From Arthrobacter sp. CDRTa11 (lineage in GTDB: Bacteria > Actinomycetota > Actinomycetes > Actinomycetales > Micrococcaceae): a DNA stretch of 64,000 nucleotides. The notes under the pieces were generated by a model. It saw nothing but the letters and a program-made list of their open reading frames with translations, searched no databases and was not told the origin of the DNA. Shown piece after piece: positions 1-64,000 of this stretch; the first letter of the stretch is position 1; every line of letters begins with the position of its first letter. Where the stretch lies: contig NZ_CP044532.1 of assembly GCF_026427775.1 (NCBI RefSeq), positions 372,001 through 436,000 on the forward strand, written 5' to 3'. Position numbers and translations under genes: made by a program.

Positions 1-369
1 AGGATCACGCTGAGCGGTGTCACCGCCGTCGGCCATCATGGCGTGTTTGAATTTGAGCGCCGCGAGGGCCAGCCCTTTGTTGTGGACGCCGTCCTGCACC
101 TGGACTTCTCCAAGGCAGCCGAATCCGACGACGTCCGGGACACCGCCCACTACGGTGAGGTGGCGGAGCGGATCAAGGCCTGGATCACGGGTGAGCCCTT
201 GAACCTGATCGAGGCGCTGGCCGTGCGGATTGCGGACGACCTTCTCAGCGGGTTCCAGATCAACGCAGTGGACATCACTGTGCATAAACCGGAGGCGCCC
301 ATCGAGGTGCCTTTCGGCGACGTTGCCGTCACTGTCCACCGCGCCCGGAACGACGGGCAGAACCCATGA
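1..369 (+). CDS. folB: Dihydroneopterin aldolase FolB (5' truncated by window edge)
   Basis: Cleaves 7,8-dihydroneopterin to 6-hydroxymethyl-dihydropterin and glycolaldehyde in cytosolic folate synthesis. The frame is open from base 1, beginning RITLSGVTAVGHHGVFEFER, which is the usual FolB N-terminus short of a few residues, so the start codon lies outside the window; an internal GTG at 43 would cut off the conserved first strand. The VHKPEAPI segment near the C-terminus is typical of the family. The stop overlaps the folK start by 4 bases (ATGA), indicating translational coupling within a folate operon. Confidence 0.93.
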   Translation, partial: RITLSGVTAVGHHGVFEFERREGQPFVVDAVLHLDFSKAAESDDVRDTAHYGEVAERIKAWITGEPLNLIEALAVRIADDLLSGFQINAVDITVHKPEAPIEVPFGDVAVTVHRARNDGQNP

Positions 370-905
370 GTGCTGTTTATTCAAAGGCTGTGCTGGCCCT
401 GGGCAGCAACCTGGGCGAACGGAACGACACCCTTTCCGAGGCCGTAGCGGATCTTGTTGATCCGCCGGAGGTCCGCCTGCTGGACGTTTCTCCCGTGGTG
501 CAGACCAAGGCGGTGGGTGGTCCGGCCGGCCAGCCGGACTTCCTGAACATGGTCATCACCGTGGAAACCTCGCTCTCGCCGCTGCAGCTGCTGGAGCACT
601 GCCAGGCTGTGGAGAACAAGCACCACCGCGTCCGGGAGGTCCGCTGGGGGCCGCGGACGCTCGACGTCGACATCATTGTCTACGGTGACCTCATCAGCGG
701 GGATCCGGTGCTGACCCTCCCGCATCCCAGGGCCGCGAGCCGCGCTTTTGTGCTGTACCCCTGGTCCCTGATAGAGCCCGCTGCCACTTTGAACGGCGAG
801 CGGATCAGCACGCTGGCCGCCCGTGCAGAAGATTTTGACGACCTCGCGCCCTTCGACGGCTTCGGCGATTTCGACGGTGTCCCACTGGCCGGGACGGCGG
901 AGTAG
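366..905 (+). CDS. folK: 2-amino-4-hydroxy-6-hydroxymethyldihydropteridine diphosphokinase
   Basis: Transfers pyrophosphate from ATP to 6-hydroxymethyl-dihydropterin, the step after FolB. The 179-residue protein has the N-terminal LALGSNLGER motif, a PDFLNMV substrate loop, and the HPPK signature around RWGPRTLDVDIIVYGD with its metal-binding aspartates. It is slightly longer than the E. coli enzyme because of an acidic C-terminal tail. The ATG overlaps the folB stop. Confidence 0.96.
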   Translation: MSAVYSKAVLALGSNLGERNDTLSEAVADLVDPPEVRLLDVSPVVQTKAVGGPAGQPDFLNMVITVETSLSPLQLLEHCQAVENKHHRVREVRWGPRTLDVDIIVYGDLISGDPVLTLPHPRAASRAFVLYPWSLIEPAATLNGERISTLAARAEDFDDLAPFDGFGDFDGVPLAGTAE

Positions 906-908
906 CCG

Positions 909-1454
909 ATGAAACCTATTAATCCCCTGCGACTGCTGCTCATAGGCGTCATCCTTGCCGTCGCCGGATGGTCTGCCACTGTCCTCACCAACCGGTACAG
1001 CATGGCCACCCCGGTCCTGCCGGTCACGGCTCTTGCCACCATGGGCGTGATTGTGGTTATCACGCTGATCCTTGGCATCCGGATCCTGAGGTGGCGCAAC
1101 AGGAACCGCGACAAAACCAAAAAGAAGATCGCCCTCGATCCGATTCTCGCCGCGCGCACCCTCGTGCTGGCGCAGGCGTGTGCCTACGCCGGCACCGTCC
1201 TGCTGGGCTGGCATGCCGGCATTTTCCTGGACCAGCTGCGGGTTTGGAGCCTGCGCAGCGACCAGGGCATCACCTGGGTTGCACTGGCCCAGGCCGGGGG
1301 AGGGCTGGCCATGATTGTGGTGGGACTGCTGGTGGAACGCTTTTGCAAGATCCCGCCGGAGGACAGCGACACCCCGCCCGGCGAAGGACAGCCCGGCCGC
1401 GGGGCACGGGGCGAAGCCGCAGGGGAAGGCGAATATGCATACCGAGGCGATTGA
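909..1454 (+). CDS. DUF3180 family membrane protein
   Basis: A 181-residue membrane protein of unknown function. Hydrophobic segments are visible at about residues 8-25, 38-56, 78-98 and 115-140, with a basic loop (RWRNRNRDKTKKK) between the second and third, and a charged Gly/Glu-rich tail. The family regularly follows folK in actinobacteria (Rv3605c position in M. tuberculosis). The start lies 3 bases after the folK stop. The 3' end overlaps the next gene by 20 bases, consistent with one transcript. Confidence 0.85.
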   Translation: MKPINPLRLLLIGVILAVAGWSATVLTNRYSMATPVLPVTALATMGVIVVITLILGIRILRWRNRNRDKTKKKIALDPILAARTLVLAQACAYAGTVLLGWHAGIFLDQLRVWSLRSDQGITWVALAQAGGGLAMIVVGLLVERFCKIPPEDSDTPPGEGQPGRGARGEAAGEGEYAYRGD

Positions 1455-1947
1455 TCCGCCGGGCATCACGTGGCAGCGGGTGTCGCCCAAATACATCACG
1501 GTGCGCCTGGTGCAGTGGGCCGTCGGGAACCTGGTCACCCTGCTGGTACTCAGCCTGCCCCTGGTGTTGGTCCTCAACGGGTGGTGGGCATGGCCGCCGC
1601 TCTGGCTTGCCGTCACAGCGCCCGCCGTCATGCTGGTCCTCGCCGTCTGGCGCCTTGTGCTGATCCCGCGGCAAGTCCGCGCCATCGGCTATGCAGAGCG
1701 CGACGACGACCTCCTGATCCGCACCGGCATCTTCTTCCAGCGGACCATGGCCGTCCCCTATGGCCGCATGCAGTACGTGGATATAGGGGTGGGACCCGTG
1801 GAACGCGCGCTTGGCCTGTGCACCCTCAAGCTGCACACGGCATCACCTGGCACCAACGCCCAGATCCCGGGCCTGCCCGCCGCCGAGGGGGCGCGCCTGC
1901 GTGAGCAGCTCACAGCCCGCGGCGAAGCCAGGCTGGCAGGACTGTGA
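1435..1947 (+). CDS. PH domain-containing membrane protein (YdbS-like)
   Basis: A 170-residue protein with two membrane segments (about residues 26-46 and 49-70) followed by a bacterial PH domain (bPH2/DUF304), seen in GIFFQRTMAVPYGRMQYVDI and the following strands. Start chosen at ATG 1435; an upstream in-frame start would lie deep inside the preceding gene. In Bacillus the homologous YdbS and YdbT act as a pair, as the two adjacent genes here probably do. Molecular function is unknown. Confidence 0.85.
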   Translation: MHTEAIDPPGITWQRVSPKYITVRLVQWAVGNLVTLLVLSLPLVLVLNGWWAWPPLWLAVTAPAVMLVLAVWRLVLIPRQVRAIGYAERDDDLLIRTGIFFQRTMAVPYGRMQYVDIGVGPVERALGLCTLKLHTASPGTNAQIPGLPAAEGARLREQLTARGEARLAGL

Positions 1948-3512
1948 CGGCTGAAGGCCCCCCGCAGCCGGCACCGCAATCGTCACCGCAGCAGCCTTCA
2001 CCGGCCCCGGTCCAGCAGCCTTCACCGGCCCCCGACGGCGAGTGGCTGCGGGTCCATCCGGCGTCGCCTTTTGTGCGCGGCTGGGTGGCCTTGGCCGCCA
2101 TCGGCTTTTTCTTCGGCCGCGACATCTTCGAACGGATGCTTCAAGGCAGGCCCGTGCTGGAAGACGGCTTCGCCGGCCGGGTCCCCTGGCTGCTTGCTGG
2201 AGGAGGGGCAGTGCTGCTGATCGCAGTGCTCGGCTTCATCCTCACCTGGTACTTCACCAAGTACCAGGTGTCCGGTGGCTACGTCCGGGTCAATACCGGC
2301 TTCCTCTTTCGCCAGCAGCGCCAGGCGCGGCTGGACCGGGTCCAGGCCATCGACATCGTTCAGCCACTGCTGGCCAGGGTTTTTGGCCTTGCCGAGCTCA
2401 AATTCGAGGTGGCGGACGCCGGCGAGTCCGCGGTGCGGCTGGCCTACCTCCGGATGGATGACGCCCGGCAACTTCGGGCAACCATCCTGGCCCGGGCCGC
2501 CGGCGTGGTGCAGGTTTCCGGCGAAACGCAGGAGGCCGCGCCCGAGGCACCGGAGCAGCCCGTGCTGTCAGTGCCGCCGTCGCGCCTTATCGGTTCGCTG
2601 CTGCTCAGCGAACAGAGCTTCTTTATAGTGCTGGGCGGTGTGGCGTCCGTTGTCCTCTCCGCGGTGACGGACAACCGGGGGTTCTACTTCTACCTGATTC
2701 CGGCGGCCCTTGGCCTGGCCGCCACCTATTGGGGATCCTTCAACAAGGGTTACAACTTCACGGCAGCCATCTCGCCGGACGGGATTCGGCTTCGCTACGG
2801 GCTGCTGGACACGCAGGCGCAGACGCTGCCTCCCGGCCGGATCCAGGCGCTGAAAGTGACGCAGCCTCCGCTGTGGCGGTTCTTTGGCTGGTACCGGATC
2901 CAGGTAAACGTGGCCGGGTATGGCTTGGTGGGAGGCAACGGCGAGGGCACCTCCCGCACCACCCTCCTGCCGGTAGGAAAACTGCCTGACGTGATGAGCA
3001 TGCTTGCCCTGGTGCTGCCGGATCCGGGAACTCCTGAGCCCGGGAAGGTTTTCGTTGCCGGACTGACGGGACTGGATGCCGACGGCGGTTTTGTCACCAC
3101 GCCGCCACGGGCCCGGCTGCTGGCACCCCTCGGGTGGCGGCGGAACGGGTTCACCGCCACCGACACGGCGCTTCTAATCCGTTCAGGCCGCTGGTGGCGG
3201 CACCTGGTGGTGGTCCCGCACCAGCGGACCCAGTCCATGGCCCTGCACCAGGGACCGCTGGCCAGGCGGTTCCGGGTGGCCGACCTGGTGCTCCACACCA
3301 CCGCCGGGCCCGTGGTGCCCCGCCTGATACAGGCCGATATGGACCAGGCCAGGGCCCTGTTTGACGAACAGTCAGCGCGCGCCCGCCTGGCCCGGAAACG
3401 GCAAACCAGCGAACAATGGCTGGCCCAGGTTGCCCCTGGCCTGGCGGAACAACCGCAGCAGGGAACCGCCGCTGCCGCCGACACCTCACTTCAGGAAGGC
3501 CAGCATGGCTAA
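1944..3512 (+). CDS. PH domain-containing membrane protein (YdbT-like)
   Basis: A 522-residue protein starting at a GTG that overlaps the previous stop by 4 bases. It has a Pro/Gln-rich N-terminus (residues 5-32), paired hydrophobic segments near 48-58 and 88-104, a first PH repeat (GFLFRQQRQARLDRVQAIDI), a second membrane pair around 225-270, and further PH-like repeats (TQAQTLPPGRIQALKV and a C-terminal one). This is the usual layout of the large member of the DUF304 pair. A membrane or secretion-stress role is possible but not shown by the sequence. Confidence 0.85.
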   Translation: MTAEGPPQPAPQSSPQQPSPAPVQQPSPAPDGEWLRVHPASPFVRGWVALAAIGFFFGRDIFERMLQGRPVLEDGFAGRVPWLLAGGGAVLLIAVLGFILTWYFTKYQVSGGYVRVNTGFLFRQQRQARLDRVQAIDIVQPLLARVFGLAELKFEVADAGESAVRLAYLRMDDARQLRATILARAAGVVQVSGETQEAAPEAPEQPVLSVPPSRLIGSLLLSEQSFFIVLGGVASVVLSAVTDNRGFYFYLIPAALGLAATYWGSFNKGYNFTAAISPDGIRLRYGLLDTQAQTLPPGRIQALKVTQPPLWRFFGWYRIQVNVAGYGLVGGNGEGTSRTTLLPVGKLPDVMSMLALVLPDPGTPEPGKVFVAGLTGLDADGGFVTTPPRARLLAPLGWRRNGFTATDTALLIRSGRWWRHLVVVPHQRTQSMALHQGPLARRFRVADLVLHTTAGPVVPRLIQADMDQARALFDEQSARARLARKRQTSEQWLAQVAPGLAEQPQQGTAAAADTSLQEGQHG

Positions 3513-4524
3513 ACCAGGACGCCTTGGCGTCGGAATCATCGGCGCCGGCAAGGTGGGCGCAGTCCTCGGTGCGGCATTGCGCTCCGCCGAGCACGCCGTC
3601 GTCGGAGTTTCCGCCGTTTCCGATGCCAGCCTCGAACGTGCTGAAGCCCTGCTTCCGGGGGTTCCGGTGATGGAGGTCCAGGACATCGTGGAGCGGTCCG
3701 AACTGGTGCTCCTGGCGGTACCGGACGACGCCCTGGCCAGCCTCGTCCAGGGCCTGGCCAAACTGGGCGCCTGGCAGCCAGGCCAGCTGGTGGCCCATAC
3801 GTCGGGCCGGTTTGGCGTGGGCGTCCTGCACCCGGTACGGGCGGCAGGATCCATCCCGCTGGCCCTGCACCCCGCCATGACCTTCACCGGTATGAGCCTG
3901 GACCTGACCCGGCTCCTTGACTGCACGTTCGGCGTGACCGCTGACGCTGCGATGCTGCCCATAGCCCAGGCGCTGGTGGTGGAGATGGGGGCCGAGCCGG
4001 TGGCCATCGCCGAGGGCGATCGCACGCTCTACCATGCGGCGCTGGCCCATGGTTCCAACCACCTGGTTACCCTGGTGGCGCAGGCGTCGCAGCTGCTGCG
4101 CGATGTAGGCGTTGACGCACCCGAACGGATGCTGGGGCCCCTCTTACGCGCCACCCTGGAGAACGCCCTGGCGTCCGGCGAATCGGCATTGACCGGTCCG
4201 GTTGCACGCGGTGACATCGGAACTGTCGCCGCCCATGCTGAAGCGCTGCGTGAGTACGACGCCGGAGCGCAGGCCGATGTGCTTGAGGCGTACCTTGCCA
4301 TGGCCCGGGCAACAGCCCGCCGCGCCGAAGGACGAGGGCTGCTGAAAGCGGATCAGCTCAAGGCGATCCGCGAAGCCCTCCTTGAAAATGAACAGGGCGA
4401 CGGCTCCAACAACGGCGAACCGGGCAGCGATGGGCCGGCCAGCGGTGACGGCTCGGGCAGCGGTGACCCTTTTGGCGACCATAACTCCGACGGCGATGGG
4501 CCGCGGTCCTCGGGAGGACGATGA
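3505..4524 (+). CDS. DUF2520 Rossmann-fold oxidoreductase
   Basis: A 339-residue protein with an N-terminal NAD(P)-binding fold ([13 protein letters not shown]) and the alpha-helical DUF2520 C-terminal domain. Substrate unknown; the family sits next to panC in many actinobacteria (Rv3603c in M. tuberculosis), so a link to pantothenate or branched-chain keto acid metabolism is an inference. Start at ATG 3505, 8 bases inside the preceding gene; an earlier in-frame start would overlap that gene much more. The C-terminal tail from about residue 297 is low-complexity Gly/Ser/Asp and probably disordered. Confidence 0.85.
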
Positions 4525-4525
4525 C

Positions 4526-5455
4526 ATGAGCATCCAGCTGGTGACAACGGTGGCGGACCTGCGCGCGCAGGGCGCCCGGCTCCTCAGGGAGAAGCAAGGC
4601 GTGTCCCAGGGCCTGGTGCCCACCATGGGAGCCCTCCACGAGGGACATGCCCGGCTGGCGCGCACCGCCGTCGAACAAAACGACGTGGTGGTGGCGTCCA
4701 TTTTCGTCAACCCGCTGCAGTTCGGCGACGCCGTGGACCTGGACCGCTATCCACGGACCCTGGACGCGGACCTCGCGCTGCTGGAGGAACAGGGAGTGGA
4801 CATCGCATTTGCGCCGCCGGTGGAGGAGGTCTATCCCGAAGGGGCGCCGCTGGTGCGGGTCACAGCAGGTCCGTTGGGGGAGAAGTGGGAGGGCGCATCC
4901 CGGCCGGGCCATTTTGACGGTGCCCTCACCGTGGTGGCCAAGCTGCTGCACTACGGCATTCCGGGGACAGGGCTGCCGCCCGCAGGGGCTTTTGTGTCGG
5001 GCAACGGCGGGGGGCTTCCTGCCTACCGCGCGTACTTTGGCCAGAAGGACGCGCAACAGTTGGCCCTGGTGCGGCGGATGGTGGCCGATCTGAACTTCCC
5101 GGTGGAAATCATTGCCGTGCCGACAGTCCGTTCCGGCGACGGCCTGGCTCTGTCCAGCCGCAACCGCTTCCTGTCCGAGGATCAGCGCGAAGCCGCACTG
5201 GTGTTGTCCAGGGCGCTGCGGCTGCTGGAGGAACGGGCGAACGCCCACGAGCCGCTGGACCTCGACTCGGCCCAGGCCCTGGTGGCCTCCCAGCCGATGG
5301 TTGAGCTGGACTACTTCGACGTGGTGGATCCGCTCACCCTGGAGCCCCTGGCAGAGAATTGCCGGGCGACCCCGTTCCGCGGCGAGGGGCTGGGGATCAT
5401 AGCGGCGAGGGTGGGACCCGTCCGGCTGATCGACAACGTGCCGCTAAGCTCCTGA
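4526..5455 (+). CDS. panC: Pantothenate synthetase
   Basis: Condenses pantoate with beta-alanine using ATP. The 309-residue protein shows the [10 protein letters not shown] nucleotidyltransferase motif (HxGH), [25 protein letters not shown], the [10 protein letters not shown] motif and the LALSSRNR loop (KMSKS equivalent). An insert around residues 148-170 ([20 protein letters not shown]) is longer than in E. coli PanC and polymer-like. Start at ATG 4526, one base after the preceding stop, with GGAGGA just upstream. No panD is adjacent. Confidence 0.95.
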
Positions 5456-5475
5456 TACTCAAATAAGGCGGAAGG

Positions 5476-7293
5476 CTATTCCTGGGCTGCGAGGCTGAGC
5501 AGGTCCACTCCGTGCATGGCGTCGGCGGCCCTGACCAGCGCCAAATGGGAGAAAGCCTGCGGGAAGTTCCCTGCCATCCGCTGGTCCTCCGGCGCGTATT
5601 CTTCGCTTAGCAGGCCCAGCTCATTGGAGAACCCCACAAGCCTGTCCATCAGTGCCCCGGCATCGGACTGCCGGTGGGTGCGTGCGTATTGTTCCACCAG
5701 CCAAAAGGAGCAGGCAAGAAAAGGATGCTCGCCCGGTTCAAGGCCGTCAACGCCCGTCTCGGTCCGGTAGCGCAACAGCAGTCCCTCGTCAGTCAGAAGC
5801 TCGCGTTCCAGCTGGGCGACTGTACCGAGCATGTGCTGGTCGTCGTAAGCCAGAAAGCCAACCTGCGGCAGGGCCAGGAGCGCGGCGTCCGTCTGGGTGC
5901 CGCCGTACGTCTGGGTGAAGGAGTTCAGCTCGGCGTTGAAGCCCCGCTCCATGATTTCTGACCGCAAACGCCGCCGCAGTTCTTCCCAGTGCTCGGCCGG
6001 GCCTGGGAGTCCGTGGTCCCGAACCGCGCGGACACCACAATCAAAGGCCGCCCACATCATCACCCTGGAATGCGTGAAGTACTGGGCGGTGCCCCGCATC
6101 TCCCACAACCCGAAGTCCTTGTCATCAAAATGCTTCTCGACGAATCCCAGCAGGGCCCGCTGCAGCGCCCAGGAGAACGTGTCTTCCTTTCCGCCGGCCA
6201 GGCGCAGCCGCTCCAGGGCCACCATCACTTCGCCAACCACGTCAGCCTGGTATTGAGCCACTGCGGCGTTGCCAATCCGGACCGGCCGCGCGTCCTGATA
6301 GCCGGGTAAGTGATCCAGTACCCTCTCCGGGAGGTCGCGTTCCCCGGCCACCCCGTACATGATCTGGACATCCTCAGGATCACCGGCAAGCGCGCGCAGC
6401 AGCCAGTTGCGCCACTTGAGAGCCTCCGTTTCGTACCCGTGGGTCAGCATGGCTTCAAGGGTCAGGGCGGCGTCGCGGAGCCAGCAAAAGCGGTAGTCCC
6501 AGTTGCGTGAGCCGCCAAAGTCCTCCGGCAGGGACGTGGTGGGAGCGGCGACGATGCCTCCCGTTTCGTAGTGGGTCAAGGCCCGCAGAACAAGCAGGGA
6601 TCTCTTGACGGCGGGCCCGTAAATGCCGTCCTGGCGGCAGTTCCCACCCCAACGGGTCCAATAGCGCGTTGTCTCCTCGAGCGCTGCGTCAAAATCCAGC
6701 GGCGCCGGAACTTCCTTGTAGGAGGGGAACCACGTCAGTTCGAAGTCGACTGACTCGCCGGCCGGGACCTGAAAATCCCCAAGGCGCACGTGGCCATGGG
6801 CCTCGGGCAAATGAGGCCCCTGCAGGGCCCAGGCATCAGGCCCCGCCATGGCCAGCAACGCGTCCCCGCTTCCGGGCACGGTGTTCTTCCGGATGCGGCT
6901 CATCCATGGGACGATCGCACCGTACTGGGGGCGGATGCTCAGCTCCTGGCGCACCGAAACAGTTCCCTGGACGCCCGTCACGCGTCGCAGGAGGGAGGAT
7001 CGGCCTTGCCCTGGCGGCATCAGGTCTGTAACACGCATCTGCCCGGTGGAGGTCTGCCAGGTGGTCTCCAGGACGAAGGTGGACTCCAGGTACTGGCGGC
7101 TCACCACCACGGCATCGGGGTCCGCCGGCGCAAGCAGCCACCTGCCATGATCTTCGTTTCCAAGGAGTGCTGCAAAGACGGACGGTGAGTCAAAACGGGG
7201 GAAGCAAAGCCAGTCCACGCTCCCAGACCGGGAGATGAGTGGCCCGGTGGCCAGGTCTGACAAAAGCGCGTAATCCTCGATGGGTGCCGCCAT
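5476..7293 (-). CDS. Glycoside hydrolase family 15 protein (trehalase/glucoamylase-like)
   Basis: A 605-residue intracellular GH15 enzyme without a signal peptide. It has the N-terminal beta-domain (IEDYALLSDLATGPLISRSGSVDWLCFPRFD) and the (alpha/alpha)6 barrel with WDYRFCWLRDAALTLEAM and the C-terminal EYAPEDQRMAGNFPQAFSH segment that contributes the catalytic carboxylate region. This subtype includes mycobacterial-type trehalases, so trehalose or maltodextrin hydrolysis is the likely role. Start at ATG 7293; seven upstream codons are also open. It is convergent with panC with only 20 bases between. Confidence 0.88.
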   Translation of the reverse strand: MAAPIEDYALLSDLATGPLISRSGSVDWLCFPRFDSPSVFAALLGNEDHGRWLLAPADPDAVVVSRQYLESTFVLETTWQTSTGQMRVTDLMPPGQGRSSLLRRVTGVQGTVSVRQELSIRPQYGAIVPWMSRIRKNTVPGSGDALLAMAGPDAWALQGPHLPEAHGHVRLGDFQVPAGESVDFELTWFPSYKEVPAPLDFDAALEETTRYWTRWGGNCRQDGIYGPAVKRSLLVLRALTHYETGGIVAAPTTSLPEDFGGSRNWDYRFCWLRDAALTLEAMLTHGYETEALKWRNWLLRALAGDPEDVQIMYGVAGERDLPERVLDHLPGYQDARPVRIGNAAVAQYQADVVGEVMVALERLRLAGGKEDTFSWALQRALLGFVEKHFDDKDFGLWEMRGTAQYFTHSRVMMWAAFDCGVRAVRDHGLPGPAEHWEELRRRLRSEIMERGFNAELNSFTQTYGGTQTDAALLALPQVGFLAYDDQHMLGTVAQLERELLTDEGLLLRYRTETGVDGLEPGEHPFLACSFWLVEQYARTHRQSDAGALMDRLVGFSNELGLLSEEYAPEDQRMAGNFPQAFSHLALVRAADAMHGVDLLSLAAQE

Positions 7294-7476
7294 GCTTCTA
7301 CCTAAGCACAACAAGGCAGTTCTGTGGCAGAATCTCTTGCCGCCGCTGATCGGCCAGGGGTCAAAAATTGTTCCGACGGCGGAGAATGCGTTTACTGGAG
7401 CGCTGACCTGCGATGATGCGCTGGAAGGCCAGAAGGGCTCCTAAAAAAGTTAGTCCGGGACTCTTGACCGCACTTC

Positions 7477-7490
7477 TGTTAGCGCTCACA
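7477..7490. promoter_or_regulatory. LacI-family operator-like site 1
   Basis: TGTTAGCGCTCACA contains the central AGCGCT typical of LacI/CcpA-type operators and is an imperfect match to the perfect site 14 bases downstream. The pair lies about 190 bases upstream of the GH15 start; sugar-responsive control is an inference. Confidence 0.5.
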
Positions 7491-7503
7491 CTGGGGGTTA
7501 TTC

Positions 7504-7515
7504 GTTAGCGCTAAC
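7504..7515. promoter_or_regulatory. LacI-family operator-like site 2 (perfect palindrome)
   Basis: GTTAGCGCTAAC is a perfect 12-bp palindrome, extended by imperfect flanks. It is the usual form of actinobacterial LacI-family sites for sugar catabolism genes. No LacI regulator is encoded in the window. Confidence 0.55.
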
Positions 7516-7573
7516 AGTTTGAGCGGGGTTCTTGACCGTTCAACGTACAGCTCAATCATGAAAGCCAACCAAG

Positions 7574-7720
7574 ATGACCCGCGAAGAAGCCTACTCCCGC
7601 TGCCCGGCGGACTCGTACGTGGAATACTACGGAAGCCAATGGCTGATAGTTCCTTTCGAGCCAGTTCAGCAGCCGCACTTCTTCGATTGCCGTCCCGGAT
7701 CCCAGCCCGCCTTCGCATAG
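7574..7720 (+). CDS. Small hypothetical protein (48 aa)
   Basis: ATG 7574 opens a 48-residue frame beginning MTREEAYSRCPADSYVEYYG, with two cysteines and an aromatic-rich centre (GSQWLIVPFEP), ending at TAG 7720. Composition looks protein-like and a strong hairpin follows 30 bases downstream, but the ribosome-binding site is weak. I do not recognise a family. It may be a real small protein expressed from the LacI-site promoter region. Confidence 0.4.
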   Translation: MTREEAYSRCPADSYVEYYGSQWLIVPFEPVQQPHFFDCRPGSQPAFA

Positions 7721-7750
7721 GTGAAGCAGCCCGCCGTCGCGCAGGTGAGG

Positions 7751-7786
7751 CGAGGGTGCTGGAGCCGAAAGGCCCCAGCACCCTCG
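7751..7786. terminator. Hairpin terminator between convergent genes
   Basis: A perfect 12-bp stem (CGAGGGTGCTGG 7751-7762 with CCAGCACCCTCG 7775-7786) and a 12-base loop, followed by a T/A-rich stretch. It lies between the small plus-strand ORF and the minus-strand gene ending at 7838, so it could stop both. Confidence 0.75.
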
Positions 7787-7837
7787 TTAATTTAACTGCT
7801 CCAATTCCTGGCTCACATCTCCAGCCGCCGTTGGGTT

Positions 7838-8113
7838 TTAGCTCGGACGTTCAGTCAGGCAGTCCCGGTTGAATGTCAGTTGCTGAAGGAGCGCAAGCTC
7901 GGGCTTCCCGGGGTTTTGGATTAGACAGCGGCGGAGCCGTGCCCGCGCCAACTCTTCACGGGGGTCAGTTCCGCACAGTACTTCGTCAATGATCTCCTGC
8001 GCCTGCCACCGAAGGGACTCAATCGCGAATTGGCGCACGTTGGCAGGGACGTCTTCATCCGGCCAGGGATCGGAACCGTGCCGCATGTCATGGAACATCC
8101 GTTCTGCTGACAT
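7838..8113 (-). CDS. Hypothetical protein (91 aa)
   Basis: A 91-residue soluble, acidic, largely helical protein beginning MSAERMFHDMRHGSDPWPDE. I recognise no family. ATG 8113 is preceded by AAGGAGG at proper spacing, which favours it over the start 6 codons upstream. It is divergent from the TetR gene, so the two share a 125-base promoter region. Confidence 0.65.
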   Translation of the reverse strand: MSAERMFHDMRHGSDPWPDEDVPANVRQFAIESLRWQAQEIIDEVLCGTDPREELARARLRRCLIQNPGKPELALLQQLTFNRDCLTERPS

Positions 8114-8197
8114 GGAGCCTCCTTGCACCAATCGGGCGGGCCACTCTGTCCGTCCGGCGTCGAAGCATTGCGCATACGGGAAACCCTACAGCGAGAA

Positions 8198-8207
8198 AGA
8201 CCGGTCT
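8198..8207. promoter_or_regulatory. Candidate TetR operator
   Basis: AGACCGGTCT is a perfect 10-bp palindrome 31 bases before the TetR-family start and between two divergent genes. It resembles palindromes bound by several TetR-family repressors, so autoregulation is a reasonable inference. Confidence 0.45.
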
Positions 8208-8238
8208 GTCTTCCCTCTGAAGGTAAACTGTTCCCACG

Positions 8239-8859
8239 ATGAATTTTGAAGCAGCGCCGGCACCGGACCCTCGGGAACCCATGAGGGTGGCGGGGATGGC
8301 TCCTGCCGATTCTGCAGAACGGATCCTGGCCGTTGCCTATGAGCTCTTTTCACGGCGCGGTGTCCGGGACGTGGGCGTGAATGAACTGATTTCACGCTCG
8401 GGAGTAGCAAAAGCCACTTTTTACCGTCACTTTCCTTCCAAGAATGACCTGGTCCTGGCGTTCCTCGAGCAGCGAGACCAATTGTGGACGGTCGAGGCGA
8501 TTGTGGGCCAGGCGAAGCTCCGTGCCGGCTCACCCGCAGAACAGTTGCTGGCCATCTTTGACGTTTTCTCTGACTGGTTCCTGCGCGAAGACTTTGAGGC
8601 CTGCTCATTCATCAACGTGCTTCTTGAGATGGGCCCGGCGCATCCGCTGGGCAGGGCCAGCATCGATTATCTCGCCAAGATCAGGGGACACGTGCAGGCA
8701 TTGGCCGAGGAGGCCGGGCTGCAACGCACCGAGGAATTCGCCCGGTCCTGGCACATCCTGATGAAGGGGTCCATTGTGTCAGCCGCAGAAGGTGACACCG
8801 GAGCTGCGCATCGCGCCCAGCAGATGGCAGGCTGGCTGATCGAACACCACCGCAACTAG
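8239..8859 (+). CDS. TetR family transcriptional regulator
   Basis: A 206-residue regulator with the N-terminal helix-turn-helix at about residues 26-70 (ERILAVAYELFSRRGVRDVG, then SGVAKATFYRHFPSKNDLV) and a ligand-binding C-terminal domain with LREDFEACSFINVLLEM, as in TetR_C_11-type proteins. It precedes a DJ-1/PfpI gene and a DHA2-type efflux pump on the same strand, so it may repress one or both; an inverted repeat over the efflux promoter is a second candidate target. The start could also be ATG 8281. Confidence 0.85.
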   Translation: MNFEAAPAPDPREPMRVAGMAPADSAERILAVAYELFSRRGVRDVGVNELISRSGVAKATFYRHFPSKNDLVLAFLEQRDQLWTVEAIVGQAKLRAGSPAEQLLAIFDVFSDWFLREDFEACSFINVLLEMGPAHPLGRASIDYLAKIRGHVQALAEEAGLQRTEEFARSWHILMKGSIVSAAEGDTGAAHRAQQMAGWLIEHHRN

Positions 8860-8867
8860 CTCCCCTC

Positions 8868-8924
8868 GGCGCGAACGAACACTTGGGGCCCGGCGCGTCG
8901 GGGCCCCAAGTGTTCGTTCGCGCC
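8868..8924. terminator. Long perfect inverted repeat, copy 1 of a palindromic repeat family
   Basis: Arms of 24 bases (8868-8891 and 8901-8924) are perfect reverse complements around a 9-base loop. The arm contains GCGCGAACGAACACTTGGGG. A second copy of nearly the same arm occurs at 11261-11324. Its position just after the TetR gene suits transcription termination, but a 24-bp stem conserved in sequence between copies is more than a terminator needs. Confidence 0.8.
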
Positions 8925-9073
8925 GGCTGGAGAGCGTCAGTCGCAGCGCCATTAGTCAGCTTGCTTATGACTTTTGCGTTTCCTAGGCTGGATGGTGTCA
9001 GGCAAACAACTCTCGAAGCGGGCATCGCTGCGCGCCAAAAGCGTGCCGTCCCCGCCTCACGCGAGGAGGAACA

Positions 9074-9640
9074 ATGTCAGAACACAGCATCGCAGGCAAG
9101 AGGGTGGCATTCCTGCTGACCGACGGCGTCGAGCAGGTGGAGCTCACCAGCCCGTGGCAGGCCGTGAAGGAAGCGGGCGGCCAGCCCATCCTGGTGGCAC
9201 CGTCCAGTGGCCGCCTGCAGGGCTACAACGGCACCGACAAGGGCGATACCTTCAACGTGGACCTCACCGTGGCGGAAGCCAACGCCGCCGACTTCGACGC
9301 CCTGGTGCTGCCGGGCGGAGTGGTGAACGCAGACCACCTCCGGGTGGACAAGGACGCTCAGAACTTCACGCGGAGCTTCTTTGAACAGCACAAGCCAGTG
9401 GCCGCCATCTGCCACGGGCCGTGGCTGCTCATCGACGCCGGTGTGGTCCGCGGCCGCAACGTTACCTCTTACCACACGCTTCAGACGGACTTGAAAAACG
9501 CCGGGGCCAACTGGAGCGACGAGGAAGTGGTGGTGGACCAGGGCCTGGTGACCAGCCGCAGCCCGAAGGACCTCGACGCCTTCAACAGCAAAGTGATGGA
9601 GGAAATCTCGGAAGGCCAGCACGCCGGCCAGACAGCATAG
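9074..9640 (+). CDS. DJ-1/PfpI family protein (YhbO-like)
   Basis: A 188-residue type 1 glutamine-amidotransferase-fold protein with VAFLLTDGVEQVE at the N-terminus and the nucleophile elbow AAICHGPW carrying the catalytic Cys. Homologues include the stress protein YhbO and intracellular protease PfpI; deglycase, chaperone or peptidase activity has been reported for relatives, and the specific role here is not defined. A GAGGAGG ribosome site lies close to ATG 9074. Confidence 0.9.
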   Translation: MSEHSIAGKRVAFLLTDGVEQVELTSPWQAVKEAGGQPILVAPSSGRLQGYNGTDKGDTFNVDLTVAEANAADFDALVLPGGVVNADHLRVDKDAQNFTRSFFEQHKPVAAICHGPWLLIDAGVVRGRNVTSYHTLQTDLKNAGANWSDEEVVVDQGLVTSRSPKDLDAFNSKVMEEISEGQHAGQTA

Positions 9641-9646
9641 GCCAGT

Positions 9647-9765
9647 TGTTCCCTCAGGATTAAGAAAAAACCCGTGCGGAGGAATTACTCCAACCGGTAG
9701 AGTGTTGGAATCTGCAGCGACGAGGCTCGCTGTCACCACTGAATCCAAAACTCCCTGAGGGAACA
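9647..9765 (+). promoter_or_regulatory. Leader with distant RBS-complementary arm and promoter-overlapping inverted repeat
   Basis: TGTTCCCTCAGG (9647-9658) is the exact reverse complement of CCTGAGGGAACA (9754-9765), which contains the GAGGGA ribosome-binding site of the efflux gene starting at 9769. A transcript spanning both could hide the RBS. Between them, TCCAAC (9689-9694) and GTTGGA (9704-9709) form an inverted repeat over a TAGAGT -10-like box, a possible TetR-type operator. Confidence 0.45.
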
Positions 9766-9768
9766 CCC

Positions 9769-11235
9769 ATGTCTACAGAAGTATCTTCGAACGCCGCCGG
9801 AGATCCCATGCAGGCTTCCACCGTGAAGCTGTCCGCGCCGGAGAAGATGTCCCGGGAGTCGGTGACAATCATTGCCACCCTGCTGGTGGCAACGTTTGTG
9901 GTGATCCTCAACGAGACCATCATGAACGTTGCACTGCAGCGGCTGATGGTTGACCTTCGGGTTGACGCGCCCACGGTGCAGTGGCTTTCCACCGGCTTTA
10001 TGCTGACCATGGCCGTGGTCATCCCCACTACCGGATTCATTCTGCAGAGCCTGTCCACGCGGGCCGTTTTTATGCTGGCGATGGGCCTTTTCGCCGGCGG
10101 CACGGCCCTGGCCGCGGTTGCGCCCGGGTTTGAGCTGCTGCTCCTGGCCCGCATCATCCAGGCCGGCGGCACGGCCATCATGCTTCCGCTGCTGATGACC
10201 ACCATCCTCACGCTGGTTCCCGTGGCCAAGCGCGGTGCGGTGATGGGCAACGTCAGCATTGCCATCTCGGTGGCGCCGGCTATGGGCCCCACCGTTTCAG
10301 GGCTCATCCTGGAGCACTTCACTTGGCGTTTTATGTTTGTGTTTGTCCTTCCGGTCGCGCTCGCCGCGCTGGCCATCGGGGCGAAGTACCTCACCAACGT
10401 GGGCGAAAGTGAGAAGACGAAGCTCGACTTCCTCTCCGTCGTCCTGACCATTCCCGCCTTCGGCGGCGTGGTTTACGGCCTCTCCCAGATCGGCGGCGGC
10501 CATGGCGGGCAGGCCGGCCCCGGCCCGGCAGCCATTGCGGCCCTGGTCATCGGTGCTGCCAGCCTCGCGGTGTTCGTGCTGCGCCAGCTCCGGCTGCAGA
10601 AGGCCGACGCTCCGCTGCTGGACCTCCGGGCGTTCAACTTCCGAATGTTTACGGTGTCGGTGCTGCTGATGGTGGTGGCCATGATGGCCCTCTTCGGCGG
10701 CGTGATCCTGCTGCCGCTCTACCTGCAGGAGATCCGCGGCCTGGGCTCCCTGGAGACAGGGCTCGCGCTGCTGCCCGGAGGCCTGGCCATGGGCCTCCTG
10801 GGCCCGGTCATTGGGCGGCTGTTCGACAAGGTGGGCCCGTTGCCGCTGACCGTGACCGGGTCCGTCCTGATGGTGCTGTCCCTGTGGCAGTTCTCCATGC
10901 TCGACGCCGGCACGCCAGTCTGGTGGATCGTTACCCTTCACATCGGGCTGAGTTTCGGCCTGGCGCTGCTGTTCACACCGGCGTTTACCACCGGGCTGAA
11001 CCCGTTGCCGCCGCACCTTTACTCGCACGGTTCGGCCATCATGAGCACCACCCAGCAGGTAGCCGGAGCCGGCGGAACGGCACTGTTGGTGTCCATCTTC
11101 GCCGTGGTTTCGGCCACCTCGGGCCTCGTTGCCGGGATGAGTGCCGCTTTCCTGACGGCCGCGGTGATAGCCGTCGCCGCCGTCGTGCTTTCCGCCATGA
11201 TGCGCAAAACGGAAGGCGCCACCCCCGGCCACTAG
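9769..11235 (+). CDS. MFS transporter, DHA2 (14-TM) drug efflux family
   Basis: A 488-residue integral membrane protein. Many hydrophobic segments are visible from residue 30 to the end, with the DHA2/EmrB-type motifs NETIMNVALQRLM and QWLSTGFMLTMAVVIPTTGF in the first helices, and motif C-like GNVSIAISVAPAMGPTVSG. It probably exports lipophilic drugs by proton antiport; the substrate cannot be told from sequence. It follows the TetR and DJ-1 genes and ends before a long palindrome shared with the convergent hydrolase gene. Confidence 0.9.
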   Translation: MSTEVSSNAAGDPMQASTVKLSAPEKMSRESVTIIATLLVATFVVILNETIMNVALQRLMVDLRVDAPTVQWLSTGFMLTMAVVIPTTGFILQSLSTRAVFMLAMGLFAGGTALAAVAPGFELLLLARIIQAGGTAIMLPLLMTTILTLVPVAKRGAVMGNVSIAISVAPAMGPTVSGLILEHFTWRFMFVFVLPVALAALAIGAKYLTNVGESEKTKLDFLSVVLTIPAFGGVVYGLSQIGGGHGGQAGPGPAAIAALVIGAASLAVFVLRQLRLQKADAPLLDLRAFNFRMFTVSVLLMVVAMMALFGGVILLPLYLQEIRGLGSLETGLALLPGGLAMGLLGPVIGRLFDKVGPLPLTVTGSVLMVLSLWQFSMLDAGTPVWWIVTLHIGLSFGLALLFTPAFTTGLNPLPPHLYSHGSAIMSTTQQVAGAGGTALLVSIFAVVSATSGLVAGMSAAFLTAAVIAVAAVVLSAMMRKTEGATPGH

Positions 11236-11260
11236 CGCGATTCCTGCACCCCTGCGCTAA

Positions 11261-11324
11261 GCGCGAACGAACACTTGAGGCCCTGCTTTTCAGCGAAAGC
11301 GGGGCCTCAAGTGTTCGTTCGCGC
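11261..11324. terminator. Long inverted repeat, copy 2 of the palindromic repeat family
   Basis: GCGCGAACGAACACTTGAGG with CCC (11261-11283) pairs perfectly with 11302-11324. The arm is nearly identical to that of 8868-8924, while the loop region differs and adds a GCTTT/AAAGC inner stem. It sits between convergent genes ending at 11235 and 11333, where it can act as a bidirectional terminator. Confidence 0.8.
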
Positions 11325-11332
11325 AGGGAGTA

Positions 11333-12166
11333 TCAGCCGGCGAAGAAGTCCCGGAGCTCGGTGATGAGCTTGTCCGGTGCCCGGATGACGCCGTCGTGGC
11401 CAAAGCCGGGCAGGATGGTGTAGCTGGACCCGGACAGGACATCGTGGATCTGGCCGCAGGCCACGCCGAAGTACGCCGGACTCTTCTCGCCCACGATAAT
11501 CAGGGTTTCCAGCGGCAGTGCCAGGAACGGCTCGGCAGGCATGTCAGCCGCGATGATGGCCTTGATTTCACGGACGCCGGTGCGCATCAACTCGCGCTGC
11601 TGCTTTCCCAGGTGTGTGCCTGCCGTGAGCTTGTTCGCGATGGTGAGCATGGACAGCGGCATCCGGGCGAAGGTGCCGCCGGTCTCCAGTCCCTTGCTCA
11701 ACACGGCCAGGGCACGGTCGTCGTCGCCGGCCGCGGTGGCCCGTTCGTACTCGGCAGTCCAGTCAGCCTTAACGCTGTGGTTCACGGAAACGGCGGGATC
11801 GTAGACCGCCAGCCGCTCCACCGGAAGGGTGCGGGCAGCGTGCAGCGCCACGGCACCGCCGAAGCTGTGGCCGAATACGTCCGTGCTGGATGTGTGCTTC
11901 ATGACCACGTCAAGGTCGCGGATATCCACGTCAAGGGTGTAGTCCTCCGGCTGCGGAGAGGAAGAGCCGCGGCCCCGGCGGTTGAATGTGTGGACCGGCC
12001 GGCCCAACGCGGCACTGAGTTTTTGCGCAAACTTGGTGTAGTCGGCGGCCGTCACCATGGAGGGCGGAACAACCACTACGCCTGAACCGGCTGAGGTCAG
12101 TTCCGAGCCGGTGGAAAATACCTCCAGCGTGCCGCCGTCTGGGGTCCTGATGTTCTCACGCGTCAT
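11333..12166 (-). CDS. Alpha/beta hydrolase, paralogue 1
   Basis: A 277-residue alpha/beta-hydrolase with nucleophile elbow GHSFGG (Ser101), a preceding NRRGRGSSSPQPEDY motif and a C-terminal GFGHDG histidine. No signal peptide. It is the first of three consecutive related hydrolase genes on this strand, all with an RRGRG motif before the nucleophile elbow. Substrate unknown; esterase, lactonase or haloperoxidase-like activities are all possible. Confidence 0.85.
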   Translation of the reverse strand: MTRENIRTPDGGTLEVFSTGSELTSAGSGVVVVPPSMVTAADYTKFAQKLSAALGRPVHTFNRRGRGSSSPQPEDYTLDVDIRDLDVVMKHTSSTDVFGHSFGGAVALHAARTLPVERLAVYDPAVSVNHSVKADWTAEYERATAAGDDDRALAVLSKGLETGGTFARMPLSMLTIANKLTAGTHLGKQQRELMRTGVREIKAIIAADMPAEPFLALPLETLIIVGEKSPAYFGVACGQIHDVLSGSSYTILPGFGHDGVIRAPDKLITELRDFFAG

Positions 12167-12244
12167 GTTCCGAGCCTAGCGGAAGGTACCTGAGTGCTGG
12201 CAGCAGTCTTCGCTCTGTGCGCGGAAAAGTCGCCGCCGGAGGGC

Positions 12245-13099
12245 TCAGCCCTTGAAGTATTCAGAGATGTCCGTCACCAGTTCCTCCACGGCCGCGGGGA
12301 TGGACCCATGAAAACCCTTGGGGGAGAGTTCGTAGGTGCTCCCGGGCACGGCAGCATGCAGGCGCTGGGCCGTCACTTTGTAGTAGCCGGGGCTCTTGCC
12401 GCCCACCATAAAGTGCGTGTTGGCAGGAAGGACCCCGAAGTCACGCACATGCTCGGCTTCGTCGTAGGCTGCGCGCAGTTCGCCCACCCCGCTGGGCATC
12501 AGTTCCCGGAACATCCGGTTGACCTTGGTCCGCGAGACAAGGGCCATCAGCCCCGCCAGGACCGGCTCCGGGATCTTGGCGAGAGCGGAACCCGGCTGCA
12601 TGCCCTTTTTGAGCCGGGCGAGTGCATGACCCACGTTGCCGGCGTTGACGGCCTGCTCGAAATCGTTCAGCCAGGAGGTGTCCAGGCTGCCGTCGATGTT
12701 CACGGCGGCGTCGTAGACCGCCAGTTTGTCCGGTTCGTAGGCGGTTCCCGAGAACTCCTGCACGGCATTGAGTGCCACCGAGCCGCCCAGGCTGTGGCCC
12801 AGGATGTTTCGGACGCCGGTGGTGTCCATGACAGTGCGGACGTCGGCGATTTCGGTGGCCATGGAATACCCTGGCGGCTGTTCGCTGGACCTGCCCCGGC
12901 CGCGCCGGTCATAGACGTCAACAGCCCAGCCCTCGCCGAGGCCCCTGGCCAGCGCGATCGAGAACGGACGATAGATGAGAGCGGTAAGGAAGGCGCCGCC
13001 GATAACCACCACACGGCGTTCTCCCGGCGCGTCCACGGCGCCGTAGCTGTACAAAGCCAGCCGGCCGCCGTCGTGCGTGGGAACTGCCTGTTCTTTCAC
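12245..13099 (-). CDS. Alpha/beta hydrolase, paralogue 2
   Basis: A 284-residue alpha/beta-hydrolase with GHSLGG (Ser103), DRRGRGRSSEQPPGY and C-terminal KGFHGS. It starts at GTG 13099 with GGGAG upstream. The region from 13103 upstream is a 15-bp degenerate tandem repeat, so its promoter may lie within or beyond it. Divergence from the two neighbours indicates an old duplication. Confidence 0.85.
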   Translation of the reverse strand: MKEQAVPTHDGGRLALYSYGAVDAPGERRVVVIGGAFLTALIYRPFSIALARGLGEGWAVDVYDRRGRGRSSEQPPGYSMATEIADVRTVMDTTGVRNILGHSLGGSVALNAVQEFSGTAYEPDKLAVYDAAVNIDGSLDTSWLNDFEQAVNAGNVGHALARLKKGMQPGSALAKIPEPVLAGLMALVSRTKVNRMFRELMPSGVGELRAAYDEAEHVRDFGVLPANTHFMVGGKSPGYYKVTAQRLHAAVPGSTYELSPKGFHGSIPAAVEELVTDISEYFKG

Positions 13100-13102
13100 G
13101 CT

Positions 13103-13174
13103 CCCATCCTAGGCAGGTCCATCCCAGGCGGGCCCATCCTGGCCCGGTCCATCCTGGGGGTCCATCCCAGGGGG
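13103..13174. repeat. Degenerate 15-bp tandem repeat
   Basis: Five consecutive units of about 15 bases built on YCCATCCYRGGSNGG (13103-13117, 13118-13132, 13133-13147, 13148-13160, 13161-13174). It fills the gap between hydrolase paralogues 2 and 3. No function is evident. Confidence 0.7.
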
Positions 13175-13184
13175 AGGGGAAGCC

Positions 13185-14168
13185 TTACCCGCCCGACCGG
13201 CCGCCCCTGGGCCGCCGGCGCCCAAGCCTGCGGACCTCGCTGTCGCCTCCGTTGATGAAGCGCGCCACGCGCACCGCAAGGCCTTTGCCGGGGCGGATCG
13301 GGCCCTCGTGGAGCTGGCCGGGCACCACGGCGAACTGGATAGACGGAACCGCCGCGGCGAGCTCCCGGCCCGTCTGCGCGAAGTATGCCGGGCTCCAGCC
13401 GCCGCTGAGCATCAGGATGGGGATGTTGAGTGAGGTGAAGTCCTCCAGTTCGGCATCGGCGTCAAGCACCGCCCGCATCTCCGCGACGGCGGTGGGCAGC
13501 AGTTGCCGCATTTCCGCACCCACATTGGTCCGCGCGGACAGTATGCTCAGCATCCGCAAGGCGCCCAGCGGCAGGTAGGAGACCGGACCGGCGGTTGCAA
13601 GGCCCTGCACCAGGTGTGCCCAGGCATGGTTGAGCTGGCCAGCGGTCACCGCGTCCTCCAGCTCGGGCCGCCACCGGTGGCTCAGGCTGCCGGAGAGGGA
13701 CACTGCGGCGTCATAGGTCACCAGCCGGCCCATCGGCAGTGTCCGGGCGGCCTGCAGCGCCACAAACCCGCCGTAGCTGTGGGCCACCACGTCCGTTGAC
13801 CCGGTCTCGCGCATCACCGCCGCCAGATCGCTGATCTCGGTTTTCACCGAATAGTCGGCCGGCTGCGGCGCGGACCCGCCCCTTCCGCGCCTGTTGTAAC
13901 AGTGCACGGGCCTGCCCAGCAGGACACTGAGCTTCCGGGCGAAAGGCCGGTAGAGGGCATCGGTCACCAGGGTGCCGTGGATGAGTACGACGCCGGGAGC
14001 GCCAGCCGTCGTCGGCTCGCCGCCTGTGGGGGTGCTTGCCCCCGGAACCATCAATGCAGCGGAACGGGCCCTGCCGAGGGTCCCGGCCCTGAGGCTACCG
14101 GCCGGAGTCAGGAACGAGTGAACGTCCAGGCGGCCGCCGTCTTCCGTTTCAACTGTCCAGGTCTCCAC
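13185..14168 (-). CDS. Alpha/beta hydrolase, paralogue 3
   Basis: A 327-residue alpha/beta-hydrolase with oxyanion-loop HGTLVTD, NRRGRGGSAPQPADY, nucleophile elbow AHSYGG (Ser131) and C-terminal GQLHEG. It is longer than its paralogues because of an N-terminal insert (about residues 22-58) and an Arg/Gly-rich tail (RRLGRRRPRGGRSGG). It is divergent from lysS, with only 67 bases between starts. Confidence 0.85.
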   Translation of the reverse strand: METWTVETEDGGRLDVHSFLTPAGSLRAGTLGRARSAALMVPGASTPTGGEPTTAGAPGVVLIHGTLVTDALYRPFARKLSVLLGRPVHCYNRRGRGGSAPQPADYSVKTEISDLAAVMRETGSTDVVAHSYGGFVALQAARTLPMGRLVTYDAAVSLSGSLSHRWRPELEDAVTAGQLNHAWAHLVQGLATAGPVSYLPLGALRMLSILSARTNVGAEMRQLLPTAVAEMRAVLDADAELEDFTSLNIPILMLSGGWSPAYFAQTGRELAAAVPSIQFAVVPGQLHEGPIRPGKGLAVRVARFINGGDSEVRRLGRRRPRGGRSGG

Positions 14169-14235
14169 AGCCCGAGTCTAAGCCCCCGCTGCCGCCGGAA
14201 GCCCGGCACCCGAAGTCCCGGTAAACTTGGGGATT

Positions 14236-15768
14236 GTGACTTCCCAAAACGCACCCGCCCCCAAGAATGCCCCCGAGCCGCTCGACGCCAGCGAACAGAT
14301 GCGCATCCGCATGGAAAAGCGCGCCAAGCTGATCGAGCGCGGCACCGAGGCATATCCGGTGGGTGTGGAGCGCACGCATTCCCTCACGGAGATCCGTGAG
14401 AAGTACGCGCACCTGCAGGCTGATGAAACCACCGGTGACATCGTGGGTGTGACCGGCAGGGTGGTGTTTGTCAGGAACACCGGCAAGCTCTGCTTCGCCA
14501 CGCTTCAGGAAGGCGGCGTGGACGGCAAGGGCACCCGGCTGCAGGCCATGCTGAGCCTGGCCGCCGTGGGCGAAGAAGCGCTCGCGGACTGGAAGGCCCT
14601 GGTTGACCTGGGCGACCACGTGTTCATCAAGGGCGAGGTGATTTCCTCCCGCCGCGGTGAACTTTCAGTGATGGCAGAATCCTGGTCCATGGCTTCCAAG
14701 GCGCTCCGCCCGCTGCCTGTCCTGCACGCGGAACTGAACGAGGAAACCCGCGTCCGCCAACGCTACGTGGACCTGATGGTGCGCGACGAAGCCCGCGAAA
14801 TGGTCTATACCCGTGCCGCGATCACCCGTTCCATCCGCGAGAGCCTCCACCGCCACAATTACGTGGAGGTGGAAACCCCCATCCTGAACCTGGTTCACGG
14901 TGGGGCCCTGGCCCGCCCGTTCGAGACGCACATGAACGCGTTCGACCAGAAGATGACGCTTCGCATCGCCACCGAGCTTTACCTCAAGCGCGCCGTGGTG
15001 GGCGGGATCGACCGGGTCTACGACATGGGCCGGGTTTTCCGCAACGAGGGCGTGGACTCCACCCACAGCCCGGAGTTCACCACCCTTGAGTGCTACGAGG
15101 CCTGGGCGGACCAGTTCGTGATGGCGGACCGCATCAAGGAAATCATCCTGGACGCGGCAGACGCTGTGGGTGCCGGGCGCACCCTGCAGACGGAGGCCGG
15201 GGAGATCAACCTCGACGGCGACTGGGCCTGGCTGTCCGTCTACCCTGGGCTTTCCGACGCCGTTGGCCAGGAAGTCACCCCGGAGACGTCCGTTGAGGTG
15301 CTGCGCGAAATCGCCGAAAAGCATGAGGTCAAGGCCGATCCCAAGTGGGACGCCGAAAAGCTGGCGGTTGAACTCTTTGGCGAAATCGTGGAGCCCACGC
15401 TGCTGAATCCCACATTCGTCTACGACTACCCACCGTCCGCCCAGCCTCTGGCCCGCCCGCACCGGAAGGACGGCCGGCTGATCGAGGCCTGGGACCTCAT
15501 CATCGGCGGCATGGAACGCGGCACCGCGTTCTCTGAACTGATCGACCCCGTCATCCAGCGTGAGCGTCTCACCGAGCAGTCCCGCCACGCCGCCGCCGGC
15601 GATGACGAGGCCATGCAGCTGGACGAGGACTTCCTCCGGGCCCTCGAATACGGCGCCCCTCCTATGGGCGGTATCGGCCTCGGGATCGACAGGCTGGTCA
15701 TGCTGTTCACCGGCGCCGGCATCCGGGAGACAATCCTCTTCCCGCTCCTTAAGCCCGAGGTGAACTAA
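14236..15768 (+). CDS. lysS: Lysyl-tRNA synthetase, class II
   Basis: Charges tRNA-Lys. The 510-residue protein has an OB-fold anticodon-binding domain (GVTGRVVFVRNTGKLCFATLQ), class II motif 2 (FRNEGVDSTHSPEFTTLECYEAW) and motif 3 (GGIGLGIDRLVML). Start placed at GTG 14236; TTG 14227 is also in frame, and the true start is uncertain by three codons. It lies upstream of a small membrane protein and lsr2, the same neighbourhood as in mycobacteria. Confidence 0.95.
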   Translation: MTSQNAPAPKNAPEPLDASEQMRIRMEKRAKLIERGTEAYPVGVERTHSLTEIREKYAHLQADETTGDIVGVTGRVVFVRNTGKLCFATLQEGGVDGKGTRLQAMLSLAAVGEEALADWKALVDLGDHVFIKGEVISSRRGELSVMAESWSMASKALRPLPVLHAELNEETRVRQRYVDLMVRDEAREMVYTRAAITRSIRESLHRHNYVEVETPILNLVHGGALARPFETHMNAFDQKMTLRIATELYLKRAVVGGIDRVYDMGRVFRNEGVDSTHSPEFTTLECYEAWADQFVMADRIKEIILDAADAVGAGRTLQTEAGEINLDGDWAWLSVYPGLSDAVGQEVTPETSVEVLREIAEKHEVKADPKWDAEKLAVELFGEIVEPTLLNPTFVYDYPPSAQPLARPHRKDGRLIEAWDLIIGGMERGTAFSELIDPVIQRERLTEQSRHAAAGDDEAMQLDEDFLRALEYGAPPMGGIGLGIDRLVMLFTGAGIRETILFPLLKPEVN

Positions 15769-15771
15769 CGC

Positions 15772-15951
15772 GTGGAATACGTCGCGGTACTCCTGCCCTC
15801 CCTGGTTGTTGGCCTGCTTTTCTGGTTCGCCATGAAATCAATTTTTAATGCCGATAAAGCGGAGCGGCGGGCTGAAGCCCGGGCTCAGGCTGAAGCAGAA
15901 GCCCGCCAAACGGACACTCCGAACGGGCCGGAAACGGATACCAATAAATAA
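15772..15951 (+). CDS. Small single-pass membrane protein (59 aa)
   Basis: GTG 15772, 3 bases after the lysS stop, opens a 59-residue frame: MEYVAVLLPSLVVGLLFWFA forms one membrane helix, followed by a basic/alanine-rich amphipathic stretch (ADKAERRAEARAQAEAEAR) and a polar tail. Small proteins of this form follow lysS in other Micrococcaceae. Probably cotranscribed with lysS. Function unknown. Confidence 0.75.
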   Translation: MEYVAVLLPSLVVGLLFWFAMKSIFNADKAERRAEARAQAEAEARQTDTPNGPETDTNK

Positions 15952-16089
15952 AACGACCGGACTTTCTCGTGAATATCCACAGGAACCATTCGGCGCTTTG
16001 ACGCGTTGCCATACCGAGGGTCATACTTTTTACAGGAACATCCTGCTTTTGCCGAAAACCCGAACCCTTTCCAAGAGGAAGACAATTTA

Positions 16090-16419
16090 ATGGCACAGAA
16101 AGTAAACATCATCCTCGTAGATGATCTGGATGGGGGAACCGCGGACGAGAATGTCCGTTTTGGCCTCGATGGGGTCAGCTACGAAATTGATCTGTCCGCA
16201 GCCAACGCCGCCGAGCTCCGATCGGCGCTGGAGCGGTATGTGGCCGCAGCCCGCAAAACATCCGCGGGCCGCGCCACCCGAACAAAAGCCGCATCGGGCG
16301 GGCGCGCCAATGACTCTGCGCAAATCCGTCAGTGGGCACGTGAAAACGGCTACACGGTTAACAGCCGGGGCCGAATTCAGGCTGAAATCCAGGAAGCCTA
16401 CCAAAAGGCCAATTCCTAG
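16090..16419 (+). CDS. lsr2: Lsr2 family nucleoid-associated protein
   Basis: An H-NS-like xenogeneic silencer that bridges AT-rich DNA. The 109-residue protein has the N-terminal dimerisation domain (MAQKVNIILVDDLDGG..., YEIDLS) and the C-terminal DNA-binding domain with IRQWARENGYTVNSRGRI; RGR at residues 93-95 is the AT-hook-like minor-groove motif. Start at ATG 16090 with AAGAGGAAG upstream. A terminator follows, so it forms its own transcript end. Confidence 0.95.
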   Translation: MAQKVNIILVDDLDGGTADENVRFGLDGVSYEIDLSAANAAELRSALERYVAAARKTSAGRATRTKAASGGRANDSAQIRQWARENGYTVNSRGRIQAEIQEAYQKANS

Positions 16420-16446
16420 TATCCGGCACCCTTAGGCCGCTTTTAG

Positions 16447-16482
16447 CCCGGTCTTCGTCCAATGGCGGGGACCGGGTTTTTT
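16447..16482 (+). terminator. Rho-independent terminator of lsr2
   Basis: CCCGGTC (16447-16453) pairs with GACCGGG (16470-16476), with further inner pairing possible, followed by a run of six T residues at 16477-16482. Confidence 0.85.
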
Positions 16483-17028
16483 GTGCTCTGAATGAGTTAT
16501 CAACCGTGCCGGCTTGGGGGCATAAAAAACCATTGCTGCCATTGGGGCGCAAGTGTACGGTGAGAACAATCATTGGCTGATTCCTTCAAAGTCTGCCGGT
16601 GGCGGGGTTTGAGCTTCCGGTCCGGGACGCCCTCGAATTTTGGCCTCATGAATCGATGCTTGGTGGGGGTCTTTAGTGCCCAAGAAAATTGCGTCCCGAG
16701 GGGCTGAGTCAAGATTCAGCCCGGGCGGAGGCCGCGAAGTGGATGTCCTGGCGGCGGGAGCGCCGTCGTCGTCCGCTGTTGCCTGTCCCGGGGACTCCAC
16801 TCCGGACGTCATCGAACAGACTGTGGCCGCGGATCCTGCAGGGAATTCACGCTCGAACTGGATGACGGGACTGTGCACACCGCTCTGTTTGACTTCCGCA
16901 AGTAACCCCGCCGGAAGTACCCTCAGGTTATTCCCGGCCCGTCACGGTTTCCCCTGTGGCGAACACGCTCCACTTTGCCGGGTCCGCCACGTAGCATCAA
17001 AGTACGTCGTAGCTAGGAGTGTGGCGAA
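16483..17028. other. Long intergenic region with coding remnant, upstream of clpC
   Basis: 546 bases without a convincing gene. The stretch 16855-16905 reads EFTLELDDGTVHTALFDFRK then stop, which looks protein-like, but its frame is closed upstream by a TGA at 16705 and lacks a start with RBS; neighbouring frames give unnatural composition. It may be the 3' end of a decayed gene. The last 100 bases must hold the clpC promoter; CTAGGAGTG before ATG 17029 is a good ribosome site. Confidence 0.5.
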
Positions 17029-19521
17029 ATGTTTGAGCGATTTACGGACCGTGCCCGTCGCGTAGTTGTGCTTGCCCAAGAAGAGGCACGCATGCTGAAC
17101 CACAATTACATTGGTACCGAACACATCCTCTTGGGTCTGATCCATGAGGGTGAGGGCGTTGCCGCCAAAGCTCTTGAGTCCTTGAGCATTTCGCTCGACG
17201 GCGTTCGCGAGCAGGTGCAGGAGATCATCGGCCAGGGCCAGCAGGCCCCGTCCGGGCACATCCCCTTCACCCCCCGCGCCAAGAAGGTGCTGGAACTCTC
17301 GCTGCGCGAGGCCCTGCAGCTTGGCCACAACTACATCGGCACGGAGCACATCCTGCTGGGACTCATCCGTGAGGGTGAGGGCGTTGCCGCCCAGGTGCTG
17401 GTGAAGCTCGGTGCTGACCTCAACCGTGTCCGCCAGCAGGTCATCCAGCTCCTCTCCGGCTACCAGGGCAAGGAAACCACCGGCGCAGGCGTCGGTACGG
17501 GCCAGCCCGAAGGTACCCCGGCCGGTTCGGTTGTCCTGGACCAGTTCGGACGCAACCTGACCCAGGCTGCGCGCGAGAACAAGCTGGATCCGGTGATCGG
17601 TCGCGAGTCGGAAATGGAACGCGTTATGCAGGTCCTTTCCCGCCGCACCAAGAACAACCCGGTCCTGATCGGGGAGCCCGGCGTTGGCAAGACGGCCGTC
17701 GTCGAGGGCCTGGCCCAGGCGATTGTCCGCGGCGACGTCCCGGAAACCATCAAGGACAAGCAGCTGTACACCCTGGACCTCGGGTCCCTGGTGGCCGGCT
17801 CCCGGTACCGCGGTGACTTCGAAGAGCGCCTGAAGAAGGTCCTCAAGGAAATCCGCACCCGCGGCGACATCATCCTCTTCATTGATGAGATCCACACCCT
17901 GGTTGGTGCAGGTGCCGCCGAGGGCGCCATCGACGCCGCGTCCATCCTGAAGCCCATGCTGGCCCGCGGTGAACTGCAGACCATCGGTGCCACCACCCTG
18001 GACGAATACCGCAAGCACATCGAAAAGGACGCAGCGCTGGAGCGCCGCTTCCAGCCGATCCAGGTCAAGGAACCCTCCGTTGCGCATGCGATCGAGATCC
18101 TCAAAGGCCTGCGGGACCGCTACGAGGCACACCACCGCGTCACCATCACCGACGGCGCCCTCGCCTCGGCCGCCAACCTGTCGGAACGCTACATTTCGGA
18201 CCGGTTCCTGCCGGACAAGGCGATCGACCTCATCGATGAAGCCGGTGCACGGCTGCGTATCCGCCGCATGACCGCTCCGCCCGAGCTGAAGGCCATGGAT
18301 GAGCGGATCGCCAAGTTGAAGATGGAGAAGGAATCCGCCATCGACGCGCAGGACTTCGAAGGCGCCGCTTCGCTCCGGGACAAGGAGCAGAAGCTCATCA
18401 CCGAGCGTTCGGAGAAGGAACGCCACTGGAAGTCCGGCGGCATGGACGATATTTCCGAGGTGGATGAGGATCTCATCGCCGAGGTATTGGCCAACTCCAC
18501 TGGCATCCCGGTGTTCAAGCTGACGGAGGAAGAGTCCTCGCGCCTGCTGAAGATGGAAGACGAGCTGCACAAGCGTGTGGTGGGCCAGAACGAGGCCATC
18601 AAGTCCCTGTCCCAGGCAATCCGCCGTACCCGCGCAGGACTCAAGGACCCCAAGCGGCCCGGTGGATCGTTCATCTTCGCCGGCCCCACCGGCGTCGGCA
18701 AGACCGAGCTGGCAAAGGCCCTGGCCGAGTTCCTGTTCGGTGAAGAGGACGCCCTCATCACCCTGGACATGTCCGAGTACTCCGAGAAGCACACCGTCTC
18801 GCGGCTCTTCGGTGCCCCTCCGGGCTACGTGGGCTACGAGGAAGGCGGACAGCTGACCGAAAAGGTCCGCCGCCGTCCGTTCTCCGTGGTCCTGTTCGAT
18901 GAAGTTGAGAAGGCCCACGCGGACCTCTTCAACTCACTGCTCCAGATCCTGGAAGACGGCCGCCTGACCGACTCCCAGGGCCGCGTGGTGGACTTCAAGA
19001 ACACGGTGATCATCATGACCACCAACCTGGGCACCCGGGACATCTCCAAGAGTGTTGCCACCGGCTTCCAGTCCGGTACGGACACGCAGACCGGCTACAA
19101 CCGGATGCGCGCCCGTGTGACGGAGGAGCTCAAGCAGCACTTCCGCCCGGAGTTCCTGAACCGTGTGGATGACGTTGTGGTGTTCCCGCAGCTCACCCAG
19201 GACGAGATCGTCGAGATCGTGGACATGTTCGTGGGCCGCCTGGAAAAGCGCCTCAAGGACAAGGACATGGGCATCGAGCTCACCACCGCGGCCAAGGTCC
19301 TGCTGGCAACGCGAGGCTACGATCCCGCCATGGGTGCACGGCCGCTGCGCCGCACCATCCAGCGCGAGATCGAGGACCAGCTCTCCGAGAAGATCCTCTT
19401 CGGCGAGATTCACGCCGGGGACATCGTGGTGGTGGATGTGGACGGCGAAGGCGACGACGCCAAGTTCACCTTCGCCGGTAACGCCAAGCCGCGCATCCCT
19501 GAGATCGCACCGAGCGTCTAA
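17029..19521 (+). CDS. clpC: ATP-dependent Clp protease ATP-binding subunit ClpC
   Basis: AAA+ unfoldase that feeds substrates to ClpP. The 830-residue protein has two N-terminal Clp repeats (each with [18 protein letters not shown] sequence), a first AAA domain with Walker A GEPGVGKT near residue 216, a UVR-type middle segment ([13 protein letters not shown] region), and a second AAA domain with GPTGVGKT near residue 552 plus the C-terminal small domain. Family-standard length. It is monocistronic, followed by a strong terminator. Confidence 0.97.
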
Positions 19522-19530
19522 GCACCAACC

Positions 19531-19576
19531 CGAAGGCCCCGCCACTCCCGCAAAGGAGCAGGCGGGGCCTTTCGCT
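19531..19576 (+). terminator. Terminator of clpC
   Basis: CGAAGGCCCCGCC (19531-19543) and GGCGGGGCCTTTCG (19561-19574) form a GC-rich stem 10 bases after the clpC stop. Confidence 0.85.
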
Positions 19577-19643
19577 TGTTAAGCTCCCATCCGGTCAAAG
19601 GCTGAGTCCGGTGCGTGGTCGGGGCGCTGCCGTGGTTCTGTCC

Positions 19644-19725
19644 GGTGCCGGCCATCAGAGATTTCCCGGCGCCTGCTCGTTCCTCGCTTTGACGGCGCCT
19701 ACATAAATCCCTGATGCCCGGCACC
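19644..19725 (+). repeat. Structured palindromic element A
   Basis: Outer arms 19644-19664 and 19705-19725 pair at 19 of 21 positions. Inside, GGCGCC (19668-19673) pairs with GGCGCC (19694-19699) and closes a 20-base loop TGCTCGTTCCTCGCTTTGAC (19674-19693). The loop is shared with elements B and C, whereas both stems differ in sequence. Between stems lie CCC on the 5' side and TACAT on the 3' side. Confidence 0.8.
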
Positions 19726-19878
19726 TCGTGCGCGGACTCACCTTGGCTCTATACGCTGGAGCCTGACATGAGCGGCCTTGGCCCGCTTGAGCGGTGCTGC
19801 CCAAAGCCGCTCATGCGGGGCAGAACCGTTCGTGCGGGGGATCTGTTGGCTGGGAAGCGTTCTTGCGCCACAAGCGAG

Positions 19879-19950
19879 GGTGCCGGGGGCATTTGTGTAG
19901 CTTGCGTCAAAGCGACGAAGGAGCAGCAAGCGGCAAATGCCGCCGGTGCC
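19879..19950 (-). repeat. Structured palindromic element B (inverted orientation)
   Basis: On the minus strand the loop reads TGCTCCTTCGTCGCTTTGAC (19925-19906), closed by GCTTGC/GCAAGC (19926-19931 with 19900-19905). The outer arms 19879-19894 and 19935-19950 pair with two G-T wobbles and one mismatch. Spacers on the minus strand are GCC and TACAC, matching the layout of elements A and C. Confidence 0.8.
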
Positions 19951-20043
19951 GGAGCGAACCCAGCCACAGCAACGCACCCGAGCGACACTCGTGCTCGGCG
20001 CGGGGCTTTGTGATGCGGGGCACAGTCGGGTTGAATCGGGTAC

Positions 20044-22182
20044 ATGGCTAACCTGAACCCGGCGATCCCGGGCGAGCAACCTTTGACCCCTTTCCATGAC
20101 CTGGACCATTACCTGGCTATCCCCCGGGTGAGCGGCCTTGCCCTAAGCCCGGACGGGCGGAGGCTGGTCACCACCGTCTCCACCCTCAACGGCAAAGGCA
20201 CCGAATTCGCCACAGCGCTTTGGGAGCTTGACCCCACGGGCGAAAAGCAGGCCCGGCGGATCACCCGCAGCGCCAAAGGAGAGGCCGGGGCCGTCTTCGC
20301 AGCCAACGGCGATGTCTACTTCACCTCGGCCCGGCCGGACCCGGAAAGCCCCGACGGCGATCCCGTCAAGGCCCTGTGGCTGCTCCCGGCAGGCGGCGGC
20401 GAGGCCAGGGTAATTCTCTCCAGGCCGGGCGGAGTGGACAAGGTCCTGTCTGCCCGGGACGCCGACGCGACATTCGTTATTGCCGAGATCCTGGCCGGTT
20501 CCACGGACGAGGACAATGATGCGGAGCGGCGTAAGGCCCGCAAGGACAACAAAGTGGCCGCCATACTGCACAGCGAATATCCGGTGCGTTATTGGGACTC
20601 GGACCTGGGCCCCGGCCAGCCGCGGATCTTCGCCGTCGATGAGGGCCAGGACGAAGAGGCGGGAAAGCCTGCCACGGTGGATGCTGCCCCGCCGCGCGTC
20701 CTTCGCAACCTCACCCCCCACGCAGGGCCCCGGCTGCGGGAAGCGGAAACGGTGGCCAGCCCGGACGGCAGGACCATTTACACGAGCTACACGAGGCCGT
20801 TGGCGAAGGCAGAAAGCCGTTCGGTGCTGGTGGCCGTGGATGTGGCTTCCGGCAACCGGAATGTGCTGCTGGACGAGGAAGGCATGAGCTACTTCCCCGG
20901 CCCGGTCAGTCCGGACGGCAACACGCTGGTTGTGGTCAGCGAAAGCGACACCACCCCGCATCAGGCGCCGCAGGTCAAGCTGAACCTTCTGGATGTTTCC
21001 GGCCGGCTGGATTCACCCGGCCAGACAGGGGGCGCCGCCCGCCTCACCGCGCTGGTTCATGACTGGGACCGCTGGGCAAGGCCCGCCGCCTGGCTCCCGG
21101 ACGGTTCAGCACTGCTGGTCACAGCGGACGACGACGGCGCGTCGCCGGTCTTCCGGATCAGCCTCCCGGCGTCTGCTGCTGAAGTGAGCGTCACGAGGCT
21201 GACGCAGGATGCGGCGGCGTACACCGACGTCGTGGTGTCACCGGAAGGACGCACCGCGTATGCGCTGCGCAGCTCCTACGCCTTCCCGCCGGAAGCCGTT
21301 CGGATCGACCTGGAAACGGGTGAGGCAACGCGCCTTCCGGCGCCGGCCGAACGGCCTGCGGTTCCGGGCCGGCTGGAACGGCTGGCGGCGACGGCGGCCG
21401 ACGGCGCACGGGTGCCTGCCTATCTGGCTCTGCCAGAGGGAGCATCGGCCGATGCGCCTGCGCCGATGCTGCTGTGGATCCACGGCGGCCCGCTGGGATC
21501 CTGGAACGCCTGGACCTGGCGGTGGAACCCGTGGCTGCTCACAGCGAAGGGCTATGCGGTCCTGTTGCCCGACCCCGCGCTGTCCACAGGTTACGGGCAG
21601 TCGTACATCCAGCGCGGCTGGGGGGAATGGGGCAAGGCTCCCTTTACTGACCTGATGGCCGCCACGGACGCCGCTGAGAGGCGCCCCGACATCGATCCGA
21701 CCCGAACCGCGGCCATGGGAGGGTCCTTTGGCGGCTACATGGCCAACTGGGTTGCCGGGCACACTGACCGCTTCAGGGCAGTGGTCACCCATGCCAGCCT
21801 GTGGGCCCTGGACCAGTTCGGGCCCACCACTGACGATTCGCAGTACTGGCTGAGGGAAATGACCGAGGAGATGGCCATTGAGAACTCGCCGCACCGCCAT
21901 GTGGAAAAGATCAGCACGCCCATGCTGGTGATCCACGGGGACAAGGACTACCGGGTGCCCATCGGTGAAGGCCTGCGGCTCTGGTACGAGCTGTTGTCCA
22001 AATCCCAACTGGCCGCCGACCGGGACGGCCAGACTCCGCACCGCTTCCTGTACTTCCCCGACGAGAACCACTGGGTCCTGCAACCGCAGCATGCCAAGGT
22101 TTGGTACGGCGTCGTGGAAAGCTTCCTCGCCAAGCACGTGCTGGACGAGGAGCTCCCGGTACCGGCCGAGCTGGGTCTCTAA
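20044..22182 (+). CDS. S9 family (prolyl oligopeptidase-type) serine peptidase
   Basis: A 712-residue peptidase with an N-terminal beta-propeller (WD40-like PD40 repeats such as ALSPDGRRLVTTVS and SPDGRTIYTSYTR) and a C-terminal alpha/beta-hydrolase domain. The nucleophile is Ser561 in GGSFGGYMANW, with Asp near 633 (IHGDKDYRVP) and His676 (DENHWVL). It has no signal peptide, so it is probably cytoplasmic and acts on short peptides, like acylaminoacyl-peptidase or DPP IV-type members. It is bracketed by the structured elements A/B and C. Confidence 0.92.
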   Translation: MANLNPAIPGEQPLTPFHDLDHYLAIPRVSGLALSPDGRRLVTTVSTLNGKGTEFATALWELDPTGEKQARRITRSAKGEAGAVFAANGDVYFTSARPDPESPDGDPVKALWLLPAGGGEARVILSRPGGVDKVLSARDADATFVIAEILAGSTDEDNDAERRKARKDNKVAAILHSEYPVRYWDSDLGPGQPRIFAVDEGQDEEAGKPATVDAAPPRVLRNLTPHAGPRLREAETVASPDGRTIYTSYTRPLAKAESRSVLVAVDVASGNRNVLLDEEGMSYFPGPVSPDGNTLVVVSESDTTPHQAPQVKLNLLDVSGRLDSPGQTGGAARLTALVHDWDRWARPAAWLPDGSALLVTADDDGASPVFRISLPASAAEVSVTRLTQDAAAYTDVVVSPEGRTAYALRSSYAFPPEAVRIDLETGEATRLPAPAERPAVPGRLERLAATAADGARVPAYLALPEGASADAPAPMLLWIHGGPLGSWNAWTWRWNPWLLTAKGYAVLLPDPALSTGYGQSYIQRGWGEWGKAPFTDLMAATDAAERRPDIDPTRTAAMGGSFGGYMANWVAGHTDRFRAVVTHASLWALDQFGPTTDDSQYWLREMTEEMAIENSPHRHVEKISTPMLVIHGDKDYRVPIGEGLRLWYELLSKSQLAADRDGQTPHRFLYFPDENHWVLQPQHAKVWYGVVESFLAKHVLDEELPVPAELGL

Positions 22183-22192
22183 GCTCCTGCTC

Positions 22193-22264
22193 GGAGGCTG
22201 GGACATTTCCCGCGTGCTGCTGGTTCCTCGCTTTGACGCACGCTACAGGAATGTCCCAGCCTCC
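22193..22264 (+). repeat. Structured palindromic element C
   Basis: Outer arms 22193-22207 and 22250-22264 are a perfect 15-bp stem. Inner GCGTGC (22212-22217) pairs with GCACGC (22238-22243) around the 20-base loop TGCTGGTTCCTCGCTTTGAC (22218-22237). It starts 10 bases after the S9 peptidase stop and could also act as its terminator, but the conserved loop argues for more than that. Confidence 0.8.
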
Positions 22265-22341
22265 TTCGCCTCGTACCGGTATCGGAGCGCTCCAAGCGGC
22301 CCAGTCTTCGAGCCGGACGCTGCGGCCATAGGATTGAACCT

Positions 22342-22851
22342 GTGACTGACTCCTTCCGTATCCGTCCTGCCCGCACTAGTGATGTGGCCGCCATCAAGAG
22401 ACTGGTGGCGCCGCTGGCTGAGCAGCGGATCCTGATGGCCAAGGAGACGGTGGCGTACTACGAGAGCCTGCAGGAGTTCCGGATCGCCGAATCGGACGAC
22501 GGCGACGTCATCGGCTGCGGCGCTTTGCACGTGATGTGGGAAGACCTGGCAGAGGTGCGCACCCTTGCCGCCTCAGACGCCTGGCGGGGCAGGGGCGTTG
22601 GCCATGTGCTGGTGGAGAGTCTTCTGGAGGAAGCGCGTCAGTTGGGCGTGGGAAGGGTCTTCTGCCTCACGTTTGAGGTGGACTTCTTCAAGCGCCACGG
22701 CTTTGAGGTGATGGCGGACCAGACGGCGGTGGACCCGGAGGTGTACTCGGAGCTGCTGCGCTCGCACGACGAAGGCGTGGCCGAGTTCCTGGACCTCGCG
22801 CGCGTAAAACCCAATACCCTTGGCAACACGCGAATGATCAAGTTCCTCTGA
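22342..22851 (+). CDS. argA: Amino-acid N-acetyltransferase (ArgA-type GNAT)
   Basis: A 169-residue GNAT protein resembling the short actinobacterial glutamate N-acetyltransferase (Rv2747 type) that makes N-acetylglutamate for arginine synthesis. Features are IRPARTSDVAAIKRLV at the N-terminus, the acetyl-CoA loop RGRGVGHVLVE, and the VDFFKRHGFE segment. GTG 22342 starts the frame. Other arginine genes are absent nearby, so the assignment rests on the sequence only. Confidence 0.75.
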   Translation: MTDSFRIRPARTSDVAAIKRLVAPLAEQRILMAKETVAYYESLQEFRIAESDDGDVIGCGALHVMWEDLAEVRTLAASDAWRGRGVGHVLVESLLEEARQLGVGRVFCLTFEVDFFKRHGFEVMADQTAVDPEVYSELLRSHDEGVAEFLDLARVKPNTLGNTRMIKFL

Positions 22852-22946
22852 ACAGGTCCTTCGTTGCTCCCTGAGCACGGAGAGACAGGGCCAGAATGAC
22901 GCGGTGATAATGCATGATTTTTATAGTCTTCACATTGGTCGATTCG

Positions 22947-22991
22947 ATGGATAAACTGCTGGGAGCTTGCTGGGGAGCAAACCCCGACTAA
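22947..22991 (+). other. Possible leader peptide / repeat copy 1 (GATGGATAAACTGC)
   Basis: ATTCGATGGATAAACTGCTGGG here and ATTTGATGGATAAACTGCCAGG near 24458 share a 14-base identical core. Read as a frame it gives a 14-residue peptide MDKLLGACWGANPD ending at TAA 22991, 12 bases before the FAD oxidoreductase start. It could be a duplicated promoter segment or a short leader; evidence is thin. Confidence 0.3.
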
Positions 22992-23003
22992 TGAAAGCAC
23001 CTC

Positions 23004-24425
23004 ATGCACATCCTCTCCTCCCACACGGAAAAAACCGAGCTTCAGCTTCTGGTCCGTGGGCTCGTGTATGCCCCCGGCGACCCCCACTATGACGCGGAAG
23101 TGGCAGCGTTTAACCTCGCCACCCGCCACACCCCGGACCTGGTACTGAGCGCAGTCAACGCCGACGACGTCGTGGCCGCGGTCCGGTGGGCAGCCGCCCG
23201 CGGTATGTCCATTTCAGTCCAGTCCACTGGCCACGGAGCCGCCAACGCCATTACCGATGGCCTGCTTATCAGTACCCGGCTGATGCTGGAACTCTTCATC
23301 GATCCTGACGAGCGGACGGCGCGCGTCGGCGCCGGGGTGCGCTGGCGGGACGTCCTCAGGGCAGCTGCGCCCTACGGGCTGATGGGCCTGCACGGCTCCA
23401 GTACCGACGTCGGCGTTGTTGGCTACACGCTGGGCGGCGGTTTGCCGCTCCTGGGGCGGAAGTACGGCTTTGCCTCCGACCATGTGCTGGCATTCGACGT
23501 GGTGACCCCCGATGGCGTCCTGCGCCGAGTGGATGCAGCAAGCGACCCGCGGCTGTTTGCCCTGCTCCGCGGCGGCAAGGGGAACTTCGGCATTGTCACG
23601 GCCATGGAGTTCTCGCTGTTCCCGGCCGGTGAACTCTTCGCCGGCGGCATCTTTTACGACGGCGGTCACTCCCGGGATGTGCTGGCAGGGTTCCGCGAGT
23701 GGATCCGGCATCTTCCCGCCGAGGCTTCCGCCTCCCTGGCATTCCTCCGCCTGCCGGACATGGAGGAAGTACCGGCGTTCCTCCGCGGCAAGTTTGTGAT
23801 GCACCTCCGGTTCGCCTGGCAGGGCGATGCGGCTGAAGGAGCTCAAATCTTGGCGCCGATGCGGGAGGTGGCTCCGGTCCTGCTGGACGGGGCAGGCCCG
23901 CTGCCGTACGCGCGGGTGGACGAGATCCACGCAGACCCGGAACGCCCGGTTCCTGTCCGGGAAGGCGGCATGCTGCTGAGGGATCTGGACGCGGGCCTTG
24001 AGGACGCGCTGCTCCGACTGGCTGGACCAGGCAGCACCGCGCCGCTCCTGTTGGCTGAAATCCGGCTGATGGGAGGAGCGCTGGCCAGGCCATTAAATGC
24101 CGAGGTGGCCGGCTTCGACTACGTGGGTGGACGTGATGCCGCACTGTCCTTCTTTGCGGTGGGCATCATGGTGCCGCAGCTCGCGCACCTGGTTCCGGCA
24201 GCCATCCAGGAAGCCCGGGAGGTCCTGGAGCCTTTCGGCACGGGCGGTACGGCCGTCAACCTGCATGGGCACCTTACGTCGCCGGAACTGGCCTCCCGCG
24301 CCTGGCCGGAAGCTGCCCGGGAACGGCTCAGCAAGGCCAAGGCTGAGCTGGATCCAAAGAATTTGTTCCGTCACGGCCATGCAATCCAACCAGCGGCAGG
24401 ACAATTGCGGACCTTCGTCGCTTAG
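23004..24425 (+). CDS. FAD-binding oxidoreductase (PCMH/BBE-type)
   Basis: A 473-residue flavoenzyme of the berberine-bridge/6-hydroxynicotine oxidase family. The PCMH FAD domain spans about residues 45-215, with QSTGHGAAN holding the histidine that is covalently flavinylated in many relatives, and GYTLGGGLPLLGRKYG. The C-terminal BBE motif RLSKAKAELDPKNLFRHGHAI ends the protein. It probably oxidises a small alcohol, sugar or alkaloid-like substrate with O2. It stands alone between two copies of a short repeat. Confidence 0.85.
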   Translation: MHILSSHTEKTELQLLVRGLVYAPGDPHYDAEVAAFNLATRHTPDLVLSAVNADDVVAAVRWAAARGMSISVQSTGHGAANAITDGLLISTRLMLELFIDPDERTARVGAGVRWRDVLRAAAPYGLMGLHGSSTDVGVVGYTLGGGLPLLGRKYGFASDHVLAFDVVTPDGVLRRVDAASDPRLFALLRGGKGNFGIVTAMEFSLFPAGELFAGGIFYDGGHSRDVLAGFREWIRHLPAEASASLAFLRLPDMEEVPAFLRGKFVMHLRFAWQGDAAEGAQILAPMREVAPVLLDGAGPLPYARVDEIHADPERPVPVREGGMLLRDLDAGLEDALLRLAGPGSTAPLLLAEIRLMGGALARPLNAEVAGFDYVGGRDAALSFFAVGIMVPQLAHLVPAAIQEAREVLEPFGTGGTAVNLHGHLTSPELASRAWPEAARERLSKAKAELDPKNLFRHGHAIQPAAGQLRTFVA

Positions 24426-24461
24426 CAGGCGAGCCTCCCGGGATTGGCATTAGACTATTTG

Positions 24462-24596
24462 ATGGATAAACTGCCAGGGATCGCAGTTTCAGGGATTCGC
24501 GTGAAAGGGACAGTCATGGGGGCTGTCCCTTTCGTCGTGAGCGGCACAGAGCCTCAAACTACCCTCGTCCCGGTGGCGGTAGTAGGGTCAAAGTGA
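24462..24596 (+). other. Possible 44-aa ORF / repeat copy 2 upstream of dhaK
   Basis: A frame from ATG 24462 (MDKLPGIAVSGIRVKGTVMG...) runs to TGA 24596 and shares its first 14 bases with the segment at 22947. The rest of the peptide has no recognisable feature and no clear ribosome site, so it may be only the dhaK leader region. The dhaK promoter should lie in 24426-24620. Confidence 0.25.
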
Positions 24597-24635
24597 CATC
24601 CTCCAGGAAGCACCCCACGTCCCAGGAGCTCCGCC

Positions 24636-25637
24636 GTGAAAAAACTTATCAACGATCCGCGCAGCGTTGTGGACGAATCCGTGGAGGGCTTCGGACTTGC
24701 CTACGCAGACCTGGTAAAAGTCAGCACCGACCCCACTTTCGTTGTCCGTGCAGACGCGCCGGTGGTTGGGAAAGTGGGACTGGTTTCAGGGGGCGGCAGC
24801 GGACATGAACCCCTCCACGCGGGCTTCGTGGGGCGCGGAATGCTCGACGCCGCTGTGCCCGGCGCGGTTTTTACCTCGCCCACTCCTGACCAGATCCTTC
24901 CGGCGACGCTGGCGGTTAACTCCGGCGCCGGCGTCGTCCACATCGTGAAGAACTACACCGGTGACGTCCTCAATTTCGAAACAGCGGCTGAACTGGCAGA
25001 GGCAGAAGGGATCCAGGTCCGTGCCGTCCTGGTGAACGATGACGTTGGGGTGGAGGACTCGCTCCATACCGCTGGCCGGCGTGGCGTGGGCGGAACCGTG
25101 CTGGTGGAAAAAATAGCGGGCGCAGCCGCCCAGCGGGGGGACGGCATGGATGCCGTTGCCGCCATCGGTGAGCGTGTGAACAGCAACGTCCGCAGCATGG
25201 GCGTCGCGCTGTCCGCCTGCACCGTCCCGCATGCAGGATCGCCGAGCTTCGACCTGGAGGATAACGAGATCGAAATCGGCATCGGGATCCACGGCGAACC
25301 CGGCCGGCACCGCATCCCGATGGAGCGTGCGGATGGGATCACCGACCGGCTGTTGCAGCCGGTGCTGGACGATCTGGGTGTGGGCGCGGGGGACAGGCTG
25401 CTGCTGTTCGTGAACGGCATGGGCGGGACACCCCTGAGCGAGCTCTACATTGTCTACCGCAGGGCGGCACAGGTGATTGCCGCCAGGGGAGCCACCGTGG
25501 AGCGGAACCTGGTGGGGAACTACATCACCGCGCTGGAAATGCAGGGCTGCTCCATTTCCGTGCTGCGGCTGGACGACGAGCTTATTGATTTGTGGGATGC
25601 CCCCGTTCACACGGCTGCCTTGCGCTGGGGCGTGTAG
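24636..25637 (+). CDS. dhaK: Dihydroxyacetone kinase subunit DhaK
   Basis: Binds dihydroxyacetone covalently for phosphorylation by DhaL. The 333-residue protein starts MKKLINDPRSVVDE, has the conserved GGGSGHEP loop near residue 52, and IGIGIHGEPG with His219, equivalent to E. coli DhaK His218 that forms the hemiaminal with substrate. First gene of a dhaK-dhaL-dhaM operon of the PTS-dependent type. Note that no glycerol dehydrogenase is adjacent. Confidence 0.95.
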   Translation: MKKLINDPRSVVDESVEGFGLAYADLVKVSTDPTFVVRADAPVVGKVGLVSGGGSGHEPLHAGFVGRGMLDAAVPGAVFTSPTPDQILPATLAVNSGAGVVHIVKNYTGDVLNFETAAELAEAEGIQVRAVLVNDDVGVEDSLHTAGRRGVGGTVLVEKIAGAAAQRGDGMDAVAAIGERVNSNVRSMGVALSACTVPHAGSPSFDLEDNEIEIGIGIHGEPGRHRIPMERADGITDRLLQPVLDDLGVGAGDRLLLFVNGMGGTPLSELYIVYRRAAQVIAARGATVERNLVGNYITALEMQGCSISVLRLDDELIDLWDAPVHTAALRWGV

Positions 25638-25639
25638 CC

Positions 25640-26272
25640 ATGATGCTGGATGTGAACTGGGCCGTTAGATGGCTGACCCTATGCGCCCAGGCCATGGCGG
25701 CACACCGGCTTGAACTCATCGAACTGGACCGCGCCATCGGGGACTCGGACCATGGGGAGAACATGGACCGCGGCTTCCAGGCCGTCCTGGAAAAACTTGC
25801 CGAGGCGCCGCCGGAAACTCCCGGTGCCGCATTCAAGCTGACCGCCATGACGCTGATGTCCAAGGTGGGAGGCGCCGCGGGCCCTCTGTACGGGACTGCT
25901 TTCCTGCGCGCTGCCACCTTTCTCGGAGACGCCATCGAGGTGGACCCGGCGGCCCTGGCAGGTGCCCTCGCCGCCGCCCGTGACGGCATTGTGGCCAGGG
26001 GCAAGGCTGAGACGGGGGACAAAACCATGGTGGATGCGTGGACTCCCGCTGTTGAGGCCGCACAGGCGGCGGCTGCCGACGCCGACGGCAACGTCCTGGC
26101 AGTGCTGGTCGCTGCCGCCGAGGCGGCCGAGGCAGGTGCAGCGGCGACGGACCCGCTGGTGGCACGCAAAGGCCGGGCCAGCTACCTGGGCGAACGGAGC
26201 GTTGGGCACCGTGACCCAGGCGCCGCCTCCAGCGCGCTTATTTTCCGGGCTGCCGTTGGGGCTGCCGCGTGA
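25640..26272 (+). CDS. dhaL: Dihydroxyacetone kinase subunit DhaL
   Basis: Carries ADP/ATP and transfers phosphate to DhaK-bound dihydroxyacetone. The 210-residue protein has the magnesium-binding ELDRAIGDSDHGENM motif, MTLMSKVGGAAGPLYGT, and the C-terminal RKGRASYLGERSVGHRDPGA nucleotide-binding segment. Start at ATG 25640, 2 bases after the dhaK stop; ATG 25643 is an equal alternative. The 3' end overlaps dhaM by 4 bases. Confidence 0.95.
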   Translation: MMLDVNWAVRWLTLCAQAMAAHRLELIELDRAIGDSDHGENMDRGFQAVLEKLAEAPPETPGAAFKLTAMTLMSKVGGAAGPLYGTAFLRAATFLGDAIEVDPAALAGALAAARDGIVARGKAETGDKTMVDAWTPAVEAAQAAAADADGNVLAVLVAAAEAAEAGAAATDPLVARKGRASYLGERSVGHRDPGAASSALIFRAAVGAAA

Positions 26273-26973
26273 CGGTCCGCATCGTGGTGGTGTCCCATAG
26301 CGAAAAGATTGCCGACGGCGCCGTGGAACTTGCCGCCCAGATGGCGCCCGACGTCGTGATCGTGGCAGCCGGGGGAACCCCGGAGGGACGCATCGGCACC
26401 AGCCTTGAGAAGGTTTTGTCAGCGCTGGAGCAGGCCGCGGGCGGGGACGGCGTGGTGGTACTCACCGATCTGGGGTCGGCTGTTATGACAGCGGAATCGG
26501 CGCTGGAACTTGCGGAGGATCCGGCCGGGGTGCTGCTGGCCGACGCGCCCCTGGTGGAAGGGCTGGTGGCTGCCGCGGTCGCAGCCCAGGGAGGTGCCGA
26601 CGCCGAAGCCGTGAAGCGCGCCGCCGAGTCCGCCTACGGTTCGGCTTTGCCGGCAGCCCCCGGGCCGGTCCCCGCAGAGAGCGCCGTGTCGCAGGGGTCG
26701 GTAACGGGTGCCGGCCCCGATTTTACCGGCGACTTTGAGCTCATCAACCAGGCCGGCATGCACGCCAGGCCGGCCGCCAAGATCGCGGGCGGCCTCTCGT
26801 CCCTGGACGCCGAGGTCAAGGTCAACGGGGTGGATGGAGCGTCCATGACCGGGCTCATGACCTTGGCCGCGGGCCGGGGGTCGGTGCTGCACGTGGAAGC
26901 CTGGGGTGCCGACGCCGAGCGGGCCGTGAACTACGTTGGCGGCCTGGTGCAGGCAGGATTCGGCGAGCCCTAA
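26269..26973 (+). CDS. dhaM: PTS-dependent dihydroxyacetone kinase phosphotransferase subunit DhaM (EIIA-HPr fusion)
   Basis: Passes phosphate from the PTS to DhaL-bound ADP. The 234-residue protein fuses an EIIA-Man-like domain (residues 1-130, phospho-acceptor His in VVSHSEK) to an HPr domain (about 150-230, NQAGMHARPAAK with the active His), joined by a Pro/Ala linker. It lacks the truncated enzyme I domain of E. coli DhaM, so enzyme I must come from elsewhere. GTG start overlaps the dhaL stop. Confidence 0.93.
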   Translation: MTVRIVVVSHSEKIADGAVELAAQMAPDVVIVAAGGTPEGRIGTSLEKVLSALEQAAGGDGVVVLTDLGSAVMTAESALELAEDPAGVLLADAPLVEGLVAAAVAAQGGADAEAVKRAAESAYGSALPAAPGPVPAESAVSQGSVTGAGPDFTGDFELINQAGMHARPAAKIAGGLSSLDAEVKVNGVDGASMTGLMTLAAGRGSVLHVEAWGADAERAVNYVGGLVQAGFGEP

Positions 26974-26981
26974 TGCACCCG

Positions 26982-27044
26982 GAGTTTTTGTCCAGATGCG
27001 GCGGGTTGGAAGGCCTTAAACCCGCCCGACCTGGACAAAAACTC
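26982..27044. terminator. Nested inverted repeat between convergent dhaM and GH gene
   Basis: GAGTTTTTGTCCAG (26982-26995) pairs perfectly with CTGGACAAAAACTC (27031-27044), and within it GCGGGTT (27001-27007) pairs with AACCCGC (27019-27025). The right half overlaps the last 10 codons of the minus-strand gene ending at 27016. It can terminate transcription from both directions. Confidence 0.8.
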
Positions 27045-28005
27045 GAGGGGAGGGGGCACCGATGGCAGGCGCCGGGACCTGGTCCCGATCGCACACCAGG
27101 TTTCCGTTCTCGACGGCGAGCCTCGCCACCTGGATCGAGGACCGCCGGCTGCTTTCCGTCGGGTGGTCCTGGCCGGGCCGCTCAGGATGGGTGAAGTAGA
27201 AGATCCATGCGTCGTCGCCGTCGACCACCACGTCTGCGTGGAGCCCCGGGCCCTCATCGTCGGCTCGCGCATGCTTGTCGCCAATTGAACCGCCGAGGAT
27301 CGTCCCCGCCGGCTCCCAGTTGTCCAGGTCATCGGAGCGGAAAGCCAGCTGACCGCTCCAGCTGTCCACGATCAGCCAGTAGAACCCTTGGAAGAAGAAG
27401 ACGTTGGGGCCTTCATGGCCGCCAGGCGTGGACAGCACCCGGCCCCGGACCGTCCAGGTGTAGAGGTCCTCGCTGTCCGCCGCCCAGGTCTCCGAACCCC
27501 GGTGCTGGTCCTTGTACCACATCCTGAATCCACCCTGCGGGAGTTCGATGATGCAGGCATCAATGACGTTGTTGGAGCTCAGCGCGATGGGGCCATGGTG
27601 CTGCCAGGAGATGAGGTCTTCGCTGGTGTAGTGGTGAATCAGCGTCTCTTCGATGGCGCAGCCCAGCGGAATCCCCTGGATGTAGCTGACGTACATGTGG
27701 AAGGTCCCGTTGTTCTCGAATACCTCGGGAGCCCAAAAAGTGTTGTGGCCCCACTCAAAGTCGAGACCCTCAAGGGTTCCGCGGTACCGCCAGGTGGCGC
27801 AGCCATCCGTTGACGACGCCACCCCCAGCTTTGAACCGAACAGCCAGCTGATCCCCTGCGCATGCCGGACGGTAGTGGGCCTGTTGGTGTAGATCATCCA
27901 CCACGACTGCTCATGCGGATTGTAGATCAGGACAGGGTCCGCTGCCCCGTCTTCCAAAGGGTCACGGTACAGCGGGGCAGGCGCGGGGGCAGGGCTGGGG
28001 TGCAC
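27016..28005 (-). CDS. Glycoside hydrolase family 43/32-like five-bladed propeller protein
   Basis: A 329-residue protein with the five-bladed beta-propeller features of clan GH-F/GH-J: an early Asp in GAADPVLIYNPHEQSWWMIYT, FWAPEVFENNGTFHMYVSY, and KDQHRGSETWAADSEDLYTW. No signal peptide. It may act on arabino-, fructo- or other oligosaccharides, or be a non-catalytic relative. Start placed at GTG 28005 behind GGAG; a TTG 24 codons upstream is possible but lacks an RBS. The C-terminal residues are encoded by a terminator palindrome. Confidence 0.65.
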   Translation of the reverse strand: MHPSPAPAPAPLYRDPLEDGAADPVLIYNPHEQSWWMIYTNRPTTVRHAQGISWLFGSKLGVASSTDGCATWRYRGTLEGLDFEWGHNTFWAPEVFENNGTFHMYVSYIQGIPLGCAIEETLIHHYTSEDLISWQHHGPIALSSNNVIDACIIELPQGGFRMWYKDQHRGSETWAADSEDLYTWTVRGRVLSTPGGHEGPNVFFFQGFYWLIVDSWSGQLAFRSDDLDNWEPAGTILGGSIGDKHARADDEGPGLHADVVVDGDDAWIFYFTHPERPGQDHPTESSRRSSIQVARLAVENGNLVCDRDQVPAPAIGAPSPRVFVQVGRV

Positions 28006-28043
28006 GGGAATCTCCGAAACGCTGGATGTTGTTCCGGTTAATA

Positions 28044-28055
28044 TACATCGTTGTA
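28044..28055. promoter_or_regulatory. Candidate operator upstream of the GH43/32-like gene
   Basis: TACATCGTTGTA is an imperfect 12-bp palindrome (TACA/TGTA arms plus complementary inner bases) in an AT-rich patch, 39 bases before the chosen GTG start, where a promoter is expected. Confidence 0.35.
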
Positions 28056-28078
28056 GATCCTGCGTACACGCCAACAAT

Positions 28079-28100
28079 CCCCGGGACTTCCGTCCCGGGA
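28079..28100 (-). terminator. Hairpin downstream of the 28116-28448 lipoprotein gene
   Basis: CCCCGGGAC (28079-28087) pairs with GTCCCGGGA (28092-28100) at 8 of 9 positions. A separate perfect palindrome, GCTAAAGCTTTAGC (28107-28120), overlaps the gene's stop codon. Confidence 0.55.
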
Positions 28101-28115
28101 CTGAAGGCTAAAGCT

Positions 28116-28448
28116 TTAGCTGCAGAATTTGCTGAACGTGCCGCCGGCAGCTTCGTAATCCGCCTGCAGGCCCGAAAGCTTTTCCTCGTCAGGGGTCTCT
28201 TTCGCGGACTCGTCCGTGTACTCGATGATCGACTGCAGCGCGGACTTCAGGTCATCAGAGGCCACTACCTCGATGGGCCGGAACTGGTTGGCCATCCGGG
28301 TCATCCCGCTCTTGCCAACGGGTGGGTTCGCCACAACTGACTTGATCCGGTCGCAGGTTTCGGGGGTGCTCAACTGAGTGGATGCGGTGCAGGCCGAAGC
28401 GGAGAGAACAAGCCCGGTGGCGAGCAGGGCGGTGGTGAGTTTCTTCAT
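28116..28448 (-). CDS. Putative small lipoprotein
   Basis: A 110-residue secreted protein: MKKLTTALLATGLVLSASAC is a lipoprotein signal peptide with lipobox LSASAC, so it is probably anchored to the outer face of the membrane. The mature part (about 90 residues) is hydrophilic, with a Cys near each end (ETCDR and KFCS) that could form a disulfide. I recognise no family. ATG 28448 fits the signal peptide; a GTG three codons upstream is also open. Confidence 0.7.
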   Translation of the reverse strand: MKKLTTALLATGLVLSASACTASTQLSTPETCDRIKSVVANPPVGKSGMTRMANQFRPIEVVASDDLKSALQSIIEYTDESAKETPDEEKLSGLQADYEAAGGTFSKFCS

Positions 28449-28506
28449 GCTTCCCACACTAGTTGATTCGAGGTTTCATCCCGCCTCCGGAGCTGGTGCC
28501 TCTGTC

Positions 28507-28992
28507 TTACACCCTCGGCCGCAGCCCTTCTGCATTGAGTTCGACCGAGGCGGAGACAAACCTTCCACAGTGCTCGCCGTAGGGAAAATCGCCGCGGGGC
28601 CTGAAGTCGAGCGTACGTACGGGCAGGGCTGATCCGTCTGCTGCTGTTCCGCTGGCCGTCAGTGCCATCGGGGACTCGGTGAGGGAGTCCAGCATCAGAT
28701 TCCCCATCAGGGTCCCGTCAGGTGACGCTGTGGCGGAGCAGACGCCGTCGGAGGTGCAGCCCTGGTCAATGGACACTGTCCCGGGGTAGAGCTCAAGGTC
28801 CGCTTCCTTGCAGGCGCCGTCCTGGCACGCTTTAAGGTGAAGGGTTTTCACCTGGGGGGCGTACTCGCGGGCCACCGTCACGGAGACCACGGACGCCTGG
28901 GCGATCATGGGGCACGGCACGTCGTAGGGGTAGCAGGCGGAGGTGAGAACCGTCGTCGTAATCAGTGTCAGCAGTACTCCGGACTTGCCCAT
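28507..28992 (-). CDS. Putative lipoprotein (161 aa)
   Basis: The N-terminus MGKSGVLLTLITTTVLTSAC is a lipoprotein signal with lipobox LTSAC. The mature domain contains several cysteines (PCPM, ACQDGAC, QGCTSDGVC, HCG) that suggest disulfide bonding outside the cell. No family recognised. Same strand and close to the small lipoprotein gene downstream. Confidence 0.7.
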   Translation of the reverse strand: MGKSGVLLTLITTTVLTSACYPYDVPCPMIAQASVVSVTVAREYAPQVKTLHLKACQDGACKEADLELYPGTVSIDQGCTSDGVCSATASPDGTLMGNLMLDSLTESPMALTASGTAADGSALPVRTLDFRPRGDFPYGEHCGRFVSASVELNAEGLRPRV

Positions 28993-29029
28993 ACTTCAGG
29001 GTAAAGCCGGCGGGCTGCCGGCCTCCCGG

Positions 29030-29461
29030 CTACCAGAGAACTGACGCAAACATCGTTACGGCACCGGCGCCGAAAATGACCATAATGAGACCGAATGAGA
29101 ACCTTCCCTTTGACACCAGGAAGACCGGACGCGTGGATTCAGCGGGGTTGGCCGGGTTGTAAATCACCGGTATGGGACTGCCGATGATTTCCTGGTCCAT
29201 CCCATAGATGTCCGACTGGCCCAGCCAGCGCCGGCCGCCGGCGTCAGTGAACTCATAGGAGGGGGCGAACCGGTGGCCGCCGTTGCTGCCGGGGCCGTCT
29301 TTGCCATGAAGATTCCCCGTGACAGTGGCATAGGTGGCCACCCAGCCACGCAGGATGCTGCGCCGGCGGAAGGAAGCAGCCAGCGACAGTCCCACCAGCA
29401 GCAGCCCCGTGGCGGCAAAAAGGCCCGGGACGACAACAAACACGGCCTTGATGGAGTCCAT
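29030..29461 (-). CDS. DUF3592 domain membrane protein, copy 1
   Basis: A 143-residue protein with membrane helices at both ends (about 5-28 and 120-141) and an extracytoplasmic beta domain between (GWVATYATVTGNL ... SYEFTDAGGRRW ... IPVIYNPANP), the DUF3592 pattern. It lies 3 bases after its paralogue at 29465. Function unknown. Confidence 0.8.
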   Translation of the reverse strand: MDSIKAVFVVVPGLFAATGLLLVGLSLAASFRRRSILRGWVATYATVTGNLHGKDGPGSNGGHRFAPSYEFTDAGGRRWLGQSDIYGMDQEIIGSPIPVIYNPANPAESTRPVFLVSKGRFSFGLIMVIFGAGAVTMFASVLW

Positions 29462-29464
29462 CGC

Positions 29465-29896
29465 CTAGTCCACCGGAAAGATGTTGATGAAGTTGAACAG
29501 AAGGATGGAAAACACCACCATGAAGGGGATGAGGCAGCCCACTATTTTTTTGGAATCGGAGACGACCTGGAATGACTGGTTGGGGTTGAGCGGGTTGTAG
29601 ATCACCGGCACGAGCGACCCCGGCTGGGGCGGGTTGACCCGCGAAACCTCCGATTCACCTACAAAAAGCGTGCCGTGCGGATCTGTGAACTGGTAGGTGG
29701 GGAAGTAGCACCTGCTGGCGGGCGAGCTGCCAGGGCTCCTGTTCCAGCCGGCCACGCTCCCTGTCACGGTGGCCTGCACCCGGGGCCAGCCCACGGCCTG
29801 CTGCTCGCGGCGTTTGGCCTTCCGGAGCAGATGGAGGGTGGCCAGGCCCGCGCCAACAACCCACAGCGCCCCAATGATGTACAGCACGATCTTCAT
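29465..29896 (-). CDS. DUF3592 domain membrane protein, copy 2
   Basis: Also 143 residues, with the same layout: N-terminal helix (about 3-22), a DUF3592 beta domain (GWPRVQATVTGSV ... TYQFTDPHGTLFVGESEV ... VPVIYNPLNPNQS) and a C-terminal helix. Matching length and domain order to copy 1 indicate an ancient tandem duplication, but sequence identity is modest. First gene of the pair. Confidence 0.8.
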   Translation of the reverse strand: MKIVLYIIGALWVVGAGLATLHLLRKAKRREQQAVGWPRVQATVTGSVAGWNRSPGSSPASRCYFPTYQFTDPHGTLFVGESEVSRVNPPQPGSLVPVIYNPLNPNQSFQVVSDSKKIVGCLIPFMVVFSILLFNFINIFPVD

Positions 29897-29952
29897 GTTT
29901 TCCCCCAGTTCAGGTCACCCAAAAGTATGCCATCCCCTGCGGCACCCGAAGC

Positions 29953-30966
29953 TCATGCCGGAAGCCGGTATCCGCCCTGGTGCAGCTCGGCCAGGCCGTC
30001 GGTGAGCAGTCCGGCCAGCGCACGGTCCAGCTGCTCCGGGCCGCAGTTCAACCGGTGAAGGGCAGAGAGCGGCACTGCAACGCCGTCCGGCGCAAAGCCC
30101 AGGTCCGCGGGCTCCTGGTGGAACATCTCCGGGGGTACGGGATTCTCCGCGGTCCGCAGGACCGCCATCACGGCACCGCGCACCTGGCGGTCAGTGCCGT
30201 GCCACGCCTGTCCCTTGGGAATGTACGACGGCGGCGGCTCGCCGGCCGCAATCCAGGCGCATGAGTTGCGGACAGGGCAGGCGGCGCACTTGGGCACCCG
30301 GGCCGTGCAGACCAGCGCCCCCAGTTCCATGACCGCAGCGTTCCAATGGACGGAGGCACCGTCGTCGTCCGGCAGGAGTTCTGCCGCCAGCCGCATTTCC
30401 GAGGCAGTCAGCGACGGCGACGGAAGCGCGACGCCGGAAATGAGGCGCGCATGGACGCGCCGGATGTTGGTGTCCACCACCGTTTCCCGACGTCCGAAGG
30501 CAAACGCGGCCACGGCGGCAGCCGTGTAGCTGCCCACCCCGGGCAGGGCCAACAGCTCCGTGTAGGTTCCAGGAACTGTGCCGCCATGGTCGCGCACGAT
30601 CGCAACTGCCGCTGCGTGCAGCCGGAGCGCACGGCGCGGGTAGCCCAGCCTTCCCCACAAACGGACGGCTTCCCCTGCAGGTTCACCCGCCAGGGCGGCC
30701 GGGTTGGGCCAGCGGCTGAGCCATTCCTGCCAGACCGGCAGCACACGCACCACAGGTGTCTGCTGGAGCATGATTTCACTGACCAGGACGCCCCATGGTG
30801 AGCAGCCCGCATCCCGCCAGGGCAGGTCCCGGGCGGTCTCCGCGAACCAGTCCGTAATCCTGGCGTGCAGGGAGGCCAACGCGTCCCTGTTCAGGGAAGG
30901 ACCAACGGGCACAGCTGGGGAAGAGGTTTTAGTATCGATCCCAACACTGTAGTTGAAGCCTTGCAT
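29953..30966 (-). CDS. mutY: A/G-specific adenine glycosylase MutY
   Basis: Removes adenine mispaired with 8-oxoguanine. The 337-residue protein has catalytic Glu64 in VSEIMLQQT, helix-hairpin-helix LPGVGSYTAAAVAAFAFG, the catalytic Asp in VVDTNIRRVHARL, and the 4Fe-4S cysteines in CTARVPKCAACPVRNSC (C-x6-C-x2-C-x5-C). The C-terminal domain is short, as in other actinobacteria. The start is uncertain: ATG 30966 has no clear RBS, and the enzyme core begins about 30 residues later. Confidence 0.93.
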   Translation of the reverse strand: MQGFNYSVGIDTKTSSPAVPVGPSLNRDALASLHARITDWFAETARDLPWRDAGCSPWGVLVSEIMLQQTPVVRVLPVWQEWLSRWPNPAALAGEPAGEAVRLWGRLGYPRRALRLHAAAVAIVRDHGGTVPGTYTELLALPGVGSYTAAAVAAFAFGRRETVVDTNIRRVHARLISGVALPSPSLTASEMRLAAELLPDDDGASVHWNAAVMELGALVCTARVPKCAACPVRNSCAWIAAGEPPPSYIPKGQAWHGTDRQVRGAVMAVLRTAENPVPPEMFHQEPADLGFAPDGVAVPLSALHRLNCGPEQLDRALAGLLTDGLAELHQGGYRLPA

Positions 30967-31070
30967 TGGACGGGATCTGCGGGCAACGCAAACAAACCGT
31001 AACCATAGCGTTGGCTGGGTTCCCGGCGTGGTGGGAATGCAGAAGGCACCCTGTTCTCTAGCCTAGAAGG

Positions 31071-31772
31071 ATGGGCAGGCAAGGCAATTCATCAACACGC
31101 GGGACGGCGTCATCCGCATCTGGTTCCCGGAATGGTTCAGGGGCACCACGGACGCTGAGTGACGCCGTGGTGTACCGCCGCCGGCGGCTGTTCGTCGGAG
31201 TGGTAGTGCTGATGGTGATCGCCGTGGTCCTTGGCGGCTTCGCGGCGGGCGGCGCCTTCAGCGGCAACTCCGAGCAGGTTTCAAGCACCGACAGTGAAAC
31301 CGGCGCCGGCGCTTCGCCGGCAGCCCCCACAGAGTCGCCATCGGAAGCGCCCAGTCCTACTCCCACTCCGGCGGCAAGCCCCACCTGCGACCAGAACCTG
31401 GTGACTGTCTCTGCAGCAACGGACAAGCCTGCCTACGGGCCGGACGAGAACCCCTTGCTCACCCTGAAGGTCACCAACGGCGGGAAAATGCCGTGCGAGG
31501 TGAACATAGGCACGTCCCAGATGGAGTTCCTGGTGACCAGCGGCGCAGACCGGATTTTCTCCTCCAGGGACTGCCAGGCGGCGAGCGAGGATCTGGTGAA
31601 GACCATTGCACCGGGCGCCAGCGAAACAGCCAACTTCCCGTGGCCGCGCAACCGCAGCGTGGAAGGCTGCGAGCCCATCGACGCCAAACCGGGAGGCGGC
31701 GGGGCGTACTACATCTTCACGGCCAAGCTGGGTTCGAAGGCCAGTCCCAAGGCAGTGTTCCAGCTGGGCTGA
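31071..31772 (+). CDS. Membrane-anchored hypothetical protein
   Basis: A 233-residue protein with a basic cytoplasmic N-terminus, one membrane helix (about residues 41-62), a Pro/Ser/Thr-rich linker (residues 70-107) and a folded extracellular domain with three or four cysteines (TCDQN, MPCEVN, RDCQA, GCEPI). It occupies the position and orientation of Rv3587c between mutY and disA in M. tuberculosis. Function unknown. Confidence 0.75.
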   Translation: MGRQGNSSTRGTASSASGSRNGSGAPRTLSDAVVYRRRRLFVGVVVLMVIAVVLGGFAAGGAFSGNSEQVSSTDSETGAGASPAAPTESPSEAPSPTPTPAASPTCDQNLVTVSAATDKPAYGPDENPLLTLKVTNGGKMPCEVNIGTSQMEFLVTSGADRIFSSRDCQAASEDLVKTIAPGASETANFPWPRNRSVEGCEPIDAKPGGGGAYYIFTAKLGSKASPKAVFQLG

Positions 31773-31815
31773 GCTGGAACCCCACCGGCAGGGGAAGCGG
31801 GTCAGGGCAAGCGGG

Positions 31816-32892
31816 TCAGAGGAACCGGTCCAGCAGGCTGGCCTCGGCCATCCGGCTCAGGCCTTCACGCACCGTACGGGCACGCTGGTCACCGATGCCG
31901 TCCACCGTCATCAGGTCATCGATGGTGGCAGCCATCAGGAACTGCAGGCCGCCGAAATGGTCCACCAGACGGTCGGCGACAGCCTTGGGGACCGCCTTAA
32001 GCCCTGAAAGCAGGCGGTACCCGCGGGGCTGTACCACGGCGTCGAGGGTATCCACCCCGCCGGCGAAGCCGATGATGCCGGAAATCTTGCCCAGATCTAT
32101 CAGCTCGGTTGGGCCCAGGTTTACGAGGGCACTCACGGCTTTGTCGATATCATCCGGGGAGGCGTGCGGTCCCGCGTAGTCACGGATGATGATGTCGCTG
32201 CCGGGGCCCCGGCCCACGGTGAGCTCGTCAAGCTGGAGGGACAGCAGCCGGCCGTCCTCGCCCAACTCCAGGACATACTGGGAAATTTCCTCCGAGATCC
32301 GGCGAACCATTTCCTGGCGCTGCAAGGTGACGGCCACGTCCCGGACGGTCACCATGGCCTCGATCTCAAGGGCTGAGAGGGAACTGGTCACCTGGTCCAG
32401 CCGCGACCGGTACCTCTCCAGGGTGGCCAGGGCCTGGTTGGCGCGGGCCAGGACCTTCTCGGAGCCTTCGAGGACGTGGCGCAGGCCGTTGACGTACAGC
32501 GCGATGATCTGCATGGACTGGCTGACGGAGATGACGGGCACGCCGGTCTGGATGGCCACACGCTCCGCGGTCCGGTGCCTGGTGCCCGATTCCTGGGTTT
32601 CGATGCTGGAGTCCGGCACCAGCTGCACGGCGGCGCGGAGGATGTTCCCGGCGTCCCTGTCACAGATGATGGCGCCGTCCATCTTGGCGAGTTCGCGGAG
32701 CCTCGTGGGGGAGAAGTCGATACCGATATCAAAGCCGCCGGAGCAAATGGAATCGATGGTCCGGTCCGAGCCGAGAACAATCAGTGCGCCAGTGCGTCCC
32801 CGGAGGATGCGTTCCAGTCCATCGCGGAGGGGCGTTCCTGGAGCTACTCTGCCCAGAGTCGCCTTGAGCGATTCTTCGGGGCTCCGGGCCAT
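31816..32892 (-). CDS. disA: DNA integrity scanning diadenylate cyclase DisA
   Basis: Makes cyclic di-AMP and scans DNA for damage. The 358-residue protein has the DAC active site motifs DGA (residues 72-74) and RHR (105-107, GTRHRTAERVA), a central helical spine, and C-terminal helix-hairpin-helix segments (TVDGIGDQRARTVREGLSRM). Length and layout are standard. In M. tuberculosis disA directly follows radA; here radA is about 30 kb away on the same strand. Confidence 0.96.
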   Translation of the reverse strand: MARSPEESLKATLGRVAPGTPLRDGLERILRGRTGALIVLGSDRTIDSICSGGFDIGIDFSPTRLRELAKMDGAIICDRDAGNILRAAVQLVPDSSIETQESGTRHRTAERVAIQTGVPVISVSQSMQIIALYVNGLRHVLEGSEKVLARANQALATLERYRSRLDQVTSSLSALEIEAMVTVRDVAVTLQRQEMVRRISEEISQYVLELGEDGRLLSLQLDELTVGRGPGSDIIIRDYAGPHASPDDIDKAVSALVNLGPTELIDLGKISGIIGFAGGVDTLDAVVQPRGYRLLSGLKAVPKAVADRLVDHFGGLQFLMAATIDDLMTVDGIGDQRARTVREGLSRMAEASLLDRFL

Positions 32893-33277
32893 AGGGTGTT
32901 CCCTTCAAAGGTGCTGGCTGCCGCCCGCAATTATGCCGGTTTCCCACTGTCTGCCGGCAGGATCAAAAGTACTCAGTTTCCCGCAAGACCAATGATAGAG
33001 GTAAAGAGGGGCAACAACCGCACGGGCAAGCCCTAAAGTGCCCCATTCGGGGGTTCCCGGAAAGGGTTCCGAAGACCGCCCGCGGGCGGCCGGCGCTGAC
33101 GCATTTTTGGGCCTTTTGCCGCCGCTGGATAAGGGATCTGCCCCGCAGCATGTAGGAGCCGCCTTCGGTGCCGGGCCGGCGCTGGGATAAACTTGTACCT
33201 TGGCCTTAGCCAGTCCCCAGCCAGCCTTACAATGTCCCGTCAAGCGCCAGGACCCCCACCGTAGCGAAAGTAGCACC
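32893..33277. other. Divergent promoter region of disA and prfC
   Basis: 385 bases with no supported gene. It must contain the disA promoter near its left end and the prfC promoter on the right. Several short GC-rich inverted repeats are visible (for example CCGCCCGCGGGCGG near 33077), but none stands out as a known motif. Confidence 0.5.
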
Positions 33278-34891
33278 GTGTCCCAAGATGTCCTTAGCCC
33301 CGCCCGGGTCCACGAGATTCACAAACAGGCGGCCCGGCGTCGGACGTTTGCCGTTATTTCGCATCCTGACGCCGGCAAGTCCACGCTCACCGAAGCACTG
33401 GCATTGCATGCAAAGGTGATCGGCACCGCCGGTGCTTCCAGCGGCAAGGCAAACCGCAAGGAAACGGTCTCGGACTGGATGCAGATGGAGAAGGACCGCG
33501 GCATTTCCATCAGCTCCGCAGCTCTCCAGTTTTCCTACCGCGATACCGTCATCAACCTGCTGGATACTCCCGGCCACGCCGACTTCTCGGAAGACACGTA
33601 CCGTGTCCTCGCCGCCGTCGACTGCGCAGTGATGCTGGTGGATGCAGCCAAGGGCCTGGAAACCCAGACCATGAAGCTCTTTGAGGTCTGCAAGCAGCGC
33701 AACCTGCCCATCATCACTGTGATCAACAAATGGGACCGCCCCGGTTTGGACGCCCTGGCCCTGATGGACGAGATCACCGAGCGCACCGGCCTGCAGCCCA
33801 TGCCGCTGACGTGGGCCGTTGGCATCTCCGGCGACTTCCGTGGCGTCTGGGATCTCCGCAACGACCGTTTCGCCCAGTTCAAGCGGAACAACTCCGGCGC
33901 CAACATCGCGCTGACCGAGTACTTCACCCCCGAGGAAGCGGCGGAGAGCCAGGGCAGCAACTGGTCCGATGCCGTGGACGAAGCCGGCCTGGTCATCGAA
34001 TCCAACCTCGAGTTCGATGTTGAGAGCTTCCACGCAGGCAAGGCCACGCCCATACTTTTCAGCTCAGCCGCCCTGAACTTCGGCGTCAAGGAACTGCTGG
34101 ACGCCCTGGTGGACTTCGCCCCGCCGGCGGCTCCCAGGCCGGACGTAGACGGGAGCCCACGCGCCGTGGCCGCCCCGTTCTCCGGGTTCGTCTTTAAGGT
34201 CCAGGCCGGCATGAACAAGGCGCACCGCGACCACGTGGCGTTCATCCGCGTGTGCTCCGGCGTCTTTGAGCGCGGCATGGTGGTCACGCAGACGCGCACG
34301 GGTAAATCCTTCGCCACCAAGTACGCGCAGCAGGTCTTCGGCCGCGAACGTGAGGTCATCGATGAGGCCTACCCCGGCGACGTGGTGGGCCTGGTGAACG
34401 CCTCGTCCCTGCGCGTGGGGGACAGCCTCTTCCTCGAGGACCCGGTGGAATTCCCGGCCATCCCGCTGTTCGCGCCGGAACACTTCCAGGTGGCACGCTC
34501 CAAGGACCCCAGCCGCTTTAAGCAGTTCCGCCGCGGCATTGAGCAGCTCGAGCACGAGGGCGTCATCCAGGTGCTCCGGTCCGACGTCCGCGGCGACCAG
34601 GCGCCGGTGCTCGCCGCCGTCGGCCCTATGCAGTTTGAAGTGGTGGAGGACCGGATGGCCCATGACTTCAGTGCCCCCATGCGGCTGGAACGCCTCCCCT
34701 ATTCCATTGCCAGGATTTCGACGGCGGATGCCATGCCGGCGCTGGCCAACGTGCCTGGCGCCGAGGTGCTGCTGCGGTCCGACGGCGAATTCCTCGCCCT
34801 GTTCAACGACGTCTGGGCCCTGCGCCGGATAGAGAAGAACCACCCGGACCTGACGCTGGTCCCGATCGGCACGCACAACCCGGCGAAGTAG
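33278..34891 (+). CDS. prfC: Peptide chain release factor 3
   Basis: GTPase that recycles RF1/RF2 from the ribosome. The 537-residue protein has P-loop AVISHPDAGKST, DTPGHADFSEDTYRVL (G3), NKWDRPG (G4) and the RF3-type domains II and III. Start at GTG 33278 (SQDVLSPARVHEIHKQAARRRTFA); in-frame codons upstream read as unlikely protein. It is followed after 6 bases by the FabF-like gene. Confidence 0.93.
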   Translation: MSQDVLSPARVHEIHKQAARRRTFAVISHPDAGKSTLTEALALHAKVIGTAGASSGKANRKETVSDWMQMEKDRGISISSAALQFSYRDTVINLLDTPGHADFSEDTYRVLAAVDCAVMLVDAAKGLETQTMKLFEVCKQRNLPIITVINKWDRPGLDALALMDEITERTGLQPMPLTWAVGISGDFRGVWDLRNDRFAQFKRNNSGANIALTEYFTPEEAAESQGSNWSDAVDEAGLVIESNLEFDVESFHAGKATPILFSSAALNFGVKELLDALVDFAPPAAPRPDVDGSPRAVAAPFSGFVFKVQAGMNKAHRDHVAFIRVCSGVFERGMVVTQTRTGKSFATKYAQQVFGREREVIDEAYPGDVVGLVNASSLRVGDSLFLEDPVEFPAIPLFAPEHFQVARSKDPSRFKQFRRGIEQLEHEGVIQVLRSDVRGDQAPVLAAVGPMQFEVVEDRMAHDFSAPMRLERLPYSIARISTADAMPALANVPGAEVLLRSDGEFLALFNDVWALRRIEKNHPDLTLVPIGTHNPAK

Positions 34892-34897
34892 GCTGCG

Positions 34898-36130
34898 GTG
34901 ACGACTGTTCAACCTCGGGCCGTGATCACGGGGACGGGTACGCTCAATCCACTCGGGTCCACCGTTGCAGAAACCTGGTCTGCACTGATTGCCGGCCGGT
35001 CAGGCATTGCCGGCATAGACGAGGCCTGGGCTGAGCCTTTGCCCGTCCGGATCGCCGGCCGGGTCGGCACCGACCTCTCAGCACTGCTGACGACGCGGGA
35101 ACTGAAGCGCATGGACCGCTGCGGGCAGCTTGCGGTGCTCGCGGCCAGGGATGCCTGGGCGAAGGCCGGCGCCCCCGAAGTGGATCCGGACCGGTTTGCC
35201 GTGGTCATCGGATCCGGCTATGGCGGCCTGGACACCACCCTGGCCCAGACCCGTGCACTGGACAGCGGCGGTGCACGCCGCGTGTCGCCGCACACCCTGA
35301 CCCGCCTGATGGTGAACGGGCCCTCCGCATGGGTGTCCATCGACCTCGGTGCCCGGGCAGGAGCGCGGACCCCGGTAAGCGCCTGCGCGTCCGGAGCGGA
35401 AGCAATCGCCCAGGGCCTGGAACTGATCAAGGCCGGCGCGGCCGACGTCGTGGTTGCCGGTGGCGTTGATGCCTGCGTCAACGATCTCGTCCTCAGCGGT
35501 TTCTCTCAAATCCGGGCACTGTCTACCCGCAATGACGATCCGGAGGGCGCGTCCAGGCCATTCGACCGTGACCGGGACGGCTTTGTCCTGGCGGAGGGTG
35601 CGGGGATCCTGGTCCTGGAAAGCGAGGAGCATGCACGGGCGCGTGGTGCGCACGTACTGGGGGCGGTGGCAGGTGCTGCCGTAACGTCCGATGCGGGCGA
35701 CATCGTGGCAGCGGACCCTGCCATGCAGCGGCGCGTGATGGAGAAGGCCCTGGCTATGGCCGGGCTCAGGGGTGCGGACATCAGCTTTGTGCATGCCCAC
35801 GCCACGTCCACGCCGGTGGGGGACCGCCTGGAGGCCCAGGCAATTGGCGCCGTTCTCGGTTCTACGGTTCCCGTCACGTCAACAAAGTCCCTGACCGGCC
35901 ACCTCCTGGGCGGTGCCGGCGCTCTGGGGGCCATCGTCGTCATCGAAGCGCTGCGGAGTGGAGACCTTCCCGGAACGTATAACGTAGGCAGCCTGGATCC
36001 GGAGGTGGACCTCAACATCATCACCGGGACAGCACGCTGGGGCGGTGAACCCGAAAGTGGCGGGGCGGGGATGGTCAACGCTTTCGGCTTCGGCGGTCAC
36101 AGCGCCTCGTTGGTGATCACCCGGGGGTAG
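34898..36130 (+). CDS. Beta-ketoacyl-ACP synthase family protein (FabF-like)
   Basis: A 410-residue thiolase-fold condensing enzyme with the Cys-His-His set: SACASGAEA (nucleophile Cys), HAHATSTPVGD and KSLTGHLLGGAGA, plus NAFGFGGHSASLV at the end. The primary fatty acid synthase genes are not nearby, so this may be a secondary KAS II for a specialised acyl product or for membrane tuning. It starts with GTG 6 bases after prfC and is probably cotranscribed with it. Confidence 0.85.
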   Translation: MTTVQPRAVITGTGTLNPLGSTVAETWSALIAGRSGIAGIDEAWAEPLPVRIAGRVGTDLSALLTTRELKRMDRCGQLAVLAARDAWAKAGAPEVDPDRFAVVIGSGYGGLDTTLAQTRALDSGGARRVSPHTLTRLMVNGPSAWVSIDLGARAGARTPVSACASGAEAIAQGLELIKAGAADVVVAGGVDACVNDLVLSGFSQIRALSTRNDDPEGASRPFDRDRDGFVLAEGAGILVLESEEHARARGAHVLGAVAGAAVTSDAGDIVAADPAMQRRVMEKALAMAGLRGADISFVHAHATSTPVGDRLEAQAIGAVLGSTVPVTSTKSLTGHLLGGAGALGAIVVIEALRSGDLPGTYNVGSLDPEVDLNIITGTARWGGEPESGGAGMVNAFGFGGHSASLVITRG

Positions 36131-36199
36131 CCCCCAGCCCTGCACGTAATCCGCCGTCGGAGGCGCTTCAGACTTACATACTGCGCTGGAACTGGAGGT

Positions 36200-36490
36200 T
36201 TAGCTTCCTCTGGTTCGGGCAAGGCGTGCGATCTCCCGTGAAACAGCTTCAAGCCTGTCGGCCCGCGTAGCCGGATTAGTCCTCTGACCCTTCAGTTTGG
36301 CGCTGGAAGAAGGATGCGAAGACAACGACCTGTGTGGGCGGACCGGCTGTTTCCCAGGGTCAAGGTCTGGAGCAAAGAGGGGATCGTGGAAGACCAGCTC
36401 TGGTCCTTTCGGCTGGGGAGTAGCGGTTGGCAACGTTCCAGGGCTGTTCCGAAGCTGTTCCCGAAAAGTGTTGGACGCTGCCTCTTTCAC
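36200..36490 (-). CDS. Hypothetical protein (96 aa)
   Basis: A polar, Pro/Ser-rich protein with a helical, basic C-terminus (RADRLEAVSREIARLARTRGS). GTG 36490 overlaps the stop of the upstream small membrane gene in a GTGA arrangement, which supports translation as a coupled second gene. No family recognised; a spurious frame cannot be excluded. Confidence 0.45.
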   Translation of the reverse strand: MKEAASNTFREQLRNSPGTLPTATPQPKGPELVFHDPLFAPDLDPGKQPVRPHRSLSSHPSSSAKLKGQRTNPATRADRLEAVSREIARLARTRGS

Positions 36491-36684
36491 CGGAACACGC
36501 CCCACTGGATATGAACGGCAAGGAGGACGGAGCCCAGTGCAATGGTTCCGGCGCAGATTTGCACACCCCAGCGATCTGTGAATCTCCTGAGACGCTTTGC
36601 ACCTGCAGCGGGCTGCGGGATGTATACGACGGCGCTGAGGCTGGTCAGGAGTGCTGCTGCGATAAGCACAATCAGGATGACCAT
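36487..36684 (-). CDS. Small two-helix membrane protein (65 aa)
   Basis: MVILIVLIAAALLTSLSAVVYIPQ forms an N-terminal membrane helix and a second hydrophobic segment is near residues 44-60 (ICAGTIALGSVLLAVHIQW), with a basic loop between them. Function unknown. First gene of a possible coupled pair with the 96-residue protein. Confidence 0.55.
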   Translation of the reverse strand: MVILIVLIAAALLTSLSAVVYIPQPAAGAKRLRRFTDRWGVQICAGTIALGSVLLAVHIQWGVFR

Positions 36685-36744
36685 GATGCTCCAGGGATGA
36701 GAAATCCGGGCAGGCGCCTGCAGTCAGTTACTCCGCAGGAATTC

Positions 36745-37014
36745 CTAGCGGGCATGGCTGCTGTCAGAAAGCTTGAGGTCGCAGTCGTCCTCAATATGGA
36801 ACAGCCGGCGATCACCGACTTTGTCCGTTACCCAGATGGTTCGGCCATCGTCGGTCCGATCATCTACTAATCCTCTGTAGCTCTCCACGCCACGCTGGCT
36901 AAGGGTGACGGCGTCGCCGCGCTGGAGGCAGCCCGTCCACGCAGATTTACCATAGCTTTGCACCATTGCTCTTGCCCTTTCGGTCCGCCACCGGGACGTC
37001 AGCGGCCCGGACAC
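36745..37014 (-). CDS. Small protein, paralogue of the 58021-58224 gene
   Basis: About 89 residues if GTG 37014 (preceded by GGAGGAGAG) is the start; ATG 36966 and TTG 37056 are alternatives, the latter unlikely because it sits in an operator. The core RGDAVTLSQRGVESYRGLVDD...DGRTIWVTDK..GDRR aligns with GDRVVFETDGFGGAGIVDD..PDGSVIWVWTDDGMGRR of the gene at 58021. It is a small beta-rich domain of unknown role. A GntR-type operator lies just upstream. Confidence 0.6.
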   Translation of the reverse strand: MSGPLTSRWRTERARAMVQSYGKSAWTGCLQRGDAVTLSQRGVESYRGLVDDRTDDGRTIWVTDKVGDRRLFHIEDDCDLKLSDSSHAR

Positions 37015-37034
37015 AACGAAAATCTCTCCTCCAA

Positions 37035-37067
37035 GGCTATCGTCAATTGTTGACAATTGCTATAGCC
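37035..37067. promoter_or_regulatory. GntR-type operator 1
   Basis: ATTGTTGACAAT at 37046-37057 lies inside the larger near-palindrome CAATTGTTGACAATTG (37044-37059), flanked by GGCTAT (37035-37040) and ATAGCC (37062-37067). The T-GT-N2-AC-A form matches sites of FadR/FCD-type GntR regulators. It is just upstream of the small gene 36745-37014. Five related sites occur elsewhere in the island. Confidence 0.65.
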
Positions 37068-37139
37068 GGCTTGGGAGGGCCACTGGACCATTCACGTGGG
37101 CGTGGCAAAGCCTGCCGCTGTCTCTGTTGAGCCAACCGG

Positions 37140-37174
37140 AAGGAGCCCTCGGTCCAGCTGACCGGGGGCTCCTT
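37140..37174 (-). terminator. Terminator downstream of the first GntR gene
   Basis: AAGGAGCCCTCGGT (37140-37153) and ACCGGGGGCTCCTT (37161-37174) pair with one mismatch around a 7-base loop, 46 bases after the GntR stop. Confidence 0.75.
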
Positions 37175-37219
37175 CAGGCGGTGGGCAGCCTGCCGCGCAT
37201 GAGCTGCCCGGTGAACTAT

Positions 37220-37912
37220 TTAGGCGGTAACCGCCTTCCCGTTCCGCGGAGCCGTGAGATCGTTCACTGCCGTTTGCATATGCTGCTCGATGGCTTTATG
37301 GAGCTCTTCCCGGTCTCCGGCCTCGAGCAGATCCAGCAGGTTCTGGTGCTCCTGGACAAGGGCGTCTATCCGCGGGTAGGAGACAGCCAGGTTCAGGATG
37401 CACATCCTGGATTCGGCCGCGAGGGTTTCGTAGATCCGGATCAGGCGGGTGTTGGCCGCCCCGGCCACAAAGGTGGTGTGGAACTGCATATCGAGCCGTG
37501 CAATGGCCTGCCAGTCCGAGACAGCAACCTGCTTAGCCATGTCACTGATGACGGCCTTCAGAGCCTGGCAGGTGTCCTTGATCTGCTCCTGCCCGGCATC
37601 AAGCAGCGCGTTTGCGGCTGTTGATTCCATAGCCTGGCGGACTGCATAGATCTCCCTCACGTCGTCGTCTGAAAGCTCCAGGACAAACACTCCGCGGTTG
37701 CGGTGGCTGACCAGGATCCCCTCCTGGGACAGCCGCTGCAACGCCTCACGGACCGGGCCTCTGGACGTGCGCAGCTGACCTGCCAGGACAGATTCATTGA
37801 TCTGCTCTCCCGGACGGAAAATCCCCTGGACGATTTGTTCCCGCAGCTGATCGGCGATCAGCTGCGCCGTGGGTCTTCCCTCCAGCGTAAATAGTCCTTC
37901 CGGTGCCGCCAT
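37220..37912 (-). CDS. GntR family regulator, FCD type, copy 1
   Basis: A 230-residue DNA-binding protein with winged-helix HTH (QLIADQLREQIVQGIFRPGE, LRTSRGPVREALQRLSQEGIL, RGVFV) and a helical FCD effector domain from about residue 90 with metal/ligand-type residues D.Q.H (MQFHTTFVAGA). Closely similar to copy 2 at 41974-42666 with the same length. It ends the first ABC-oxidase cassette and is a candidate regulator of the ATTGTTGACAAT sites. Confidence 0.9.
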   Translation of the reverse strand: MAAPEGLFTLEGRPTAQLIADQLREQIVQGIFRPGEQINESVLAGQLRTSRGPVREALQRLSQEGILVSHRNRGVFVLELSDDDVREIYAVRQAMESTAANALLDAGQEQIKDTCQALKAVISDMAKQVAVSDWQAIARLDMQFHTTFVAGAANTRLIRIYETLAAESRMCILNLAVSYPRIDALVQEHQNLLDLLEAGDREELHKAIEQHMQTAVNDLTAPRNGKAVTA

Positions 37913-38032
37913 TGCTGTTCCCTCACTTCACTCTTGGGTTTATTGCGCTTCTTAGAGATTATTGGACTCTGAACCCTGGGACGACATTGGGCGCGAGGTC
38001 CCTGGCGAACTCCCCTTTCTTTAATTGCCGCA

Positions 38033-39166
38033 TTAGATGCCTTTGAAGCGTTGGGGTCGGACGAAGTCCAGGCCTTCGATGGTGCCTTTGCCGAGGGCTT
38101 CGTGTGCGGCGATCTGGCCGTAGCCGCTGGCATTTTTGAAGCCGCCGCCGGAAAATCCTGTGGCGCAGTAGATCCTGCTGTCATCCGTCACCGGGCCAAG
38201 CAGGGGATGGCTATCGCTCGTGAAGAGGTCCGGGAAGGCGTCGGAGCGGACGATGTTGGGGAACAGGCCCGGGAAGAACTCTCTGACGGTCTCGGTCGTT
38301 TCCGTGATTTCTCCGGCGGTAAGTTCCCGGGGGACTGAATCCGCCTGCGGGGTTGGAGCCCCCCGTCCGTCCAAAGTTGCCTTCACTGTGACGCCGTCGA
38401 CGGCGGGCGCCCCATACATGGACCGGTCCCCGGAGATTCGAATGAATATAGGGAACCGCTCCGGCGAAAATTCTGCCGGATCACGCGCCACGAACCACGT
38501 GAGATAGATGCGATAGGGCTTTGTGGCACTTTGCAGGTAGTTGGGCATGAGGCGTTGGGACCAGCCGCCGGAGGAGATGATGACGTTCTCGAAGGTCCAG
38601 GACTTCTCGCCGGAGGTGATGTGGACGCCGTCGGTGGTTTCGGTGATGGCGTCGATGGGGGTGTTGCTGTGGATGGTTGCGCCGTTGGTTTGGGCGGCGG
38701 TGATGGCGGCCGTGACGGCGCGGTCGGTGCGCAGGGCACCGGCGTGGGGGTCGTAGACGGCGATGTCGTCCGGGCGGAGGTTGTGCTGGGGGTAGCGTTG
38801 GGCCATTTGTTCGCGGCTGAGGATTTCGTGCTCGGCCCCGGTTTGTTGGGTGGTTTCCAGGAGGGCTGACAGGTAGGGGCCGTTTTTGGTGCCGATGGAG
38901 AGTCCGCCGGTGTGGGTGAGGATGTTTTGGCCGGTTTCGGCTTCGAGTTCGGCCCAGAGGTCCTGTGAGCGTTTCAGGATGGGGTAGAGGCTGGGGTTGC
39001 CGCGGTAGATCATGCGGAAGAGCCGGGTGTCCCCGCCCACGGCGCTGCGGCCGTGGGCGGGGGTGTGTGCTTCGAAGCCGGCCACGTTTTCGGACAGACG
39101 GGAGGCTTGCCAGAGGGCCATGGAGCCGATGCTGCCCAGTCCGATGACGGCGAGTTTTCCGTCCAT
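38033..39166 (-). CDS. Sarcosine oxidase/N-methyl amino acid oxidase-like FAD enzyme, copy 1
   Basis: A 377-residue DAO-family flavoenzyme with dinucleotide motif VIGLGSIGSMALWQ, the HGRSAVGGDTRLFRMIY substrate loop and C-terminal CATGFSGGGFKNASGYG. Related to monomeric sarcosine oxidase and N-methyltryptophan oxidase, which oxidise secondary amines to formaldehyde plus amine. The Cys that attaches FAD in MSOX (in the segment before TPD) appears replaced: LFTSDSHPLLG. It starts 3 bases after the ABC ATPase stop, so the substrate is presumably what that importer brings in. Confidence 0.85.
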   Translation of the reverse strand: MDGKLAVIGLGSIGSMALWQASRLSENVAGFEAHTPAHGRSAVGGDTRLFRMIYRGNPSLYPILKRSQDLWAELEAETGQNILTHTGGLSIGTKNGPYLSALLETTQQTGAEHEILSREQMAQRYPQHNLRPDDIAVYDPHAGALRTDRAVTAAITAAQTNGATIHSNTPIDAITETTDGVHITSGEKSWTFENVIISSGGWSQRLMPNYLQSATKPYRIYLTWFVARDPAEFSPERFPIFIRISGDRSMYGAPAVDGVTVKATLDGRGAPTPQADSVPRELTAGEITETTETVREFFPGLFPNIVRSDAFPDLFTSDSHPLLGPVTDDSRIYCATGFSGGGFKNASGYGQIAAHEALGKGTIEGLDFVRPQRFKGI

Positions 39167-39169
39167 GGC

Positions 39170-39937
39170 CTAGAGGACCTGGTCCAGGAAGGCCTGGGTG
39201 CGGGGTTCTTGGGGGTTGGTGAGGACTTCGCGGGCGTCGCCGCGTTCGATGACGTAGCCGTCGTCCATAAAGATCAGCGAGTCGGCGACTTCGCGGGCGA
39301 AGCCCATTTCGTGGGTGACCAGCACCATGGTCATGCCCTTCTTAGCGAGCTGTTTCATGACTGCCAGGACTTCGCCGACTTTTTCCGGGTCAAGGGCTGA
39401 GGTGGGTTCATCGAAGAGCATGATCTCCGGGTCCATGGCCAGGGACCGGGCGATCGCGACGCGCTGCTGCTGCCCGCCGGAGAGCTGGGCGGGGTAGTAG
39501 TCCCCGAAGCCTGCCAGGCCGACGCTGGCGAGGAGTTCGTGGGCGCGTTTGGCGGCGTGTTTTTTGTCCTGGCCTTTGACCAGGACGGGGCCGGACATGA
39601 TGTTTTCCTGCGCGGTCATGTTGGGGAACAGGTTGAAGGACTGGAAGACCATGCCCACCCTGGTGCGCTGCTCAGCGAGCTTCTTGGGCGGCAGGGCGTG
39701 GTAGGCATGCTCGGTTTCGTAGTAGCCGAAGTCTTCGCCGTTGACTTTCAGGACGCCGGAGTCCACTGTTTCCAGGCCGTTGATGCAGCGCAGGATAGTG
39801 GATTTGCCGGAGCCGCTGGGGCCGATGATGCAGCAGATCTCGCCGCTGGCGATGTCCAGGTCGATGTCTTTGAGGACTGTTTTGGGTCCGAAGGACTTGC
39901 GGATCTTCTGGGCGAGAATGGTGCCGTCGTTGCTCAT
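39170..39937 (-). CDS. Polar amino acid-type ABC transporter ATP-binding protein, copy 1
   Basis: A 255-residue GlnQ/HisP-type ATPase with Walker [10 protein letters not shown], signature [16 protein letters not shown], Walker [14 protein letters not shown] and the switch His in THEMGFA. By eye it differs from copy 2 (46714-47481) at about 13 residues. It overlaps the permease gene by 4 bases. Energises import of an amino acid-like compound. Confidence 0.95.
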
Positions 39938-40866
39938 CGGGCAGCGCCTTCCGGGTCTGTCAGCACAACGGGTTTCGCTTTTTGGGGAAGCCTGGAGGTT
40001 GAGCGGGAGTATTTCTGTTCGAGCTTGGACTGCGGGTAGCTCAGCAGCAGGGTCATCACCAGGTACCAGAGGCTGGCGACGATCAGCAGCGGGATGGTCT
40101 CGTAGGTGCGGGCGTAGATGAGCTGGGCGCTTTGGAGCAGCTCGGCGACGCCGAGGACGCTGACGAGGGAGGTTTCCTTGAACATGCCGATGACCTGGTT
40201 GCCGGTGGCCGGGATGATCGAGGGCATCGCCTGCGGGATGATGACCTTGCGCATCTTCGTCCCGGCGCTCATGCCCAGGGAGTCTGCTGCTTCGATCTGG
40301 CCCTTGCCGACGGAGGAGAAACCGCCGCGGATGATCTCGGCCATGTAGGCGGCCTCATTGAGCGTCAGGCCGACCAAGGCTGCGGTGATGGGTGCCATCA
40401 GGGCGTTCACGTCGATCGCTGTGCCGATGTCGGTGAACGGGATCCCGATGGACAGGTTCGGATACAGCGCGGCGACGTTGAACCAGAAGATCAGCTGCAC
40501 CAGCACAGGGGTGCCGCGGAAGATGGTGATGTAGACCCCGGCGGTGGCCGCGATCGGCTTGATTTCGGAGGCCCTCATGATGGCCAACGCCAGCCCCAGG
40601 AGCGTTCCCAGGGCCATGCTGGCCACCGTGAGGAAAAGCGTGAGCATCAGCCCGCGCAGGATCGTTTCATGAGTGAAGTACCTCGCCACCACGCCCCACT
40701 TGAAGTTGGGATTGGTGGAAACCGAGATGAGAATGCCCAGGGCCAAAAGGCTGCAAAGGATCCAGGCGGCATATTCGAAGGTGCTGCGCCGCCGAAGCCT
40801 TGGTTTGAGTGCGGAGTCGATCCCCGTCATGGTGTCCTCACTTCTTGGACGAATGGATTTCAGCAC
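39934..40866 (-). CDS. Polar amino acid-type ABC transporter permease, copy 1
   Basis: A 310-residue permease with about five to six membrane helices and the ATPase-contact EAA loop [30 protein letters not shown] single permease gene implies a homodimer. GTG 40866 has GGGAG upstream; ATG 40830 with GAGG is an alternative, giving a start at [12 protein letters not shown]. Strongly similar to copy 2. Confidence 0.92.
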
Positions 40867-40875
40867 GGCGTCTCC

Positions 40876-41796
40876 CTAGTTCAGCTTGGCTTCGGTGATG
40901 GCGCCTGCCTCAAGCCCCCACGTCTCAAGCGACTTTTTGTACTCAGGGCTGTCGAGCACGGACTGAACGGCTGCCTGCAGGGCCGGAGTGAGCGGCGATC
41001 CCTTTTTCAGGGCAACGGCAACCACATGGTCGGAACGGGTGTCCACCTGAGGAGTCAGAATGGTGAAGGTGTTCGGCTGCTGGTCGGCTGCCCAGACCAG
41101 CGAGGCAGAGTCGTAAAGAACGCCGTCAACGCGTTTGGAGTGCAGCTGGGTCAGGGCCTCCTGGACGTTCGGAAGAGTCACACCGTTGATGGCGGGCTTG
41201 CCCTTTTCCGTGCAGGTCCAGTTCGAGACGTTCGGCAGGTGCTTCAGCTGGGCATTCGAGCCTTTCGTTACGGCGATGTTCCTGCCGCACATGTCATCGT
41301 TGCTGATGTTGAGCGGATTTCCTGCGCTCACGGCAAGGGAAAGCCCTCCATTGAAGTAATCGATCATGTCCAGCACCTGGAGACGCTCGGCGGTGGGGGA
41401 CATGGTGGTGGCGGTGAAGTCATACCGGCCGCCGTCGATCCCTGGAATGATCGTGTCGAAGGCAGTGTTCTCGAACTTCAGCTTCAGGCCAAGCTTCTTG
41501 GCAATGAGCCGTGCCATATCCGGATTAAGGCCAATCGGGGTGCTGTTGTCATCAGCCAGGAACGTGGTGGGTGGGTAGTGCAGATCCATCGCCACCGTGA
41601 TTTCGCCCTTGTCCTTATAGGACTGCGGCAACAACTTCACGGCAGCTTCATCGGGCTGGACGCCCTCGGAGATGTCAGCCGTATTCGACGTCTTGGATCC
41701 GTCATTACCTGAATCTTCACCGGGACTGGTCCCGCACGCGGTTAAGGCCAGTATGACCGCTAACCCTGCAGCGGCAGCCTGAACCCTGGTTCTCAT
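40876..41796 (-). CDS. ABC transporter substrate-binding lipoprotein, copy 1
   Basis: A 306-residue family-3 solute-binding protein. ATG 41796 gives the lipoprotein signal MRTRVQAAAAGLAVILALTAC; upstream in-frame codons do not look like signal. The mature part has VAMDLHYPPTTFLADDNSTPIGLNPDMARLIAKKLGLKLK, typical of polar amino acid/polyamine-like ligand binders. It heads the first cassette and has a GntR-type site about 72 bases upstream. Confidence 0.93.
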   Translation of the reverse strand: MRTRVQAAAAGLAVILALTACGTSPGEDSGNDGSKTSNTADISEGVQPDEAAVKLLPQSYKDKGEITVAMDLHYPPTTFLADDNSTPIGLNPDMARLIAKKLGLKLKFENTAFDTIIPGIDGGRYDFTATTMSPTAERLQVLDMIDYFNGGLSLAVSAGNPLNISNDDMCGRNIAVTKGSNAQLKHLPNVSNWTCTEKGKPAINGVTLPNVQEALTQLHSKRVDGVLYDSASLVWAADQQPNTFTILTPQVDTRSDHVVAVALKKGSPLTPALQAAVQSVLDSPEYKKSLETWGLEAGAITEAKLN

Positions 41797-41867
41797 TTTC
41801 GTCGCTGTCTCCTTCCAAACCTTCCGGCCGGATCCCTTCACCTACAATGCAACCACCCTTGTCGCAG

Positions 41868-41879
41868 ATCGTCGACAAT
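41868..41879. promoter_or_regulatory. GntR-type operator 2 (upstream of SBP copy 1)
   Basis: ATCGTCGACAAT matches ATTGTTGACAAT at 10 of 12 bases. The surrounding ACAATGCAAC at 41844-41853 is also shared with the copy-2 promoter (49464-49473), supporting common ancestry of the two SBP promoters. Confidence 0.5.
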
Positions 41880-41973
41880 TCACAGCGAAAAACTTTGAGG
41901 GGATATGGAAAAGGAAAGGCCAGATCCAATGGATCTGACCTTTCCTTTCGAAAGTGTTGCATGTGGAGGCACT

Positions 41974-42666
41974 TCAGGCGGTGACGTCGCTCGCTTTGCC
42001 TGATGCAGTGAGATCGTCCACGGCCGTTTCCAGGTGGCGTTTGATGGCTTTGTGGAGTGCTTCCTTGTCTCCGGCCTCGAGCAGATCCAGCAGGATCTGG
42101 TGTTCCTGGACCAGGACGTCTATCCGCGGGTAGGCGACGGCCAGGTTGAGGATGCACATCCTGGATTCGGCTGCGAGGGTTTCGTAGATCCGGATCAGGC
42201 GTGTGTTGCCTGCCCCGGCCACGAAGGAGGTGTGGAATTCCATATCGAGCCGGGCAATTGCCTGCCAGTCCGACGCGGCAACCTGCTTGGCCATCTCACT
42301 GATGATGGCTTTCAAGGCCTGGCAGGTGTCCTTGACCTGCTGCTGGCCGGCATCGAGCAGCGCGTCAGCGGCAGTCGATTCCACTGCCTGGCGAACTGCA
42401 TAGATCTCAATGATGTCATCGGTAGCGAGCTCAAGGACGAAGACGCCCCTGTTGCGGCGGCTGACCAGAATCCCCTCCTGGCACAGCCGCTGCAACGCCT
42501 CGCGGACCGGGCCCCTGGATGTGTGTAGCTGGCTTGCCAGGACAGATTCGTTGATCTGGTCTCCCGGACGGAACGTGCCCTGAACAATTTGTTCACGCAG
42601 CTGATCGGCGATCAGCTGCGCCGTAGGCCTTCCCTCCAGTGCAAAGAGCCCTTCCGGTGTCGCCAT
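41974..42666 (-). CDS. GntR family regulator, FCD type, copy 2
   Basis: A 230-residue paralogue of the regulator at 37220-37912, with the same HTH (LHTSRGPVREALQRLCQEGIL) and FCD domain (MEFHTSFVAGAGNTRL). ATG 42666 has GAGGGGG at good spacing, favoured over the start 8 codons upstream. It follows the SSADH gene with 46 bases between. Two near-identical regulators could bind the same sites and cross-regulate or form heterodimers. Confidence 0.9.
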   Translation of the reverse strand: MATPEGLFALEGRPTAQLIADQLREQIVQGTFRPGDQINESVLASQLHTSRGPVREALQRLCQEGILVSRRNRGVFVLELATDDIIEIYAVRQAVESTAADALLDAGQQQVKDTCQALKAIISEMAKQVAASDWQAIARLDMEFHTSFVAGAGNTRLIRIYETLAAESRMCILNLAVAYPRIDVLVQEHQILLDLLEAGDKEALHKAIKRHLETAVDDLTASGKASDVTA

Positions 42667-42712
42667 GGATGTCCCCCTCATTTCCTTCATTGCATTGCTT
42701 ACTGCATATTTC

Positions 42713-44167
42713 TTAGATGGCTATTGCGGTGTATTTGTACTCGAGGAATTCTTCGATGCCGATTTTGCCGCCTTCGCGGCCCAGGCCGGATTGCTTGATG
42801 CCGCCGAAGGGTGCTATCGGGTTGGAGACCAGGCCGGTGTTGATGCCCACCATGCCTACTTCGAGTTCCTGGGAGAAGCGCAGGGCTTTGGCCATGTTTT
42901 CGGTGAAGACGTAGCCCACCAGGCCCCATTCGGTGTCGTTGGCTGCATGCAGCACTTCATCCTCGCTGTCGAACGTGGTGATGGCGGCCACCGGGCCGAA
43001 GATCTCGTTGTTCATCAGGTCCGCGTCCAGGGTCACGTCGGTCAGGACGGTGGGGGTGTAGAAGTAGCCAGGGCCTTCCGGGCGGTTTCCGCCGGTCAGG
43101 ACCCGTGCGCCCTTGGCGACGGCGTCGGCGACGAGGCTTTCGACCTTGTCCAGGCCCTTTTGCTCGATCAGGGGGCCCACGTCGGTTCCGGCCAGGGCGC
43201 CGTTGCCGACCTGGAGTTCGGACATTTTCTTGGCGAACTTCTCGGAGAATTCGGCCAGCACTGAGCGGTGGACGAAGAAGCGGTTGGCGGCGGTGCAGGC
43301 TTCGCCCATGTTCCGCATTTTGGCTTTCATGGCCCCGTCGACGGCCTTTTCGATGTCGGCGTCGGCCAGGACGATAAAGGGGGCGTTGCCGCCCAGTTCC
43401 ATCGAGGAGCGCATGACGTTCTCGGATGCCTGGCGCAGCAGGATTTTGCCGACGCCGGTGGAGCCGGTGAAGCTGATCTTGCGGGCGATGCCGCTGCTGG
43501 TCCAGTTCTCCACCACGGGGGCGGCGCTGGCGGTGGTGACGACGTTCAGGACCCCGTCGGGCAGGCCTGCCTGCTGGAAGATGTCCACCAGGGCCAGGGA
43601 GGTCAGCGGGGTCAGTTCCGCGGGTTTGAAGACCATGGTGCAGCCGGCGGCGACGGCGGGGGCGATCTTGCGGGCGCCCATGGCCAGCGGGAAGTTCCAC
43701 GGCGTGACCAGCACGGAAGGGCCGACGGGCTCCTTGGTGATCATGATCCGGGTGTTGCCGTCCACCGAGGTGGTCTGGTCCCCGCCGATGCGGACGGCTT
43801 CTTCGGAGAACCAGCGCAGCATCTCGGCACCGTAGGCTACCTCGCCCTTGGCTTCGGCGAGGGGTTTGCCCATCTCCGCGGTCATGATCGCGGCGAGCCG
43901 GTCGGTGTTGGCGATGACCAGCTCGAAGGCCCGGCGCAGGATGTCTGCCCGTTCCCGCGGGGTGGACTTGCCCCAGGCTGCCTGGGCCCGCCCGGCGGCC
44001 TGGATGGCCAGGGCTGCATCCTCGGGTCCGCCGTCGGCGACGTGGGCGATGATTTCATTCGTTGCCGGGTTTTCCACGGCGAACGTGGCGCCGTTGGAGG
44101 CCTTCCGCCAGGCACCGTCGATGAACAAGTCAGTATGAAGAGTGGTGGGATCAAAGGAAAGACTCAT
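42713..44167 (-). CDS. gabD: NAD(P)-dependent succinate-semialdehyde dehydrogenase
   Basis: Oxidises succinate semialdehyde to succinate. The 484-residue ALDH has VLVTPWNFPLAMGARKIAPAVAAGCTMVFKPAE, catalytic Glu in MELGGNAPF and Cys in GEACTAANR, and closes KQSGLGREGGKIGIEEFLEYKY as in GabD. It follows the aminotransferase gene, together giving the GABA shunt end of the pathway. Confidence 0.9.
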   Translation of the reverse strand: MSLSFDPTTLHTDLFIDGAWRKASNGATFAVENPATNEIIAHVADGGPEDAALAIQAAGRAQAAWGKSTPRERADILRRAFELVIANTDRLAAIMTAEMGKPLAEAKGEVAYGAEMLRWFSEEAVRIGGDQTTSVDGNTRIMITKEPVGPSVLVTPWNFPLAMGARKIAPAVAAGCTMVFKPAELTPLTSLALVDIFQQAGLPDGVLNVVTTASAAPVVENWTSSGIARKISFTGSTGVGKILLRQASENVMRSSMELGGNAPFIVLADADIEKAVDGAMKAKMRNMGEACTAANRFFVHRSVLAEFSEKFAKKMSELQVGNGALAGTDVGPLIEQKGLDKVESLVADAVAKGARVLTGGNRPEGPGYFYTPTVLTDVTLDADLMNNEIFGPVAAITTFDSEDEVLHAANDTEWGLVGYVFTENMAKALRFSQELEVGMVGINTGLVSNPIAPFGGIKQSGLGREGGKIGIEEFLEYKYTAIAI

Positions 44168-44247
44168 GTCACGCTTTCAGTGTCGTGGGGAAGGTTCGCC
44201 GGGGCGGTGGGGTTCCGCCCCGGCGAAGTCCATTGCCTTGGGTTGAG

Positions 44248-45501
44248 TTAGGACGTGGCCGTCTTCAGCGCCTGGGTGAACCTGACCAAGCCGGCCTGGA
44301 TCTCGTCGCTGGTGACGTTGAGCGCCGGGATGATGCGGACGACGTTGCCGTGCGGGCCGCAGGTGAGGAGAAGGAGTTCTTCCTTGATGGCTGCCTGCTG
44401 GACAGCCGCGGCGGTAGTGGCATCAGGGGTGCTGTCCGGGGAAGTGAATTCGACGCCCTGCATGAGGCCGCGGCCCCGGACGTTTCCGATGCCCGTGAAT
44501 TCTGTCTTGAGCCTGTCAAGCCCTGCCCGCAGCTCATCGCCCCGAAGCAGGGCGTTCTCGACCAGGTTCTCGCGCTCAATAACACCCAGGGTTGCGACGC
44601 CGGCCGCGGCCGCTACGGCGTTTCCGCCGTAAGTGCCGCCCTGAGAACCCGCCCAAGCCTTGCCCATCAGCTCTGCTGATGCCGCAATTGCCGAGATGGG
44701 GAAGCCGCTGGCGAGCCCCTTTGCGGTGATTACGACGTCGGGAGTGATTCCCGCCCAATCGTGTCCCCAGAACTTACCGGTGCGTCCGACGCCGGCCTGG
44801 ACCTCATCGAGGATGAGCACAATGCCGTGCCGGTCTGCGCGATCACGCAGCCCCTGAAGGAAAGCGGGCGGTGTGGGGATGTAACCGCCGTCGCCCAGGA
44901 CAGGTTCAATGATGAATCCGGCTGTGTCTGCGGGGCTGCTGATACTCAGGAGGAGGTGGTCCAGCTCCTTCAGGGCGAAGTTGACTGCGGTTTCCTCATC
45001 CCAGCCGTAGCGGTAGGCGTGGGGGAACGGGGCGATGTGCACGCCGCCCATAAGGGGGGAGAAGCCTGAACGGAACTTGGTGCCGGCGGTCGTCAGTGAG
45101 GCCGCGCCCACGGTCCGGCCGTGGAAGCCGCCGTGGAAGGAGATGATGTTGGGCCGGCCGGTGGCCATGCGGGCCAGGCGGATGGAAGCCTCCACTGCCT
45201 CGGAGCCGGAGGTAGCGTAGAAAACGCTGTCCAGCCCCGAGGGCAGGAATTCTCCCAGTTTTTCCGTCAGCTCAAGCAACGGCTTGTGCATCACGGTGGT
45301 GTACTGGGCATGGACAATCTTGCCCACCTGCTCGCGGGCCGCCGCTACGACGTCCGGGTGGCAGTGACCCGTGCTGGTAACACCGATTCCAGTGGTGAAA
45401 TCGAGGTACTTTTTGCCGTCGGTCGCGTGGATCCAGCTGCCGAGGGCATGGTCGACGACGACCGGAGTGGCCTGCTTGAGGAGGGGACTAAGAGTTGCCA
45501 T
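44248..45501 (-). CDS. Class III PLP aminotransferase (GabT-like)
   Basis: A 417-residue omega-aminotransferase with YLDFTTGIGVTSTGHCHPDVV, SGSEAVEASIRLAR, LILDEVQAGVGRTGKFWGHDWAGITPDVV and the PLP lysine in ITAKGLASGFPI. Placed next to gabD, 4-aminobutyrate or a related omega-amino acid is the likely substrate; other diamines are possible. A perfect operator core lies 28 bases upstream of its start. Confidence 0.85.
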   Translation of the reverse strand: MATLSPLLKQATPVVVDHALGSWIHATDGKKYLDFTTGIGVTSTGHCHPDVVAAAREQVGKIVHAQYTTVMHKPLLELTEKLGEFLPSGLDSVFYATSGSEAVEASIRLARMATGRPNIISFHGGFHGRTVGAASLTTAGTKFRSGFSPLMGGVHIAPFPHAYRYGWDEETAVNFALKELDHLLLSISSPADTAGFIIEPVLGDGGYIPTPPAFLQGLRDRADRHGIVLILDEVQAGVGRTGKFWGHDWAGITPDVVITAKGLASGFPISAIAASAELMGKAWAGSQGGTYGGNAVAAAAGVATLGVIERENLVENALLRGDELRAGLDRLKTEFTGIGNVRGRGLMQGVEFTSPDSTPDATTAAAVQQAAIKEELLLLTCGPHGNVVRIIPALNVTSDEIQAGLVRFTQALKTATS

Positions 45502-45528
45502 GGCTTCATACTTTCTTAGGGACTGTAG

Positions 45529-45540
45529 ATTGTCAACAAT
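45529..45540. promoter_or_regulatory. GntR-type operator 3 (upstream of the aminotransferase)
   Basis: ATTGTCAACAAT is the reverse complement of the full consensus ATTGTTGACAAT. It sits in the 75-base gap between oxidase copy 2 and the aminotransferase, implying a separate promoter for the aminotransferase-gabD-GntR part. Confidence 0.65.
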
Positions 45541-45576
45541 AGGCGATGCTGAGCAAATCGGGAAGAGGGCGCTTCG

Positions 45577-46710
45577 TTAATTTGTTTTGAAGCGTTGGGG
45601 GCGTGCGAAGTCCAGGCCCTCGAAGGTGCGCTTGCCCAAGGCTTCGTGTGCCGCGATTTCGCCGTAGCCCGTGGCCATTTTGAAGCCGCCGCCGGAGAAG
45701 CCGGTGGCGAAGTAGATTTTGCTCTCTTCGTTAACATGGCCCATCAGGGGCTTCCCATCCGAGGTAAAGAGGTCCGGGAAGGCATCCGAGCGGACGATGT
45801 TGGGGTGCAGCCCTGGGAAGAACTCGGTGACCGTCTCCATGGTTTCCGAGATTTCCGCGGACGACAGCTCCCGGGGGACCGAATCTGCCTGCGGTGTTGG
45901 TGCTCCCCGGCCATCAAGCGTAGCCTTCACGGTGGCGCCGTCGACGGCGGGTGCGCCGTACATCGACCGGTCCCCGGAGATCCGGATGAAGACGGGGAAA
46001 TTCTCCGGCGAGAATTCCGCTGCGTCCTTGGCTACGAACCAGGTAAGGAAGCACCGCTTGGTTTGGGTTGCTGCCTTCAGGTAGTCGGGCATCAGCCGTT
46101 GGGACCACCCGCCGGAGGAGATGATGACGCTCTCGAAAGTCCAGGACTTCTCGCCGGAGGTGATGAGGACGCCGTCGGCGGTTTCGGTGATGCTGTCGAT
46201 CGGGGTGTTGCTGTGGATGGTTGCACCGTTGGCCTTCGCGGCCGCCACCGCCGCCGTGACCGCACGGTCGGTGCGCAGGGCACCGCCATGCGGGTCATAG
46301 ACGGCGATGTCGTCCGGGCGGAGGTTGTGCTGCGGGTAGCGTTCAGCCATTTGCTCGCGGCTGAGGATTTCGTGGTCCGCGCCATTGATCCTGGTGGTTT
46401 CCAGGAGCGTGGGGATGTACGGCCCATCTTTGGTTCCGATGGACAGCCCGCCGCAGCGGGTGAGGATGTTTTGGCCGGTTTCGGCTTCGAGCTCGGCCCA
46501 GAGATCCCGTGATCGTTCCAGGATGGGGTAGAAGTCAGGCACTCCGCGGTAGATCATGCGGAACAGCCGGGTGTCCCCGCCCACGGCGCTGCGGCCGTGG
46601 GCGGGCGCTTGGGCCTCGAATCCGGTGACGGAATCGGACAGGCGCGAGGCCTGCCAGAGTGCCATGGAGCCGATGCTGCCCAGGCCGATGACGGCGAGCT
46701 TTCCGTCCAT
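45577..46710 (-). CDS. Sarcosine oxidase/N-methyl amino acid oxidase-like FAD enzyme, copy 2
   Basis: A 377-residue paralogue of 38033-39166 with the same motifs (VIGLGSIGSMALWQ, HGRSAVGGDTRLF, FATGFSGGGFK). As in copy 1, the region of the covalent-FAD Cys reads LFTSDGKPLMG. Substitutions cluster in the active-site half, such as YRIYLTWF against KRCFLTWF, so the two may prefer different substrates. It begins 3 bases after ATPase copy 2. Confidence 0.85.
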   Translation of the reverse strand: MDGKLAVIGLGSIGSMALWQASRLSDSVTGFEAQAPAHGRSAVGGDTRLFRMIYRGVPDFYPILERSRDLWAELEAETGQNILTRCGGLSIGTKDGPYIPTLLETTRINGADHEILSREQMAERYPQHNLRPDDIAVYDPHGGALRTDRAVTAAVAAAKANGATIHSNTPIDSITETADGVLITSGEKSWTFESVIISSGGWSQRLMPDYLKAATQTKRCFLTWFVAKDAAEFSPENFPVFIRISGDRSMYGAPAVDGATVKATLDGRGAPTPQADSVPRELSSAEISETMETVTEFFPGLHPNIVRSDAFPDLFTSDGKPLMGHVNEESKIYFATGFSGGGFKMATGYGEIAAHEALGKRTFEGLDFARPQRFKTN

Positions 46711-46713
46711 GGT

Positions 46714-47481
46714 TTAGAGCACCTGTTCCAGGAAGGCCTGGGTACGGGCTTCCTTCGGGTTGGTGAGGACTTCGCGGGCGTCGCCGCGCTCCACGACGTA
46801 GCCGTCGTCCATGAAGATCAGCGAGTCTGCCACTTCGCGGGCAAAGCCCATTTCGTGGGTGACCACCACCATGGTCATGCCCTTCTTGGCGAGCTGTTTC
46901 ATGACTGCCAGGACTTCGCCGACCTTTTCGGGGTCAAGGGCCGAGGTGGGCTCGTCGAAGAGCATGATCTCCGGGTCCATCGCCAGGGACCTGGCGATCG
47001 CGACACGCTGCTGCTGGCCGCCGGAGAGCTGGGCGGGGTAGTAGTCCCCGAACCCGGCCAGGCCGACGCTGGCCAGAAGCTCCTGCGCCCGCTTGGCCGA
47101 CTGCTTCTTGTCAGCGCCCTTGACCAGTACGGGCCCGGACATGATGTTCTCCAGGGCGGTCATGTTGGGGAAGAGGTTGAAGGATTGGAAGACCATGCCC
47201 ACCCTGGTGCGCTGCTCGGCCAGTTTCTTGGGCGGCAGTGCGTGGTAGGCGTTGTCGGTTTCGTAGTAGCCGAAGTCTTCGCCATTGACCTTCAGAACTC
47301 CCGAATCGACTGTTTCCAGGCCGTTGATGCAGCGCAGGATGGTGGATTTGCCGGAGCCGCTGGGGCCGATGATGCAGCAGATTTCGCCGCTGGCGATGTC
47401 CAGGTTGATGTCTTTGAGGACTGTTTTGGGTCCGAAGGACTTGCGGATTTTCTGGGCAAGAATGGTGCCGTCGTTGCTCAT
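46714..47481 (-). CDS. Polar amino acid-type ABC transporter ATP-binding protein, copy 2
   Basis: A 255-residue GlnQ/HisP-type ATPase, close to copy 1 (about 95% identical by eye), with complete Walker A, signature and Walker B motifs. It overlaps the permease stop by 4 bases. Confidence 0.95.
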
Positions 47482-48413
47482 CGGAGGTTACCTTCTTCCG
47501 GTTCTGTCAGGACAACCGCTTTCTTGGCCTTCCGGGGAAGCCTGGAGGCTGTGCGGGAGTATTTCTGCTCGAGCTTGGACTGCGGGTAGCTCAGCAGCAG
47601 GGTCATCACGAGGTACCAGAGGCTGGCAACCAAGAGCAGCGGGATGGTCTCGTAGGTCCGGGCGTAGATCAGCTGCGCGCTTTGGAGCAGCTCGGCGACG
47701 CCCAGGACGCTGACCAGGGAGGTTCCCTTGAACATGCCGATGACCTGGTTGCCGGTGGCCGGGATGATCGAGGGCATCGCCTGCGGGATGATGACCTTGC
47801 GCATCCTGGTGCCGGAGCTCATGCCGAGGGAGTCTGCGGCTTCGATCTGGCCCTTGCCCACCGAGGAGAAACCGCCGCGGATGATCTCGGCCATGTAGGC
47901 GGCCTCGTTCAGCGTCAGGCCCACCAGGGCCGCGGTGATGGGTGCCATCAGGACGTTCATGTCGATGGCGGTGCCGATGTCCGTGAACGGGATCCCGATG
48001 GACAGGTTCGGGTACAACGCAGAGATGTTGAACCAGAAGATCAGCTGCACCAGGACCGGGGTGCCCCGGAACAGGGTGATGTAGATATTTGCGGCGATGG
48101 CGATCGGCTTCACGTGCGAGGAGCGCATGATGGCCAGGCCCAGCCCCAGGAGCGTTCCCAGGGTCATGCTGGCCACCGTGAGGAAGATGGTGAGCATCAG
48201 CCCGCGGAGGATGGATTCGTGCGTGAAGTACTGGGCAACCACGCCCCACTTGAAGTTGGGGTTGGTCAGGACGGAGGTGAGGATCCCGATGCCGAGGAGA
48301 ATGCTGAGGATCCATCCCGCGTACTCGGAGCGGGTCCGGAGCCGAAGCCGCGGCTTCAGGGCTGCATCGATGCTACTCATCGTTGCTTTGCTTCCTTTAG
48401 TAGCTGTGACCAT
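47478..48413 (-). CDS. Polar amino acid-type ABC transporter permease, copy 2
   Basis: A 311-residue paralogue of the permease at 39934-40866 with the same EAA loop and helix pattern. ATG 48413 has a strong GGGAGG site; ATG 48380 is an alternative. The N-terminus and the C-terminal tail after SKLEQKYSR are the least conserved parts between copies. Confidence 0.92.
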
Positions 48414-48426
48414 GGTGGCCCTCCCG

Positions 48427-49356
48427 CTAGTTCAGTTTGGCGTCGGTGATGGCTCCGGACTCGAGACCCCAGGTCTCCAGGGACTCCTTGTACTCCGGGG
48501 TCTGCAGAACGGACTGGAGCGCTGCCTGCATGGCCGGGGTCAGCGGCGAGTCCTTCTTCAGGCCGACGGCGGTTACGTCGCTGTTGCCGACGTTGACCCG
48601 GCCGATGAGGGTGAAGGAGTCCGGCTGCTGCTTCTGGGCCCACCCAAGCGAGGTGGTGTCGTAGAGTACGCCGTCGATCCGCTTGGAGTGCAGCTGGGTC
48701 AGTGCCTCCTGGACGTTGGGGAGCGTCACGGCGTTGATCGCCGGCTGTCCTTTGGAGGTGCAGGTCTGCTCGCTCAGCGCCGGAAGGCGCTTGAGCTGGC
48801 CGGTGGAGCCCTGGGTGACGGCGATGTTCTTCCCGCACAGGGTCTCGACCGTAAGGTTCAGTGGGTTCCCTGCGGCGGCGGCCACGGAGTTGCCCGCCTT
48901 GAAGTAGTCGATCATGTCCAGGACCTTGAGCCGCTCTTCGGTCTTGGACATGGTGGTGGCCGTGAAGTCGAAGCGGCCGCCGTCGAGCCCGGGCACGATG
49001 GTGTCGAACTTTGTGTCCACGAACTTCAGCTTCAGGTCAAGCTTTTTCGCAATGAGCCGTGCCACATCCGGGTTCAGGCCGATCGGTGTGGTGTTGTCTT
49101 CAGCCAGGAATGTGGTCGGCGGGTAGTGCAGGTCCATCGCGACTGTCAGTTCGCCCTTGTCCTTGATGGACTGCGGCAACAGGGCAACGGCAGCCGGATC
49201 AGCCTGGACGCCTTCTGAGATGTCCGCGGTGTGGTTGGTTTTTGCCTTGTCTTCCGCCGCGGCAGAAGTGCCGGTGGCAGCGCCGCCACAGGCACTCAGC
49301 GCCAATACGAGGGCCAGCCCTGTGGCTGCGGTCTGAACTTTATTGATGGTCTTCAT
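48427..49356 (-). CDS. ABC transporter substrate-binding lipoprotein, copy 2
   Basis: A 309-residue paralogue of the binding protein at 40876-41796. ATG 49356 gives a lipoprotein signal ending LALVLALSAC and has AAGGGAAG upstream. VAMDLHYPPTTFLAEDNTTPIGLNPDVARLIAKKLDLKLK matches copy 1, whereas several ligand-pocket-side segments differ (for example SAGNPLNISNDDMCG against AAGNPLNLTVETLCG), so ligand preference may have diverged. Confidence 0.93.
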   Translation of the reverse strand: MKTINKVQTAATGLALVLALSACGGAATGTSAAAEDKAKTNHTADISEGVQADPAAVALLPQSIKDKGELTVAMDLHYPPTTFLAEDNTTPIGLNPDVARLIAKKLDLKLKFVDTKFDTIVPGLDGGRFDFTATTMSKTEERLKVLDMIDYFKAGNSVAAAAGNPLNLTVETLCGKNIAVTQGSTGQLKRLPALSEQTCTSKGQPAINAVTLPNVQEALTQLHSKRIDGVLYDTTSLGWAQKQQPDSFTLIGRVNVGNSDVTAVGLKKDSPLTPAMQAALQSVLQTPEYKESLETWGLESGAITDAKLN

Positions 49357-49487
49357 GGTGCTTCCCTTCGATGGTTTCAGCTGTTGTTGATTTGCTGAGA
49401 TGGGGGCAGTCTTTAGGTGTTGCTTCCATGCGGTTGTGATCAGGATCTCGTTCCGCATCTGGAACAATGCAACAGCCAAGATCGCTG

Positions 49488-49499
49488 ATTGTCAACAAT
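49488..49499. promoter_or_regulatory. GntR-type operator 4
   Basis: ATTGTCAACAAT, reverse complement of the full consensus, continuing into TGACGAT as at 37040-37050 on the opposite strand. It is 132 bases upstream of the SBP copy 2 start. Confidence 0.65.
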
Positions 49500-49561
49500 T
49501 GACGATAAATAAATCGAGTATTTTCCAAACGGGCCGAGTTGCGGGACAGTCGCAGATTAGA

Positions 49562-49573
49562 ACTGTTGACAAT
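49562..49573. promoter_or_regulatory. GntR-type operator 5
   Basis: ACTGTTGACAAT matches 11 of 12 consensus bases. It is about 150 bases upstream of the HAD gene and 62 bases from operator 4. Confidence 0.6.
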
Positions 49574-49724
49574 CTACAATCATCGGATCTAGAGTCGAGA
49601 AGAGCCGGCAAAGAAGCCCTGATGAACCCCAGGAACCCCGCTGGCGCACACCTTGCAGACCATAGGAAGGCGGCAGGCCAAATATCCGGGCCTCCCGTTC
49701 AAGACCGAATGAAACGGACGAATC

Positions 49725-50399
49725 ATGGCAGACACGAACCTCCGGCCGAAGTACATATCTTTTGATATCTACGGCACCCTCATCAACTTCGACATTGATC
49801 CCACCACGCGCCGGCTGCTCGACGGCCGCATCTCCGAAGAGCAGTGGCCTGCCTTCAAGAAGCAGTTCCGCGGGTACCGTTTCGACGAGGTCTGCGGCGA
49901 CTACAAGGACTACGAAGCGATCCTCCAGGATTCCTTTGACCGCGTGTGCAAGCGCTGGGGCATCGGGCCGACCGAAGGCGCCGGCGCAGCGTTCGCCGAA
50001 GCTGTGCGCGGCTGGGTTGCGCACGAGGACGTGCCGGCTCCGCTGAAGCTCATGGGCGACAACTACAAGCTGGTGGCTCTGTCCAACGCAGACGACAGCT
50101 TCCTGGACATCAGCATTCCCAAGCTCGGTGCTGACTTCCACGCCGTGTTCACTGCTGAGCAGGCCCAGGCCTACAAGCCGCGCTACCAGGCCTTCGAGTA
50201 CATGCTCGATACCCTGAACGCTTCGCCGGAGGACTTCCTGCACATCTCCTCGCACACCCGCTACGACATTCACCCGATGCACGACATGGGCTTCCGGAAC
50301 CTCTGGCTGCTGGACCGTGGCTATGACCCCATCGGCCCGGGCTACGACCTCACCACCGCTAAGTCCCTGGACGAGATCAACAAGTACCTCGGTCTTTAA
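49725..50399 (+). CDS. Haloacid dehalogenase type II-like HAD hydrolase
   Basis: A 224-residue HAD-superfamily protein with FDIYGTLIN carrying the nucleophile Asp in the DxYGT form typical of L-2-haloacid dehalogenases, VALSNADDSFLD (motif II) and SSHTRYDIHPMHDMGFRNLWLLDR (motifs III/IV). In this catabolic context a phosphatase or dehalogenase function is uncertain. First gene of a five-gene plus-strand operon. Confidence 0.88.
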   Translation: MADTNLRPKYISFDIYGTLINFDIDPTTRRLLDGRISEEQWPAFKKQFRGYRFDEVCGDYKDYEAILQDSFDRVCKRWGIGPTEGAGAAFAEAVRGWVAHEDVPAPLKLMGDNYKLVALSNADDSFLDISIPKLGADFHAVFTAEQAQAYKPRYQAFEYMLDTLNASPEDFLHISSHTRYDIHPMHDMGFRNLWLLDRGYDPIGPGYDLTTAKSLDEINKYLGL

Positions 50400-50425
50400 C
50401 CGACTCCGAGGCGAAAGGTCAAACC

Positions 50426-51703
50426 GTGAAACTCATTCCTTACTGGCTGGACACAGCCGAAGCATCCGGAGACTACCGGCAGACGCCGGTACCGGAAAAT
50501 GTCGATGTGGCGATCATCGGCGCCGGATTTACCGGGCTGTCCGCGGCCCTTGAATTCGCCAAGCAGGGCGCCAGCGTTGCCGTTTTCGAACGCCACACCG
50601 TGGGGTGGGGCGCATCGGGCCGCAACGGGGGAATGGCGACTACCGGGTTGGCCATCAGCTTCAGCACCGCGGTCAAGCGGTATGGGGAAACCCGCGCGGT
50701 GGAGATGTTCCAGGAATACAACGACGCCATCGAGACCATCGAGAAGCTGGTCCATGACAACGGCATCGACTGCGACTACAAGCGCTTCGGGAAGCTCTCG
50801 CTGGCGTTCCACAAGTCCCACTATGAGGGCTTCCTGAGGTCGCAGGAGAAGCTGGCCAAGCTGGCTAACCACCATGTCACCGTTATCCCCAAGTCCGAGA
50901 TCCACAGCGAAATCGGCACGGACTTCTACCAGGGCGCGATGGTTGACCCGCTTGGGGCCGGCCTGCACGTTGGCAAGTTTGTCCACGGCCTGGCCGAAGT
51001 GGCTGTTGCCGCCGGAGCGGATATCTGTGAAAACGCTGCGGTAACCGAACTGAAGAAGGTTTCCGGCACTGTGCACGACGTGCACACCACCCGGGGCATC
51101 ACCAGGGCCAAGCAGGTCCTGGTGGCCACCAGCGGTTACACCGGCAACGTCACCCCGTGGCTGCAGCGCCGGGTGATCCCGGTGGGCAGCTTCATCATTG
51201 TCACTGACCCGCTGCCCGAGGACGTGGTCAACCGTATCCTGCCCAACCGCCGCCAGGCGTCGGACAGCAAGATGCTGACCTACTACTTCCGCATCACCCC
51301 GGATAACAGGCTGCTGTTCGGCGGCCGGGCCCGTTTCGCGCTGTCCAGCCCGGACTCGGACGTTAAGAGCGCCGAGATCCTCCGCAAGGCAATGCTCGAG
51401 CTCTTCCCTTACCTCTCCAACGCCAAGGTGGACTACATCTGGGGCGGCCTGGTGGACCTCTCCATGGACCAGATGGTTCATGCGGGGCAGCACGACGGCC
51501 TCTTCTATTCCCTCTGCTACAGCGGACACGGCGTGCAGATGGCTGCCCACATGGGTAAGCGGATGGCTCACTACATGGCCGGCGACAAGAGCGCCAACGT
51601 GTGGGAAGACCTGAAGAACCCGCCCGTTCCAGGCCACTTCGGTCCGCCCTGGTTCCTGCCCTTCATCGGCGCAGCTGCAAAAATCATCGACCGAGTCAAG
51701 TAG
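50426..51703 (+). CDS. FAD-dependent oxidoreductase, DAO/PuuB-like
   Basis: A 425-residue flavoenzyme with VDVAIIGAGFTGLSAALEFAKQGASVAVFERHTVGWGASGRNGG at the N-terminus and SLCYSGHGVQMAAHMGKRMA at the C-terminus. It resembles gamma-glutamylputrescine oxidase and related amine/amino acid oxidases. It has only distant similarity to the sarcosine-oxidase-like enzymes on the minus strand. Probably deaminates the substrate to an aldehyde or keto acid for the following dehydrogenase. Confidence 0.88.
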   Translation: MKLIPYWLDTAEASGDYRQTPVPENVDVAIIGAGFTGLSAALEFAKQGASVAVFERHTVGWGASGRNGGMATTGLAISFSTAVKRYGETRAVEMFQEYNDAIETIEKLVHDNGIDCDYKRFGKLSLAFHKSHYEGFLRSQEKLAKLANHHVTVIPKSEIHSEIGTDFYQGAMVDPLGAGLHVGKFVHGLAEVAVAAGADICENAAVTELKKVSGTVHDVHTTRGITRAKQVLVATSGYTGNVTPWLQRRVIPVGSFIIVTDPLPEDVVNRILPNRRQASDSKMLTYYFRITPDNRLLFGGRARFALSSPDSDVKSAEILRKAMLELFPYLSNAKVDYIWGGLVDLSMDQMVHAGQHDGLFYSLCYSGHGVQMAAHMGKRMAHYMAGDKSANVWEDLKNPPVPGHFGPPWFLPFIGAAAKIIDRVK

Positions 51704-51737
51704 ACGTTTCCTACCTCCAGGCAAGATAAGGGTCCCC

Positions 51738-53285
51738 ATGTCATCACCAACTGTCGCTGAAGCGCGCCCAAAAACTACAGAGGAATCTGCGTACAGGCGT
51801 GCACGATTTGCCAACCTTCCCGGGGGAGCTTTTTTCGAAGGGCAGTGGCAGACCGCTGATCTGACCCTGGAGGTGCGGGATCCTGAGGACGGTGTCCTGC
51901 TCGGCCGGGTATGCACTTCCACTCCAGAGGACGTGGAGCGTGCCATCGCCCACATCCACCGTCACCTTGAGGCGGAGGAGTGGCCGTTGCGTGCCCGCCG
52001 GCAGGCGCTGGAAAAGGCTGTGCTGCTTTTGGCGGAGCAGGCTGAGCGGTTCGCGAACATTATCGCGTCCGAGAGCAGCAAGACCATCACCGAGGCCGAG
52101 CGCGAGGTGCGCCGCTGCGGCGAGACCCTGCGGCTGTCCGCGGCGGCATCCGGGGAGCTGGCGGGGGAGACCCTGGGGTTTGAGGACAGCATGGCCGGTG
52201 CGGGCAAGATTGGCTGGTACAGCCGGAAGCCGGTGGGGATCGTGGCGGCGATCACCCCGTTCAATGACCCGCTGAACCTGGTGGCGCATAAACTGGGCCC
52301 GGCACTGATCGGCGGCAACGGGGTGCTGCTCAAGCCCTCCACCCGGACGCCGCTGACCGGGCTGGCCTTTGTCCAGCTGCTGCTGGAAGCCGGTGTCCCG
52401 GCGGGCCGGATCGCGGCGATCGTGACCGGGCCCGGCGTGTCCGAGGCCGTGGTCACGGACCCCGGTGTTGACCTGATTTCCTTCACCGGCGGCCCCGCCA
52501 CGGCAGAGCGGATCGCCGCGGCGGCCGGGGCGAAGAAGATCCTGTCCGAACTCGGCGGGAACAACGCCACGATCATCTGCGCGGACGCGGACGCGCAGGC
52601 CGCGGCGAAGGCCGTCGTGGCCGGCGCCTTCGGGGTGGCCGGGCAGAACTGCCTGTCGGTCCAGCGGGTCTACGTCCACACCTCGCTGTTTGAGGAGGTC
52701 CTGGAGCTCGTCACCGCCGGGACCAGGACGCTGCGGACCGGGCCGAAGCTTGACCGGGGAACCGACGTGGGCCCGCTGATCTCCGAGGCCGAGGCCCGCC
52801 GGGTGGAGGAATGGGTGGACGAAGCCACAGCGGCGGGCGCCACCATCCACGCCGGCGGCACCCGCCGGGGCGCCTACTACCAACCCACGGTGCTCACCGA
52901 TGTGCCCTCGGACGCCCGGGTGATCCGGGACGAGGTCTTCGGCCCGGTGGTCAGCATCCTGCCGTTCATCGAGGTCCGCGACGCCGTATTCGCGGCCAAC
53001 AACACCGAGTTCGGCCTCCAGGCCGGCGTCTTCACCCAGTCCATCGACCTGGCCCTGGCCATCGCGGAGAAACTGCACGTGGGCGCCGTGGTCATCAACG
53101 AGACCAGCGACGTCCGGATCGACTCCATGCCCTTTGGCGGGTTCAAGAAATCCGGCGTCGGCCGCGAAGGCGTCAGCCACGCGGTCCGCGAAATGACCGA
53201 ACCCAAAAACACCATCATCAACCTCGGCGAGTCACAGGCCCGCTGGCAGGTCCTGGGCGGCCTGACCGAACGGACAACCTCATGA
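51738..53285 (+). CDS. Aldehyde dehydrogenase
   Basis: A 515-residue NAD(P)-dependent ALDH with GIVAAITPFNDPLNLVAHKLGPALIGGNGVLLKPS, catalytic Glu in LSELGGNNATI and Cys in AGQNCLSVQRV. Of the glyceraldehyde/phosphonate-type subgroup rather than SSADH. It overlaps the next gene (ATGA), tying it to the tartrate-dehydrogenase-like enzyme. Specific aldehyde unknown. Confidence 0.9.
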   Translation: MSSPTVAEARPKTTEESAYRRARFANLPGGAFFEGQWQTADLTLEVRDPEDGVLLGRVCTSTPEDVERAIAHIHRHLEAEEWPLRARRQALEKAVLLLAEQAERFANIIASESSKTITEAEREVRRCGETLRLSAAASGELAGETLGFEDSMAGAGKIGWYSRKPVGIVAAITPFNDPLNLVAHKLGPALIGGNGVLLKPSTRTPLTGLAFVQLLLEAGVPAGRIAAIVTGPGVSEAVVTDPGVDLISFTGGPATAERIAAAAGAKKILSELGGNNATIICADADAQAAAKAVVAGAFGVAGQNCLSVQRVYVHTSLFEEVLELVTAGTRTLRTGPKLDRGTDVGPLISEAEARRVEEWVDEATAAGATIHAGGTRRGAYYQPTVLTDVPSDARVIRDEVFGPVVSILPFIEVRDAVFAANNTEFGLQAGVFTQSIDLALAIAEKLHVGAVVINETSDVRIDSMPFGGFKKSGVGREGVSHAVREMTEPKNTIINLGESQARWQVLGGLTERTTS

Positions 53286-54364
53286 GCACAGACGCAAGCA
53301 GCCACAGCATCGCGGTGATCGCCGGGGACGGCATCGGCCAGGAAGTGGTCCCGGCAGCTATCGAATGCCTGGAGCGGATCGCCTCGATTCACGGCCTGAA
53401 CCTGGAGTTCACCCACTTTGACTGGGGCTCTGACTACTACCTGCGGCACGGCCGGATGATGCCGAAGGACGGCATCGACCAGCTCGCCCGGCACGACGCG
53501 GTGTTCTTGGGCGCGGTGGGCTCACCCGAGGTCCCGGACACCGAATCATTGTGGGGGCTGCTGATCCCCATCCGCCGCGAATTCCAGCAGTACATCAACC
53601 TCCGCCCGGTCAAAACGCTCGACGGCGTGGCCTCACCGCTCGCCTCGGACAAACGGATCGACATCCTGATCGTGCGGGAAAACAACGAGGGTGAATACTC
53701 CGAGGTGGGCGGGCGCATGTACCGTGGCCTGCCGCACGAGAGCGCGGTCCAGGAAACCATTTTCACCCGCCTGGGCGTCTCCCGCGCCGCCCGCTACGCT
53801 GCTTCCCTGGCTGCGTCCCGCACGGGCAGGCTGACGTCAGCGACCAAGAGCAACGGCATCGTGCACACCATGCCGTTCTGGGACGAAGTGGTCGAAGAAA
53901 CCGTGGCTGAGTATCCGGGTGTGACTGTGACCCACGAACTGGTGGACGCCCTGGCCGCGCACCTGGTCCTGAAGCCCTGGACCCTGGACGTCATCGTCGC
54001 CTCCAACCTCTTCGGAGACATCCTCTCGGACCTGGGCAGCTCCGTGACAGGTTCCATCGGCCTGGCGCCGAGCGCGAACCTGAACCCGGAAGGCCACTTC
54101 CCCTCCCTGTTCGAACCGGTCCACGGCTCGGCCCCGGACATCGCGGGCAAGAACCTGGCGAACCCGGTGGGGCAGATCTGGTCCGGTGCGATGATGCTGG
54201 AGCACCTCGGGCACGCCGAAGCCGCCGCGCACCTGCAGGCCGCGTTCAACTCCGCGCTGCGCGATGGTCACGGCACCCGCGACATCGGCGGGACCTCGTC
54301 CACGACCGAATTCACCGCCGCCGTCCTGACCGCGATCAACGCCCTGGCCCCGGTCCCGGCATGA
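53282..54364 (+). CDS. Isocitrate/isopropylmalate-type dehydrogenase (tartrate dehydrogenase-like)
   Basis: A 360-residue beta-decarboxylating dehydrogenase with AVIAGDGIGQEVVPAA, RENNEGEYSEVGGRMYRG, and NLFGDILSDLGSSVTGSIGLAPSANLN, the TtuC-type variant of the family (tartrate/D-malate dehydrogenases) rather than LeuB. ATG overlaps the ALDH stop and its own stop overlaps the next start (ATGA). Probably oxidises a 2-hydroxyacid, with or without decarboxylation. Confidence 0.88.
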   Translation: MSTDASSHSIAVIAGDGIGQEVVPAAIECLERIASIHGLNLEFTHFDWGSDYYLRHGRMMPKDGIDQLARHDAVFLGAVGSPEVPDTESLWGLLIPIRREFQQYINLRPVKTLDGVASPLASDKRIDILIVRENNEGEYSEVGGRMYRGLPHESAVQETIFTRLGVSRAARYAASLAASRTGRLTSATKSNGIVHTMPFWDEVVEETVAEYPGVTVTHELVDALAAHLVLKPWTLDVIVASNLFGDILSDLGSSVTGSIGLAPSANLNPEGHFPSLFEPVHGSAPDIAGKNLANPVGQIWSGAMMLEHLGHAEAAAHLQAAFNSALRDGHGTRDIGGTSSTTEFTAAVLTAINALAPVPA

Positions 54365-55353
54365 GGACCGGCGCCCCAGCACCCAAGCGGCCCGTCGTCG
54401 CCGCCCTTTACCGGGAGGCGCTTCCGCCCCGGCTGGCAGAGGTCGAGGAGCTCGCGGACGTCCGGCTGACCAAGGCAGATGGCCTGGCGGAGGCGCTGGA
54501 CGGAGCCGACGTGCTCTACCAGTGGCATTCGTTCTCGCCGGCGCTGCGGGAGAACTGGGGCGCCGCGTCCAGCCTGGAATGGATCCATGTCACGGCCGCG
54601 GGCGTCAGCCAGCTGCTGTTCGAGGAACTGATCCGCAGCAACGTTGTTTACACCAACTCCCGCGGCGTGCTCAGCACCGCCATCGCCGAGTTCGCGCTCG
54701 GCTTTGTCCTGGACATGGCCAAGGATTCCCAGGGCTCTTTCCGGTTGCAGCAGGAACAGCGCTGGCAGCACCGGACCACCTGCAAAATCCAGGGCCAAAC
54801 CGCCCTGGTGGTCGGCACCGGCTCGATCGGCCGGGAAATAGCCCGGCTCTTCCGCGCCGTCGGCATGGACGTGGACGGCGCCGGAAGAACAGCCCGGCCG
54901 GGAGACACGGCCTTTGACCGGATCCACTCCTCCCAAGACCTCGCCACAGTGGTGCACGACTACGATTACGTGGTCCTGGCAGCCCCGCTGACCGCCGACA
55001 CCCAAAACCTGGTCGGCGCTAATGTCCTCAATGCCATGAAACCGTCGGCCCGGCTCATCAACGTGGGCCGCGGCCAACTGGTGGAAACCGCAGCGCTGAC
55101 GGAGGCCGTGACGTCGGGATCGATTGCGGGTGCTGCCCTGGATGTTGTGGACCCGGAACCACTCCCCGCCGGACACCCGTTGTGGAGCATGGAAAACGTC
55201 ATCATCACCCCGCACATGTGCGGCGACACCGAGAACTACCTCGATGATCTCGGCAAGCTCTTCGTAGACAACCTCAAGCGCTACCGCAACGGCGAACCAC
55301 TGGAAAACATCGTGGACAAAGAACTCGGATTCGTCCCCGCAACAGCTGCCTAA
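54361..55353 (+). CDS. D-isomer-specific 2-hydroxyacid dehydrogenase
   Basis: A 330-residue NAD(P)-dependent dehydrogenase with Rossmann motif VGTGSIGREIARLFRAVGMDVDG, catalytic Arg in INVGRGQLVE, Glu in VVDPEPLPAGHPLW and His in ITPHMCGDTENY. Would interconvert a 2-keto and a D-2-hydroxy acid. Last full-size gene of the plus-strand operon. Confidence 0.9.
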   Translation: MRTGAPAPKRPVVAALYREALPPRLAEVEELADVRLTKADGLAEALDGADVLYQWHSFSPALRENWGAASSLEWIHVTAAGVSQLLFEELIRSNVVYTNSRGVLSTAIAEFALGFVLDMAKDSQGSFRLQQEQRWQHRTTCKIQGQTALVVGTGSIGREIARLFRAVGMDVDGAGRTARPGDTAFDRIHSSQDLATVVHDYDYVVLAAPLTADTQNLVGANVLNAMKPSARLINVGRGQLVETAALTEAVTSGSIAGAALDVVDPEPLPAGHPLWSMENVIITPHMCGDTENYLDDLGKLFVDNLKRYRNGEPLENIVDKELGFVPATAA

Positions 55354-55367
55354 AGAAAGGCAAAGCG

Positions 55368-55472
55368 ATGTTAGATGACGTTGCTGATCAACAGATAACC
55401 GGAGGCCCGGCTGAACCCGATGACCTGTGCGATGAATACTGCCACTACTGCTTAGGGCCGGAAACAGACTGA
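55368..55472 (+). CDS. 34-aa cysteine-motif micropeptide
   Basis: ATG 55368, 14 bases after the operon stop and behind GAAAGG, opens MLDDVADQQITGGPAEPDDL followed by CDEYCHYCLGPETD and TGA 55472. The CxxxCxxC spacing is that of iron-sulfur (radical SAM-type) ligands but here in a tiny acidic peptide. The last 28 bases overlap the convergent debranching-enzyme gene. Could be a real small metal-binding protein or a chance frame. Confidence 0.4.
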   Translation: MLDDVADQQITGGPAEPDDLCDEYCHYCLGPETD

Positions 55473-57640
55473 CCCCGGAGCGTGGGGTTTTGGTGTCGGC
55501 CGGCTTCCTCCACGAGCTCTGTCAGCCACGGCCGGTGTCCCTGGTGGAATTCCATCCCTTCGGGCAGCCCGTGGACGCTCGGTACTGAGTCGACAATATC
55601 GATGGTGATGCGGCCACCTGCCATGGGGGCATTGCTGATGTGCAGGGTGCCGTAGGACTCCGGCAGAACGGGGTCCATCCACATGCCGCCACGGGAAACA
55701 TGCGCGTCATACCGCATCAAACTTGTCACCAGCAGAATTGGCGTCGTTGCCGCCCAGGCCTGTGGCGAGCAGGCCGTCGGATAAGGAACAGGCTCGGCGA
55801 ACTGGTCCCGGCTGAATCCGCAAAACAGCTCCGGCAGCCGGCCGCCGGAAAACTCCGCAGCCTCCAGCAACGCCGTCGAAATCCTTTGCGCTTCGGCCAC
55901 AAATCCGTAGCGTACGAGCCCGGCGTGAATAACCGCATTGTCGTGCGGCCAGACGGACCCGTTGTGGTAGCTCGCCGGGTTGTAGGCACCCATGTCGCTT
56001 GCCAGGGTCCGTATGCCCCAGCCGCTGAACATCTCCGGGGACATTAGGCGCTCCACCACCTGCGGCGCCTTGTCCTCGTCCACCAGGCCCGTCCAGAGGC
56101 AGTGCCCCATATTTGATGCGCAGGCATCGACGGGACGCTTGTCCTTGTCCAGGGCGATGGCGTAATAGCCGCGGTCAGGAAGCCAGAACTGCTCATTGAA
56201 CTGTTTTTTGAGTTGCTTCGCGCGGTCCCGGAGTTCCTCCGCCAAGGCAATGTCACCGGAATCGTAGGCAAGCCACGAGCGGGACATATACGCGTCGTAA
56301 ACGTACGCCTGAACTTCGCAGAGGGCGATGGGAGCCTCGGCCATGCGGCCGTCCGCGAAGTTGATGCCGTCCCAGGAGTCCTTCCAGCCCTGGTTGATCA
56401 GCCCTTGGGGGTTGAGCCGCTCGTATTCGACAAACCCGTCCCCGTCCTTGTCCCCATACTTGCGGATCCATTCCAAGGCCCGGTCGGCGTGGGGGAGCAG
56501 GGCCGCAATGGTGTCCTTGGCGAATCCCCACCGGCTGACCGAGCCAAGAACCACCACAAACAGCGGAGTGGCATCCACGCTTCCGTAGTAGACGGATTTT
56601 CCGCCCAGGGAAAGGCCGCTGGAGACGTCCAGCCTGACCTCGTGCAGGATCTTGCCCGGTTCCTCCTCGCTCATCGGGTCCACCACCCTGCCCTGCCGGT
56701 CCGCCAGCGTCTGCAAGGTGCCAAGGGCAAGGGAGGGGTCAACGGGCATGGCCATTTCCGAAGCCCACAGGGAGTCCCGGCCAAACAATGTCATGAACCA
56801 CGGCGCACCGGCGGCCACCACCACCCGTTCGGGATGGTTAGGGTCCTCGATCCGCAGGGCGCCCAGATCGTCGTAGCTGCGCCGCAGAGTCCGTTCGAGG
56901 GAATGGTTTTCCAGCCGCAGCACTGGAATCTTCGCCACCCACTCGCGCCGGCGCAGGTCCCGGGGGGACAACCCATCCGCTTCAGTATGGACGAACGACG
57001 GCGGCGGAGGACTTGCAGCGTCATTGCTGGGAACCACTGTCAGGACAGTACTCCACTGGCCATGCGGGGCGACGGACACCCGGTACGTCAGGGCTCCAGT
57101 GGTCACTTCTGCCCCGGGCGCCTGGACCAGGATGCCTTTCTGGATGTCCTGCCAGCTGGACCGGATGGCCAAAGTGTCGCCGTCCACGTGCCGCGTCTCG
57201 TCCCACCGCCGCTGGATCCGGGCTTCCTTCACCTCAAAAAGGTCCGCGAAATCCGCCCCAACCGTCAGTGAAATCAGGCATTCCGCAGGGACCGGCGAAT
57301 AATTGCGAACCGTCACCTGTTCCTGGATACCCGCACCAACCTCCCGCAGCCGCTCCACAATCAGGGGGCTGTCGGCGTATCCATCGGCCCGCGGAACGCG
57401 CCCGGCCAGCAGGGCCCTGTAAGGTTCCTTCGTCTCCGCAGCCAACGGCTCAAGCGCCATGCCGTTTACCGTCAAGCACCAGCCCGACAGGATGCGGGTG
57501 TCAAGGTAAAAGACTCCATGGGGAAACTCAGCATGGATGTCCCCGTTCTGCAGCGAGATGCAGAAGGACGATCCCTCCACCAAGGTGACCGTCCCGGCCC
57601 CAATGGGGCCCGCCGCAGTATCAGCATTCCATCCAGCCAT
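55445..57640 (-). CDS. Glycogen debranching enzyme-type protein (GDE_N_bis / GH63-like barrel)
   Basis: A 731-residue protein with N-terminal GDE-type beta domain (SFCISLQNGDIHAEFPHGVFYLDTRILSGW) and a C-terminal (alpha/alpha)6 barrel with APWFMTLFGRDSLWASEMAM and NQGWKDSWDGINFADG. Related to amylo-alpha-1,6-glucosidases; substrate could be glycogen, trehalose derivatives or other glucans. ATG 57640 has AAGGAG at good spacing. It overlaps the micropeptide gene at its 3' end. Confidence 0.85.
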   Translation of the reverse strand: MAGWNADTAAGPIGAGTVTLVEGSSFCISLQNGDIHAEFPHGVFYLDTRILSGWCLTVNGMALEPLAAETKEPYRALLAGRVPRADGYADSPLIVERLREVGAGIQEQVTVRNYSPVPAECLISLTVGADFADLFEVKEARIQRRWDETRHVDGDTLAIRSSWQDIQKGILVQAPGAEVTTGALTYRVSVAPHGQWSTVLTVVPSNDAASPPPPSFVHTEADGLSPRDLRRREWVAKIPVLRLENHSLERTLRRSYDDLGALRIEDPNHPERVVVAAGAPWFMTLFGRDSLWASEMAMPVDPSLALGTLQTLADRQGRVVDPMSEEEPGKILHEVRLDVSSGLSLGGKSVYYGSVDATPLFVVVLGSVSRWGFAKDTIAALLPHADRALEWIRKYGDKDGDGFVEYERLNPQGLINQGWKDSWDGINFADGRMAEAPIALCEVQAYVYDAYMSRSWLAYDSGDIALAEELRDRAKQLKKQFNEQFWLPDRGYYAIALDKDKRPVDACASNMGHCLWTGLVDEDKAPQVVERLMSPEMFSGWGIRTLASDMGAYNPASYHNGSVWPHDNAVIHAGLVRYGFVAEAQRISTALLEAAEFSGGRLPELFCGFSRDQFAEPVPYPTACSPQAWAATTPILLVTSLMRYDAHVSRGGMWMDPVLPESYGTLHISNAPMAGGRITIDIVDSVPSVHGLPEGMEFHQGHRPWLTELVEEAGRHQNPTLRGQSVSGPKQ

Positions 57641-57772
57641 TCGGGGCTCCTTCAAGAAAACTGACGCCAGTGTCCCATCACCTTCGTTGGCGGGGCTGCT
57701 GCCGTCACCGCATCTTCACTTGACGCTACGCCCGCTTGCGCCGGGACGCCAGACCCTCCAGCGGGGCCCAGT

Positions 57773-57794
57773 TTTCTTGGCTAGAGCCAAGAAA
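57773..57794. promoter_or_regulatory. 22-bp palindrome upstream of the debranching gene
   Basis: TTTCTTGGCT (57773-57782) and AGCCAAGAAA (57785-57794) are perfect inverted arms separated by AG. It is 133 bases upstream of the debranching enzyme start. It could be an operator for a regulator not encoded here, or a terminator-like hairpin. Confidence 0.45.
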
Positions 57795-57836
57795 CCCCGG
57801 ACCTCAGAAAAGATTTTGATGATTGGTCTATTGTTG

Positions 57837-57848
57837 ATTGTTGACACT
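57837..57848. promoter_or_regulatory. GntR-type operator 6
   Basis: ATTGTTGACACT matches 11 of 12 consensus bases, with a second half-site TATTGTTGA immediately upstream. It is 60 bases before the first small gene at 57908 and includes a TTGACA box. Confidence 0.55.
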
Positions 57849-57907
57849 TGATAGGATAGTTGCATCGCGATCCCCTCGACCCTCCACCTATATGAGGTAA
57901 AACCGCT

Positions 57908-58024
57908 ATGCCAGGCAACCCATTCGTTCCCGTATCGGGGGACCACCACATCAGGCATAAAGCCGTCATCCGCTACATCCTCGACGCTGCCCCGCAGCGC
58001 AGTATTACCTGGGGTGCACGGTGA
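57908..58024 (+). CDS. Small hypothetical protein (38 aa)
   Basis: ATG 57908 opens MPGNPFVPVSGDHHIRHKAV followed by IRYILDAAPQRSITWGAR and TGA 58024. The stop overlaps the next GTG (GTGA), suggesting translational coupling. GAGG lies about 10 bases upstream. No family recognised; the centre could form a basic helix. Confidence 0.5.
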   Translation: MPGNPFVPVSGDHHIRHKAVIRYILDAAPQRSITWGAR

Positions 58025-58224
58025 CTGCGATGCTCAGCACAGGAGACCGTGTTGTCTTTGAAACCGACGGATTCGGGGGAGCTGGCATTGTTGATGACGC
58101 CATGCCCGACGGATCAGTCATCTGGGTGTGGACCGACGACGGCATGGGCCGCAGGATGATATGCACAAAAGACGGCGCCTCCATTGCCCGCGAAGACGGA
58201 GAGAGCTGGCAGTCAGCCCGCTAG
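58021..58224 (+). CDS. Small protein, paralogue of the 36745-37014 gene
   Basis: A 67-residue protein with core GDRVVFETDGFGGAGIVDDAMPDGSVIWVWTDDGMGRR, aligning to the small gene at the other end of the island (shared GD-V, GxVDD, DGxxIWV and GxRR). Predicted small beta-barrel-like domain; role unknown. GTG 58021 is coupled to the 38-residue gene upstream. A GntR-type operator precedes the pair, as for its paralogue. Confidence 0.6.
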   Translation: MTAMLSTGDRVVFETDGFGGAGIVDDAMPDGSVIWVWTDDGMGRRMICTKDGASIAREDGESWQSAR

Positions 58225-58266
58225 TTCCGCTCCGCCAGGTTCCGCTCCGCTAGGTTCCACTCCGCC
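58222..58266. repeat. Three-copy 15-bp tandem repeat
   Basis: Units TAGTTCCGCTCCGCC (58222-58236), AGGTTCCGCTCCGCT (58237-58251) and AGGTTCCACTCCGCC (58252-58266) lie between convergent genes and overlap the last codons of the gene ending at 58250. Confidence 0.7.
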
Positions 58267-58819
58267 TTGCGGCCAACGCCCGCACTGCGGCAATGCCGGC
58301 AGCTGCTACTCCAAGCCACGGGCCCGCCACAATGACCGGGTCCAGCCACTGGTGCTTAACGTCCGGGCGCTTGCCGTCGAACCGTGACCGAAAACCGCGG
58401 CGCGCCGGTTCGCTCAGTACACCTGTTTCCGTCACGGGGTTGTCAGGGCGCAATGTCGCGAATGACCGGAGATGGCTGCCCCAGGCATCCACCCTGTCCG
58501 CGGCTACCAGAATCAGCCAGTGCGCCGCGCGTCCCTCGCTGAACCGGTACGCGTATTTCCTGACGGCCCCTGAAACACCTTTCGCTGGAACGGTCGTCCC
58601 AAAAACCGGAGTCAGGAACTGGTGTTCCACAGACCGCTCCCGGGGCCACTCCTCCGGCTGGCGTTCGGGAAACTCCCAGTGCGCTCCCGTTTGCAGGTCC
58701 GTGCGTTCCCGCGGTACTGCAGGCCTGTCGGCGGGGTCCAGATCAGCTCCCCAGCCAGGAATCCGGGACTCCAGTTCCTCCCGGGAGAACCTCTGCGGCC
58801 TTCTTGCTGTGTAGGGCAT
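58250..58819 (-). CDS. Hypothetical protein (189 aa)
   Basis: A 189-residue protein with a polar N-terminus (PYTARRPQRFSREELESRIPGWG), a central domain around KYAYRFSEGRAAHWLILVAADRVDAWGSHLRSFATL and a C-terminal hydrophobic segment (LDPVIVAGPWLGVAAAGIAAVRALA) that could anchor it in the membrane. I do not recognise the family. It follows the alcohol dehydrogenase gene by 18 bases. Confidence 0.65.
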   Translation of the reverse strand: MPYTARRPQRFSREELESRIPGWGADLDPADRPAVPRERTDLQTGAHWEFPERQPEEWPRERSVEHQFLTPVFGTTVPAKGVSGAVRKYAYRFSEGRAAHWLILVAADRVDAWGSHLRSFATLRPDNPVTETGVLSEPARRGFRSRFDGKRPDVKHQWLDPVIVAGPWLGVAAAGIAAVRALAARRSGT

Positions 58820-58837
58820 GGCACTTGTTCCTGTTCT

Positions 58838-59986
58838 TCAGCTGGCCGTGGGCAGGATCAGCGGCTTGATGCAGTTATCCAGCTTCGCCGAGAAGATGTG
58901 GTAACCCTCCGCTATGTCCTCAAGCGGTATGCGGTGGGTGACGATGTCACTGGGCTTGAGGTAGCCGTTGCGGATGTGCTCGAAAAGCCGTGGCCATTGG
59001 CGCTTCACCGGGCACTGGTTCATGCGCAGTGTCAGCCCCTTGTTGACGGCATCACCGAATTTCACGGCGCTGAACACCGGCCCGTACGCACCAACGACAG
59101 CTACTGTGCCGTCCTTGCGGACCGAGTCAATGGCCCAGTTCAGTGCCACCGGGGATCCGCCCTGCAGCTTCAGTTTTGTTCCTGTGACGTGCTGCAGGAA
59201 ATTGCCGTCAGCCTCGGCGCCCACGGCGTCGATGGCCACGTCTGCACCAAAATAGTCCGTGATCTTCTTCAGGTGCACCACAATGTCCTGGTAGTCGGCA
59301 TAGTTGTACGTCTCGGCGTGTGCAAAGGTTCGCGCTTTCTCCAGCCGGTACTCAAGGTGGTCGATGACGATGACCCGGCCTGCCCCCATCAGCCAGGAAG
59401 ATTTGGCAGCAAAAAGGCCAACTGGGCCGGCACCGAATACCACCACGGTGTCACCTTCGGTAATGTCCCCGAGCTGCGCCCCGAAGTAGCCGGTGGCCAG
59501 GGCGTCGGTGAGGAGGACTGCGTCTTCCTCGTCCATCCAGTCGGGGATCGGTGCGGGTCCCACGTCCGCAAAGGGGACCCGCACGAATTCGGACTGCCCG
59601 CCGTCGTATCCGCCGCAGGTATGCGAATAGCCGTAGATCCCGCCGATCGCGGTGGCGTTGGGGTTGACGTTGTGGCAGTTCGAATACAGGCCCCGGGAAC
59701 AGAAGTAGCAGGAGCCGCAATACACATTGAACGGCACCATGACCCGGTCACCGGGCTTGACGTTCTCCACGGATGGCCCCACTTCATGGACGACGCCGAC
59801 GAACTCGTGTCCAAAGGTGGTGCCCACGCGGGTGTCCGGAATCATGCCGTGATACAGGTGCAGGTCCGAACCACAGATTGCGGCGAGCGAGACACGGACA
59901 ATCGCGTCGTTGGGATGCTCAATCCTGGGTATTTCCTTTTCTTCGACCCGGACCTTATATGGTCCGCGGTACACCATTGCGCGCAT
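58838..59986 (-). CDS. Zinc-dependent alcohol dehydrogenase (MDR; formaldehyde dehydrogenase-like)
   Basis: A 382-residue MDR enzyme with catalytic zinc ligands in ICGSDLHLYHG and FGHEFVG, structural zinc cysteines in YCGSCYFCSRGLYSNC, and cofactor motif VVVFGAGPVGLFAAK. It has the extended length of the glutathione-independent formaldehyde dehydrogenase/threonine-dehydrogenase-like subgroup. If the sarcosine-oxidase-like enzymes release formaldehyde, this could remove it, but that link is only inference. Its ATG overlaps the stop of the ligase gene (TGATG). Confidence 0.88.
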   Translation of the reverse strand: MRAMVYRGPYKVRVEEKEIPRIEHPNDAIVRVSLAAICGSDLHLYHGMIPDTRVGTTFGHEFVGVVHEVGPSVENVKPGDRVMVPFNVYCGSCYFCSRGLYSNCHNVNPNATAIGGIYGYSHTCGGYDGGQSEFVRVPFADVGPAPIPDWMDEEDAVLLTDALATGYFGAQLGDITEGDTVVVFGAGPVGLFAAKSSWLMGAGRVIVIDHLEYRLEKARTFAHAETYNYADYQDIVVHLKKITDYFGADVAIDAVGAEADGNFLQHVTGTKLKLQGGSPVALNWAIDSVRKDGTVAVVGAYGPVFSAVKFGDAVNKGLTLRMNQCPVKRQWPRLFEHIRNGYLKPSDIVTHRIPLEDIAEGYHIFSAKLDNCIKPLILPTAS

Positions 59987-61191
59987 CAGGTCCCCTCACG
60001 ATTCAGTCCGACGGGATAACGCCGCTCCGCTGGCGAAGGGCGCAGGTTTGGGGTGTTCATGGCATCCACGATGACGTCGTGGAGATTGCCTGTTCGGCTG
60101 AAAACTGCCATCTGCCGGTCTGCCCCGTTGCCTTCGGCGAGGATACTGGCAACCGTGTCCACGACGAACGTAAGGTCACCGGCGTCGGACAGGGCGTCCC
60201 CCGTGTGGGAAAGCAGCGCTTCCACGCACTCCCGGGCAGGACGCGGTCGGTTGTCGACGGGATGGATCAGATCGCCGCTGAGTCCAAAACGGCTGGCGCG
60301 CCACGACGCCAGCCGGAGCATCTCGGCCGGAACGTGAGGCGGCGGCACCCCCTTGGACCAGTCCCTCGCCGCCGTTTCAACCAGCGCGCGGGTGATCGCT
60401 GCCAGGGCGACGGCGTGGTCAGGCTCCGTACAGACGTCCGGCACGCGTACTTCCACGGTGGGATAGCTGGCTGACAGGCGCGCGTCAAAGTAGATCATGG
60501 CGCCATCCAGCAGCACGTCGCAGGAGAGCAACATCTGAACCAGTTCTTCGTAGGCCGAGGCCGAACCGAAAATCTCGGTAGGTCCGGCCGTTGGCCACCG
60601 CCGCCACACCTGGTAGCGGAAGCTGGCGTAGCCGGTGCCCTGCCCCTGCCAGAACGGAGAATTGGCAGAAAGCGCGATCAGCACAGGCAGCCATATCCTG
60701 ATCCGGTCAAGTGCGGCCACTCCTTCCTCGGGCGAGGCCACTGAAACGTGAACGTGGAAGCCGCACATCAGCTGTTCCCGAAGGATCAGGCCGAACCGCT
60801 CTTCCATGGCGCGGTACCTGGGCTGGCTTGCCCGGTGCGGGAGAACGCGTAGAGGAGAGGTTCCGAGGGGTACGATCCGTGCGCCAACCCCCAAGGCCTG
60901 GCGGTCAGCCTCTTCCCGCCCTGCCCGGAGGGCTGCAGCCAGTTGGTCCCGATCCTCGAAGGGCGCGGATACGGCTTCCACCTGCTCGCGTTGAACCTCG
61001 CCGGTCAGGCTGTTGTGCAGCGGCCGTTCTTTGGGGCCTCCGGTACCTGGACGTTTCCCGGCGCGGACCGCTGCGTCCGCGCCGGGTTTGTCCACGATTG
61101 ATTCAGCTACCGGGGCATGGGTTCCCGTCCGGGCGTCAACGAGGAGGAATTCTTCCTCCACCCCGAAGCTTCGCATGCCGTCCAAGGTCAT
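59986..61191 (-). CDS. Carboxylate-amine ligase, YbdK/GCS2 family
   Basis: A 401-residue GCS2-type ATP-grasp-like ligase with SFGVEEEFLLVD at the N-terminus, CGFHVHVSVASPEEGV and PTVEVRVPDVCTEPDHAVALA. Family members form gamma-glutamyl-cysteine or related amides weakly; the substrate here is unknown. An insert at about residues 33-65 (DKPGADAAVRAGKRPGTGGPKERPL) is unusual. It overlaps both neighbours by 1 to 4 bases, so the three genes are one operon. Confidence 0.88.
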   Translation of the reverse strand: MTLDGMRSFGVEEEFLLVDARTGTHAPVAESIVDKPGADAAVRAGKRPGTGGPKERPLHNSLTGEVQREQVEAVSAPFEDRDQLAAALRAGREEADRQALGVGARIVPLGTSPLRVLPHRASQPRYRAMEERFGLILREQLMCGFHVHVSVASPEEGVAALDRIRIWLPVLIALSANSPFWQGQGTGYASFRYQVWRRWPTAGPTEIFGSASAYEELVQMLLSCDVLLDGAMIYFDARLSASYPTVEVRVPDVCTEPDHAVALAAITRALVETAARDWSKGVPPPHVPAEMLRLASWRASRFGLSGDLIHPVDNRPRPARECVEALLSHTGDALSDAGDLTFVVDTVASILAEGNGADRQMAVFSRTGNLHDVIVDAMNTPNLRPSPAERRYPVGLNREGT

Positions 61192-61481
61192 GCCATCGCT
61201 GGATAACTTGCCAAAATATAGTCTGCCGCCGCCGGCCCCGTCATACGCAGCCGGGTGTCGTGGAGGTCAATGCCGGCGCGCCGCATGGCTGCCCGGAAAA
61301 CACTGTCTTCTTTGGGTACCAGGCCTTTGAGGAAACACCAGCTTGTGTATAAGCCGTAGAGAGTGTCCGCTCCAAGGGACAGATCTGTGCCGGGGTCGGA
61401 AACTGTCGCTTCAATGAGGAATTGGTCAAAGTGAGAGGTGGCCACAGTAGGCTCTTTCCGCTCTGTGCTCTGGTCCGCCAT
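61188..61481 (-). CDS. Small protein with primase C-terminal-like domain (97 aa)
   Basis: A 97-residue protein whose second half, LGADTLYGLYTSWCFLKGLVPKEDSVFRAAMRRAGIDLHD, resembles the winged-helix C-terminal domain of phage/plasmid P4/D5-type primases (xLYxxYxxWC...F...L...GI). No primase or helicase part is present. First gene of the operon with the ligase and alcohol dehydrogenase. The start may be ATG 61481 or a GTG 12 codons later. Confidence 0.55.
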   Translation of the reverse strand: MADQSTERKEPTVATSHFDQFLIEATVSDPGTDLSLGADTLYGLYTSWCFLKGLVPKEDSVFRAAMRRAGIDLHDTRLRMTGPAAADYILASYPAMA

Positions 61482-61724
61482 GTGGCTACAGCGGCGTCAC
61501 AACGGCCTTGCACCGGGCCGGAGAGGGGCCTGCCTGTGAATGCGTTGTGGCCCTCATCTGAATCTACGCACCGCCTGTCCCGTTGTCTAGGCTCAGTTGG
61601 GGCGCCCATATCCGGCCCGGTGAGCGCGGTCCCCGGGGGAACAACGGATACAAACAAGTGACCAAGGCGAAACATGGCGTACACAAAACCTCCTTAGGCT
61701 TGAACGAGACGTCGAAGGAGATCC

Positions 61725-62564
61725 ATGAACCCCACCGAAGGTGCTGCCAGGCCGCTGATCGGGCTGACCACTTACCTTGAAGCGGCAGGCACTGATGGCT
61801 GCGGCAGGGTGGAAGCAGCGTTTCTGCCGCAGAAGTACATGGAACCGATCATCGCGGCTGGCGGTGTTCCCCTTCTCCTTCCCCCTCAGCCGGTGACGGC
61901 TCCTGCCGTGGAACGGCTGGTGAGCACCATCGACGGACTGCTTATTCCCGGCGGCTGGGACGTGGATCCCTCGCTTTATGGCCAGGAACGCCACGCTGAG
62001 ACAGACCAGCCCCGCACCGGACGCGACGCCTGGGAACAGGCCCTCATCCTGGAAGCCATCCGCCAGGACGTGCCGTTGTTTGGCATTTGCCGGGGTGAGC
62101 AGTTGCTGAACGTCACCCTGGGAGGCACGCTGCACCAGCACCTGCCGGATGTGATCGGGAGCGCCCACTACCAAGCGGGCGGACACCGCTTCAACACCAT
62201 CCCCGTGGAGATCAGGCCTGGTTCTACACTGGGCGGGCTTTTAGGCCCGGCGGCGGATGACGTCCCGGTATCGCATCACCAGGCGGTGGATAAGTTGGGG
62301 CATGGCCTCATGGCAACAGCCTGGAGCCCGGAGCAGGTAGTTGAAGCAATCGAACACCCGGGACTGACTTTCTGCGTTGGCGTCCAGTGGCACCCCGAGC
62401 AGATAGCCGGTGAAGAGGTTCTGTTCCAAGCCTTTGTTGATGCTGCGGCCGGAAAGATGCTTTCCAGGCTCCTGCCGGCGCTGGACCTGAGCGGGGCGCA
62501 AACCACGACGCCGGGCCGCCAACTTTCCGGCGTCGGGCATCTCAACCCGTCAGAGGCCAGCTAG
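61725..62564 (+). CDS. puuD: Gamma-glutamyl-gamma-aminobutyrate hydrolase family protein
   Basis: A 279-residue class I glutamine-amidotransferase-fold hydrolase. Nucleophile Cys in FGICRGEQLLNV, His/Glu pair in VGVQWHPEQ, and oxyanion-side IPGGWDVDPSLY. PuuD releases GABA from gamma-glutamyl-GABA in putrescine catabolism, which would feed the GabT-like/GabD pair of the island. A gamma-glutamylputrescine synthetase was not found in the window, so the pathway link is inference. Confidence 0.85.
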   Translation: MNPTEGAARPLIGLTTYLEAAGTDGCGRVEAAFLPQKYMEPIIAAGGVPLLLPPQPVTAPAVERLVSTIDGLLIPGGWDVDPSLYGQERHAETDQPRTGRDAWEQALILEAIRQDVPLFGICRGEQLLNVTLGGTLHQHLPDVIGSAHYQAGGHRFNTIPVEIRPGSTLGGLLGPAADDVPVSHHQAVDKLGHGLMATAWSPEQVVEAIEHPGLTFCVGVQWHPEQIAGEEVLFQAFVDAAAGKMLSRLLPALDLSGAQTTTPGRQLSGVGHLNPSEAS

Positions 62565-62638
62565 CCTCTGTCCAACTAGGCCCTGTCCAGCCAGCCCGCA
62601 TATAGGGGGCAACACCAACACAGGAAGGCCGCGCCGGC

Positions 62639-64000
62639 CTATCCGATCAGCAGGCTCAGGGCCTCCGTCAGGTGCTCCACTTCCCGGACGGAGAAGCCGG
62701 CCGGAATGGGGCCCGGGCCGTTGTGGCTCGCCGGCACGACGGCGTGCGTGAACCCCAGCCGGTGGGCTTCCTGGATGCGCTGATTGATCCCTGGCACTGG
62801 GCGGACCTCACCGGCCAGGCCCACCTCACCAAAAGCGATCAGGCGGATGGGCAGCGGCTTCCGCGCCTTTGCCGAGGCCACAGCCAGGGCCACCGCAAGG
62901 TCCGTGGCGGGCTCACTGAGCTTCACGCCTCCCACCGTGGCCACATAGGAATCATCCTTGTGCAGCAGGCATCCCCCGCGCTGCTGCAGCACGGCCAGCA
63001 GCATGGAAACCCTGGAACTGTCCAGCCCGCTGGTGGCGCGCCGCGGCTGGGAGTTGGGGCTTTCGGCCAGCAGGGACTGCACTTCGGCCAGCAGCGGACG
63101 GCGGCCTTCCATGGTCACCGTAATGCACGTGCCGGACACCGGCTCCTTGGTGCGGCTGACAAAAAGCCCGCTGGGATCGGCAAGGCCCACGATGCCGTCC
63201 TCGTTCAGGTCAAAGCAACCGACGTCATCCGTGGGCCCGTAGCGGTTTTTCACCGCACGCAGGAGCCGGAGCCGGGAGTGCCTCTCGCCCTCGAACTGGC
63301 ACACCACGTCCACAAGGTGCTCCAGAAGGCGGGGCCCGGCGATGGATCCGTCCTTGGTCACGTGGCCCACCAGCAGGGTGGTCATGTTTCGCCTTTTGGC
63401 CGCGGCGATGATGGAGGCGGCGACTTCGCGGACCTGGGACACACCGCCGGCGCTGCCGTCCACGTCGGCGCTGCTGAGAGTCTGGACCGAGTCCACAATG
63501 AGCAGCCGCGGCTCGATCTTCTCCACCTGGCCCAAGGCCTGGCCAAGATCTGTCTCAGCGGACAGATACAGAGACTCGGCGACGGCGTCGATCCGCTCCG
63601 CGCGGAGCTTCACCTGCGCTGCTGACTCCTCACCGGTGACATACAGAACGTCCTGGGCGGTGCGGGCAAACTTTGCCGCAACGTCCAGCAGCAGGGTGGA
63701 TTTCCCCACGCCAGGCTCGCCGGCCAGCAGGATGACAGCGCCCGGCACCAGGCCGCCGCCCAAAACCCGATCCAGCTCATCCACGCCCGTGGGCAGGAAC
63801 GCCGCGGTGGTGGCGTCCACCTCCGCGATCCGGCGGGCGGGCTCAAGAACAGTGGCTGCCGCGGTGGTCCGGGCCACGGCGGCGCCGGTTTCCTCCACCG
63901 TGCCCCAGGCCTGGCACTCGCCGCAGCGGCCAACCCATTTGACGGTGGTCCAGCCGCATTCAGCGCACTTGTAGGCGGGCGCCTTGGAGGCCCGGGAGGT
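62639..64000 (-). CDS. radA: DNA repair protein RadA (5' end beyond window)
   Basis: RecA-like ATPase for recombination intermediates. The reading frame is open to the window edge, and the coding strand there includes the zinc finger YKCAECGWTTVKWVGRCGECQ, so only a few N-terminal residues are missing; the GTG at 63898 would remove the zinc finger and is not the start. Walker A GEPGVGKST, KNRYG motif (AVKNRYGP) and a C-terminal Lon-like domain are present. Normally next to disA. Confidence 0.96.
   Translation of the reverse strand, partial: TSRASKAPAYKCAECGWTTVKWVGRCGECQAWGTVEETGAAVARTTAAATVLEPARRIAEVDATTAAFLPTGVDELDRVLGGGLVPGAVILLAGEPGVGKSTLLLDVAAKFARTAQDVLYVTGEESAAQVKLRAERIDAVAESLYLSAETDLGQALGQVEKIEPRLLIVDSVQTLSSADVDGSAGGVSQVREVAASIIAAAKRRNMTTLLVGHVTKDGSIAGPRLLEHLVDVVCQFEGERHSRLRLLRAVKNRYGPTDDVGCFDLNEDGIVGLADPSGLFVSRTKEPVSGTCITVTMEGRRPLLAEVQSLLAESPNSQPRRATSGLDSSRVSMLLAVLQQRGGCLLHKDDSYVATVGGVKLSEPATDLAVALAVASAKARKPLPIRLIAFGEVGLAGEVRPVPGINQRIQEAHRLGFTHAVVPASHNGPGPIPAGFSVREVEHLTEALSLLIG

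Follow-up and report, generated by a model that had tools for sequence, protein, structure and literature searches.

REPs are the best-known dispersed hairpins of bacteria, and RAYT transposases account for the way in which they spread. Two other kinds of palindromic sequence invite comparison. Rickettsia palindromic elements (RPE) have entered protein-coding genes without breaking the reading frame and have been retained there. Integron attC sites have conserved stem ends and a varying tip, and their hallmark is a set of R boxes (RYYYAAC/GTTRRRY) together with a cognate integrase.

Three palindromic elements, A, B and C, lie around a peptidase gene in the 64-kb stretch of DNA analysed here (the window), which belongs to a source genome of 5.16 Mb in one contig. 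As with GTAG REPs/REPINs, the element is short, extragenic and found behind genes, forms inverted pairs and follows a single-strand hairpin logic. It differs from them in its size (about 85-130 nt, as judged from filled and empty sites), in its nested stems and conserved tip, and in arms that vary between loci; it also occurs without Y1/RAYT in nearly all genomes tested, with a median of only 7 copies per genus genome. The tag beside the inner stem was GCAG in 29, GTAG in 17, GAAG in 11, AAAG in 10 and another sequence in 2 of the 69 rows of alignment A2. Like an RPE, the element can stand in frame in a gene (an S58 peptidase gene and an E1-E2 ATPase ORF), a likeness of general features; unlike an RPE, most of its copies are intergenic.

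GTAG and CGTC REPs are both described in the part of PMC3733652 used here, where CGTC REPs have a terminal CGTC, stems of 8-9 bp that nearly always start with AT, loops of 4-5 nt and tails that are mostly CCA. The five phyla from which that part lists CGTC repeats do not include Actinobacteria. The element resembles these repeats in having no dedicated transposase, in its intragenic units and in a CGTC-like run (GCGTC) at the base of its tip, but its layout in A2, compared by eye with the same part of PMC3733652, differs, and its CGTC is not terminal. No Rfam family was hit in the window, none at E <= 1 over positions 19600-22300, and none at the gathering threshold in 10 related loci. The letters of the core gave only unrelated matches (primer sets, a synthetic gene) in the open PMC library, and a search by topic of the open literature, with the subscription literature outside its scope, found no account of such an actinobacterial family; PMC12306157 gives figures for one Arthrobacter species and, in the part concerned, does not describe it. 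Because there is no Rfam match, no fit to GTAG or CGTC REPs and no description in the open literature, the family is best read as new within the REP kind.

Elements A, B and C in the window

Element A (positions 19644-19725) has outer arms at 19644-19664 and 19705-19725, an inner stem GGCGCC at 19668-19673 and 19694-19699, and a loop at 19674-19693. Element B (19879-19950) is inverted with respect to A; its arms are at 19879-19895 and 19934-19950, its inner stem at 19900-19905 and 19926-19931, and its loop at 19906-19925. Element C (22193-22264) has arms at 22193-22209 and 22248-22264, an inner stem at 22212-22217 and 22238-22243, and a loop at 22218-22237. The model R1 scored them at 65.7, 73.7 and 65.7 bits, respectively, and found nothing else in the window. 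Between B and C, on the forward strand, lies the gene of an S9 (prolyl oligopeptidase family) peptidase of 712 aa (20044-22182; PF00326, E 9.9e-42), whose stop codon lies 10 nt before element C; this gene was present in 50 of 61 genomes of the genus (E <= 1e-100). An imperfect outer inverted repeat, seen by eye, brackets the A+B pair (left half 19630-19651, right half 19943-19969; compare the relatives L152 and L154), and in L154 only this outer repeat remains of the pair, as a short piece.

The initial annotation had given these coordinates and a common plan of long outer stem, internal loop, 6-bp inner stem and 20-nt loop, and both were confirmed in the sequence. The near-constant loop, with stems that vary in their letters but still pair, was likewise borne out for the three elements. 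The spacers of 3 and 5 bases held only in part: in B and C, pairing is possible for the final base of the 5-base spacer, and by eye the internal loop of these two is 2x4 nt and not 3x5. Folding as DNA compared with shuffled sequences gave z = -5.0 for A, -1.3 for B and -4.5 for C; with a z of only -1.3, B would be unremarkable on its own. The 14-nt core of the loop had three exact matches in the 64 kb. With up to two mismatches there were four, against 0.67 expected, a number reached in 0 of 100 shuffles; the fourth, weak match at 15989 is without such a stem (by eye).

Covariation, tip and folding strand

Alignment A1 comprised 82 gap-free copies over 70 columns (84 listed, two irregular copies dropped) and alignment A2 69 rows (72 listed, three irregular copies dropped). 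The wider covariance model R2 was built from 69 copies, and the copies studied in detail came from the genomes that were listed first or were richest in copies. In A1, 99.7% of the inner-stem and loop cells were paired, and in 79 cells both partners had changed; covariation scored 0.350, compared with 0.058 for shuffled alignments and at most 0.135 for slid versions. The corresponding values in A2 were 99.5%, 83 double-change cells and a score of 0.400 against 0.077 after shuffling. As related sequences are not independent, the number of independent events is lower than the number of cells counted. The commonest inner stems were GCGTGC, GCTTGC, GGCGCC, GCGCGC, GCATGC and GCCTGC, each with a fitting partner, and a single non-Watson-Crick pair occurred in this stem in 2 of the 82 copies. 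The covariation of the stems proposed for A, B and C is thus upheld across many copies.

The loop forms a small hairpin of its own. Of its three proposed pairs, 6/10 is C-G in 61 copies, G-C in 20 and unpaired in 1 (n=82), 3/13 switches from C-G to G-C among divergent copies (in 5 of the 69 rows of A2), and 2/14 is invariant. The length of exactly 20 bases is correct for A, B and C; it is no rule of the family, as loops of 20 to 22 nt occur in related genomes, as do apical inserts of 12-58 nt. A reversed element common to the relatives L147 and L159 has a 57-nt palindromic insert in its tip in L147 and lacks it in L159, and L092 carries an apparent chimera of two element subtypes. In the source genome, five copies with the 20-nt loop were found, and the wider model R2 gave eight matches; one copy with a longer tip lies between glyA-like and sdaA-like genes (names by eye), and another between convergent peptidase M3 (Pfam) and pdxS-like (by eye) genes.

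The initial annotation had placed the structure on the strand that it read, forward for A, hereafter the annotated strand. The structure stands, but the strand that folds, as DNA or RNA, is probably its complement (the reverse strand for A and C, the forward strand for B), as judged from the kinds of mismatch, the apical triloops, the tandem G.A mismatches and folding with RNA parameters. In the outer stems of the annotated strand (37 arm clusters, weighted counts), A.C mismatches outnumbered G.T by 36 to 4.8, C.C outnumbered G.G by 25 to about 6, and C.T outnumbered A.G by 10 to 2.5. Because A.C, C.C and C.T dominate there, the complement has the mismatches that are better tolerated (G.T, G.G and G.A). 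Of 127 short tips, 125 had a G-N-A apical triloop on the complement, each of the four bases occurring at N, and for 116 of 128 copies the complement was the better-folding strand under RNA parameters. In DNA hairpins, GNA triloops and tandem G.A mismatches are motifs of high stability. The tip of the putative folding strand has the sequence GTC(N)AA-GC-GA-S-GNA-S-GA-GC-(G)A, in which the S-S pair closes the GNA triloop above tandem G.A mismatches. A point against this choice of strand is that the inner stems were without such a bias (one A.C and one G.T; slightly more G.T in divergent copies, by eye).

Distribution in the genus, family and class

With R2 at E <= 0.001, all but two of the 101 genus genomes sampled had the element (99 of 101), with 767 matches counted, a median of 7 per genome and a maximum of 34. 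The copies shared the plan and had covarying stems, and the suggestion of a dispersed family has therefore held. Extragenic dispersal and head-to-head pairs (A/B and others), both features of GTAG REPs, were observed. The loop pattern alone was found in 71 of the 101 genomes, and the reversed control gave one match. At least 118 loci carry the same core, and in the 80 of them that were listed the named relatives were Arthrobacter, Pseudarthrobacter, Paenarthrobacter and one Micrococcaceae MAG; the record of the window itself is possibly absent from this list.

At the level of the Micrococcaceae, R1 (E <= 0.01) matched 17 of 197 genomes of the family. In the class, R2 (E <= 0.01) matched 17 of 394 genomes, three of them from the same genus as the window, and its weak matches need care. 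The 14-nt core AGCGASGAASGAGC occurred in 101 of 296 class genomes, in up to 54 copies, against 0-2 per genome for the reversed control; single matches may be due to chance, and some lie in coding DNA or in DNA without a hairpin. The S-S pair was complementary in 25 of 29 class cores that were fetched. The copies of AGCGASGAASGAGC in other actinobacteria resemble the element in having the same tip with S-S covariation, but differ from it in an outer design that varies by genus, and the class-wide copies may or may not be one family by descent.

Tandem arrays with the tip core were seen in other genera of the class, at L331:1500-1680 and L372:400-540 (83-nt and 58-nt spacing). Regular tip-core repeats were also present in L413 and L414 (genome G138), near plasmid-type genes (ParB-like and DUF4192-like, by eye).

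Placement relative to genes

From 142 distinct copies, 32 at the edges of loci and 2 inside ORFs were left out, and 108 were classified. Gene calls for this purpose were codon-bias ORF calls; many gene names were assigned by eye and some were checked by family models. None of the 108 copies lay between divergent genes, compared with 26% of 192 element-free gaps. In codirectional gaps, where split intragenic copies may have been counted, the annotated strand was in the sense of the gene in 49 copies and the other strand in 33; in convergent gaps, taken by the nearer gene, the numbers were 16 and 10. The distance from stop codon to loop was 35-56 nt in 38 of the 65 copies in the annotated sense, and 11 of the 43 copies in the other sense were within 60 nt.

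The neighbouring genes in the genus included gcvT, glyA, sdaA, ald, DUF885, S9 and glgP. In other genera of the class, copies were located in the atpD-atpC and rpsM-rpsK gaps and behind an L31 gene, infB and gcvP. The elements, which the initial annotation described around the S9 peptidase, are not tied to it, and a link to this peptidase was rejected, as copies lie behind many different genes. A regulon of Gly/Ala/Ser genes is a possibility, considered on account of the recurring gcvT, glyA, sdaA, ald and gcvP, but the neighbours in other genera are atp, rps and infB genes. In one locus of another family of the order (L416:1650-2630), two opposed copies flank a secreted metalloprotease-like gene (by eye) behind gcvP; the flanked gene is one of two similar secreted metalloprotease-like genes.

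Some copies are intragenic. In the gene of an S58 peptidase (PF03576), the element was present in a linker in eight loci (L134, L099, L103, L104, L114, L115, L397 and L400) and reversed in two others (L381 and L398). The linker measured 12-23 aa without a recognised element and 24-63 aa with one, in frame, in the 30 of 36 loci that were readable (L377, L378, L380, L385, L399 and L401 were unread by the pattern used). Several of the short linkers look like decayed remnants of the element. A further intragenic copy was located in an E1-E2 ATPase ORF.

These positions bear on two readings of the element as a functional part of the transcript. If it were a structured element of mRNA 3' ends, kept by selection at the RNA level, the hairpin would protect or regulate the upstream mRNA, or its tip would bind a protein or small RNA. 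The tight spacing behind stop codons, the strong covariation, the recurrence behind ald, gcvT, glyA, DUF885 and S9 with differing arms, and a copy that follows gcvP in a different family of the order are all in keeping with this reading, which is nevertheless considered rather unlikely: the mismatch-tolerant strand is antisense to the gene in 65 of 108 copies and sense in 43, both orientations occur, in-frame intragenic copies exist, the copies of other genera adjoin unrelated housekeeping genes, and Rfam gave no match. It is highly improbable that the elements are intrinsic terminators with an odd loop. Copies do lie behind genes and between convergent genes, and T was slightly in excess just after the stem on the annotated strand (a fraction of 0.30 over the 4 nt next to the stem and of 0.18-0.25 beyond them, in 35 arm clusters), but termination requires no conserved tip, and copies are intercistronic in atpD-atpC and rpsM-rpsK, and also lie between gcvT and a gcvH-like gene (by eye). 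The copies inside atpD-atpC and rpsM-rpsK, with the weak T tract, speak against termination as the main role. A simple terminator scan listed none of A, B and C, a weak argument as the scan was limited to loops of 3-8 nt.

Turnover at orthologous sites

The site of element C was readable in 29 of 30 loci, including that of the window, and was variously empty, occupied by one copy in either orientation or occupied by two. In the 25 clpC-S9 gaps that were compared (the window's own included), A+B was present in eight, another inverted pair in two and a single copy in one; in the remaining gaps no element was recognised, and some of them had scars. The A+B pair is thus absent or altered in other relatives. 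Six filled/empty intergenic pairs passed the filter, four of which share one empty locus (L276). Between L087 and L268, 85 nt were present or absent without end repeats, with the left flank identical over 107 nt and the right flank at 176/200, while the ends of the insert in L249 compared with L162 share GGC. In three of the four gcvT filled/empty pairs, as aligned, the element begins directly after the stop codon. The variable occupancy of orthologous sites, the 85-nt pair and the inverted pairs recall REPs or RPE. Precise loss is an alternative reading of the clean pairs of filled and empty sites. The element recurred at orthologous sites across species in or near the S58 peptidase, ald and DUF885 genes, which fits selection for a function as well as mobility.

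Possible means of spread

The REP transposase domain Y1_Tnp (PF01797) was detected in 1 of 101 genomes of the genus and, in the class, in 0 of 16 core-rich against 5 of 16 core-free genomes. As the domain is nearly absent from the genus and from the core-rich genomes, a RAYT is out as the enzyme that usually mobilises the element. In four regions inspected by eye, copies were not seen to flank any transposase-like gene. A phage or plasmid origin was also rejected: viral contigs scanned for two exact cores and phage records compared with B or one related design gave no match, and among plasmid records there was none for two related designs and 2 of 72,556 for C, both from Arthrobacter.

An attC-like site, on whose folded bottom strand a tyrosine recombinase would act, is very improbable. 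The element has in common with attC the apparent folding of the opposite strand, an asymmetric internal loop, a variable apical region and a position behind the stop codon; however, its conserved and variable parts are swapped relative to attC, and the genes of the S9 locus are syntenic chromosomal genes and not cassettes. Mobilisation as a classical REP/REPIN by a RAYT (Y1) transposase is the least credible reading, for although size class, inverted pairs, extragenic position and the GTAG tag of 17 A2 rows agree with it, most rows have GCAG, GAAG or AAAG, and the near-absence of Y1_Tnp contradicts it unless the Y1 enzyme is too diverged for PF01797.

Among the readings offered by the initial annotation, a mobile or REP-like element is the best supported. 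With slightly better than even confidence, A, B and C are taken to be copies of a REP-like, dispersed family of palindromic DNA of actinobacteria that is independent of RAYT, in which A+B resembles an inverted REP pair. The folded single strand would be the substrate of a trans-acting function of the cell other than a Y1/RAYT transposase. Copies would thereby spread only on rare occasions, last for a long time and be eroded by deletions, and would survive mainly just behind a stop codon, where a hairpin may be harmless or mildly useful; in the transcript, a stable hairpin would then mark where the upstream cistron ends. Counting against the REP-like reading, no transposition was observed, a median of seven copies is low for REPs, and the inner stems show no strand bias. 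In addition, neutral spread does not explain the recurring neighbours (gcvT, glyA, sdaA, ald and peptidases), which may reflect descent.

A broader proposal, put forward tentatively and with the balance of probability against it, is that of a class-wide, Y1-independent system of mobile hairpins. Its signal would be the folded tip, with the GNA triloop over tandem G.A mismatches; some enzyme with a preference for positions directly after stop codons would copy or move the hairpins, and each lineage would have its own arms around the same tip. An actinobacterial counterpart of REPs without RAYT and with a constrained tip would make the spread of repeats testable at concrete empty and filled loci. 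The covariance model is also of use to annotators, since these repeats lie inside essential operons and in frame in proteins.

Other repeats associated with the elements

A second palindromic family (core CCTCGCAAGCTCGGCCAGGGAACCCT) was inserted in the tips of elements in L141, L142, L147, L150 and L154, and by eye it also has a GA..GA motif on one strand. Tandem 32-nt repeats GACGCTCTCTCACTTnnCGCnnnGTTTGGGC adjoin some copies, as between gcvT and the gcvH-like gene of the source genome (L125:2152-2262) and in L130 and L009, and are present in L276 without the hairpin; there were 11 matches in the source genome and 0 in genome G091. The 32-nt GACGCTCTCTCAC repeats next to some copies are a separate feature, occurring without the element in L276. 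Another short palindrome with tandem G.A mismatches, GGTTGAGCNNGTCGAAACC, which is frequent in Micrococcales, was present in 10 of 408 loci (L025, L039, L054, L217, L224, L232, L269, L285, L288 and L300).
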